From positions 1 through 33,136 of IMG/VR virus record IMGVR_UViG_3300018080_000411: a DNA stretch of 33,136 bases; one strand, written 5' to 3'. Made by a program: the position numbers and the translations under genes. The notes under the pieces are model-generated. The model had not been told where the DNA came from. It saw only the letters and a list, made by a program, of their open reading frames with translations, and did not search any database. Below are positions 1-33,136 of the stretch, in pieces. The DNA is from a virus. Position 1 is the stretch's first letter, and each line of letters begins with the position of its first letter.

Positions 1-28
1 CGGCAATTATCAAATATAAATAAATCAT
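1..28 (-). other. Possible partial mini-ORF / promoter box at window edge
   Basis: An ATG at 28-26 overlaps the stop of the preceding mini-ORF (ATGA arrangement) and reads MIYLYLIIA before the window ends. On the same strand, positions 18-11 read TATATTTG, an exact match to the Bacteroidota -7 box TAnnTTTG, but I see no TTG at a suitable distance upstream. If the two window ends join, the frame would close as MIYLYLIIAGRG with its stop overlapping the ATG at 33129. Whether this is a coding tip, a promoter or neither cannot be decided here. Confidence 0.2.
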
Positions 29-87
29 TTTTTTTTCTTTTTGGCGTTGATTAAGCTGTCTATCTGAGCTTTATTTATTTTCTTCAC
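25..87 (-). CDS. Possible 20-aa mini-ORF, GTG start, poly-lysine end
   Basis: A GTG directly abuts the stop of the mini-ORF at 88-147 and opens a 20-codon frame ending in a run of five lysines coded by an A-rich tract. The stop overlaps an ATG by ATGA. The DNA around the start resembles the start junctions of the small-gene train at 28566-29112 (AAATGAGTGAAGAAAA there, AAATAAGTGAAGAAAA here), except that ATG has become ATA. It may therefore be a decayed copy of that leader rather than a gene. No function is recognisable. Confidence 0.25.
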   Translation of the reverse strand: MKKINKAQIDSLINAKKKKK

Positions 88-147
88 TTATTTCTCAGTC
101 CTCTTATTAGATAAACGTATTACGTATATATCGGCGTTATAGGACAT
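88..147 (-). CDS. 19-aa mini-ORF spanning cassette boundary (copy 1)
   Basis: This frame reads MSYNADIYVIRLSNKRTEK. Its ATG lies inside the last codons of the upstream 82-aa gene, i.e. in the first bases of cassette A, and the rest runs through the 28-bp repeat. A nearly identical peptide (MHHNADIYVIRLFNKEDK) is encoded at 29324-29380, with its ATG at the same distance from the repeat. The parallel suggests a translational-coupling leader that passes ribosomes from a cassette gene to the gene beyond the repeat. It could equally be a by-product of the duplicated DNA. Confidence 0.35.
   Translation of the reverse strand: MSYNADIYVIRLSNKRTEK
111..138 (+). repeat. 28-bp direct repeat, copy 1: candidate cassette landing site
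   Basis: These 28 bases are identical to 29344-29371. With one mismatch and one indel the similarity continues leftwards to about position 97. The copy contains ACGTATTACGT, a 5-bp inverted repeat around one central base, and ends in CGGCG|TT, exactly at the left boundary of cassette A. The same arrangement occurs at copy 2. By analogy with integrons, this position (single non-hairpin site, first cassette immediately after G|TT) is that of attI. That role is inference; no integrase gene is present. Confidence 0.75.
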
Positions 148-385
148 TTAAAGCCCCACGCACAAGATTATATAATTCAGCAACAAACTCACCTCTTTTT
201 CTAAATTCATCTTTACATTTCTCCGTACACCCTTGATGTAAATCTCCCCAACAATTATCACATCCGTTTGTTGGTGTGTATTTATTAGTTAATCTAATTA
301 TTTCTAATCTTATTTTATTACAAGCATCCCCGCACACTATACTGTTAGTTTTTGCTTCTTTAATTTTACATACTTGGCATTTCAT
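137..385 (-). CDS. Cys-rich putative zinc-binding protein (cassette A)
   Basis: An 82-aa protein with eight cysteines in four pairs: C3/C6, C18/C22, C42/C45 and C53/C57. This is a pattern expected of a protein binding two zinc ions. The motif CDNCWGDLHQGC lies at 42-53. Similar small Cys-rich proteins occur in environmental phages, but I know of no assigned function. The start is an ATG with a GAGG Shine-Dalgarno eight bases upstream, just inside the cassette and about 20 bp from the attC-like hairpin. The stop lies at the very left edge of the cassette and overlaps the start of the 19-aa mini-ORF. Confidence 0.7.
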   Translation of the reverse strand: MKCQVCKIKEAKTNSIVCGDACNKIRLEIIRLTNKYTPTNGCDNCWGDLHQGCTEKCKDEFRKRGEFVAELYNLVRGALNVL

Positions 386-496
386 AATATCCTCAATTAA
401 ACGCCCTATAACAATGTGTCAAAACTAATAGCGCATATAAGGCTTTGCGCAATTAATCGAGTGTAGCAGTTGCACTACGTAATTTTACACTAACCG
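137..496 (+). mobile_element. Integron-type gene cassette A (360 bp)
   Basis: The unit begins at G136|T137 and ends at G496|T497. Its first bases with the preceding G (GTTATAGG, 136-143) are the exact reverse complement of the inverse core CCTATAAC (405-412) that opens its terminal hairpin. This is the rule for integron cassettes. It carries one gene (137-385, 82 aa) that nearly fills the space before the attC-like site. The gene points towards the 28-bp site, opposite to the usual cassette layout but the same way as phage transcription. Confidence 0.65.
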
Positions 497-502
497 TTAG
501 CA
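405..502 (+). repeat. attC-like recombination site A
   Basis: The site opens with CCTATAACAAT (the AACAA form typical of attC inverse cores) and closes with ACCG|TTAGC. Inside, GTGTCAAAACTAATAGCGCA (416-435) pairs imperfectly with 471-490, leaving unpaired bases as in attC L boxes. The apical segment holds a small hairpin, GTAGC(N6)ACTAC. Its stem sequences and apex closely resemble attC-like site B at 29612-29709 (shared AATAGCGCAT, GTGTAGC and TTGCNCTAC blocks), as expected for attC sites from one large chromosomal integron. Confidence 0.65.
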
Positions 503-508
503 ATAATA

Positions 509-724
509 CTAACAAGGATTGAACAACTCACTGATCCTCATTATATAATCACCACCATTATATAACCTTTCAGCGTATTCTTTATCTGTTGTCACAAATA
601 TTAAATCGTCAGTAGTTCTGTGCATTATATAACAAGTACTACTACTAACAAGAGATAAATCCAACTGCTTTTCGTATTTCTCAACTGTTTCTCTTGCTTT
701 AATGTAATCGTCTTTTTTTATCAT
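509..724 (-). CDS. Hypothetical protein, 71 aa
   Basis: A small soluble protein with a charged, probably helical N-terminus (residues 1-25) followed by a mixed region containing DLIFVTTDKEYAERLYNGGD, the kind of sequence found in short alpha/beta folds. I do not recognise a family. It starts at ATG 724 and ends 12 bp from the right boundary of cassette A, so it may belong to a second cassette that begins at T497. No attC-like site with the matching inverse core (TGCTAAC) follows it. AT-rich like its neighbours. Confidence 0.55.
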   Translation of the reverse strand: MIKKDDYIKARETVEKYEKQLDLSLVSSSTCYIMHRTTDDLIFVTTDKEYAERLYNGGDYIMRISELFNPC

Positions 725-765
725 AATTTTAATTTTAAGTACGCAACTGTATTTATCTCCATCAG

Positions 766-990
766 TTAGAGTGCATTAAAGCACCACTTAATAATCTTTG
801 GTATTTTATTTAATTTTTTCCTATCAATAAATTGTTCGTGCGCTATAATATTATCTCTACATTGTTGGTAATTAACGGAATTTTTATAAAGTCCGTATTC
901 GTCTTTTTCAAGCATATTAACACACCCTAACATCGTATCATAACCCATTTGGGTATTGGTGCTATTTTGTTGTTTTGTCTCTTTTCTCAT
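766..990 (-). CDS. Hypothetical protein, 74 aa
   Basis: A small hydrophilic protein with a polar N-terminus rich in Asn, Gln and Thr and a basic stretch RKKLNKIPKIIKW near the end. No family recognised. The ATG at 990 has no clear Shine-Dalgarno. The stop TAA falls on a CAG|TTAGAG sequence that resembles a cassette boundary, but no complementary inverse core is present. It lies between the replication operon (ends at 1095) and cassette A and shares their AT-rich composition. Confidence 0.5.
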   Translation of the reverse strand: MRKETKQQNSTNTQMGYDTMLGCVNMLEKDEYGLYKNSVNYQQCRDNIIAHEQFIDRKKLNKIPKIIKWCFNAL

Positions 991-1094
991 CGTTTATAAT
1001 ATTTTAATAAGTTAGTATTTCAAACCCCAAACGGGTCATATACGTGGCACGTTATGGATCATCCCAAAATATCCGACGTATTCTTTTACTTTTT
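991..1094. other. Intergenic segment, possible eroded cassette end
   Basis: About 100 bp between the replication operon and the AT-rich block. It contains GGCACG|TTATGG at 1046-1056, which has the CG|TT form seen at the other cassette boundaries, and a small ACCC(N5)GGGT hairpin at about 1023-1035. The inverse core that should pair with a boundary starting TTAGC or TTATGG is absent. It may be a truncated attC-like site or unrelated spacer; I see no gene in it. Confidence 0.25.
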
Positions 1095-1487
1095 TCATAT
1101 CTCGATTTTTTGCTGGGTGTCTGGCTCTGGTTGCTTCTGTTGATCGATCAGCGCCTCCCGGACAGCCGTGATCGCTCTGATCCGCTGGTCCAGGCTGCAA
1201 ATGTAAGCGTTAATATCCTGTGGGTCATCGCTCATGTAGTAGCCGTTTGAATTTGCGAGGAGGTTCGGCGCCATCCCGCTGGTCCGAATATAATTTATTA
1301 TTTTTCTGGCTCTGGCTCCACTGACCTCCTTCCCGGTCCGGTCTTTATAAAGAACGGCAATCTTAGCGGCGGTGATCGGTCCCTTTCCTTTCTGTAACCT
1401 GGCTTTAAATGCTGCAGCCCAAGAAGTAGCAATTTCCATTTCTTCGACGGTCACCTCTGCTGTCTGTTTTTCAAATCCGATTATCAT
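1095..1487 (-). CDS. Putative winged-helix DNA-binding phage protein
   Basis: 130 aa. Residues about 30-110 (GPITAAKIAVLYKD, then ARARKIINYIR, then GYYMSDDPQDINAYICSL) fit a winged-helix arrangement common in early phage proteins: a recognition-helix-like segment followed by a short hairpin and a helix. The C-terminus is Gln-rich and probably disordered. It is translationally coupled to the VRR-NUC gene by an ATGA overlap (1484-1487) and is the last gene of the early operon before the accessory block. A role in replication or recombination is suggested by position only. Confidence 0.6.
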   Translation of the reverse strand: MIIGFEKQTAEVTVEEMEIATSWAAAFKARLQKGKGPITAAKIAVLYKDRTGKEVSGARARKIINYIRTSGMAPNLLANSNGYYMSDDPQDINAYICSLDQRIRAITAVREALIDQQKQPEPDTQQKIEI

Positions 1488-1894
1488 TTTGGCTCGTTTA
1501 AATAAATGTTAATTATACGCTGGGTCTCGGTCAGCCCGGTGGCAAATGTCGCGTAGTAGCCCTTATTCATTAACCGGAGCAGCATCTGGTTCTGCTCCTG
1601 AATGTGCTGGTCTTTTTTCAAAATCCCGCCTTTTGTGTAAGGGTTGGATCCGGCTTTTTTTATTTCTATGAGTAGTCCGTTGTACCCGCCACGCGGCTCA
1701 AGAATTATCAGATCCGGGATCCCTCTGTCGGACCTCATGTGTTTGATCTTGGCGCGGGTTCCCGGGTGCACCCGGACGCCGCTCATCTCAAAAAACCAAA
1801 TGATCTCAGGGTGCGCGAATTTCATCCAGTCGGCAATAAAAGTATAGATTCCATGTTCGGTTGCTGGTTCGTGTGGTATGTATTTTGCTTTCAT
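1484..1894 (-). CDS. VRR-NUC domain nuclease
   Basis: 136 aa, the usual size for a stand-alone phage VRR-NUC protein (PD-(D/E)XK superfamily, Holliday-junction or flap nuclease type). The metal-binding core is visible: GIPDLIIL with D61, and LLIEIKKAG with E77 and K79. It is followed by a Gln-containing helix (KDQHIQEQNQMLLRLMNKGY) and the strand ATFATG, as is standard in the family. It overlaps both neighbours by ATGA. Together with the Rad52-like annealing protein and the DnaA-type protein it forms a recombination-dependent replication set. Confidence 0.88.
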   Translation of the reverse strand: MKAKYIPHEPATEHGIYTFIADWMKFAHPEIIWFFEMSGVRVHPGTRAKIKHMRSDRGIPDLIILEPRGGYNGLLIEIKKAGSNPYTKGGILKKDQHIQEQNQMLLRLMNKGYYATFATGLTETQRIINIYLNEPK

Positions 1895-2292
1895 TGGCTC
1901 GCCTGGTTTTTAATTTCCTTTATATCTGAGGCGCGGGTGATCGCGTCCTCGATCTCGTTGATAATCGGTTTATAATACCTATCTGTTGAGAGTGTCTGCT
2001 CCACCCGGCGGCAGCTGTGCATCACTGTAGCGTGGTCTTTATTACCTACCATCGCTCCAATATCTGCAAAGCTGTATCTTGGGAGGTGCTTTCGAATCAT
2101 CGCGTGTGCAATCTGGCGGGCTGTTTTTATCCTGCTGCTCCGCGTCTTGATGTTTATTTCGTCGCGGGTGATTTCCTGGTGGTTGCAGATCACGTCGATT
2201 ATTTCCTCCGGGGTCAGGTGGCATTTATATTGCTGCCGAGGTCGGCGCTTCAGGCTTAGACCTGGTATTGCGTAAGCGCTTATTTTATCCAT
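1891..2292 (-). CDS. DnaA domain IV-like DNA-binding protein
   Basis: 133 aa. Residues 27-101 match the C-terminal DNA-binding domain of the bacterial initiator DnaA (Bac_DnaA_C). TPEEIIDVICNH opens it, followed by the basic helix SSRIKTARQIAHAMIRKHL, then the DnaA signature GNKDHATVMHSCRRV at 83-97. The AAA+ ATPase and other DnaA domains are missing, so it should bind DnaA boxes without ATP-driven melting. It may mark the phage origin, compete with host DnaA or act as a regulator. A perfect DnaA box exists at 30838-30846. It overlaps the next gene by ATGA and the previous one by 13 bases. Confidence 0.85.
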   Translation of the reverse strand: MDKISAYAIPGLSLKRRPRQQYKCHLTPEEIIDVICNHQEITRDEINIKTRSSRIKTARQIAHAMIRKHLPRYSFADIGAMVGNKDHATVMHSCRRVEQTLSTDRYYKPIINEIEDAITRASDIKEIKNQASQ

Positions 2293-2465
2293 CGGAGTAT
2301 TTTTTTAATTGGGCTTTCGCCGTAGATCTCGATTTGGTCTGTCGGGATTCCTCCGTTTATATGCTTGACAAAACTGGCAAGGTCGAGGCGGCGCGGGATC
2401 TGGTAGGTGACGGTGGCTTTCGTTCCTCGGATCCGGATATGTGTAAGTTTGGGCTTTGTGGTCAT
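2280..2465 (-). CDS. Hypothetical protein, 61 aa
   Basis: A small basic protein with a beta-rich pattern (THIRIRGTKATVTYQIP) and an amphipathic C-terminus. It has no recognisable family. It starts at ATG 2465 and its last codons overlap the start of the DnaA-domain gene, so it belongs to the same early operon. Confidence 0.6.
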   Translation of the reverse strand: MTTKPKLTHIRIRGTKATVTYQIPRRLDLASFVKHINGGIPTDQIEIYGESPIKKILRWIK

Positions 2466-2510
2466 CGGTCTAAATTTATGGGGAGGCGTGGGGTCCTCCC
2501 CTGGTTAAAT

Positions 2511-2975
2511 TTAACCCAGCGTGACTTTGATGCTGGTTGTCGATTTCTTGCTGGGTCGCTTCAAAAGGGCGCCGGTCTCCGGGTCTGCCATTCCGCCCTC
2601 CGGGAGGGTCTTGAGCATGGTTTGTCTGGTTTTGATCTTATCTGCCAAATCCGAGGCATCCATCAGCCATCCGTTCAGGGTTTCGTCATCACAGGCGCTG
2701 TAGTCGTACTTGGTGCCGGTCTCAGCGACCTCCACCTTCGCTCCGTGAAATTCGAAGCGTTTGGAGTCCTCCTTCTGGATTTCCTCGATGGTAAATTCGC
2801 GGACCTCCTTGTTGGCTCTCACTTGCTTGATCGCTTCCTCCATTGCTTTTAGCTTTATGGCGGCGACGGCTGGGTGTTCCTTCCCTTCAAGGATGGTGTT
2901 AATAATCGTGGCGGCGAGCGCCTGGGCGCCGGGCTTATTAACCGGCGTTGTTCGTAGAATCTCTGGTTGTTTCAT
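2511..2975 (-). CDS. Conserved phage protein of unknown function, 154 aa
   Basis: The protein contains the segment KVEVAETGTKYDYSACDD (about residues 79-96) followed by a helical region and a tail ending in KKSTTSIKVTLG. I recall this layout from Bacteroidota phage proteins encoded beside recombination genes, where function is unassigned. It has no obvious catalytic motif. Its ATG overlaps the stop of the upstream 63-aa gene (2972-2975), placing it in the recombination operon; a role as partner of the annealing protein is inference. Confidence 0.6.
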   Translation of the reverse strand: MKQPEILRTTPVNKPGAQALAATIINTILEGKEHPAVAAIKLKAMEEAIKQVRANKEVREFTIEEIQKEDSKRFEFHGAKVEVAETGTKYDYSACDDETLNGWLMDASDLADKIKTRQTMLKTLPEGGMADPETGALLKRPSKKSTTSIKVTLG

Positions 2976-3163
2976 CTTGTTTTTATTTTTAAAAATTCAA
3001 TGCTTGCTTGTATCTCTCCAATATGTCCGGCAATCTTTAAGATTGGTCCGGTGTCGGTTTCGTGGGTTGCCTGGCTTATTATATCCTTAAGGGCTTTATC
3101 GATCCCTTTCAGCGATCTATCGATCCGATTTGCTTCTAATCTCACTTTTGCTCCGTCGATCAT
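2972..3163 (-). CDS. Small helical protein, 63 aa
   Basis: Almost entirely helical and charged, with heptad-like spacing of hydrophobic residues (IDRSLKGIDKALKDIISQA and ILKIAGHIGEIQASIEFL). A short coiled coil or helical hairpin is likely. No family recognised. It is coupled to the upstream annealing-protein gene and the downstream 154-aa gene by ATGA-type overlaps at both ends. Confidence 0.65.
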   Translation of the reverse strand: MIDGAKVRLEANRIDRSLKGIDKALKDIISQATHETDTGPILKIAGHIGEIQASIEFLKIKTR

Positions 3164-3858
3164 GGCTGCGGGTTTTCTGTGGTTTCCTGCTGCAATTCTG
3201 CCACTTTCCGTTCAAAGGTGGATCCTGCCAGCTCCAAATATTCCCGTTGTTGCTTAGTCACGGTCATCTGGTTTTCTATCTGATCCAGCAACTTCAGCTC
3301 ACCTGTGGCGATTCTGTCGTAGGCTTCCTGGCATTGTTTGTCATTCAGCTTCGGTTTGCCGGTTGTATTTTTTACCGGCTCCGGTTTGGTCTTGCTGTAC
3401 TTGCTGTCGTCCAGTATTCCTCGGTAAACATCGGCCGCGACGCCGATTGCCTTGAGCGCCACGGAGAGGGCGTCAGTGGTTGCCATCTTTAAGGCTTCGT
3501 CGCTGGTATAAAGCCCGCCGCGCTCCTCCTCCACGAACATGGATCCACCTGTACCTGGGATCGGTTCGCTCCATTCGCCGTTCAGCTTGTATCGTAACTC
3601 TATGTTCACAAAGGCGGCGATCTGGCTCTTGGATCCCGGCTCCAGCCATTGGCGGATGACCTGGTATTTCCAGCCGAATCCGATGGGTCCGAAGGTCTCA
3701 TTCATTATGTCGATTCGCCATTGGGGATTGATGTCGCTCTTGCCTTTTAACCGACCTCCCGTGATTTTCTTCAAGGCATCCTCCGGCGGTTTCCGGATCT
3801 TTTTGATTCGTTCGTCAGCGTTGTAATTTTCGATGTTGATTTTGCTCTTGTCTGTCAT
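3160..3858 (-). CDS. Rad52/Sak-like single-strand annealing protein
   Basis: 232 aa. Residues about 25-150 look like a phage recombinase of the Rad52/Sak type: a basic start with LKGKSDINPQWRIDIMNETF, strands around FVNIELRYKLNGEW, GTGGSMFVEE, and the diagnostic TSDEALKMATTDALSVALKAIGVAADVYRG segment. The Gln/Glu-rich C-terminal region is likely flexible. Such proteins coat and anneal ssDNA during recombination-driven phage replication. Its neighbours (VRR-NUC, SSB elsewhere in the genome) fit that role. ERF is an alternative family name; the DALSVA...G.GAD pattern favours the Rad52-like group. It precedes the 63-aa gene with an ATGA overlap. Confidence 0.75.
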   Translation of the reverse strand: MTDKSKINIENYNADERIKKIRKPPEDALKKITGGRLKGKSDINPQWRIDIMNETFGPIGFGWKYQVIRQWLEPGSKSQIAAFVNIELRYKLNGEWSEPIPGTGGSMFVEEERGGLYTSDEALKMATTDALSVALKAIGVAADVYRGILDDSKYSKTKPEPVKNTTGKPKLNDKQCQEAYDRIATGELKLLDQIENQMTVTKQQREYLELAGSTFERKVAELQQETTENPQP

Positions 3859-3869
3859 CGCTCTGGGGT

Positions 3870-4091
3870 TTAATACGGGAAAAGGGCAGCCGCCGCTTTC
3901 CCGGTTATCTGTTCTACAATGGTGATCGTTTCGGGTCGCGGGACCCGGCTGTCGTACATCCAGGACCGGACCGTCCCTTCACTGATTCCAGCCGCGATCA
4001 TTTCGGCGAGGAAGGCGCGCTTTTCCAGCCTGGTCATTTGGCTGTAAAAGTTGCCGAAGGTGGTTAGTCGTCTTTTCTTTGTTGTTTTCAT
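3870..4091 (-). CDS. Cro/CI-like helix-turn-helix regulator
   Basis: 73 aa. Residues about 22-60 form a helix-turn-helix: KRAFLAEMIAAGISEGTVRSWMYDSRVPRPETITIVEQITG, where the ISEGTVRSWM part is the recognition helix and the PETITIVEQITG part resembles the fourth helix of XRE/Cro proteins. The basic N-terminus (KTTKKRR) may add DNA contacts. Its upstream region carries a 19-bp near-palindrome and a TAATTTTG box, suggesting autoregulation. It probably also acts at the palindrome in the early promoter (5053-5077), by inference from position. No peptidase or oligomerisation domain is present. Confidence 0.65.
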   Translation of the reverse strand: MKTTKKRRLTTFGNFYSQMTRLEKRAFLAEMIAAGISEGTVRSWMYDSRVPRPETITIVEQITGKAAAALFPY

Positions 4092-4115
4092 TTCTGGGTT
4101 GTTTGTTTAATTAAA

Positions 4116-4178
4116 GTTACAAAATTATTCTATTATTGCAAATAATTATCAATTATATAGTTGTAATATTATTGCAAC
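4116..4178 (-). promoter_or_regulatory. Promoter/operator region of the HTH regulator
   Basis: On the minus strand TAATTTTG (4127-4120) matches the Bacteroidota -7 consensus TAnnTTTG, with TTG at 4152-4150, 22 bases upstream. A 19-bp near-palindrome of form GTTGyAATAwTATTrCAAC lies at 4160-4178, and a further TTGCAATAAT half-site occurs at about 4130-4139. The pattern of one full and one partial site is typical of a repressor controlling its own gene. Confidence 0.5.
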
Positions 4179-4432
4179 GGCTTACGCTCGATTATGTAAT
4201 CGCCGTAGATAATGGGCATCTTCCAGGTCTTTAGTGTGTGGTATGGGAGCGCCTTTATCCGGCAGGCTACTACAAAGGTGCTGAATACCTCGATCGCTCC
4301 GGTGTCGATGTGTTTCGCTGTGATTACTGTTTTCACTTTCATGGTTGTTAGTTTATTGAGCCTGATTCGGAGGTCCTCCCTCCAGGCTTGTAGGCTCTTT
4401 TCGTAGTTGATTTCGATTTGCTCTCTGGTCAT
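4169..4432 (-). CDS. Hypothetical protein, 87 aa
   Basis: The N-terminal third is helical and charged (MTREQIEINYEKSLQAW). The remainder looks beta-rich (VKTVITAKHIDTGAIEVFSTFVVACRIK). I chose ATG 4432 rather than the in-frame GTG one codon earlier. No family recognised. It lies in the early operon between two other small proteins and the regulator; its stop falls inside the regulator's operator palindrome. Confidence 0.6.
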   Translation of the reverse strand: MTREQIEINYEKSLQAWREDLRIRLNKLTTMKVKTVITAKHIDTGAIEVFSTFVVACRIKALPYHTLKTWKMPIIYGDYIIERKPLQ

Positions 4433-4444
4433 CACTCTGGTTTT

Positions 4445-4741
4445 TTAACAATTATTAAAATTAGCCCGGATATTATCAATCGCAGTTTTTGATACTTGGA
4501 TAAAATCCCCTTGCTTCCCCCCTCCGGGAGCATCGTTCCCAGTTTTGAACTTATATCCAAAATCACTTATTATTTCCTTGATCTGGAAGGAATAATCGCG
4601 AAGAGTAATAAACCTACCGGCACCAGTGTAAGACTTGGGATAAATCTTATTTCCTTTTTTTAATGAGTTTTCCCATGCGTGGGAGTAACGCTTGTTAATT
4701 GCGCCTAACTTTGTCCTTAAATTTTTACTAATTGTTTTCAT
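4445..4741 (-). CDS. Hypothetical protein, 98 aa
   Basis: A basic protein (many Lys and Arg, e.g. NLRTKLGAINKRYSHAWENSLKKG) with a predicted alpha/beta composition and a glycine-rich loop NDAPGGGKQGD near residue 72. No family recognised. It is the second gene after the early promoter, 12 bases downstream of the 90-aa gene, and is likely an early anti-host or regulatory protein by position only. Confidence 0.6.
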   Translation of the reverse strand: MKTISKNLRTKLGAINKRYSHAWENSLKKGNKIYPKSYTGAGRFITLRDYSFQIKEIISDFGYKFKTGNDAPGGGKQGDFIQVSKTAIDNIRANFNNC

Positions 4742-4753
4742 GGTGTTTATTTT

Positions 4754-5026
4754 TTATCTCATTGATGAAGGTCTTTGATTCATTTTTGATCTTTCTTGAG
4801 CATCTTCCCAAGCTTGATCTACATGATGCACGTATCTTGAAGTATCTTCCTTCATTTCATCGTCAATCAATGACCTCTCGGCTTCCTCCTCTGTATCATA
4901 CAGAGTTGTGAACTTAACTAAGCATCTTTTTTCTGTGTCAGTATCTTCAAAATAAATAGTAACATGCTTCTCGTCAATGTCTGTTACCTGTCCAACTCCG
5001 TGCGTTCTATTTGCTGTGTATTTCAT
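4754..5026 (-). CDS. First early gene: small SH3/KOW-like protein, 90 aa
   Basis: Residues about 8-50 (HGVGQVTDIDEKHVTIYFEDTD followed by KRCLVKF) have the turn-strand pattern of small SH3/KOW-like domains, the type found in CarD-like and UvrD-tail modules that contact RNA polymerase. The second half is acidic and helical. It is the first gene behind the early promoter at about 5055-5085. A role in redirecting host transcription is plausible but inferred. Confidence 0.6.
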   Translation of the reverse strand: MKYTANRTHGVGQVTDIDEKHVTIYFEDTDTEKRCLVKFTTLYDTEEEAERSLIDDEMKEDTSRYVHHVDQAWEDAQERSKMNQRPSSMR

Positions 5027-5052
5027 CTAAGTTGTTTTTATTTTTTTTCTAC

Positions 5053-5085
5053 TATAAAGATACGGCTTATCTTTATACCATGCAA
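5053..5085 (-). promoter_or_regulatory. Early promoter with perfect 10-bp palindromic operator
   Basis: The arms TATAAAGATA (5053-5062) and TATCTTTATA (5068-5077) are a perfect inverted repeat around a 5-base centre. On the minus strand the -7-like box TATCTTTA (5062-5055) lies inside one arm, and a TTG at 5085-5083 sits 20 bases upstream, matching Bacteroidota promoter geometry. The operator would therefore cover the -7 region and block transcription of the early operon when bound. The likely ligand is the HTH protein at 3870-4091. Confidence 0.6.
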
Positions 5086-5138
5086 GGAAAAACCGATTTA
5101 TTTTTACTTTTCTTTTATTTATTTTTAACAGAAATAGC

Positions 5139-5176
5139 AAAAAAACAAGGGACCCGGTTACCCGGATCCCCGTCCC
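5139..5176 (-). terminator. Rho-independent terminator of the late operon
   Basis: On the minus strand a GC-rich hairpin (outer stem GGGAC/GTCCC with an inner CCGG/CCGG pair) is followed by TTG and a run of seven T (5145-5139). It lies 37 bp beyond the end of the amidase gene and just before the early promoter, so it separates the late transcript from the early one. Confidence 0.75.
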
Positions 5177-5200
5177 TAACAAAATGAAACCTATGAAAAC

Positions 5201-5223
5201 ATCGGCGCCTCGTTAGCGCCGAT
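5201..5223 (-). terminator. Hairpin over the amidase stop codon
   Basis: ATCGGCGC and GCGCCGAT form a perfect 8-bp stem around a 7-base loop that contains the amidase stop codon. There is no T run directly after it, so it is more likely an mRNA 3'-end stabiliser or a first pause hairpin ahead of the terminator at 5139-5176. Confidence 0.45.
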
Positions 5224-5677
5224 TCTGTAGCCCGATTGCGCCCAACCAGGTTTCGACGTTAAAGCTGGGGCAGGCTTTGCTCTTATTGAGCCAGTTGTGT
5301 CCTATGATCTCCGCATCCGGATGGAAAAGCCGGAAACGCTCAACGTAAAATTTCAGGGCGAGCATCTGGGCTGGTGTCCTGGTGTCAAAAGGTTGACCGT
5401 GCCTGGTACCTCCCGCGTAGACGACATGGCGGCTCGTGGAATTGTAGCCGGCAGCGCCGTTGGTAATTTCCCAATTGTCCACGACATGATCCTCGTCGTA
5501 ATCCTGGAGGCGTTCGATGTGTCCGTCCAGGTGGATCAAATCGCTGTAACCGACCCGGGACCATCCGCGTCCTGCAGGCGGCGGGTCCATGTGCCAGCGC
5601 CGGATCTTCTCGGCTGTCACCTCGCGTCCTTCCGGCGTGGCGGTGCAATGGATGACTAATCGCTTAAGCTGTCCCAT
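5213..5677 (-). CDS. N-acetylmuramoyl-L-alanine amidase (endolysin)
   Basis: 154 aa, a single Amidase_2/PGRP-type catalytic domain. It cuts the bond between N-acetylmuramic acid and L-alanine in peptidoglycan to release progeny. Zinc ligands are visible: H10 in LVIHCTAT, H127 in IIGHNW and C136 in KACPSF; Y44 in GYSDLI is the usual catalytic tyrosine. HVVYAGG at 84-90 is also a family hallmark. There is no signal peptide or cell-wall-binding domain, so export depends on the holin. It is the last gene of the late operon, three bases after the holin-like gene. Confidence 0.92.
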   Translation of the reverse strand: MGQLKRLVIHCTATPEGREVTAEKIRRWHMDPPPAGRGWSRVGYSDLIHLDGHIERLQDYDEDHVVDNWEITNGAAGYNSTSRHVVYAGGTRHGQPFDTRTPAQMLALKFYVERFRLFHPDAEIIGHNWLNKSKACPSFNVETWLGAIGLQNRR

Positions 5678-5680
5678 TCT

Positions 5681-5890
5681 TTAGTTGGTTAGCTTGGTGA
5701 TAAATTTCCCGGCAGTGGTCAAAAGGGTGGTTGCTGCCATTGCCCAAACTTTTGTCTGAGGCGGGATCGGGAGCGCGATCAATATAGTGTTTAGCCCGGT
5801 TCCCAATACCAGGAGCGCGTCACCAAAATTCCTCCAGAACTTTGGGGTCGACTTGTTCCAATTTTCCCGTTTAAACTTGGGACGTTCCAT
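5681..5890 (-). CDS. Holin-like membrane protein, 69 aa
   Basis: A basic N-terminus (about 20 residues) is followed by two hydrophobic segments, FGDALLVLGTGLNTILIALPI (22-42) and VWAMAATTLLTTAGKFI (48-64), split by a short polar turn with prolines. Size, topology and the position immediately before the amidase fit a class II holin that would form the membrane lesion letting the endolysin out. Its stop is three bases before the amidase ATG. Confidence 0.7.
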   Translation of the reverse strand: MERPKFKRENWNKSTPKFWRNFGDALLVLGTGLNTILIALPIPPQTKVWAMAATTLLTTAGKFITKLTN

Positions 5891-6235
5891 TTATTCATCT
5901 CCTTCCAAGATGCTTATCAGGGCGCCAATCGCCAGGACAATTTCCCAGGCTGCTTCAACGGCTGCTTCGATTTTGTCATTCGTGAGATCGAATTGCTCCC
6001 TGAAATAATCCTTTAAATCGGTTTTTTCCGCTTCGTCAAGGTCGAGCCATTCTTCGTAGGCTGGCTTCGCTGCTCTTATCAATCCGGGGATCTTCGTCAG
6101 CAGTCCAATGCTGCCCAAAATTTCCGTGATTACTACCTTCTTTCCTCCTGGTGAATCTTCGGAGGTAATTTCTTTGATTTTGTGTCCGACCTGGAATCCA
6201 AAGCCCAGGAGCGTTTTAATGTTTTCGGTGTTCAT
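5891..6235 (-). CDS. Lysis-region protein, 114 aa
   Basis: A mainly helical protein with a moderately hydrophobic C-terminal segment (AAVEAAWEIVLAIGALISIL, about 92-111) and an earlier amphipathic stretch VVITEILGSIGLLTKIPGLI. It directly abuts the holin-like gene (one base apart) and overlaps the previous gene by ATGA. It may be a holin partner or antiholin; no family recognised. Confidence 0.6.
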   Translation of the reverse strand: MNTENIKTLLGFGFQVGHKIKEITSEDSPGGKKVVITEILGSIGLLTKIPGLIRAAKPAYEEWLDLDEAEKTDLKDYFREQFDLTNDKIEAAVEAAWEIVLAIGALISILEGDE

Positions 6236-6552
6236 TTGTCTTTTGTTTTTGGGTTTTTATTTTTACTGACTTCTCCTCCTCGCGTGAGGGAATATTTTTG
6301 ACTTAAATATTGGAGTAATAAATTGTTGGGGTTTTCGTCGACGTTGGCTTTTATCAATAATTTATGATCTTCCTCCAAGTCATGTATCTGCTCTCCCTGT
6401 CTTATATTAATAAGTGCATTGTACCCAAACATTCCGCTTATCAAAATTACCACACCAAATATAAAAGTAAGATACCAGCGGAGGGTTCTTGTCATCGATT
6501 TGCGTTGTTCCTTAAATTTTTCATCGAGGGTTTTTTCTTCTGTAGTGGTCAT
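6232..6552 (-). CDS. Single-pass membrane protein, spanin/holin region, 106 aa
   Basis: Residues 1-22 are charged, about 25-46 form a transmembrane helix (WYLTFIFGVVILISGMFGYN), and the rest is a hydrophilic domain with a helix (RQGEQIHDLEEDHKLLIKAN). This N-in, C-out topology with a helical outer part recalls i-spanin (Rz-like) proteins, though no partner lipoprotein is visible. It starts the coupled lysis group (ATGA overlap with the next gene). Confidence 0.6.
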   Translation of the reverse strand: MTTTEEKTLDEKFKEQRKSMTRTLRWYLTFIFGVVILISGMFGYNALINIRQGEQIHDLEEDHKLLIKANVDENPNNLLLQYLSQKYSLTRGGEVSKNKNPKTKDK

Positions 6553-6560
6553 GATTAATA

Positions 6561-6983
6561 TTAATCTGTTGAGTCTGCTATCAGGTTGTAAAAATAAATA
6601 AGCGTTACCCGGTGATATTTCCCTGGTCCTTCGCTGGCGAGATCCTCGTAGCGGTCATCCTCCCAGCATCCGGCTACATCGTAGCCTGTGACGGTGATCG
6701 CTCCTGTGACGGTCGGCCGCAGCGCCTGCTTGATCGCTTCTGCTTCTGCGTAGCCATCGGTCCGGTTTCCTGTTTTTTGGTATTGGCTTATTATCTGCAG
6801 GGTAACGTATGCCTCGAATGAGCGCCAAGTCTGGGCTGTGGTTTCGTGGCTTCTTATGCTGTCGATAACGACGTGGTCCCCTGCCGAGGACGGTGGGATA
6901 TGATAAACGGGATACGTGATCACTCCGTTAAGCGCTGTATAAATTGCGGCTCTTAGATTTGCGATCGCGTCGGGTGCTGCCAT
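6561..6983 (-). CDS. DUF3168-like protein, possible tail terminator
   Basis: 140 aa. The start DAIANLRAAIYTALNGVITYPVYHIPPSSAGDHVVID, followed by strands (EAYVTLQIISQY) and a helix with EAEAIKQALRP, resembles the DUF3168 / gp17 tail-completion family, which caps the tail tube at the neck. Such genes usually lie between the gp10-like and tail-tube genes, where none is seen here (16584-16164), so this may be a relocated tail terminator. It is preceded by its own promoter-like sequence. Confidence 0.5.
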   Translation of the reverse strand: MAAPDAIANLRAAIYTALNGVITYPVYHIPPSSAGDHVVIDSIRSHETTAQTWRSFEAYVTLQIISQYQKTGNRTDGYAEAEAIKQALRPTVTGAITVTGYDVAGCWEDDRYEDLASEGPGKYHRVTLIYFYNLIADSTD

Positions 6984-7006
6984 TTTGCTTCGGTTTTATA
7001 TTATCC

Positions 7007-7038
7007 CAAATATAAACCATTAGAATACCTTTTTGCAA
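7007..7038 (-). promoter_or_regulatory. Promoter-like sequence before lysis genes
   Basis: On the minus strand TATATTTG (7014-7007) exactly matches TAnnTTTG, and TTG at 7038-7036 lies 21 bases upstream, the Bacteroidota promoter geometry. The first gene downstream starts at 6983. It would give the DUF3168-like and lysis genes their own transcript in addition to read-through from the tail genes. Confidence 0.5.
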
Positions 7039-7040
7039 CT

Positions 7041-7337
7041 TTATTCAAATTCCTCTAAGAAAGCCAGAATGTCAGGATGCCTTGTTCCCCAGGTGGATTG
7101 TTTTACAATAGCTTTTAAATTTTTCCAATCCTGATCCTCAAAGGTAATTTCTTTTTTTATTTTAGCTTTTGATTGGTCCAGGGCTTTTTCTATTCTATCT
7201 CGATCTCTCAATACCTGCAAGGTAAATCCACCCTGCGGCGGCAGATCGAGACAATTCCGGATAAGATCCACTGTTGTTGCTGGTGGTCCTCCCTGTTTCA
7301 ATGGGATTTGATACGTCGTTTTTTTAATAGTTTTCAT
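7041..7337 (-). CDS. Hypothetical protein, 98 aa
   Basis: A mixed charged protein. The N-terminus (TYQIPLKQGGPPATTVDLIRNCLDLPPQGGFTLQVLRDRDRIEKAL) suggests a small domain followed by a helix, and the C-terminal FEDQDWKNLKAIVKQSTWG...ILAFLEEF is helical. No family recognised. It lies between the tail-fibre gene and the lysis module; an association with the tail tip or fibre is only positional. Confidence 0.6.
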   Translation of the reverse strand: MKTIKKTTYQIPLKQGGPPATTVDLIRNCLDLPPQGGFTLQVLRDRDRIEKALDQSKAKIKKEITFEDQDWKNLKAIVKQSTWGTRHPDILAFLEEFE

Positions 7338-7370
7338 TTGTCATAGAATTTATTTGTAAATATAATAAAT

Positions 7371-7688
7371 TTAAATTTTCGCCCAACCATCCCCTACCTT
7401 TGTTAATACAAAATCATATACCGCTTCGTGAAAAGCCTCTCCTTGTGGGAGTGTGGGAACATCAGTCATCTTTGGTAACGGATCAATGATATTCCATGAT
7501 TTATGTTTAATATTATAATCCCATTCATTCAACGTTCCGTTCTGATCTCTCAAAGCGTGTTGAACATCTTTATACATAGAGGCACTAACGGTTATTTCAT
7601 TCATGTCCTCATGTTTACTTGAAAAACGTAAGTCATATTCATTTACAACTATCACTTCTCCTTCTGCGTTTTTTAATCCTTTTGTCAT
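7371..7688 (-). CDS. Hypothetical protein, 105 aa
   Basis: A soluble acidic protein; the middle portion (DEMNEITVSASMYKDVQHALRD-like composition) alternates strand and helix, and it ends in VYDFVLTKVGDGWAKI. No family recognised. It starts 12 bases after the 1922-aa fibre gene and is AT-rich compared with it. A fibre-assembly or accessory tail role is possible by position. Confidence 0.55.
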   Translation of the reverse strand: MTKGLKNAEGEVIVVNEYDLRFSSKHEDMNEITVSASMYKDVQHALRDQNGTLNEWDYNIKHKSWNIIDPLPKMTDVPTLPQGEAFHEAVYDFVLTKVGDGWAKI

Positions 7689-7700
7689 AACTTTAATTTT

Positions 7701-10700
7701 TTAGTCTATTGTATATTCTATGGTTACCATTAATTCGTTTACGGTACCGCTTTGGGCGGTAGATTTTACTACTATAAATTTACCAGCTGCTACGCCCGTA
7801 TTTACTAAGGTGCTATCTGTCTGGGCCGTCGTTACGCTGGTAATAGCCCAGCCAGTCATAAAATTAGCTACCGTACCATTCCTGGAGCTGGCGTGGCCTA
7901 CGCTTATGGTTACGCTGGGGGTACTGCTGCCTACCACTACCGCGTGTACCTTCGTTACCGTTATCTGTTGGGTTGTGTACATTATCGTGCGGTCCTCGCT
8001 GGATCCTGGGTTCACGATTGTTAATGTTTCGCTGCGGGTATTAAATTTATTAAAGTCGGCGCTGCTCAGGTAGCCGTCGTTGGAATCGTCAGCCTGGTCC
8101 ACCTCGATGGTTGTCCCGGATCCGAGGACGGCATCGGTCCCGCCGGTAATTGTCAGGACGCTGGAGGTCGCTTCTGTTAAATCGGCTTTTTCTGTGTCTC
8201 CAATTGCACCCAGATCGGATAATGCGTCAGTGGCTGTTCTGCTTCCTAATATTCCTCCAGATTCAACCACAAAATTCCCAGAGCCAGTATCAAAAGACCC
8301 TACTTTTATATAACCTTGGTCTGTTTCTATTGCATAATTGGTTGCCCCGTTGTAAGCTGTAAAAACTGCGGCTCTATTAGTTCCACTCGCCGCTCCATTT
8401 GAAGTAAAATAAGCGGCTCTCCCATTTATGCAATTCCCTGAAGTAGAGACCCAAAGAGCATAAGGATAATTTATATTGGCAGCATTGAGAATTTTGGTTG
8501 CGTACTGAGCTCCGGCAGCATTGTTTACATTTAGCATTATTGTAGCGTCAGGGGCGAAACCTACACCAACTGTTGTGCCGTCATCCTGGATCTGGGAGTT
8601 AACGATTCCAGAACTCGTAAATTTTGCGAGGTAGTCCGCTGTCGCCGTTCCATCTATCTGGACGGCGTTGGTGTCGGCAATCCCAAAAGTCAGCGCATCT
8701 TGCTTAGCGTCCCAGGTAGCGCTACTGGCTATATAGGCGTCGGCTATAGCCGTACCCTCCCAGGTGCCCGTTCCTATCGTGCCTACGGTGGTAATATTGG
8801 CACTGCCTACCCAGGTTGAAAGGGCTGTATTTTCCACATTATCCAGGCTGAGATCAGTTTTCACCTCTGAATAACTCCTGCCTTCCAGTCCAGTAGCTGT
8901 GAACTTTGCATAGTCATTATCAGCTGCATCAGCATCATCTATCACCACCACATTAGTGTCTGCTATACCTGTGCTCAGTGATGTATCCCAGGCTGAGCCT
9001 GTGGATACAGCTATACCAGCTCCTGGATAAACCATAGCACCACCAGCATCTGACAGTATTTCGGCTGGTGTACGGTAGTCAACGTTATTGCTCGCATCAA
9101 GTGTTAATACTTTTGTTGATGTTGTGCCTTCATTAGCAACAGTGGCAATATTTACCGTACCTCCAAAAGTCAATGCCAAACTTGAAAGATCACCCTGGAT
9201 TATTGGAGTGGCGTTGAGATTAGCTTGGTTGATAATAAGTTGGTTAGCTGTTGAACCTGACTTACCAGCTTGGTAACCAATAGCAATAATATCATCAGCA
9301 GTAGCAGTCTCACATGATTCGTAACCTATGGCAGTAATCCTATCACCAGTATTAGATTTACCAGCTTGATAGCCAATAGATATTACATTGGCTCCTGAAT
9401 TAGAGACTCCTGAGTCGTAACCAATCGTAATTTGAGATATTCCTGAATTACTCCCTCCGGCAAACGCACCAAGGGCTGTTTGATTTGCTCCCGTTTGAGT
9501 GTAACCCCCACGATAACCTAAAGCTGTTTGATAGTTTGTTGCATTAGACTTACCAGCTTGCCTACCAATGACAGTTTGCCCTGCCCCACTGTTAGCATGA
9601 CCGGCTTCATACCCAATCTGAGTGGAATATGTTCCCGAATTAGTGTAACCAGCATAGTATCCTATAGATGTATTATTAGTGGCAGTATTTCCACGACCAG
9701 CATAGTATCCCATAGTTGTTTGATACGATCCTGTATTCTGGAATCCTGCAAAGTAACCATATTGAGTAGAGTTGATTCCTGAATTAGTGTAGCCAGCATA
9801 GTATCCCACTTGCGTACAGCCCGCCACAGTGTTAGCATATCCAGCAAAATAACCAATAGCTACTTGATTATTTCCTGTATTATTATAGCCAGAAGATATA
9901 CCAAGGGCAAATTGTTTGTCTCCAGAGTTACCATATCCTGAAGTTTGTCCAAAGGCAAATTGATTATCTCCTGTATTATTCTCTCCAGCTTGCTTTCCAA
10001 TAGCTGTTTGTCCGTCGCCAGTATTATTTTTACCTGCTCTATACCCTATGGCTACTTGTGAATTTCCTGTGCTTCCACTACCTGCTTCATTCCCAATTGC
10101 AGTCTGAGTAATTTGATCTGATCCCGCACCTGCACCAACATAGACATTTGTATAGTCTGTAGGATGACCACCTTTATGGATTTTTACTACCTGTTCCCCA
10201 TCTTGAGTATAACTCCCCTCTTCAGCTATATTAACTGTATTAGCAACAGATAAAACTGTACCGCTTTCTGAGGCAATACTGTCTTCTATGTCAGCTCCAC
10301 CAGCGCTCCATTTGGCGAGGGTGTCCTCTGTCCCTGTCCCACCAACAGTACCGCCTCCTCCAGCGACTGCTTTCCAGATAGCATTTCCGGATCCGGTGTC
10401 CTTTGTCAGGACGTGTTCGTTGGTCGCACCGCTGACCTGGGTCAGGGCGTCGATTGCTGCCTGGGCTGTCGTCTGTCCTGTCCCGCCATAACCAATAGCA
10501 ATGGTATCACCGTTCCATGTCCCGGCGGCAATTGTGCCAAGCGTGGTAATATTAGTGGTTCCAGCCCAGGTGCTTAGTGCTGTGTTTTCGACATTATCTA
10601 AACTGAGGTCAGTTTTCACCTCTACATAGCTTTTACCTTCTAATCCATCAGCCGTAAACTTTGCGTAGTCGTTATCAGCAACACTTGCCGAATCAATAGT

Positions 10701-13469
10701 AACTAAATGGTTATCTGTTATTCCGTGCTGTATTTGGTGGGCATGGTCAGCCCTCGCAAAAGAATGAGAAGTACCCGTTCCAGCAGCTTGCACACCAGCT
10801 ATTTCAGCAGCATTAGCCGTATCTAACGCATCTGATCCATCTTCAGGGTCATGACTGTCTTTGTGTGCTTGAGGAGCATTATCACCCGTCACATCTGCAC
10901 CATCAGCTACGTTTAAGTCTGTTCTAACTTCGGCTGCGGTCCTTTCCTGGAGGACTCCGCTGTCATGCGTGATAAAATTTCCGGCGCTGGTGCCAAAAGT
11001 GCCGATTGTAATCAGCCCGGTCGAGCCTATTATCATCCTGTTGGCAGCTGGATTGCCGGTAACGAATACAATATCCCGGACGGATCCCTGGCGGCTCTGC
11101 AGAACCAGATTTCCCACCGAGTCAAAAGGATAGGCCCCGCCGTCGTCGTCAGTCATGTAAATACTTGAAAGCTCGCCTCCTGACGGGTAATCTGAACATT
11201 GCCCGGTAAAAACAAGGCGCGATTCGGCGAGGGTCATTTCTATGCTTCCTGCGACGCCCAGAACGGTCCCGCTCTCGCTGGCAATCGAATCACCCAGCGT
11301 TCCTGATCCGGTCCATTTGGCGAGGGTGTCCGTTGTCCCGGATCCGCTTGCCGTGTTTGCTACGATAAAGGCTTCGATCGCTGCCTGGGTAGCACCGTGT
11401 ATGTCCTCCGCTTGCCAGTTGGCCGGCGTAGTCCCGGCGGTAGCTTCATCGCTCAGGAGGTCGCTGCCACCGATCTGGTAATTCTTGCCGGCGCCCAGGA
11501 GGAGGTTGTCTCCGTCCCATTGCATATTGGTATCACCGGCAAAGGCACCACCGTCGTTGTATTGGACCGCTTGGTCCGGGTCCCCTGGTAAAGTACGCAC
11601 GTTAACGGGTCCGGGTCCGATCCCGGATCCGGCTCTCTTGCTGGAGGCGGGTGTGGAAATTTTCGAATCCAGCATCATGCCTTTTATCTCGTAGGCGGTT
11701 CCGGTCCAGGTCGCTTCCTTGATCTTGTAGGTCACGTCTCCCCAGATAAACTTGGCGCTTCCTGCCTGGATGAGTTCTATCGTGTTGAAATAATCTGCGA
11801 GCCCTTTTATTTTGCCATTATACATCAGCGTTGGGGAGGCGTTGTCGCTTGCTTCGGCGACCAGCCATTCAATCAAAGACTTGGTGGTCCCTGGCGTTCC
11901 TTTTTTATACCAGGTCGACGGGTAGCTGCTGTCCGTGTTTACCTTTATCAGCCCGGCGTAAATTGACCATAACCCGTAACCCGTTTCCGGTAGATCGGTG
12001 AATTCGTTCACATACTCCGCTTCCATGCTGTTGTCGACATCTATGATGGTGACGTCCTCGGCACTGGCTGGGTAATTATGGCGACCGTTTTCCTCCAGAA
12101 ATACTTCTTTTACAAACAATTTTCCAGTTGCGGCAATGTCTGAAGGGTTGTAAATCGTCAGGCTCATTGTTCCATCGATCGCTAATCCGGTGACTCGCTC
12201 GATTATTTCTGTCGTCTCTGATGGAGAATCGGTCACGGGGATGGTAATCCCTGAAATATTCGACGGGCTTGTTGTCCAGAGCGCTCCTGTCCAGTAGTAA
12301 ATGGTCCCGCCTCCTATATCGTAGGAAAGTCTAAAAAACACATTTGTTGGGCCATCCAGGACAGTTGCTATGATCCGCAAATTTAAAAAGGATCCCGTCG
12401 GCATCGCAGTCATGTCTTGCCCAAAATGAGAAATTCCTTTTATCAAATTTATTGTTCCTCCATTCCCGTTGTCCTGCAGAAGCAATCCGGGCTTGCCGTC
12501 CACGTAATGTCGGGATATGGGGGACGCCAGTAATATTCCCCAATGATGGAAGGTTGTATCTGTGATAAATTCGTTCTCTGGAAAGTTGGAACCCTTCAGG
12601 ATGCTGGGTCTCTTTTTGAAGTCCTGAGTGATAGTGACTTGCTTCAGCGCTGGGTTTGTCTGTGTGATGGAGCCCTTTACATTTATAAAGTTGGTTTTAT
12701 TGGTTGTTTTTGTGGGGTCGTAGCTGTTGTTGCTGTTGTATGTCCCATCGTAGTTGAAATCCCGGTAATCGATCGCGGTGCCGTCCATGTCCTCGTAGGG
12801 CATGATCATCCAGTAACCGCTCGCCTGAAATATTCGCGCTTTCCAGGTTGTTAATATCTTATTGATAACGTCGTAGCACTTGCCTGGGTTGTAGTCCTCA
12901 TCGGTGAATGCAAATTGATCGATGCTGGTCTGCTTCAGCGGGTCGTCTGAGTCGGTGTCGTTCATCGAATCCTCAAACAAATTCACGGCGCAGCGGATGG
13001 GTAATTGCAGCCCGGTAAGCTGTAGGGCTTGTGCTAATATTGTGATCTCATCTTCGAAGTCGTCAAACGGGTAGCCGCTGCCATCAACATAATCTTCTTC
13101 TCTTAAAAGGCCGAGGCCGTCATTCGCGATAAAGCTATACTCCCGCGGGTCCGCGTTCAGGCTCTCTACAAATTCACCCGTCACAAGGTAGCCTTGAAAA
13201 TATGTATTTGCGTTTTTTTTGAGGGTGGCTCTTATTGTTCGCCGCTCGGAGGTATTTAGCCAGCTCAGATCCTCGTCTGTCACAAAGGTGACTATCATTT
13301 CGGATCCGACAATTCTCTTGTAATCGGACCCGTTCCAGCGAATTTCGACGATGTTCCTGGCGCCGGTCAGTTCGGTTGCCGGCGTGCCGGATTCGTCCTC
13401 AATCTCAATATGCCATTGGGTTCCTCTTTCGTCCTTAAAATCATTATAAACGCGCTTTGCAAATGCCAT
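7701..13469 (-). CDS. Giant tail tip/fibre protein with beta-roll repeats, 1922 aa
   Basis: The only large gene downstream of the tape measure, so it probably combines tail-tip and receptor-binding roles. Residues 1 to about 640 look like a baseplate/tail-attachment part (FKDERGTQWHIEIEDESG... with strand-rich sequence). About 650-1110 carry fibre modules (PDQAVQYNDGGAFAG; two TLAKW...DSIASESGTVL copies). Residues 1120-1409 are 18 tandem units of 16 aa of the type QTAIGYxAGxxNTGxx, predicted to form a left-handed parallel beta-roll as in YadA-like trimeric adhesin heads. Then comes a second copy of the DYAKFTAxGLEGxSYxEVKT module and a C-terminal beta domain from about residue 1810. There is no S74 chaperone peptidase. 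Likely trimeric and host-range determining. Confidence 0.8.
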   Translation of the reverse strand: MAFAKRVYNDFKDERGTQWHIEIEDESGTPATELTGARNIVEIRWNGSDYKRIVGSEMIVTFVTDEDLSWLNTSERRTIRATLKKNANTYFQGYLVTGEFVESLNADPREYSFIANDGLGLLREEDYVDGSGYPFDDFEDEITILAQALQLTGLQLPIRCAVNLFEDSMNDTDSDDPLKQTSIDQFAFTDEDYNPGKCYDVINKILTTWKARIFQASGYWMIMPYEDMDGTAIDYRDFNYDGTYNSNNSYDPTKTTNKTNFINVKGSITQTNPALKQVTITQDFKKRPSILKGSNFPENEFITDTTFHHWGILLASPISRHYVDGKPGLLLQDNGNGGTINLIKGISHFGQDMTAMPTGSFLNLRIIATVLDGPTNVFFRLSYDIGGGTIYYWTGALWTTSPSNISGITIPVTDSPSETTEIIERVTGLAIDGTMSLTIYNPSDIAATGKLFVKEVFLEENGRHNYPASAEDVTIIDVDNSMEAEYVNEFTDLPETGYGLWSIYAGLIKVNTDSSYPSTWYKKGTPGTTKSLIEWLVAEASDNASPTLMYNGKIKGLADYFNTIELIQAGSAKFIWGDVTYKIKEATWTGTAYEIKGMMLDSKISTPASSKRAGSGIGPGPVNVRTLPGDPDQAVQYNDGGAFAGDTNMQWDGDNLLLGAGKNYQIGGSDLLSDEATAGTTPANWQAEDIHGATQAAIEAFIVANTASGSGTTDTLAKWTGSGTLGDSIASESGTVLGVAGSIEMTLAESRLVFTGQCSDYPSGGELSSIYMTDDDGGAYPFDSVGNLVLQSRQGSVRDIVFVTGNPAANRMIIGSTGLITIGTFGTSAGNFITHDSGVLQERTAAEVRTDLNVADGADVTGDNAPQAHKDSHDPEDGSDALDTANAAEIAGVQAAGTGTSHSFARADHAHQIQHGITDNHLVTIDSASVADNDYAKFTADGLEGKSYVEVKTDLSLDNVENTALSTWAGTTNITTLGTIAAGTWNGDTIAIGYGGTGQTTAQAAIDALTQVSGATNEHVLTKDTGSGNAIWKAVAGGGGTVGGTGTEDTLAKWSAGGADIEDSIASESGTVLSVANTVNIAEEGSYTQDGEQVVKIHKGGHPTDYTNVYVGAGAGSDQITQTAIGNEAGSGSTGNSQVAIGYRAGKNNTGDGQTAIGKQAGENNTGDNQFAFGQTSGYGNSGDKQFALGISSGYNNTGNNQVAIGYFAGYANTVAGCTQVGYYAGYTNSGINSTQYGYFAGFQNTGSYQTTMGYYAGRGNTATNNTSIGYYAGYTNSGTYSTQIGYEAGHANSGAGQTVIGRQAGKSNATNYQTALGYRGGYTQTGANQTALGAFAGGSNSGISQITIGYDSGVSNSGANVISIGYQAGKSNTGDRITAIGYESCETATADDIIAIGYQAGKSGSTANQLIINQANLNATPIIQGDLSSLALTFGGTVNIATVANEGTTSTKVLTLDASNNVDYRTPAEILSDAGGAMVYPGAGIAVSTGSAWDTSLSTGIADTNVVVIDDADAADNDYAKFTATGLEGRSYSEVKTDLSLDNVENTALSTWVGSANITTVGTIGTGTWEGTAIADAYIASSATWDAKQDALTFGIADTNAVQIDGTATADYLAKFTSSGIVNSQIQDDGTTVGVGFAPDATIMLNVNNAAGAQYATKILNAANINYPYALWVSTSGNCINGRAAYFTSNGAASGTNRAAVFTAYNGATNYAIETDQGYIKVGSFDTGSGNFVVESGGILGSRTATDALSDLGAIGDTEKADLTEATSSVLTITGGTDAVLGSGTTIEVDQADDSNDGYLSSADFNKFNTRSETLTIVNPGSSEDRTIMYTTQQITVTKVHAVVVGSSTPSVTISVGHASSRNGTVANFMTGWAITSVTTAQTDSTLVNTGVAAGKFIVVKSTAQSGTVNELMVTIEYTID
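9243..10112 (-). repeat. 18 tandem 48-bp coding repeats (16-aa beta-roll units)
   Basis: The DNA encodes 18 consecutive units aligned on the motif IGYxAG followed by NTG or NSG; two adjacent units are 17 and 15 aa, keeping the total in phase. The units differ at the nucleotide level, so this is an old protein repeat rather than a recent DNA expansion. The variable positions after AG and after NTG would face the surface of the roll. Confidence 0.85.
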
Positions 13470-13472
13470 GAT

Positions 13473-15449
13473 TTATGTTCTATTTTTGAATCCTTCGTTT
13501 TGCTCCAGCATGAATTCCAGCTGGGTTCTATGTGCGATCGCTTTCATCGTTTTCTGTGGCGCTCCAATTTTTCCCCACATTTCCGACGGGATGACCGCTT
13601 CCTTCCGGCCGGGGTTGTCTCCTATCATTGCCAGGGTTGGGCTGGTCACGATTCCGCCTCCGGCGAGGGATGGGATCAATCGACTAAATAGGGCGGCGGC
13701 AGCTGATCCGGCTGCTCCTGCAATCGGAAGTGCCAGCGGTCCCAGCAGACCCGTTGCTCCACTCAATGTTTTAGCTATAATTGCGGCGACTCCTTCAGCA
13801 ATAAATGCTTTAATCACCCTCTTTGCAACTTGAGCCATTGTTGCTCCAAAAGACAGGCCGTCCGCTTCTGCCTGGCTAAATGCTTCGCCGATTGCCATTC
13901 CCAATTCATCAAAGCCGACTGCCATCGCATGGATTCCCCAGCCTCCCTCGGTTGCAAATTCTGAAACGGTCCCTCTCAATGAATCGAGGAGGGTTTCGCT
14001 TCTCTCGATGCTGGATTCAAAGGCTTCCGTGTCTATCTCTGGGAGGGTGGACCCTTGTATTTGTCCCGGCTGGATCCCGGATCCCGGCATCGCTCCTTTG
14101 ACGGATTCGATCCTTTCTTTTCTGGATCGCTGGATTTCTTCTGCTCCTGATCCAAGTTCTCCGATTTTATTCCGCTCCCTTTCCGCTTCCCTGGCTTTCA
14201 GCTGGTCCGCTTCTGCATCAACAAAGGCATCGGCGGCGGCTGTTCCTGCTTTCTTAAATCCGGCGGCGGTGGATTTTATATCGCTCTCCGTTGGCTTGAG
14301 CGGCTCAATAAATCCGGAGCGCGCTTTCTCGATCGCATCGCCGTAGTTGTTTGCTGCCTTTGTCCCAAATTGCTTAATGTTGGTAGCACCTTGTTTGAAA
14401 CCGTCCTTTATTATATTTGGAATCTCTCGGAATTGCCCTTTTAAGACGGCTCCGATCACTTTTCCGATTGTTTTTATCGGGAGGAAGGCTTGCTGGATCG
14501 CCAGCTTTGCGGCTGCAAATACGGTCTTTATTTGAGCGCCCATCATCGCGATCCCGGCTCTCAGGATAAGGCTGTTGTTGTAAACGTCCGCGAATCCGTT
14601 CCTCAGTCGGCGGACAGCTGCTCCCACTGAACGAAAAGCGTCAGCTATTTTAGGGAGGGCTGCTTTTACAAATCCGGCGAATTTGTTTGTTATCGGTATT
14701 AGCCCTTTGCCAAACTCCTCCTTCAAATCACCGATCGTGTTTTTTACTTGCTTCCAGGGTCCGAGTCCGACCTTCGCCTGCGCTTCTGCCTGTCCTCCAT
14801 ATTGTTTGTTTAGCTCATCGAGAATAATAGTCTGAGCGCCAGCCAGGTCGTTGGTCTCCGCCAGCCGTTTGATAATCTCCTTCTGGCTTTCTGAGAATTG
14901 GATCCCGGATTCTGAAAGGGCGCTTAGATTGCTAACCGGGTCATTCAGCGCTTTCCCCAGCTGGATGGTTGTGCTTTTCAAATCGCCGTCCAGCATGGTT
15001 GCCAGGTCGAGGGCTGCTTTCTGGGTCCGCTTGAATTGGTCCCCGGCAATGTTGGTAAATGTCAGCAGCTGGGCTGTGACGCCTCCCAGGATCTCCTCGT
15101 CTCCGAAGGTGGTAATATTCTTCAATTCGCTGGCTGTGTCCGCGAGTTCCTGGGTGGTAAATCCGGCCGCGTTTCCGGTTGCTTTGACCGCGGTGCTTAC
15201 TTTGGTAAGGGCTTTTATTTGCTCATCGTAAAGGCGGACGCTATCCGAGCCAAATTTTACAAGCCCTTTTACAGCAAATGCCGCTCCAATGGCGGCGCCT
15301 AATCCTGCAAACATGGCTCCCATCTTCGAGCCGATGCCCTTCACGTTTTTCCCAAATCCGCGGAGGTTTCCTTCTGCTTTCTTGGTTTCCTTCTTCAGCG
15401 GCTTGGCGTCACCTTTTATCCTGACGATCAGATCTTTAAAATAGCCCAT
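13473..15449 (-). CDS. Tail tape measure protein
   Basis: 658 aa. The N-terminus is basic (LIVRIKGDAKPLKKETKKAEG), followed by a hydrophobic glycine-rich helix (GAMFAGLGAAIGAAFAVKG) and a long helical region with the tape-measure hallmark (ELADTASELKNITTFGDEEILGGV, LDLATMLDGDLKSTTIQLGKALNDP). Further hydrophobic stretches near 535-590 could serve in DNA passage. The length suggests a tail of about 100 nm at 0.15 nm per residue. It follows the G/GT chaperone genes with one base between, the standard siphovirus order. Confidence 0.92.
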   Translation of the reverse strand: MGYFKDLIVRIKGDAKPLKKETKKAEGNLRGFGKNVKGIGSKMGAMFAGLGAAIGAAFAVKGLVKFGSDSVRLYDEQIKALTKVSTAVKATGNAAGFTTQELADTASELKNITTFGDEEILGGVTAQLLTFTNIAGDQFKRTQKAALDLATMLDGDLKSTTIQLGKALNDPVSNLSALSESGIQFSESQKEIIKRLAETNDLAGAQTIILDELNKQYGGQAEAQAKVGLGPWKQVKNTIGDLKEEFGKGLIPITNKFAGFVKAALPKIADAFRSVGAAVRRLRNGFADVYNNSLILRAGIAMMGAQIKTVFAAAKLAIQQAFLPIKTIGKVIGAVLKGQFREIPNIIKDGFKQGATNIKQFGTKAANNYGDAIEKARSGFIEPLKPTESDIKSTAAGFKKAGTAAADAFVDAEADQLKAREAERERNKIGELGSGAEEIQRSRKERIESVKGAMPGSGIQPGQIQGSTLPEIDTEAFESSIERSETLLDSLRGTVSEFATEGGWGIHAMAVGFDELGMAIGEAFSQAEADGLSFGATMAQVAKRVIKAFIAEGVAAIIAKTLSGATGLLGPLALPIAGAAGSAAAALFSRLIPSLAGGGIVTSPTLAMIGDNPGRKEAVIPSEMWGKIGAPQKTMKAIAHRTQLEFMLEQNEGFKNRT

Positions 15450-15450
15450 G

Positions 15451-16145
15451 TTATTTTGGTTTTTTGATTGTCCTTAGAAAGTTTCGGGCATCATCGACTT
15501 GTTTCTCCATCTCTTTTCTTCGCCTCTTTTCATTTGCCTCATCCCGGTCCAGTGGGATGGCCTTCCTGGGATCACCCTTTCCTACTCCCATCGCTGCCAT
15601 GATGTGGCGGGTATAATCCCAGTAGTCGTCGGTCTTTTCTTTGTACGCTTTTAGCTTGTAGTCCAATTCCCGCAAGGTCATTTTTCCGTAATCTTCGGCG
15701 CTCAGTCCCAGGATCCCGATTGAAATCTTATATAAATCTTCTAAGCATACCGGGTCGCTGTCATCCTCTGTTTCATCTACCGCTTCCCGGTCACCGACTT
15801 TCCCAGCACTCGCGATGTCAGGTAGGCTTCGTTTATTGCCTTGATGGTTTTTTCGCTTGCCTGGTCCAGCCAATTACCGCATTGAATCGTGTCAAAATCC
15901 TTCGGCAATTCCATCCTGGTATTCCCTGACCGGAGCCCGCAGTAGACCATGTCCCTGAAAGCTCCGAGTTCGCTTTCTTCGAATGGGTTTTTTCTTTTCT
16001 TCGATCGGCGCCATCTGCCTTTCTTTGGTGGTGCCAAGTCTTTGAGATCGATTCCGTAGTGCCTGCAGAATAGCTCCATTGAGTTCATTCCAAATTGGAT
16101 ATGCCAATTCCGCCCGTCCAGCTTTACCTCGCATTGTCCGTTCAT
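15451..16145 (-). CDS. Tail assembly chaperone GT fusion (-1 frameshift product)
   Basis: Translation of the G gene can slip one base back at GGGAAAG (15804-15798) and continue in the overlapping frame to 15451. This gives about 231 aa: 116 of G followed by 115 of T. The T part (VGDREAVDETEDDSDPVC..., then a helical charged C-terminus) has no plausible start codon of its own, because the only upstream candidate is a TTG without ribosome-binding site. This matches the lambda G/GT pair, where the T domain recruits tail tube subunits to the tape measure. Confidence 0.82.
15777..16145 (-). CDS. Tail assembly chaperone G
   Basis: 122 aa; the unshifted product of the G/GT unit. It starts at ATG 16145, 18 bases after the tail tube gene. 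The N-terminal half is a compact domain (CEVKLDGRNWHIQFGMNSMELFCRHYGI); a basic insert (KKGRWRRSKKRKN) follows. The sequence is not closely familiar. Assignment rests on position between tail tube and tape measure, size and the conserved slippery site. G coats the tape measure during tail polymerisation in lambda-like systems. Confidence 0.75.
   Translation of the reverse strand: MNGQCEVKLDGRNWHIQFGMNSMELFCRHYGIDLKDLAPPKKGRWRRSKKRKNPFEESELGAFRDMVYCGLRSGNTRMELPKDFDTIQCGNWLDQASEKTIKAINEAYLTSRVLGKSVTGKR
15798..15804 (-). promoter_or_regulatory. Programmed -1 frameshift site GGGAAAG
   Basis: In the G reading frame this is G GGA AAG, the X XXY YYZ pattern and the same heptamer used by phage lambda for G/GT. 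Slipping back one base enters exactly the frame of the downstream 115-codon extension. The site lies eight codons before the G stop, as expected for a low-frequency shift. Confidence 0.85.
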
Positions 16146-16163
16146 AGGTTCTGGTGTTAAGGA

Positions 16164-16574
16164 TTACCAGGTTGTGCTTGCGACGGAAGGCTTGCCGGTA
16201 ACCTGAATGGTCCCGCTGTAGCTCATGGGGTCATTCTTCGGTCCGTTGACGTCGACGGTTTTCACGTAGCCGTAGCCAGCCCAATGCCGGCGTCCTGTGG
16301 GCCGCTCTCCAATTTTAAAGGAGACCTTTGTCCCTGCGGCGAGGTCGTCATAAAGAGTGGTTGCTCCTTCGCCAGCGTCCTCCGCGTACAATCCGGAAAA
16401 GTTCAATGTTGCTCCCTTCTCTCCAGGCGTGTACTCCTTCCAGCTTTCGGTGGATTGCTGGTCGGTGATGTCCAGCATATCCGCTTCAGCGCTGAAGCTC
16501 TTATCTGTCAACCCGATTAGGACTCCGCTGTCCCATTCGATAAAAATTAAGTTTCCTGATCCTTTGTTTGTCAT
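16164..16574 (-). CDS. Major tail tube protein
   Basis: 136 aa, a beta-rich protein of the TP901-1/Phage_tail_2 type. Recognisable parts are the start GSGNLIFIEWDSGVLIGLTDKSFSAEADMLDITDQQS, the acidic STESWKEYTPGEKGATLNFSGLY, and the end MSYSGTIQVTGKPSVAS. These form the tail-tube fold that stacks as hexameric rings. It is located between the gp10-like neck protein and the tail chaperones, the canonical position. Confidence 0.85.
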   Translation of the reverse strand: MTNKGSGNLIFIEWDSGVLIGLTDKSFSAEADMLDITDQQSTESWKEYTPGEKGATLNFSGLYAEDAGEGATTLYDDLAAGTKVSFKIGERPTGRRHWAGYGYVKTVDVNGPKNDPMSYSGTIQVTGKPSVASTTW

Positions 16575-16583
16575 GACTGTAGT

Positions 16584-16973
16584 TTATTTATTTGATTCAT
16601 TTGCTTTTCTGGTCAGGTACCATTGCCCGTCGACCGTCGCTTCCTCCAGCACCTTGTGCATTTTCTCAACTTTGCCGGCGTAGATGACGTTGGTTCCTAC
16701 AAAATATTCACCCTCTCCTGGCTTCTCTGAAAACGAGCCATCAAAGGTGTTCCCGTTTTCGTCTGTATATGAAAAGGCGGAGGGCATCCCGTCCGCCTCG
16801 ATGTGGATGCTCGATCTGTATCGGCCCGTGATCACCGGCGCTCGCCTCTTGGCGCTGGACATTATGGTCAGCGCGGTTCCCTTTATTATCGCGAGGAATT
16901 CCTTGATCGAGGTCTTTACCTGGAGCCCGATCCAATTCTCTACTTCCTTCACGTTGGTGATTTCAACTTGCAT
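16584..16973 (-). CDS. HK97 gp10-like tail component
   Basis: 129 aa. It has the HK97-gp10 family pattern: an N-terminal helix (VKTSIKEFLAIIKGTALTIMSSAKRRAPVITGRYRSSIHIE), in which the AP..TGR.R.SI motif is the hallmark, then VGTNVIYAGKVE near the end. It functions at the head-tail joint or as a tail completion protein. Its ATG touches the stop of the upstream signal-peptide protein. Confidence 0.85.
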   Translation of the reverse strand: MQVEITNVKEVENWIGLQVKTSIKEFLAIIKGTALTIMSSAKRRAPVITGRYRSSIHIEADGMPSAFSYTDENGNTFDGSFSEKPGEGEYFVGTNVIYAGKVEKMHKVLEEATVDGQWYLTRKANESNK

Positions 16974-17372
16974 CTATGGTTTTTTTGCGATTCGTGTCAT
17001 CTTCAGCCGCATCTCTCCGGCGGTGACAGAATTCAAATCCACTTTATGTTTGTAATACAAATAATGGAGATTTAATCCCTGTAATCCTGCGACTCCGTTG
17101 GTTGTGTCTGCCAGCACTAATGTGTCGATGGGGACCCAGGGTCCGGTGTTGGTCGCTCCTCCCCAGCGAATAACGGCGGCGTCCACGTCGTCGAGGCTCC
17201 AAAATTCGGCGGTCAGGGTCCACATATAATCGAAATTTAGCGGGCCAATATTCACGGAATCGGCCGCGATGGTCGCGCTGTCCCTTAAGGTAAATACTGT
17301 TTTAGTTCGCTGGGCTGTAGCCGTGACTGTTCCCAGGCAAATCACCAAAATTAAAATAAATAGCTTTTTCAT
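16974..17372 (-). CDS. Exported protein with Bacteroidota-type signal peptide (neck region)
   Basis: 132 aa. Residues 1-20 are a clear signal peptide (KKLF, hydrophobic ILILVICLGTVTA, then TAQ), cleaved before or near Q21 as usual in Bacteroidota. The mature part is beta-rich (TVFTLRDSATIAADSVNIGPLNFDYMW... and LRLKMTRI-like end), 110 residues. It sits inside the neck gene cluster, abutting both neighbours. The general layout resembles the protein at 18629-19066. A virion component exported to the periplasm would be odd; a periplasmic or surface role such as superinfection exclusion or receptor masking is a possibility. Confidence 0.7.
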   Translation of the reverse strand: MKKLFILILVICLGTVTATAQRTKTVFTLRDSATIAADSVNIGPLNFDYMWTLTAEFWSLDDVDAAVIRWGGATNTGPWVPIDTLVLADTTNGVAGLQGLNLHYLYYKHKVDLNSVTAGEMRLKMTRIAKKP

Positions 17373-17373
17373 T

Positions 17374-17682
17374 TTATCCTCTTTTAACGTATGCTTTTAT
17401 GTGCCATTCTCTTTTTGTCTCATCCGGATCGATTATCTGGTGGACCGTCAGCGTCTCGGTTCCCAGCTTGATGGGGTCTCCTGGGACGAGGGTTGTCAGG
17501 TCTGCCCGGTACGGTGTTTCTATGTCGTACCAGACTCCCATCACCAATTGCTGAAAAATCAAAGCCCGATGTCCGCTGATCGCTCGGACCTTTGCCCAGA
17601 CCGTAGCCAGGTCGCTTATCTGTTCGGTTGTGTCATCGACCGTCTGCAGCGTGATCCTTTTATCGTATTGTCCTGGATTCAA
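17374..17682 (-). CDS. Head-tail joining protein (SPP1 gp16-like)
   Basis: 102 aa. It begins NPGQYDKRITLQTVDDTTEQISDLATVWAKVRAISG and ends in VHQIIDPDETKREWHIKAYVKRG, the Phage_H_T_join pattern (small beta barrel that stops DNA leakage at the connector). The start is a TTG overlapping the upstream stop (TTGA), with a strong AGGAGG eight bases before it, which makes the unusual start convincing. Confidence 0.85.
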   Translation of the reverse strand: MNPGQYDKRITLQTVDDTTEQISDLATVWAKVRAISGHRALIFQQLVMGVWYDIETPYRADLTTLVPGDPIKLGTETLTVHQIIDPDETKREWHIKAYVKRG

Positions 17683-18269
17683 AGCGTCAGCCTCCTAAAT
17701 GGTTTTAATTTGGTCATTATATCAAACGGGACCCGTTGCACGTTCGGTGAGGCGTCTCCCCGGTTGACGTACATCTCACTAAGCAGGGCGCGGGTCGCAT
17801 CCTTCAGCGGGTATGGGATTTCAGCCATCTTTGCGATGTATGTTGCTTTGAGTCCGACGATCTCGTTTCCGCTGGTTGCCCAGGTTTTGTAAAGGACCAG
17901 CTTCTTGTCTGTCAGCCCGACCTCGTAGTAATCCGTGTTTTTTACCATCGCTGTCTCGTTCCCTTCCAGGTCAATTTTTGCCACCTCGCTGATCGATGAA
18001 ACGGGCGGGTAGGGCAATTCAAAAACTTCCAGCTCGTCGTAGGTGAAAGCGACGACTTGCTTCTTTATGATGCTTTGATTTATATATTCCTCAATCCATT
18101 GCCGGGCTGCCTGGACCATCTCTTTGATCAGGGTGTCCTCGACGTCGATCCCGCTGTAGGCTTGCTTGAGGTAATTCTTCGCATCGTCCAGCGTGATTAT
18201 ATCCGCGACGAATTCACCGCTGGGAGTTCCCATGGTGCCGTAGTCCGTGATCTGGGTTTCAAAGCTCAT
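17679..18269 (-). CDS. Head-tail connector, gp6-like
   Basis: 196 aa. Residues about 25-75 (ITLDDAKNYLKQAYSGIDVEDTLIKEMVQAARQWIEEYINQSI) are the typical helical start of the gp6-like/phage_connect_1 family, followed by LPYPPVSSISEVA and a C-terminal helical part (YPLKDATRALLSEMYVNRGD). It forms the ring beneath the portal. It precedes the gp16-like gene in the standard order and overlaps it by four bases. Confidence 0.88.
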   Translation of the reverse strand: MSFETQITDYGTMGTPSGEFVADIITLDDAKNYLKQAYSGIDVEDTLIKEMVQAARQWIEEYINQSIIKKQVVAFTYDELEVFELPYPPVSSISEVAKIDLEGNETAMVKNTDYYEVGLTDKKLVLYKTWATSGNEIVGLKATYIAKMAEIPYPLKDATRALLSEMYVNRGDASPNVQRVPFDIMTKLKPFRRLTL

Positions 18270-18530
18270 TTATTTCTTTTTAGCTGGTTTTGTTTGAGGT
18301 GTCTTGCTCTCCACCTTTTCCTTTTTGGCAGCTGGCTTCTCTACTTTCTCCTTTAGCTCTGGGTCCGGCACTCCGCCTTCAACCTTCTCTGCTTTAACTG
18401 GCAGTTTCTTTGCGGTTCCTTCGCTTACCAATGCGCGAATGATCCCGGCGTGCTTGGCTGGCCATTCTTTGATGGTTCCCTTTTTCCCTGCAGGGGTGTC
18501 CTTTATTAATTTAAATCGGATGGTTTCCAT
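18270..18530 (-). CDS. Small head-region protein with Lys/Pro-rich tail, 86 aa
   Basis: Residues 1-45 form a small domain (TIRFKLIKDTPAGKKGTIKEWPAKHAGIIRALVSEGTAKKL) that looks like the short beta domains found in phage head accessory proteins. Residues 46-86 are a disordered Lys, Glu and Pro-rich tail. It directly abuts the connector gene. Possible roles are head decoration, a connector adaptor or a nucleic-acid-binding head protein; none can be chosen. Confidence 0.55.
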   Translation of the reverse strand: METIRFKLIKDTPAGKKGTIKEWPAKHAGIIRALVSEGTAKKLPVKAEKVEGGVPDPELKEKVEKPAAKKEKVESKTPQTKPAKKK

Positions 18531-18556
18531 TTTCGTTTTTTTGGTTTTTTAAAATA

Positions 18557-18584
18557 GAGGGCAGGCATTTTGGTACCTGCCCTC
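18557..18584 (-). terminator. Hairpin terminator/attenuator after capsid genes
   Basis: GAGGGCAGG (18557-18565) pairs perfectly with CCTGCCCTC (18576-18584) around a 10-base loop; on the minus strand TATTTT follows. It lies 45 bp after the end of the exported capsid-region protein and before the connector genes. A partial terminator would give the capsid transcripts higher abundance than downstream connectors. Confidence 0.6.
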
Positions 18585-18628
18585 CTTGCTTTAACCTAAT
18601 GTTTCGCGCTCCTCAAAGTGTGAGGGCG

Positions 18629-19066
18629 CTACTTCTGATATGGTAGGACGTAACCGTAAATTGTTGATTTTTGCGTGGCTGCCGTTCCTATTAGACTGAA
18701 TTTCAAATATCGACCTTTAATAGCTGTTATTTGGATTACATCTGTCCAATCTGAGGCGTGGCTTTTCGCGGCGGCTACGGAGTCGGCGGCAGTCGCTGGA
18801 TAATTTGTCCCGTCATTACTCCACCAATATTTATAGCCGAACGTCGCGGTCCCACTCACTAAATCTGTGAAAAGCTGCACGTTCACTCCGACCGCTTTGC
18901 CGGTCCACTTCGCCAGATCAAGTGTGTAGCTCTTGGTTGCCGATGCTGTCAGCGTGTCGGCCGCCGTTCCTGCGAAGGAGGTTACTCCCGTCTTAATGAC
19001 GGTCTGCGCCGTTCCGATTGCTACAATCAGAAAAAGGGCGCTCAAAAATAAGATTATCCTTTTCAT
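18629..19066 (-). CDS. Exported beta-rich protein directly after the capsid gene
   Basis: 145 aa from ATG 19066, two bases after the capsid stop; an upstream in-frame start would overlap the capsid gene and is unlikely. Residues 1-21 are a signal peptide (KRIILFLSALFLIVAIGTAQ). The mature domain is beta-rich with a motif FGYKYWWSNDGTNYPA and an end ITAIKGRYLKFSLIGTAA, of the kind seen in carbohydrate-binding or Ig-like surface domains. A decoration protein is the usual occupant of this slot, but a Sec signal argues for export. A second exported protein lies at 16974-17372. Confidence 0.7.
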   Translation of the reverse strand: MKRIILFLSALFLIVAIGTAQTVIKTGVTSFAGTAADTLTASATKSYTLDLAKWTGKAVGVNVQLFTDLVSGTATFGYKYWWSNDGTNYPATAADSVAAAKSHASDWTDVIQITAIKGRYLKFSLIGTAATQKSTIYGYVLPYQK

Positions 19067-19068
19067 TA

Positions 19069-20280
19069 TTATGGCTTTAAGAGTGCTGCTTTCGCTGTGG
19101 CAAATGTGGTAGTAATGAATCCACCGGCGTGCTGTGCGCTCAGGATCCATTTCGCTCTTATGTAAGCGCGGACGGTGATCAATCTCTTTGTGAAGTCGTC
19201 AGCGTCGTACCCAAACTCCAGGATCATATTTTGGCGCATGGCCAGCTTGCTCCTGTTGAAAGAGGCGACCAGGAATGTCCCGGAGGTGATGCTGTTGCTC
19301 GGTATAATCGGCACGTTGCTCACCCTCAGTCCCTGGCTGGAGAAAAATGGCGGTATAGCGTAGATGCCGTCGGTCGCTTTTGCCAGTTCCATCATCGTGT
19401 AGTCGTCATGGTTCACCAGGCAAGTGTCCGGACGATAATTGGCGACCCTCGCTTGGTTGATCGCTGTTCTCAAAGCGTCGTACTCGTTTGCCTCGATTAC
19501 TGTCGAGTCGTATGGTTTTCCGCTCACGCTGTAGGTCGTTGCAGCGGCAAGGGCTGCGGTGACGATCGCTCCGTCGAGTGTGTCCATTACGTCCCAGGGT
19601 AATTCGGCGTTGATCTCTCCTGCGACCCAGTCGTTGTCGGTCAGCATATTGTCCGAAATTTTAATATGTGCGCCGTAGTCCACGATCGCAGCTGACTGCT
19701 GGGTGTAGGTCATGTCATCCTGTGGCAGGGCGTCTCCTTCGGTAACGGCGGCGGCCGCTGCTGTTCTGGCTGTCCTATCAACGTAGTAGACGGTATTACT
19801 CGTAGTCGGAACAATCGGACAAAGGTCTGCAACAAAAGGTTGTTGGTCCGGAGTTTTTGAGACGCCGGGGATCCATGTCGGTTTGGGTATAGCGTTCACC
19901 TGTCCGCTATTAAGCATCGTGGCTTTCTGGCCCATCCCCAGTTCCAAATCCATTGGGACCTCGATCTGGTAGGAGCCTCTGTTTTTCCGTATGTTCTGGA
20001 AGGCTTCGTCTTTGCAAGCCAGTGCTATATGCTCATTAAGGGTCTTAAATTGCACCTCTTGGGAAGCGGCTTTTTTAATGTCGGTAGCGATCTGGTCCAG
20101 CTGGGTTTGGACCGCTTTCATGTGTTCGGATTCTGGTCCGAGGATGTTCATCAGCTTTGCCTCCATTGCGGTCGCTTTCTCGGCGTCCTCCTGTCTGGCA
20201 GCGTCGAACAATTCCTTCACATGGGTAGCGTTCTTATTCCCAAGGTCGGTCGCTAATGTGTTTAGTTCTTCTTTCGTCAT
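19069..20280 (-). CDS. Major capsid protein, HK97 fold
   Basis: 403 aa. Residues about 1-90 are a helical scaffolding delta domain (Glu, Lys and Ala-rich), which the adjacent protease should remove. From about residue 105 the HK97 capsid core follows: PTWIPGVSKTPDQQPFVADLCPIVPTTSNTVYYVDRT, a central helix region ALRTAINQARVANYRPDTCLVNHDDYTMME, and the C-terminal AMRQNMILEFGYDADDFTKRLITVRAYIRAKWIL. It overlaps the protease stop by ATGA and so is translated in tandem with it. Confidence 0.92.
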   Translation of the reverse strand: MTKEELNTLATDLGNKNATHVKELFDAARQEDAEKATAMEAKLMNILGPESEHMKAVQTQLDQIATDIKKAASQEVQFKTLNEHIALACKDEAFQNIRKNRGSYQIEVPMDLELGMGQKATMLNSGQVNAIPKPTWIPGVSKTPDQQPFVADLCPIVPTTSNTVYYVDRTARTAAAAAVTEGDALPQDDMTYTQQSAAIVDYGAHIKISDNMLTDNDWVAGEINAELPWDVMDTLDGAIVTAALAAATTYSVSGKPYDSTVIEANEYDALRTAINQARVANYRPDTCLVNHDDYTMMELAKATDGIYAIPPFFSSQGLRVSNVPIIPSNSITSGTFLVASFNRSKLAMRQNMILEFGYDADDFTKRLITVRAYIRAKWILSAQHAGGFITTTFATAKAALLKP

Positions 20281-21023
20281 GATAATTTGAAAAAATGGTT
20301 AATATTAAATCCTAAATCGTAGGCTTTCAAAAAATCACGAGCGCCAAATTCATTATTATTCTGGGGTGGAGTGTCCTCCGGTCCCTTGTTTATGACGGCG
20401 AGCGATTTTCTTAAAACTCCGATTTCTATCTGCAAAAGGTTAACGGTGTGCTCCGTGAATTTGTTATCTGTCAGCGCTTTCTGTACAAGCTCCAGCCTGT
20501 TGGCGATTATGTCCAAGGCGCCTTTTTTATCGTCGCTTTTCATTCCAACGACCGGGGTCAAACTGTTGGCTCCCCAGGCCACAGTCGATCCCTCCCACAA
20601 TTTCAGCTCTGTCAGCAGCCTAATTACTGATCCATCTTCTTCTTCTTGGTTGTTGTAGTTTATTACGTTGTAGCCGATGCTGTGTTCATTATAAACTCCA
20701 GCCTTGTAAAGTTTGACAGTATCCACACCGAGGGTGGTATCAGGTATCGGTGATTCAAAATAGAGTCCGTGTTGCTTTTCCTCCAAGACGGCTGGCTTCG
20801 CCAGGACGCCACTAAAGCTGTTATGCTGCAGGAGGTGCATTATTTGGTTGGTTCCTTCTGGTCCTCTGTCCTCGATTGTTTTCAGAAAGGCGCCGGGGAC
20901 AATTATATCGCCATCGCTGTCCTTATTTCCAAAGGCGGCAAAATAACCGGCGACGGTTGCTGCGATTCCGGTTTTCTTCGATTCTTTGATATCGATTTCG
21001 CCTCGGTGGTTTTTAAAGTCCAT
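20277..21023 (-). CDS. Prohead protease, HK97/U35 family
   Basis: 248 aa. The serine protease core occupies about residues 18-165: IAATVAGYFAAFGNKDSDGDIIVPGAF, the catalytic His in LLQHN (H67) and the nucleophile Ser in NEHSIGYN (S115), then LTELKLWEGSTVAWGANSLTPV. The C-terminal part (about 170-248) is helical and may act as scaffold before self-cleavage. It removes the capsid N-terminus during maturation. It begins 76 bp after a strong terminator, so protease and capsid probably form a separate transcript. Confidence 0.9.
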   Translation of the reverse strand: MDFKNHRGEIDIKESKKTGIAATVAGYFAAFGNKDSDGDIIVPGAFLKTIEDRGPEGTNQIMHLLQHNSFSGVLAKPAVLEEKQHGLYFESPIPDTTLGVDTVKLYKAGVYNEHSIGYNVINYNNQEEEDGSVIRLLTELKLWEGSTVAWGANSLTPVVGMKSDDKKGALDIIANRLELVQKALTDNKFTEHTVNLLQIEIGVLRKSLAVINKGPEDTPPQNNNEFGARDFLKAYDLGFNINHFFKLS

Positions 21024-21098
21024 TGGTTTTTTTTAGTAATTAAATCATGGATTTTGGTCTAAGGTATCTCGCGCGCGCGACTTTCTCCAAATTTTGAC

Positions 21099-21140
21099 AA
21101 AAAAAAAGCAACCAGTCCTGCTTTTGCGGTGTCTGGTTGC
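21099..21140 (-). terminator. Rho-independent terminator after minor head gene
   Basis: On the minus strand GCAACCAG pairs with CTGGTTGC (8 bp, 17-base loop) and is followed directly by nine T (21107-21099). It ends the packaging/portal transcript 46 bp after the minor head gene. A 12-bp palindrome TCGCGCGCGCGA (21069-21080) lies between it and the protease gene. A weak promoter (TTTG, 21 bases, TACCTTAG) may start the protease-capsid transcript there. Confidence 0.85.
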
Positions 21141-21185
21141 GGTCGATGAGACCAGAGCGTTTCTTCTACGAAGGTAGTATTTTTT

Positions 21186-21947
21186 TTAATCCGCTGGGTC
21201 CGCTGTCCAGCTGCAGCGGCAGTTTATGCTTTCTTCCGGTGGTAGTCCGGGGTCTCCTGGGAAGTCGCACTCGTACCCGCCGACGATGAAGGGCTGGTCC
21301 TGTGGGATCCGGTCATTGTCCGCTCCAGCTTGTTGGTGTGTTTCGCGGGCGTTGGGTCCAAAGAGCCAGCTTTTTGTGAATGGGATCCCCAGGCTTTCCA
21401 CGCCGACTTTGGTCCCGTAGTTGGCAGCGCGGATGGTCTCGGTCTGAGCGACGCGGCGTCCCATCCATTTAGCGGCTTCTTTCCATTCGCCTGCAAAGGA
21501 TTCAGCTATCCGGGACCCGATCGCCTCGATTCCTAATCCCTCATTTATTCCTTGGCTGGTTATCCCTTTTACAATCCGTAGCATCTCTGCAAAGGCGGTT
21601 TCTTGTATGCTGACAATCAGGTCCGCGCATTGGAGCGCAATATATTCTTCTATTATCTGTATCCATTGGCTGACCTGGTCTCCGACGGCTTTCTGGTCCA
21701 TGGCGGTTTCGCTTCCCTTCAGCATCCGGGTGCTGGTTCTGGCAAACTTGACACCAATATCAACGTACATATCGACATAAGTCTGTTTCAAAATCTCAAC
21801 GTCGGGTTTCTTTTCGACGGCTGCGTAGCCTCCTTCCCGGATCCCGGTCACGTAATCCCTGCCGACCTTCCTGTAGGCTGCAGCCCAGATCTGACTCCAT
21901 CGGCTTACATATCTACGGCGCCTTGCGTTTATCCTTGACCAGCCCAT
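21186..21947 (-). CDS. Minor head protein, Mu F / SPP1 gp7-like
   Basis: 253 aa. The N-terminal two-thirds are helical and basic. The C-terminal part carries the family motif: RRVAQTETIRAANYGTKVGVESLG, then K.W..GPNARETHQQAG, FIVGGYECDFPGDPG and the terminal INCRCSW. The conserved Cys/His residues of this end are typical. The protein sits between portal and protease and is needed for head morphogenesis. It overlaps the upstream nuclease-like gene by 19 bases. Confidence 0.88.
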   Translation of the reverse strand: MGWSRINARRRRYVSRWSQIWAAAYRKVGRDYVTGIREGGYAAVEKKPDVEILKQTYVDMYVDIGVKFARTSTRMLKGSETAMDQKAVGDQVSQWIQIIEEYIALQCADLIVSIQETAFAEMLRIVKGITSQGINEGLGIEAIGSRIAESFAGEWKEAAKWMGRRVAQTETIRAANYGTKVGVESLGIPFTKSWLFGPNARETHQQAGADNDRIPQDQPFIVGGYECDFPGDPGLPPEESINCRCSWTADPAD

Positions 21948-22405
21948 GCTTTTATCATTTTTAGATTTGATTTTTCCACCAAATATTCAAAGTCTCCCTC
22001 TCCTGCTTTTGCCTGTGTCAGTTGTTGTGGCTGTCGGACGGTCTTGACCCGAACCTGTCCTCGCTCTACCCTCCAGACCATTACTCCAGCATATGATGGA
22101 ATTTCGTAACGGGTTGCTATTCCCGGAGGCAGCACAAAGGTAAAAAAATTCGGGATCCTCTCAGGATGATTGGGTCCAGCTCTAAAGGCAGCGTGCTTCT
22201 GTTTACCGTAGTCCTTTAAATAATCTTGTCTTGTTTGCTTGATTTCAAATTCATGGATCATCCCTTTATCGTTGAAAGCGAGATAATCTGTCTCCCATTT
22301 AAAAAAATAAACGTTAGGTAGAAACCAGCGCCAGCCATTTAGATAAATGTGACCGTATATGCCAATCTGTATATCACGTTCTGTAATCTCGGAAAGCCCT
22401 TTCAT
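21929..22405 (-). CDS. PD-(D/E)XK nuclease-like protein (MmcB-related)
   Basis: 158 aa. The core reads W.TDYLAFNDKGMIHEFEIKQTRQDYLKD: D40 and E54-I-K56 fit the D...ExK metal site, and TRQDYLKD is the usual helix after it in MmcB-type proteins. FFTFVLPPGIATRYEIPSYAGVMVW also matches that family. It is wedged between portal and minor head gene, overlapping both (32 and 19 bases). Nuclease genes in head clusters occur as homing or packaging accessories; here the overlap suggests stable integration into the operon. Confidence 0.7.
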   Translation of the reverse strand: MKGLSEITERDIQIGIYGHIYLNGWRWFLPNVYFFKWETDYLAFNDKGMIHEFEIKQTRQDYLKDYGKQKHAAFRAGPNHPERIPNFFTFVLPPGIATRYEIPSYAGVMVWRVERGQVRVKTVRQPQQLTQAKAGEGDFEYLVEKSNLKMIKAWAGQG

Positions 22406-23609
22406 TTAGTGTTTTTTCGGTAGCTATATCTGAGGGCATTGCTCCTCCGTTGGGATATAATATCAAGTCCATGTCGGGGTCATCCATGGGCTCCATCCCT
22501 TGCTCCGCTCTTTTCTCATTTCCGGTCATCCACCATGCGTCCTTCAACCATTTGGTCTGAGTCTCTTTATCCCTCTGTAATTCTGGAATATCGGATGTGT
22601 CCAATTTCAGCGTCAGCCCTTTATCATACTTCGGTAGGAGCCAGTGAGTTAACCCGTTTGCTAATTCCCGCCAAAATGGAAGGATCGCTCTCAGATACAT
22701 TGAGGCGTAGGCTTCCTTCATGTTGTTGTATGTGTTGGCGACGGTCGGGTCCACCAGCTTGGGATCAATCTTATAAATATTGGCAAAGGTCCGGAGGTTC
22801 CAGGTCACGGTCTGTAAAATTTGAAGGTCGGCGCTGCTCAAGCCAAACCGGACCCAGTCGAGTCCGCTGCTGGTCACCAGGATTCGGCCGGCGGCGTCTG
22901 TCCCGCTTTGCATCTTGAGGTCGGCTTTCAATTTCTTGATCTGTGGTTCTGATTGTGCGTCCTTCACTCCGAGGATCCCGTCCAGCCCTCCGTTTTGAAA
23001 TCTGGCAGCCTGGGCTTTTGTTCCTTCGTTGCTACTGCTCAGATTGTTGAGCGCTGCCTTGATTGGACTCATGCCGGTCATCTCGCGTCCTGCTCCGACC
23101 TCATAGTTGGGTGTCCGCAAGTGGAGGATTTCCTCTTGCTGATATTCTTTTTTATGATCCGGACCCTCGTAAATATAAAGTAGCCTACCGTCCTTTTGTT
23201 TTTTGACTTTCATGTATTGGCTTGGCAGCCAGCCAAGTTCGACCGTTTTCCCCTTGTTCACTCCGGCTTCTAAGAATGGGGCATAAATATAGGCGTTCCC
23301 GGTGAGCCAATAATATCCAGATACTTGCTGGAGCCAAATGGCGCGGGTGCTGGTGGGTGATGGGTTGTCGAGCAGGGTCAGGATGTCGTGCTTGTCGATT
23401 TCTTTATCCCCTTTATAAAGAGTCGCTTTTACATTTGGCGTGTTGCTGGTCAAAAGGTTGATTATCGTGAAAAGGTCCGCGTTGGCCTGGTAGCCGTTCT
23501 GGATGTAGTTGATCGCGGTGTCTCCTATCGGCACAAACGGGACTCTGGTCATGTCCTGCAGGACGGTTCCTCCGGGTAGGCTTGCGTTCTTTCTTCTGAA
23601 TAATGGCAT
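22374..23609 (-). CDS. Portal protein, HK97 family
   Basis: 411 aa, within the usual range. The family pattern is clear: NPSPTSTRAIWLQQVSGYYWLTGNAYIY near residue 83, LGWLPSQYMKV, YQQEEILHLRTPNY, GMSPIKAALNNLSSSNEGTKAQAARFQNGG, and the clip-to-crown region TFANIYKIDPKLVDPTVANTYNNMKEA. The portal is the dodecameric DNA gate at one capsid vertex and docks the terminase. It lies after TerL and DUF551, the canonical packaging order. Confidence 0.92.
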   Translation of the reverse strand: MPLFRRKNASLPGGTVLQDMTRVPFVPIGDTAINYIQNGYQANADLFTIINLLTSNTPNVKATLYKGDKEIDKHDILTLLDNPSPTSTRAIWLQQVSGYYWLTGNAYIYAPFLEAGVNKGKTVELGWLPSQYMKVKKQKDGRLLYIYEGPDHKKEYQQEEILHLRTPNYEVGAGREMTGMSPIKAALNNLSSSNEGTKAQAARFQNGGLDGILGVKDAQSEPQIKKLKADLKMQSGTDAAGRILVTSSGLDWVRFGLSSADLQILQTVTWNLRTFANIYKIDPKLVDPTVANTYNNMKEAYASMYLRAILPFWRELANGLTHWLLPKYDKGLTLKLDTSDIPELQRDKETQTKWLKDAWWMTGNEKRAEQGMEPMDDPDMDLILYPNGGAMPSDIATEKTLNERAFRDYRT

Positions 23610-23651
23610 GGCGTTTTTTCTTTCAAATGTAATTGATTGGCTGTTGTTTTT

Positions 23652-23846
23652 TCAAATCTCAGGGATAACGGGCAGCGGCATCCAATAATCAACATGGACC
23701 CATGCGCAATGGCTATCATAAAAATCCAATTTGTCCGTTTCAAAATTCCTCCTATATTCAGCGACCTCAAAAAGAGAGGGGTAGCTAAGTGTTAAAACTT
23801 CATCCCCTTCGTTTGGCTGTCTGTCTTTTATGTCAATCCATTTCAT
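23652..23846 (-). CDS. DUF551 family protein, 64 aa
   Basis: The whole protein matches the short DUF551 pattern: W.DIKDRQPNEGDEVLTL at the start, Y.....F.....D..H.AWV.VDYWMPLP near the end. These proteins are frequent in phages and prophages; their biochemical role is not known. It sits between TerL and portal, 12 bases after TerL. Confidence 0.75.
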   Translation of the reverse strand: MKWIDIKDRQPNEGDEVLTLSYPSLFEVAEYRRNFETDKLDFYDSHCAWVHVDYWMPLPVIPEI

Positions 23847-23858
23847 TTTTTTGTTATT

Positions 23859-25109
23859 TTAAGCATACCAGAACTTTTTCCCTGGTGGCGCTGATAGATA
23901 TTTAGTTGCATAAACTTTGGCGTCGAGGCGATCCGGGCTTTTCCCCTCGCCGGTCCAATGCACCATCTGGTCCTCCAATTCCGGGTATTGTCCGACGTGG
24001 TGGCAGCGCCCTTGCTCGTAAAGGGCAGCGACGGGTTCCGCTCGGATCACTTTCCCTGTCTTGGCGTGGACCGTCTCGATCGGCAGATTGGGATCTATGT
24101 TCTTGAGGTTGCTCTCTACAAGCTCACCTCCCTGGTTGGTCTCTGCAATTATCTTGTCCGCGTTCCATGTATAGTATGCAGTTGCAACTATCGACGCCCA
24201 TTCCGCTGGGCTGTGGCGCCCGCTCAAATCCGCCAGGATGTAGAAGTCGTCGTCGGTCCCTTGTCCCTCGACAATTATTCCGGTTTCATCGCTCCCTTCG
24301 CCATGCGTGGTTGCTGGGTCGATCGCAATAACGATCCGCTTCATGGCTGGGATCTGGCTTTTGTCGACCCGGTGCTTGTCGATCATTATTTCATTCCAAA
24401 GGGCGCCTACCACGTCCGGGGCGTAGTCACCATCGAGGAAGCGTTTCCTTCGGCGCTCTGGTAATGCCTGGAGCGTCTGCAGGAAATCTTCAGCCAGGTT
24501 TTCAAGGTTGCCGGCTGGGTTCATCTTTAAAAACTCCCAATTGTCCGGATCCGGGAGCGGCATTCCGTTCTCTGGGTTTTGCTTCTGATGGAAAACCTTA
24601 TAAGTCCAATGGCTGATGGCTGGAGGGTTCTGGTCCAAATAAAGGCGGGGAGTTCCTCCTTCAACTTTGGCCGCGAGCCTGGTCAGCAGCAGGGTGACGT
24701 GATCCCATTCCAGGAGGCTGGCTTCGTTCAGGTATATTGTAAACCATTCCGATCCGAGGATCTTGTCCATGCGCTCCTTCTGGTCCAATCCAAAAAGCCA
24801 GACCTGGGAGCCGTTTGGGAATTGATAAAAGAAATCACTTTTGTTCAGGTGGGTCTTTATGTCTGGGAAACATAACCTGTTTACCGTAGGCCATGTCTGA
24901 GCTATTATTGTGCTTTTCAGGTGTGTAAAATGTAGGCGTCCGATACAGTGCTGGGTGCCTGGGTACTTCATTGCGCGGATGAAAAACAGGCGTATTATCT
25001 CGAAGGTCTTTCCGCTCCTGGCTCCGCCCTCCAGCATGACTCGCTTGGCTTTGCCGGTCATCTTTCGGGCTGCGGTTTTCTGGTCCGGTGTCAGCTTGAA
25101 GTCAGGCAT
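23859..25109 (-). CDS. Terminase large subunit
   Basis: 416 aa from ATG 25109 (an upstream TTG at 25127 would add six residues; the ATG overlapping the TerS stop is preferred). It packages DNA into the prohead and cuts it. The ATPase domain shows Walker A GGARSGKT (28-35) and Walker B IYLNE (125-129); NQNP-type coupling is represented by LDQNPPA. The RNase H-like nuclease domain shows D264 in AIDPATT, E324 in AETNQGG and D396 in DRLDA. The family is close to terminase_6/phage terminase large types of HK97-like phages. Confidence 0.93.
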   Translation of the reverse strand: MPDFKLTPDQKTAARKMTGKAKRVMLEGGARSGKTFEIIRLFFIRAMKYPGTQHCIGRLHFTHLKSTIIAQTWPTVNRLCFPDIKTHLNKSDFFYQFPNGSQVWLFGLDQKERMDKILGSEWFTIYLNEASLLEWDHVTLLLTRLAAKVEGGTPRLYLDQNPPAISHWTYKVFHQKQNPENGMPLPDPDNWEFLKMNPAGNLENLAEDFLQTLQALPERRRKRFLDGDYAPDVVGALWNEIMIDKHRVDKSQIPAMKRIVIAIDPATTHGEGSDETGIIVEGQGTDDDFYILADLSGRHSPAEWASIVATAYYTWNADKIIAETNQGGELVESNLKNIDPNLPIETVHAKTGKVIRAEPVAALYEQGRCHHVGQYPELEDQMVHWTGEGKSPDRLDAKVYATKYLSAPPGKKFWYA

Positions 25110-25413
25110 CCTTTTCTGATTCGTCAATAGTGACTATAATATCTTGCTGCACTTCAACAGATTGAGTCGTCTTACCATAAGCCCTATCCAAAAGCACCTC
25201 TGCCGCCCTCACATCACCCTTGCTTGCTTTTGCCCTCAGTGCCTCAAGTATGGCTTTTGCCGCCGTCCTTCCATTTTTTTCATCACCCAGCACTTCAGCC
25301 AATAAGATCTTCAGCTCCGGTAGGTCAGGAGGTCTACCATTCAGGTTGCGCCGCTTATCAAATCCTGGTTTAAACGGTTTCAAATTTTCTGATCCTTTTC
25401 TCTTTGCTGCCAC
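25102..25413 (-). CDS. Terminase small subunit, DUF5681-like
   Basis: 103 aa from GTG 25413, chosen because the frame above it runs into the preceding gene and the GTG follows that gene's stop by 13 bases. The KPFKPGFDKRRNLNGRPPDLPELK start is the DUF5681 pattern seen in many small terminases, followed by a helical part (TAAKAILEALRAKASKGDVRAAEVLLDRAYGK) typical of DNA-recognition and oligomerisation in TerS. It recognises the packaging site and recruits TerL, with which it overlaps by eight bases. Confidence 0.78.
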   Translation of the reverse strand: MAAKRKGSENLKPFKPGFDKRRNLNGRPPDLPELKILLAEVLGDEKNGRTAAKAILEALRAKASKGDVRAAEVLLDRAYGKTTQSVEVQQDIIVTIDESEKDA

Positions 25414-25426
25414 AGTTACACCACAG

Positions 25427-25576
25427 TTATTTGCATTTGTAATCGTATTTAAATTTATCAAATCCCTCACTTGTGAATTCCAGCTCCTCCAGGTCCATTG
25501 TGATCTGGTCCTCGTTCAGTTCGGCTATCGTTTCGCCGTCCAGCTCTATTTTTATTTTCTTTTCGTCGTCGCTCAT
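25427..25576 (-). CDS. Small acidic protein, 49 aa
   Basis: It begins at ATG 25576 (MSDDEKKIKIELDGETIAEL) and is strongly acidic with a short beta-type start and a helical end; a longer frame upstream would have to start with TTG inside the tRNA-like gene and is rejected. The segment IKIELDGETIAELNEDQI resembles a small beta-hairpin followed by a helix. No family recognised. It lies directly ahead of TerS. Confidence 0.55.
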   Translation of the reverse strand: MSDDEKKIKIELDGETIAELNEDQITMDLEELEFTSEGFDKFKYDYKCK

Positions 25577-25592
25577 GCCGTCTGTTTCTTTG

Positions 25593-25664
25593 AGCGCAGA
25601 GGTCGAATCGAACGCCTCTTTCCGGCTGGAATGCCGGACGTGCAAGCCATTACACTTTCTGCGC
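25593..25664 (-). tRNA. tRNA-Gly(UCC)-like gene with 8-nt anticodon loop
   Basis: A full cloverleaf can be drawn: acceptor GCGCAGA with TCTGCGC (7 perfect pairs), D-arm GTGT(AATGGCTT)GCAC, anticodon stem TCCGG/CCGGA, T loop GTTCGATTC, and discriminator U73 as in bacterial tRNA-Gly. D-arm and loop match E. coli tRNA-Gly(UCC). Two oddities are visible. The anticodon loop has eight bases (CATTCCAG) instead of seven, and the T-stem lacks one base (two mismatched pairs). CCA is not encoded. The 5' end overlaps the last five codons of the Mom gene. It could be a working frameshift-type tRNA, a decaying tRNA or an attachment-site relic. Confidence 0.6.
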
Positions 25665-26318
25665 TTGTCTGTCTTTTATGCTTATTTTTTCGCCTTTATA
25701 CATTCCCGCTTTCATCTCATCAATTGCCGAATATGGTAAAATCGGCGTATTTAATTTACAGCTTTTATCGATCAAATAGATATATTTAAACTGCTTACCT
25801 TTTAGTGTTTTCCATGTTTTAAATTTTTTGGTTATTTTAAGATGATGAGCCTGTATGCAATGAACCTTTTCACCCGTCACCGGATTAATCCTAATCGCCG
25901 TATTTTCAACAATCCCCACTAATTTAAACCCGCTTGCTCTATATATTGTCCCATCTCCACACATTGTCCCATCTGCAAAACTTATTATCCATTTAATATG
26001 CGGGGCTTTTGCTTTAATCAATCTTATACTGATTGAAATACAGCGACTTTCACTATTTTTAGGAAGGTAATCGTCGAAAGCCATCCTATTTAATTCCAAA
26101 AATTCATTCCAGCCAGTATTTGACACTAAATTGATTGTACCTTTTTTATTTATACTTGGCCCAAAACTCATGACGCCATGTAATCTATTGTCGAGAAAAG
26201 CTCCAAAATGTAAATTGCTATTAGGGACAACCTTACCACTATAATGATATTTTTTAACAAACTCGTTCGCAGGTTTCGATTTTATGACCCTTATTTTTAT
26301 TTCTTTTGCCCGTCCCAT
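25650..26318 (-). CDS. mom: Mom-family DNA modification protein
   Basis: 222 aa, GNAT-like fold. Mom of phage Mu modifies adenine bases and shields DNA from restriction. Family segments are visible in order: VKKYHYSGKVV (23-31), HGVMSFG (47-53), ELNRMAFDD (75-83), PKNSESRCISISIRL (86-100), IISFADG (111-117) and GTIYRASGF (123-131). The C-terminal 70 residues are basic and species-specific. It overlaps the ParB-domain gene by 22 bases and its last five codons form the 5' end of the tRNA-like gene. AT-rich relative to the head genes, suggesting transfer. Confidence 0.82.
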   Translation of the reverse strand: MGRAKEIKIRVIKSKPANEFVKKYHYSGKVVPNSNLHFGAFLDNRLHGVMSFGPSINKKGTINLVSNTGWNEFLELNRMAFDDYLPKNSESRCISISIRLIKAKAPHIKWIISFADGTMCGDGTIYRASGFKLVGIVENTAIRINPVTGEKVHCIQAHHLKITKKFKTWKTLKGKQFKYIYLIDKSCKLNTPILPYSAIDEMKAGMYKGEKISIKDRQAQKV

Positions 26319-26899
26319 TGTGAAATAATCAAATATAGTGCATTTCCGTTAGAATTCTCGTTTCCAAATGTTTCTATATTTTTAAACTCCTCTTTTTGTT
26401 TTACTTTAGTAATAGCGCCCTTTACTTGCTCCGCTTGCTCATCAGCCATTGTAAATGTCATCTGTTGAAATGGTTCTCTATCTCCATCTGGTAAACTAAA
26501 ACTATCATCCGTGTCTTCATCGCTCATATCAAAACCGGGCAGATATACACCCCAGTCCTCCAGATGTCCAAGGTCCCACTCGTTGGCTATCGTTTCCCAG
26601 TCCCAACGTCCATTGCTCACATTATCGCGGATGGTAATTTCTTTTTCCCTTTCCTCGGTTAAATTTGGAATTAAAAAGGTTGGCACCTCTTTCATCCGCA
26701 GGGCGACGGCTGCTTTGTAGCGCTGGTTGCCGGCGAGGATTATTAATTCGCCGGTTCTGTCGGAAAGGATCAGGGGTCGGGCTTCAAAGTAGTCCGCGTT
26801 GTCCTTGATGGATTTCTTCAGGCGACTGAAATCCTCCGCTGTTATGGTTCGCGGGTTGCGTTCGAGCAGCTTAAGGTCTTTTATTTTTCTGTACTTCAT
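26297..26899 (-). CDS. ParB N-terminal domain protein
   Basis: 200 aa. Residues 1-85 form a ParB/sulfiredoxin-like domain: NPR at 15-17, RPLIL at 41-45 and GNQR at 57-60 within LIILAGNQRYKAAVALRMKEVP. The second half (EKEITIRDNVSNGRWDWETIANEWD, then an acidic linker and a helix) is what many phage ParB-like proteins encoded next to DNA methylases carry. Some members are CTP/ATP-dependent DNA-binding proteins, others nucleases. Pairing with Mom suggests it helps target or regulate DNA modification. Confidence 0.82.
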   Translation of the reverse strand: MKYRKIKDLKLLERNPRTITAEDFSRLKKSIKDNADYFEARPLILSDRTGELIILAGNQRYKAAVALRMKEVPTFLIPNLTEEREKEITIRDNVSNGRWDWETIANEWDLGHLEDWGVYLPGFDMSDEDTDDSFSLPDGDREPFQQMTFTMADEQAEQVKGAITKVKQKEEFKNIETFGNENSNGNALYLIISQWDGQKK

Positions 26900-26911
26900 T
26901 TGACCAATTTA

Positions 26912-27475
26912 CTAAGATTTTACTAAAAATATCAAATCCATGTGATTTTTCATGTGTGCCAGCTGCCTGGTCACGACCTCCGCCCATTCATCAAATATCT
27001 TTTGCGATTGCTGTTTTGTTGGGTAGTCCTTCGCATACTGATTGCCGCCTGTGAAGCAGAGGTCCATTCCGTAAACGGTGACGCGGTCTGCTATCAAGCA
27101 GCCAAAATGGATGGCCGGAATTATTGTGCTTGTCCCGACGTACAAATCTTTGTAGGGTCGGTATCTTATACCGGGTGTCGGTGGGGCTTTCGGTCCTCTG
27201 AACATGAAATCGATCATTTTGTCCGGGTAGACGACGGTCGTGTTCTTTGGCATCGCTTCGATTCCTTTGAAAAAATTAAAAAGCAGGATCCCGTGTGAAA
27301 CAAACAAAAAATCGCAGGGGTGTAGCTTGTAGGTGTAGTTGACTCCTATGGTTACCGGGAAGCGCCGGATTTCTTCGTGGTGTTTATCCAGGGACGGTCC
27401 TGCTCCTGTGACGGCTGCCCGGTTGATAATCTTGTTTCCTTTCAAAAAATCCGTTAAGCTTATTATGTCTGTCAT
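26912..27475 (-). CDS. DUF115/MptE-like Rossmann protein
   Basis: 187 aa. The nucleotide-binding start AVTGAGPSLDKH (GAGPSL at 24-29), then VTIGVNYTYKLHPCDFLF, and the later VYGMDLCFTGGNQY (134-147) match the DUF115 / 6-hydroxymethylpterin pyrophosphokinase MptE-like group, which also includes sugar-modifying proteins. The exact substrate cannot be read. The adjacent Mom and ParB-like genes make a role in supplying or transferring a DNA modification group possible, but a surface-glycan role is equally open. ATGA overlap with the upstream gene. Confidence 0.55.
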   Translation of the reverse strand: MTDIISLTDFLKGNKIINRAAVTGAGPSLDKHHEEIRRFPVTIGVNYTYKLHPCDFLFVSHGILLFNFFKGIEAMPKNTTVVYPDKMIDFMFRGPKAPPTPGIRYRPYKDLYVGTSTIIPAIHFGCLIADRVTVYGMDLCFTGGNQYAKDYPTKQQSQKIFDEWAEVVTRQLAHMKNHMDLIFLVKS

Positions 27476-27669
27476 CGCGGTTTGTTGTAGTAAATTCGGT
27501 AGGTGGTTGTATTATTGGCGTAGTCATCAGCGTTTTGTCCGCTTTTTATCTCCATTGGTCCGGTGATGGGTGTCTCGTCGATCAGCCGTTTTAATTCCTG
27601 CTGCACTTGCTCCGGGGTGAGGCTGTTGCTGATTCTTATCTGGACAAAATTTCCCATTACTTTACTCAT
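27472..27669 (-). CDS. Hypothetical protein, 65 aa
   Basis: A small alpha/beta protein: strand (NFVQIRISNSL), helix (TPEQVQQELKRLIDE), strand (GPMEIKSG) and strand (TTTYRIYYNKP), consistent with a compact ferredoxin-like or RRM-like fold. No family recognised. It is coupled by ATGA to both neighbours. Confidence 0.6.
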   Translation of the reverse strand: MSKVMGNFVQIRISNSLTPEQVQQELKRLIDETPITGPMEIKSGQNADDYANNTTTYRIYYNKPR

Positions 27670-27980
27670 GTCGGCGGTTTGTTATCGATTTCAAATATCG
27701 CGTAGGGCGGTACAAATACCGCACGCCGGTGGAGGCTGGTTGCAACTATGTACGCCTTTTTGTAATTAGTTGGTTCCCATGCGTGGTTGTCTCCGTGTGG
27801 AATAACGTAGCCGTCTTGCAGGGTTCTGATTCCCACCAGGGTTCCTTCCCTTGGCTGGGTTTCGCACGATCTCCATTTTTTCTCCCATCCGTGATGGGTT
27901 TTACTCCAGGGACCGTTTATCCTGTGATAAATTTTCGTGATCCAGACCCGTTGGCCTAATTTAAATTGCTCTTTTTCCAT
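27666..27980 (-). CDS. Hypothetical protein, 104 aa
   Basis: A basic, Trp-rich and His-rich protein (KLGQRVWITKIYHRINGPWSKTHHGWEKKWRS, then GTLVGIRTLQDGYVIPHGDNHAWEPTN). It has the strand pattern of a small SH3/Tudor-like domain, starting with G-Q-R-V-W-I. No family recognised. It lies 12 bases after SSB and overlaps the next gene by ATGA. Confidence 0.6.
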   Translation of the reverse strand: MEKEQFKLGQRVWITKIYHRINGPWSKTHHGWEKKWRSCETQPREGTLVGIRTLQDGYVIPHGDNHAWEPTNYKKAYIVATSLHRRAVFVPPYAIFEIDNKPPT

Positions 27981-27992
27981 GGCTCTGTCTTT

Positions 27993-28418
27993 TTAGAACG
28001 GAAGATCGTCGTCCTCTGTGGTCTCCGCCACCACCTCCTCGACCTTTTCTGCGGGTCCCAGATCCTGAGCCGCCTTTCCATCCTTCCGATTCCAGTCCGT
28101 CACGTCGATTTTATCTGCAACTATCTCTGTCGTGTAACTTTTGTTTCCGTCCTTATCCTCCCATGATCGGTTAGTGATTTTGCCCTCGATGTATAGGCCC
28201 ATCCCGGCGACGATATGACTCTCGGCGAAGTCGGCGAGCCACCTCCAGGTAACTATCCGGTGCCATTCTGTGGCCTCGACCTTTTCTCCGTTTTTGTTTT
28301 TATAGCTCTCGCTGGTTGCGAGGCTGAAGTTAGCGACTTTGGTCTCGTCGTCGCTTAGGACCCTAACTGTCGGATCCTGTCCGACCCTCCCGAGGAGGAT
28401 TGCTCTGTTTACGCTCAT
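27993..28418 (-). CDS. ssb: Single-stranded DNA-binding protein
   Basis: 141 aa with a full OB-fold: MSVNRAILLGRVGQDPTVRVL, FSLATSES, EWHRIVTWRWLADFAESHIVAGMGLYIEGKITNRSWEDKDG, and ending in the acidic tip DDDLPF that recruits partner proteins such as host recombination and replication enzymes. It protects ssDNA during phage replication and fits the Rad52-like protein and VRR-NUC. An AT-rich leader with TAAATTTG (28431-28424) precedes it, which could be a -7 box, although a matching upstream TTG is not clear. Confidence 0.92.
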   Translation of the reverse strand: MSVNRAILLGRVGQDPTVRVLSDDETKVANFSLATSESYKNKNGEKVEATEWHRIVTWRWLADFAESHIVAGMGLYIEGKITNRSWEDKDGNKSYTTEIVADKIDVTDWNRKDGKAAQDLGPAEKVEEVVAETTEDDDLPF

Positions 28419-28458
28419 GATTTCAAATTTAGTTATTATTGTTTATAAAAAAAATTAA

Positions 28459-28569
28459 TTAATATTTAGAATATCCACACTTAGTGCAGATATAGCCTCC
28501 TGCACGATAACTATATCTCATCGTTGTCCTGCCCTTTTTTGTGGTGTGCGTACACTTATCTTTACTCAT
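28459..28569 (-). CDS. 36-aa CxH...CxxC putative zinc-binding mini-protein
   Basis: Thirty-six residues: C6 and H8 near the start and C30/C33 in GYICTKCGY near the end, a spacing suited to a single zinc. Basic in between (TTKKGRTTMRYSYR). The ATG overlaps the previous stop (ATGA) and has the same GGAGGAACAGC ribosome-binding junction as the other small genes of the train at 28566-29327, which strongly supports translation. Last gene before the AT-rich gap upstream of SSB. Confidence 0.6.
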   Translation of the reverse strand: MSKDKCTHTTKKGRTTMRYSYRAGGYICTKCGYSKY

Positions 28570-28778
28570 TGCTGTTCCTCCGTATTAGATTCCCATTCTT
28601 CTTCCTGTGCCATTGATAATATCGGACTTTGATCAACCATTGCTCTCATTATCCGATTACACTCAATGAGCATTTCGATTAAATCTGCTTTTTTGAACTT
28701 CATATACATCGACACTTTTTCGTCGTGTGACATTTCAGCCTCCTTTAAATAAAGCTGAACCCTCTTTTCTTCACTCAT
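28566..28778 (-). CDS. Small-gene train member, 70 aa, MSEEKR...
   Basis: Largely helical and charged (LYLKEAEMSHDEKVSMYMKFKKADLIEMLIECNRIMRAM), likely a short helical bundle. It starts with the shared MSEEK leader and ends in ...EEQQ, coded by the ribosome-binding junction of the next gene. ATGA overlaps at both ends. Function unknown. Confidence 0.65.
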   Translation of the reverse strand: MSEEKRVQLYLKEAEMSHDEKVSMYMKFKKADLIEMLIECNRIMRAMVDQSPILSMAQEEEWESNTEEQQ

Positions 28779-28945
28779 TTCTGTTCCTCCTGATTAGATT
28801 GAATAAATCGTTGATATAATTCGTCAATTTCAGTTGGCTCTGATTCCATGCCGATATGTATGCCATCATCAGCTTGGTTTAATTGAGGATGGTGTATTAA
28901 CCACTCCCCAAATCTTATTGCGTGTTGCTTCTTTTCTTCACTCAT
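28775..28945 (-). CDS. Small-gene train member, 56 aa, MSEEKK...
   Basis: The protein starts MSEEKKQHAIRFGEWLIHHP and ends SNQEEQK. The middle is acidic (GMESEPTEIDELYQRF). Start and end are built from the same junction sequences as its neighbours, with ATGA overlap on both sides. I do not recognise a family, although FGEWLIHHP is the kind of helix seen in small phage early proteins. Confidence 0.65.
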   Translation of the reverse strand: MSEEKKQHAIRFGEWLIHHPQLNQADDGIHIGMESEPTEIDELYQRFIQSNQEEQK

Positions 28946-29112
28946 TTTGTTTCCTCCTTCTTGTTAGATTGGATAACTGAATAATTATCTGGATTTATTA
29001 CTTCCCAAGCAATATCGTCTTCTTTCTCAAAAGTAAAAATCTCTCCCGTTGGCAGGAACTTATATTTATCGCCAATTTGAATATCTCTAATGTGCTTTTT
29101 ATTTTCACTCAT
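28942..29112 (-). CDS. Small-gene train member, 56 aa, MSENKK...
   Basis: It reads MSENKKHIRDIQIGDKYKFL followed by PTGEIFTFEKEDD and a C-terminus SVIQSNKKEETK. The strand-turn pattern IGDKYKFLPTGEIFTF suggests a small SH3-like barrel. It overlaps its neighbours by ATGA and shares the conserved start junction GGAGGAACAGCAATGAGTGA. Confidence 0.65.
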   Translation of the reverse strand: MSENKKHIRDIQIGDKYKFLPTGEIFTFEKEDDIAWEVINPDNYSVIQSNKKEETK

Positions 29113-29327
29113 TGCTGTTCCTCCGTTAAATTAATGTAATTCAAACATTCTTTTCTTGTTCTAAAAACTTCATCAGCGTGTCTCGGTTTATTCCATTCCC
29201 CAATATATTGACTAAACCAAACCCTCTTAGAAACATTACTAAAGCCTCTTAATTTCCTTCTTATAGGCTTTCCGTTTATTGAAACAATCCAATATCTTTT
29301 ACCGATTACAAGTTCTTCTCTTTTCAT
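29109..29327 (-). CDS. Basic small-gene train member, 72 aa
   Basis: A basic protein with a beta-rich first half (ELVIGKRYWIVSINGKPIRRKLRGFS, KRVWFSQYIGEW) and a helical end (ADEVFRTRKECLNYINLTEEQQ). The start fits a small SH3-like fold. It is the first gene after copy 2 of the 28-bp repeat, with an AAGGAGGAC site upstream, and its ATG overlaps the stop of the 18-aa mini-ORF. No family recognised. Confidence 0.65.
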   Translation of the reverse strand: MKREELVIGKRYWIVSINGKPIRRKLRGFSNVSKRVWFSQYIGEWNKPRHADEVFRTRKECLNYINLTEEQQ

Positions 29328-29380
29328 TTGTCCTCCTTATTAAATAAACGTATTACGTATATATCGGCGTTGTGGTGCAT
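29324..29380 (-). CDS. 18-aa mini-ORF spanning cassette boundary (copy 2)
   Basis: MHHNADIYVIRLFNKEDK. The ATG overlaps the stop of the cassette B gene (TAATG), the frame runs through the 28-bp repeat, and the stop overlaps the ATG of the 72-aa gene. This gives an unbroken chain of overlaps between a cassette gene and the fixed downstream gene. The related mini-ORF at 88-147 keeps NADIYVIRL and the same ATG position, although the bases before AAC come from a different cassette. Confidence 0.4.
   Translation of the reverse strand: MHHNADIYVIRLFNKEDK
29344..29371 (+). repeat. 28-bp direct repeat, copy 2: candidate cassette landing site
   Basis: Identical over 28 bases to 111-138 and, like that copy, ends in CGGCG|TT exactly at the boundary of a cassette (B). 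The two copies are about 29.2 kb apart in the window. The flank on the other side (TCCTCCTTATTAA here) is also similar. Perfect conservation beside two unrelated cassettes points to function of the DNA itself or a recent duplication. Confidence 0.75.
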
Positions 29381-29703
29381 TAGTCAAAATCCTTACACCA
29401 ACTGTCCAATTGGAAACTCATCGCATCCCCTACCAAAGTTTTGTTTGGGAGCTGTCTCCATTTCCAGTAGCCTTTTACATATTGCTCTGTTGCTATGAAT
29501 TTCTTTTGTGGTTTAAATAAACCAAACAAAACAGAGTCTTCGCAAGTCATAGTTATGTGTCCTTTCTCGTTAGTTTCTTTTTTAATTGCTTTCATGTTTT
29601 TGATAATTAACGCACCACAACAATAAATAAAATGAATAGCGCATGGGTGCTGTCTACTTCTATTCAAGTGTAGCTATTGCGCTACTGCATTTTATTAGAG
29701 CCG
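29370..29703 (+). mobile_element. Integron-type gene cassette B (334 bp)
   Basis: The unit runs from G29369|T29370 to G29703|T29704. GTTGTGGTGC (29369-29378) and the inverse core GCACCACAAC (29612-29621) are exact reverse complements over 10 bp. It holds one gene of 71 codons, which fills it from 10 bp inside the left boundary to 16 bp before the attC-like hairpin. This is the compact, promoterless layout of integron cassettes, with the gene reversed. Confidence 0.7.
29380..29595 (-). CDS. Cassette B hypothetical protein, 71 aa
   Basis: It starts at ATG 29595 (MKAIKKETNEKGHITMTCED); an extended frame with a TTG start would run through the attC-like hairpin and is rejected. Mixed composition with a conserved-looking SVLFGLFKPQKKFIATEQYVKGYWKWRQLPN segment. 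No family recognised. There is no promoter or clear Shine-Dalgarno inside the cassette, so it depends on phage read-through. Confidence 0.6.
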   Translation of the reverse strand: MKAIKKETNEKGHITMTCEDSVLFGLFKPQKKFIATEQYVKGYWKWRQLPNKTLVGDAMSFQLDSWCKDFD

Positions 29704-29709
29704 TTATGT
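29612..29709 (+). repeat. attC-like recombination site B
   Basis: It opens with GCACCACAACAAT and ends in AGCCG|TTATGT. Bases 29622-29643 (ending AATAGCGCA) pair with 29678-29700 over most of their length, with a few unpaired bases. The apex contains GTAGC(TATTGC)GCTAC, a 5-bp hairpin. Stem and apex closely resemble site A. The AACAA start and CG|TT end fix the orientation as reading left to right. Confidence 0.7.
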
Positions 29710-30748
29710 GCAATAAAATAAAAAAATCCCACCGCACATTGTCTGCTATCGCAGCCATTAGGTGAAGTAACTGCTACATAAAAAACCTTTTCTTGGTTCA
29801 TAATTTTTAAAATCAGTGCTTCGATATAATTGTTTTCTGTTACCCCATCGGGCGAAATCCTTTTGCCATTGAGGTATATTATTTTTAGTTCTAAAATCTC
29901 TGTATGGTTGTGGATTTATCGAAACGCCATATTTCCGCATTTCATTAGCCCTAAGATATGCACTTTCAATTCTGCCATTTAGTAAAAGGTAATTGTCAAA
30001 TCTCCATTTTCCTATTCCAGCAGAAACGAGTAAATCCATAGCTTTAATTACTAATAGAATCATACTATCAGAATCGCATGCAAAGCGAACCGAGCGTATC
30101 CATTTAATTTTACTAAGTAATTCAGCAATTTCAGGTGTAATCAACCTTGCATCAAGTCCCTGGTTGAAATCTACTTTTATTCCAAGTTTTACAATTTTTT
30201 CAATTTGCTGAACACCGTAATCAGAAGCAAGTATATTGTTATCCATAATTATTGCTTTCTTTCTTCCTTGCAATATTTCTTCAATATCCCTGTATGGCTT
30301 TACTTTCCCCTCTTTTTTTGACACTACACACCATTTACAATTATAATTACAGCCTCTTGTTAAAAATCCGTAGGCTTTATCTGTTATGCCGTAAATTGAA
30401 TAATCAGGCAGCATATTATCAATTTCATCAGGAAGTTTGGTTGTCAAATCATAACCTGTACCACCTTTGATAATTTCGCCTAATTGTGCTAATGATGGGG
30501 TGTAATCAGGTGTATAGGTAAATACTTTGCTGATATAAGTAATGTCATAGTTACCTATTGCAACAAATTCAACAGTATCTCCGATTGCCTTGTGATAAGA
30601 TGAAATTTTCATCAAAGCCAAGTTTGGAAAACTATTATTATCTACATCTATTAAACCTATTTTTGCCATCCCTATTTTTTATTTTACAGACACATAACAG
30701 CACCTATATGCAACTCCGCTACGCTCCGCAGCACATAGCTGCATCCCG
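29704..30748 (+). mobile_element. Integron-type gene cassette C (1045 bp) with radical SAM gene
   Basis: The unit runs from G29703|T29704 to G30748|T30749. GTTATGTG (29703-29710) is the exact reverse complement of CACATAAC (30691-30698). It holds one gene, reversed relative to attC-like site C. The right boundary falls exactly on the TAA stop of the phage gene at 30749-31231 (TTA at 30749-30751), so the cassette is inserted flush against a core gene. Confidence 0.7.
29758..30669 (-). CDS. Radical SAM enzyme with N-terminal cobalamin-binding-like domain
   Basis: 303 aa. The first 90 residues (KIGLIDVDNNSFPNLALMKISSYHKAIGDTVEFV) look like the Rossmann start seen in B12-binding radical SAM proteins, although the DxHxxG motif is not present. 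The 4Fe-4S cluster motif CNYNCKWC gives C107, C111 and C114 (CX3CX2C). IIMDNNILA and VDFNQGLDARLI fit strands of the SAM barrel. The C-terminus ends in a Cys (KGFLCSSYFT). Substrate unknown: base modification of DNA or RNA, or a methylthio-type reaction, are possible. AT-rich and carried in cassette C. Confidence 0.8.
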   Translation of the reverse strand: MAKIGLIDVDNNSFPNLALMKISSYHKAIGDTVEFVAIGNYDITYISKVFTYTPDYTPSLAQLGEIIKGGTGYDLTTKLPDEIDNMLPDYSIYGITDKAYGFLTRGCNYNCKWCVVSKKEGKVKPYRDIEEILQGRKKAIIMDNNILASDYGVQQIEKIVKLGIKVDFNQGLDARLITPEIAELLSKIKWIRSVRFACDSDSMILLVIKAMDLLVSAGIGKWRFDNYLLLNGRIESAYLRANEMRKYGVSINPQPYRDFRTKNNIPQWQKDFARWGNRKQLYRSTDFKNYEPRKGFLCSSYFT

Positions 30749-30754
30749 TTATAA
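30691..30754 (+). repeat. attC-like recombination site C (59-base-element size)
   Basis: About 60 bp: inverse core CACATAAC, then GCACCTATATGC (30700-30711), which pairs at 10 of 12 positions with GCACATAGCTGC (30731-30742), an apical part rich in CCGC blocks, and the final CCCG|TTATAA. Size and architecture match a classic short 59-base element. The sequence differs from sites A and B, which suggests another integron as source. Confidence 0.7.
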
Positions 30755-31231
30755 TTCAATTCCATATTGGTCCGCCTCGCTCAGCCGGATCCAGCCGTTG
30801 CGACTGTACTTGGGCTGCCGGAGCCGGGTCTTTTTGATGTGGATAAATTCCCCAAACTCTCCGCCTCGCTGGACGTGGTCGATTACCTCCATGTAGCTGT
30901 ATAGCTTCAGTTGCTGGTCCCAATCGATAACGTCCGCGACGGTCGGGGTCGGGTAGCGGCAGCTGTCGATCGTGTTGTCGATCGCGTCCTTCAGTCGCTG
31001 GTCCGTAAATCCATTCTCCTTCAGCCGGTCAATCAGTATATCATAAAATGTAAGCGGTAATCCTGGAAATGCCTTTTTTAAATCCGCCATACCTCGGACC
31101 AAGGTTTCTGAGCATGCCGGCGGTCCTTGGTAAATTGAAAGCGCTTTATTTCGCGCCGACCTTGTCAGCGATAAGCCTGGCGATGTCGGCCGGATCTGCT
31201 CCAGCCTGACTGGTTTTCCGTTTATTTCCAT
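30749..31231 (-). CDS. Putative replicative helicase loader-like protein
   Basis: 160 aa. The central part (MADLKKAFPGLPLTFYDILIDRLKENGFTDQRLKDAIDNTIDSCRYPTPTVADVIDWD) is a helical segment like that found in phage helicase-loader or primosome accessory proteins, where a small helical domain precedes a basic tail. It overlaps the upstream DUF4373 gene by 86 bases. An internal ATG at residue 48 would avoid the overlap and is an alternative start. Its stop codon coincides with the right end of cassette C. Confidence 0.5.
   Translation of the reverse strand: MEINGKPVRLEQIRPTSPGLSLTRSARNKALSIYQGPPACSETLVRGMADLKKAFPGLPLTFYDILIDRLKENGFTDQRLKDAIDNTIDSCRYPTPTVADVIDWDQQLKLYSYMEVIDHVQRGGEFGEFIHIKKTRLRQPKYSRNGWIRLSEADQYGIEL
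30838..30846 (-). other. Perfect DnaA box (TTATCCACA)
   Basis: The plus strand reads TGTGGATAA, the complement of the DnaA consensus TTATCCACA. It lies inside a replication gene, the usual place for phage origins, and the phage encodes a DnaA domain IV protein. A single box may be chance (about one expected per few hundred kb for a perfect nonamer in random sequence, but selection by eye is biased). Confidence 0.35.
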
Positions 31232-31964
31232 TCCTGAGTTGATTTGTTATCTCGTTTATTTTGCTATTTATTATTGGGAGACTCATGTTGTCGTGGAGCC
31301 ATGGGTCATCCAGCTGCAGGCAGTCATTAAAAAACTGAATAAATGCCTGAACTGTTTGTTGCCTGGTGTGGTCAGGGTGTTTGTTTTTATAAACACTGAT
31401 TAGCTTTCCGGCCGCAGACCTCTCCTTTCCTTTATTTGTGATTATATAATCGGCTCCCCTGGCTACTCGATAAGCACTTTTAAAAACATCAATTATATCA
31501 TTCACAAAATCCGGCTTTTGGACCGTCGGTTTTTCCGACGGGGTATTACCCTCTTTAGTTTTCTTTATTTTACTTTTATTTACTTTAGAGGGGTTACTTG
31601 GGGGTTTGTAACTGGTTACATTTTTCTTATCCGCCTGTCTATCACGCCATTCTGAAACTTTTTTCCTGTTTTTTTCTTTTTTTATCTGGTACTTTTCATT
31701 CTTTTTTAGTAGTTCTTCGTTAAAAGTTTCCCCATTGTTTGACTGTATTAAGTCTATTTCTTCCATAAACAACCAGCATCGGTTGAGCCTTTTTCCTACT
31801 TTTAGTTGGTGTTTTAATATCTTAGTCTTGATTGGTTTCTCCTGTTTCCCTAATTTTTCGAGCACAGTGTAAAAAAGTCCAAGCCCTTCATATCCAAATT
31901 TTATAAAAACTTCGGCAATCTTCTCATCTTCAAATGAATCTGTATCGTGTAAAAAATATTTCAT
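31146..31964 (-). CDS. DUF4373-type replication initiation protein
   Basis: 272 aa from ATG 31964, which has a GGAGG site seven bases upstream. Residues 1-95 are the Lin1244/Lin1753 N-terminal domain (DUF4373): MKYFLHDTDSFEDEKIAEVFIKFGYEGLGLFYTVLEKLGKQ, then a winged-helix-like part and the basic helix KKEKNRKKVSEWRDRQADKK. A Ser/Lys/Pro-rich linker (about 100-135) is followed by a helical C-terminal domain that may bind a helicase loader, as in DnaD-like or lambda O-type proteins. Typical of Bacteroidota and Firmicutes phages. It directly follows a 37-aa ORF. Confidence 0.82.
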   Translation of the reverse strand: MKYFLHDTDSFEDEKIAEVFIKFGYEGLGLFYTVLEKLGKQEKPIKTKILKHQLKVGKRLNRCWLFMEEIDLIQSNNGETFNEELLKKNEKYQIKKEKNRKKVSEWRDRQADKKNVTSYKPPSNPSKVNKSKIKKTKEGNTPSEKPTVQKPDFVNDIIDVFKSAYRVARGADYIITNKGKERSAAGKLISVYKNKHPDHTRQQTVQAFIQFFNDCLQLDDPWLHDNMSLPIINSKINEITNQLRNGNKRKTSQAGADPADIARLIADKVGAK

Positions 31965-32074
31965 CGCTCGCCTCCAATAAAAGGCGCCGGATTTAGGAGC
32001 TGTCTGACATAGAGCTGCCATGAGGCGGTTTCCCTATCCTCTGTCCTTGTCCGGCGTCTGTGTATCTTTTTCAT
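31961..32074 (-). CDS. Basic 37-aa leader ORF coupled to the replication gene
   Basis: The frame starts MKKIHRRRTRTEDRETASWQ and ends PAPFIGGER, its stop overlapping the ATG of the DUF4373 gene by ATGA. The GGAGG that serves the DUF4373 gene lies within its last codons. Too short to recognise. It could be a regulatory leader peptide or a small basic DNA-binding protein. Confidence 0.5.
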   Translation of the reverse strand: MKKIHRRRTRTEDRETASWQLYVRQLLNPAPFIGGER

Positions 32075-32123
32075 TTTACTCTATTTTGACTCTTAAATAT
32101 AACAATTTCTTTTTTATTTATCG

Positions 32124-32351
32124 CTATAATTTTGATAATATCTCGCCGAGGTCGCGGAGCTTCTTTCTCAAGCTCCGCTGGTTCAGGATCCTCTGGACGC
32201 TCTTTTTCCGGATCCAGGTTTTTACTTTCCAATTGCCGTCCCAGATCACCTGGAGGCTGGTTTTGGTTATCTGGATAACGGATCCCTTTTGTCCTCCTTT
32301 AAGGTGAACGATCCGATCTCCTTTTTCGAATTTTGAAAGTCTTATTTTCAT
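32124..32351 (-). CDS. KOW/SH3-like small protein, 75 aa
   Basis: KFEKGDRIVHLKGGQKGSVIQITKTSLQVIWDGNWKVKTWIRKKSVQRI is a clear small beta-barrel pattern (G-D-x-V/I turn, KG..G.V, then W-D-G) like KOW or RPL24-type domains that bind nucleic acids or RNA polymerase. The C-terminus is a basic helix (RSLRKKLRDLGEILSKL). It overlaps the upstream 276-aa gene by 53 bases. Probably a nucleic-acid-binding accessory. Confidence 0.65.
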   Translation of the reverse strand: MKIRLSKFEKGDRIVHLKGGQKGSVIQITKTSLQVIWDGNWKVKTWIRKKSVQRILNQRSLRKKLRDLGEILSKL

Positions 32352-33129
32352 TGGTCTTCTTTTTATTAGGTTTTATTATTTTCATTGGCGCTGGTTTGGT
32401 AGGCTCGATCGGCGGGTCTCCGGCTCTCCAGGTCCCGCCAGCCTGCCAGCGGCGGTTGCCGTAAATCTTCCAGCGTAGCTTGTATTTGTGCGGGCTGAGC
32501 TGGTAGTCCGGGCTGGTAGCCTGATATAAATAACTGTATATTTCCGAGAGGCTCCGCTGCTCCAGGTGGATCCCTTGGTGCGGTCTCCCTGGCTGGTAAT
32601 CGTAAAAAACGACTGTATTCAAATCAAAGCGTTTCGGGGTTTGAGGCGCCGTGAATCCAAAAAGGGAAAACGCGAAAATCAAGATATAGGCGGTGGTTCC
32701 ATGTCGGCCGACGCGCGGGTTTCTAACTCGTCTTTTGATCCCGCGTAAATCCTGATCAATCTGTTTTAAATCTGACTCACTCAGATTGATTCCTTTTTCC
32801 TCCGCTCTTGTGGCTGCTCTTAGAAAGTTGATAATGTCATCGGTCCGTTCGCTGGTTTTATTGTAATAACCTTGTTCGCCGATCTTGATGTGGAGGACGT
32901 TGTCTTTAGCTATCAATCGTTTGCCGGTGATTGCTTCTCCCTGATGTCCTTGATAACTAAATTTATAACGATTTCCTTTTACAGTTGACGCTGGTACCCA
33001 GTGATGGTCACCTGGTTGTTTTGTGGGCTTGATTCCAAGGATCTTAAATGCCCGTAGTAGTCTTGTTTTGTGGCTCATGTCTTTCGTTTTTATTGGGATC
33101 CCAATTAGAACCACGCATCCAGTATTCAT
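32299..33129 (-). CDS. Hypothetical protein with membrane segment, 276 aa
   Basis: The start may be ATG 33129 (as given) or ATG 33078 (MSHKTRLL...), which would shorten it by 17 residues. Residues 18-135 are basic and mixed; HHWVPASTVKGNRYKFSYQG and LHIKIGEQGYYNKTSERTDDIINFLRAA have no family I recognise. One hydrophobic segment at about 147-162 (AYILIFAFSLFGFTAP) could be a membrane anchor; the C-terminus is Arg/Lys-rich. Its first codons may continue across the window edge if the genome is circular. Confidence 0.55.
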   Translation of the reverse strand: MNTGCVVLIGIPIKTKDMSHKTRLLRAFKILGIKPTKQPGDHHWVPASTVKGNRYKFSYQGHQGEAITGKRLIAKDNVLHIKIGEQGYYNKTSERTDDIINFLRAATRAEEKGINLSESDLKQIDQDLRGIKRRVRNPRVGRHGTTAYILIFAFSLFGFTAPQTPKRFDLNTVVFYDYQPGRPHQGIHLEQRSLSEIYSYLYQATSPDYQLSPHKYKLRWKIYGNRRWQAGGTWRAGDPPIEPTKPAPMKIIKPNKKKTNENKTFKIRKRRSDRSP

Positions 33130-33136
33130 CCTCTTC

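Follow-up and report, generated by a model that had tools for sequence, protein, structure and literature searches.

The window, by which we mean the whole stretch of DNA analyzed here, is one entire IMG/VR record of 33,136 bases; records in IMG/VR are metagenome assemblies. Its terminase, portal, head, and tape-measure genes all lie on the minus strand. The best match to a named phage was 40% identical, and no close relative of the phage was found in IMG/VR, either through its terminase or through its 160-aa or 71-aa protein. The stretches covering the two arrays described below have a lower G+C content (0.31-0.36) than the structural genes (about 0.49). Elsewhere in the window, two genes overlap (25650-26899, minus strand), one for a Mom-like DNA modification protein and the other a ParB-like nuclease/methyltransferase-associated gene; they possibly form a DNA modification pair directed against restriction. 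Four consecutive short genes (28556-29126) share a repeated start region, made up of the ribosome-binding site and the first codons, perhaps as a result of tandem duplication.

Two cassette arrays were found in the window, and since both genes of array 1 are on the minus strand, the arrays were read on that strand, which is the gene direction of both. Array 1 (29344-30756) consists of an attI-like site, a cassette with a 71-aa ORF, the attC-like site B, a radical-SAM cassette, and the attC-like site A. The first-pass annotation had described two adjacent cassette units in this region, and both are present, as cassette 1 (29369-29621) and cassette 2 (29703-30698), with complementary ends. The ends of cassette 1, GTTGTGGTGC and GCACCACAAC, are complementary at 13 of 14 positions, and cassette 2, counted from G|TT to AAC, has 8-bp complementary ends (GTTATGTG/CACATAAC). 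Cassette 1 carries the 71-aa ORF (29380-29595, minus strand), and cassette 2 carries a gene of 303 aa (29758-30669, minus strand) that matches the radical-SAM family phrog_9298 (E 1.1e-99). In Bacteroides phages (L002-L011), members of this family lie outside recognizable cassettes, whereas the present one lies inside a cassette; attC-like flanks were absent at the radical-SAM relatives in Bacteroides phages and genomes.

Site A (30690-30756), which is 5' of the radical-SAM cassette, and site B (29613-29711) both fold better than shuffled sequences on the minus strand (DNA z of −2.35 and −2.30, respectively). These are two of the three hairpins reported at first; the third, at 29344-29370, does not form a hairpin (fold z of 0.24 to 0.41), and 29344-29368 is an attI-like site instead. 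The two flanks of site B match the far ends of the adjoining units over 10+8 bp. Among 166 sites from 553 kb of other loci, the best reached 8+8, and none of 300 shuffles of the window did. Because neither the other loci nor the shuffles ever equalled 10+8, a site with both flanks matching in this way is not a product of chance.

The attI-like site 1 is a 25-bp sequence, GCCGATATATACGTAATACGTTTAT, which occurs twice in the window. Its exact duplicate (111-135, minus strand) is attI-like site 2, and no such repeat is expected by chance. To the left of the cut the two copies have only three bases in common (AAC), and to the right 25. Written as AAC|GCCGATATATACGTAATACG, the sequence bears a resemblance, judged by eye, to the family consensus TATATxxGTAxTAC.

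Site 2 belongs to a second array (111-1059), which the first-pass annotation missed. To the left of the 25-bp copy is a cassette at 136-412 with an 82-aa ORF (137-385) and ends complementary at 12 of 14 positions (GTTATAGG/CCTATAAC), and beyond it are three further candidate sites, all on the minus strand. Site D (404-504) aligns with site B. Beyond it lie a probable short cassette (496-649), the weak candidate site E (641-773), a second probable cassette (765-931), and the weak candidate site F (923-1059), which is a long palindrome. The ends of each of the two probable cassettes are complementary at 11 of 14 positions, for which the chance is 0.0015 each for a random pair of GTT and AAC. Across the window, the complementarity of cassette ends is therefore clear in both units of array 1 and in the 82-aa unit, and imperfect in two more.

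Searching with site A brought up a metagenome-assembled genome (MAG) contig on which four sites share this layout and the cassette ends match. We built a search pattern from site A and these four sites, so that the relatives described below were found partly through site A. The pattern occurred in 118 IMG/VR contigs versus one of 395 sampled Bacteroidota genomes (the MAG contig itself), and the reversed pattern, used as a control, was absent from all 395. In 69 of 73 unique cassettes (longest ORF; ends matching over at least 8 bp), the ORF is oriented as in the window, and a plus-strand reading of site A, first taken from the MAG contig, was rejected, as these 69 have the opposite gene orientation. 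The pattern CACATAACGG..CCGTTATGTG was too specific and gave no matches, and searches of phage and plasmid records for near copies of site A returned none of note. The MAG contig (G293:C117, 3.7 kb) carries its four sites of phage type at 1780-3679, with the genes oppositely oriented; it may be either phage DNA that was binned with the genome or a bacterial counterpart.

A relative of the IntI profile was detected at seven of the 118 loci. Six of them encode four distinct proteins of 275-277 aa, 51-63% identical and located near the arrays, and the seventh gave a partial match. A further scan yielded 69 loci with relatives of this tyrosine recombinase of about 277 aa, whose neighbors include the portal, major head, terminase, and DnaB families. 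The Terminase_6N profile, one of several terminase families, was found in only 14 of 40 records with attC sites and 6 of 33 with the recombinase.

The phylogenetic tree groups 45 distinct phage recombinases in one clade (100/100), with IntI in a separate one (100/100). All 45 share the catalytic residues R, K, H, R, H, and Y without exception. The recombinases of the relatives scored 155-172 bits against TIGR02249, below its IntI cut-off of 265 bits. They lack the insertion of about 42 aa that is found in IntI, with 58 residues between two motifs versus 100 in IntI. Profiles and structures alike placed XerA nearest, followed by IntI. The predicted model had a mean pLDDT of 84 but superposed on its best match with a global rmsd of about 9 Å, so that only the domains compare well. 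In 198 Bacteroidota genomes, the best full-length match was 43% identical. The window itself contains no detectable IntI, as the first-pass annotation had stated, and a six-frame search of it at E 10 revealed no relative of the 277-aa clade; the contig is possibly incomplete.

We compared the sites with three covariance models. Model R1 was built from 28 classical attC sites of class 1 integrons, the Shewanella M16-3 prophage integron, and the phages TJE1 and P12002L, and its training sites are mostly proteobacterial. It recovers its own sites at 33-56 bits (P12002L at 17.5). The first-pass annotation had looked to an attC model for confirmation, which R1 did not provide: site B received 11.2 bits (E 0.9) and site A no match, and since R1 fails to recognize either, the locus was not classed as an integron. 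No Rfam family exceeded its gathering score in the window.

Model R2 was built from 25 sites of phage type, none of them from the window. It assigned 57.7 bits to site A on the minus strand (E 1.6e-16), which passes as a site of the type AACG..GCAGCTA..TAGGTGCTGTT. In the recombinase loci, R2 gave 42 matches, all on the strand of the recombinase and almost all upstream of it, and there were none in 618 kb of control loci, among them Bacteroidota IntI arrays, the Shewanella integron, TJE1, and P12002L. R3 is a broader model made from matches in the recombinase loci, again with the window outside the training set. It gave site A 47.2 bits, site B 17.7 bits (E 0.011), site D 16.2 bits (E 0.027), site E 13.1 bits (E 0.18), and site F 10.7 bits (E 0.81); the scores of D, E, and F are weak, and so, to a lesser degree, is that of B.

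The inner stem of the phage-type sites covaries at 0.336 versus 0.091 ± 0.018 after shuffling. Changes on both sides were counted in 35 cells, and sliding the partner abolished the covariation. These results bear on whether the hairpins are inverted repeats that arose by chance, or transcription terminators lying between small phage genes. Loosely matching single units do turn up about five times per 553 kb, but the flank controls of site B, the covarying stem, and the complementary ends all speak against this explanation, and the exact attI duplicate together with the independent match of site A refutes it; we regard it as extremely improbable.

In the relatives, the attI consists of AAC and, no more than a few bases after it, TATATGTA or one of its variants, shortly upstream of the recombinase, and the gene of about 277 aa comes directly after it. 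An attI of the AAC|TAYTATATGTA type precedes 56 of 62 recombinases at loci with enough upstream DNA. We then defined an end rule, by which the stretch preceding AAC, over 8 bp or more, is the reverse complement of a GTT sequence that lies upstream at the distance of one cassette. The rule holds in 30 of 35 testable loci versus 5.4% of the other AACs in the same loci.

Four loci from separate metagenomes (L160, L305, L306, and L307) are 99.8-100% identical over the 1000 bp to the right of AAC|. To the left they are unrelated (54-60%), and only the four to seven bases next to the cut agree. Other metagenomes again show three of the four states, which argues against the variants being chimeras. 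On sequence evidence, the differences are cassette exchanges at G|TT, an indirect sign of excision and insertion; the first-pass annotation had proposed looking for such exchange, and these near-identical related phages swap exactly such segments. Its reading of integron-type cassettes in a phage is likewise supported.

It could be argued that the 277-aa recombinase is an enzyme of lysogeny or dimer resolution, that the attI-like site is an attP or dif, and that the variation reflects recombination between phages, homologous or illegitimate. The phage proteins are similar to Xer recombinases, enzymes that resolve dimers at dif, and they match families of phage integrases; phage genomes are also mosaic. 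However, the variable segments end in the reverse complement of their own start at the 30 loci noted above, their other side carries attC hairpins, and one and the same base serves as the junction for several different cassettes. In addition, matches to a phage integrase family were seen for 4 of 115 neighboring proteins, which suggests that a further integrase is present in some of these phages. We therefore consider this account improbable, though somewhat less so than that of chance repeats.

The anatomy of the arrays, the conserved attI and attC sites with covarying stems, the exchange at the predicted base, and the association with one recombinase clade are established by these data. The two arrays in the window very probably belong to an integron-like cassette system borne by phages. 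We propose that a tyrosine recombinase would cut at G|TT (AAC| in gene direction) and join attI-like sites to hairpin attC-like sites. The unit, one gene plus one attC, would be excised as a circle and re-inserted, and the mobile form would be a circular cassette with the attC 5' of the gene. In gene direction the order is attC-gene-attC-gene-attI, with the genes pointing towards attI, and the arrays are presumably read through from phage promoters. The cutting would be done by an enzyme of the 277-aa clade, with the hairpin acting as a folded single strand; for this phage, the enzyme's gene may lie outside the contig, in the host, or in a co-infecting phage.

Alternatively, the cassettes could have been picked up from bacterial integrons as a CALIN (a cluster of attC sites without an integrase) and be moved only by a host IntI. 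This has a precedent in phages (PMC9892861), IntI proteins above the curated cut-off were found in 84 of 296 sampled Bacteroidota genomes, and the MAG contig carries four sites of phage type. Against it, R2 is silent in the Bacteroidota IntI arrays, the Shewanella integron, TJE1, and P12002L; the exact pattern occurs in 118 viral contigs but 1 of 395 genomes; and the attI and the arrays adjoin a recombinase clade other than IntI. We judge it unlikely, yet the least unlikely of the three alternatives. Many of the sampled Bacteroidota IntI genes (L084-L123) come with canonical attC arrays, whose attC type differs from the phage sites; a few Bacteroidota IntI are mentioned in PMC9024848, fewer than the number found here.

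The cargo of the relatives was also examined. Among 63 cassette genes, DNA methyltransferases (N6/N4 and others) were the commonest, and a PAPS reductase, one protein like the Thoeris anti-defence protein Tad2, and one Acb2/Tad1 domain were also present. The methyltransferases and the Tad2-like and Acb2/Tad1 proteins fit a role in counter-defence, and the uncharacterized cassette genes are candidates for new anti-defence functions. Beyond the first reading, the sites are of a phage-associated type, with an attI and a recombinase clade of their own. Phages of Bacteroidota-like hosts probably own an integron (distinct recombinase clade, attI, and attC) with which they collect counter-defence cassettes and swap them among phages, independently of bacterial integrons.

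Phages accordingly appear to trade genes, including ones that defeat bacterial defences, by an integron-like system of their own. Mosaicism of phages is well known; a dedicated platform on which single accessory genes are exchanged site-specifically would amount to a mechanism rather than an outcome alone. A recombinase outside IntI apparently acts on attC-like sites while lacking the IntI insertion, so that it can be tested whether this insertion is needed. R2 and the attI motif are direct search tools for such systems, and GATATATACGTAATACG could serve as a search string for relatives of the window phage.

Clusters of attC sites and whole integrons have been reported in phages, and IntI1 uses several of those sites (Qi et al. 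2023, PMC9892861), so that phage-borne cassettes as such are not the new reservoir that the first-pass annotation proposed. A literature search, with preprints and most subscription journals outside its reach, found no account of an integron-like recombinase owned by phages. The phage CALINs and integrons described previously also hold cassettes with attC sites and methyltransferase cargo, but any integrase described there in a phage is the bacterial IntI (PMC9892861), and TJE1 and P12002L have no R2 match. XerA and other Xer proteins (5hxy, 4a8e) are the best structural and sequence neighbors, with equal length and no insertion, whereas the phage recombinases sit at cassette arrays and form a separate, fully supported clade. 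With bacterial IntI integrons (class 1, Vibrio, and Bacteroidota chromosomal), the arrays share units of about one gene, the G|TT cut, matching cassette ends, imperfect hairpin sites, and an attI beside a tyrosine recombinase, the last in 56 of 62 relatives and the window being without a recombinase. They differ in having a recombinase below the IntI cut-off and without the insertion of about 42 aa, another attC type, and genes that share the strand of the recombinase, point to attI, and have the attC on their 5' side. By the features compared, the system would appear to work like an integron, yet it falls outside the IntI integrons.
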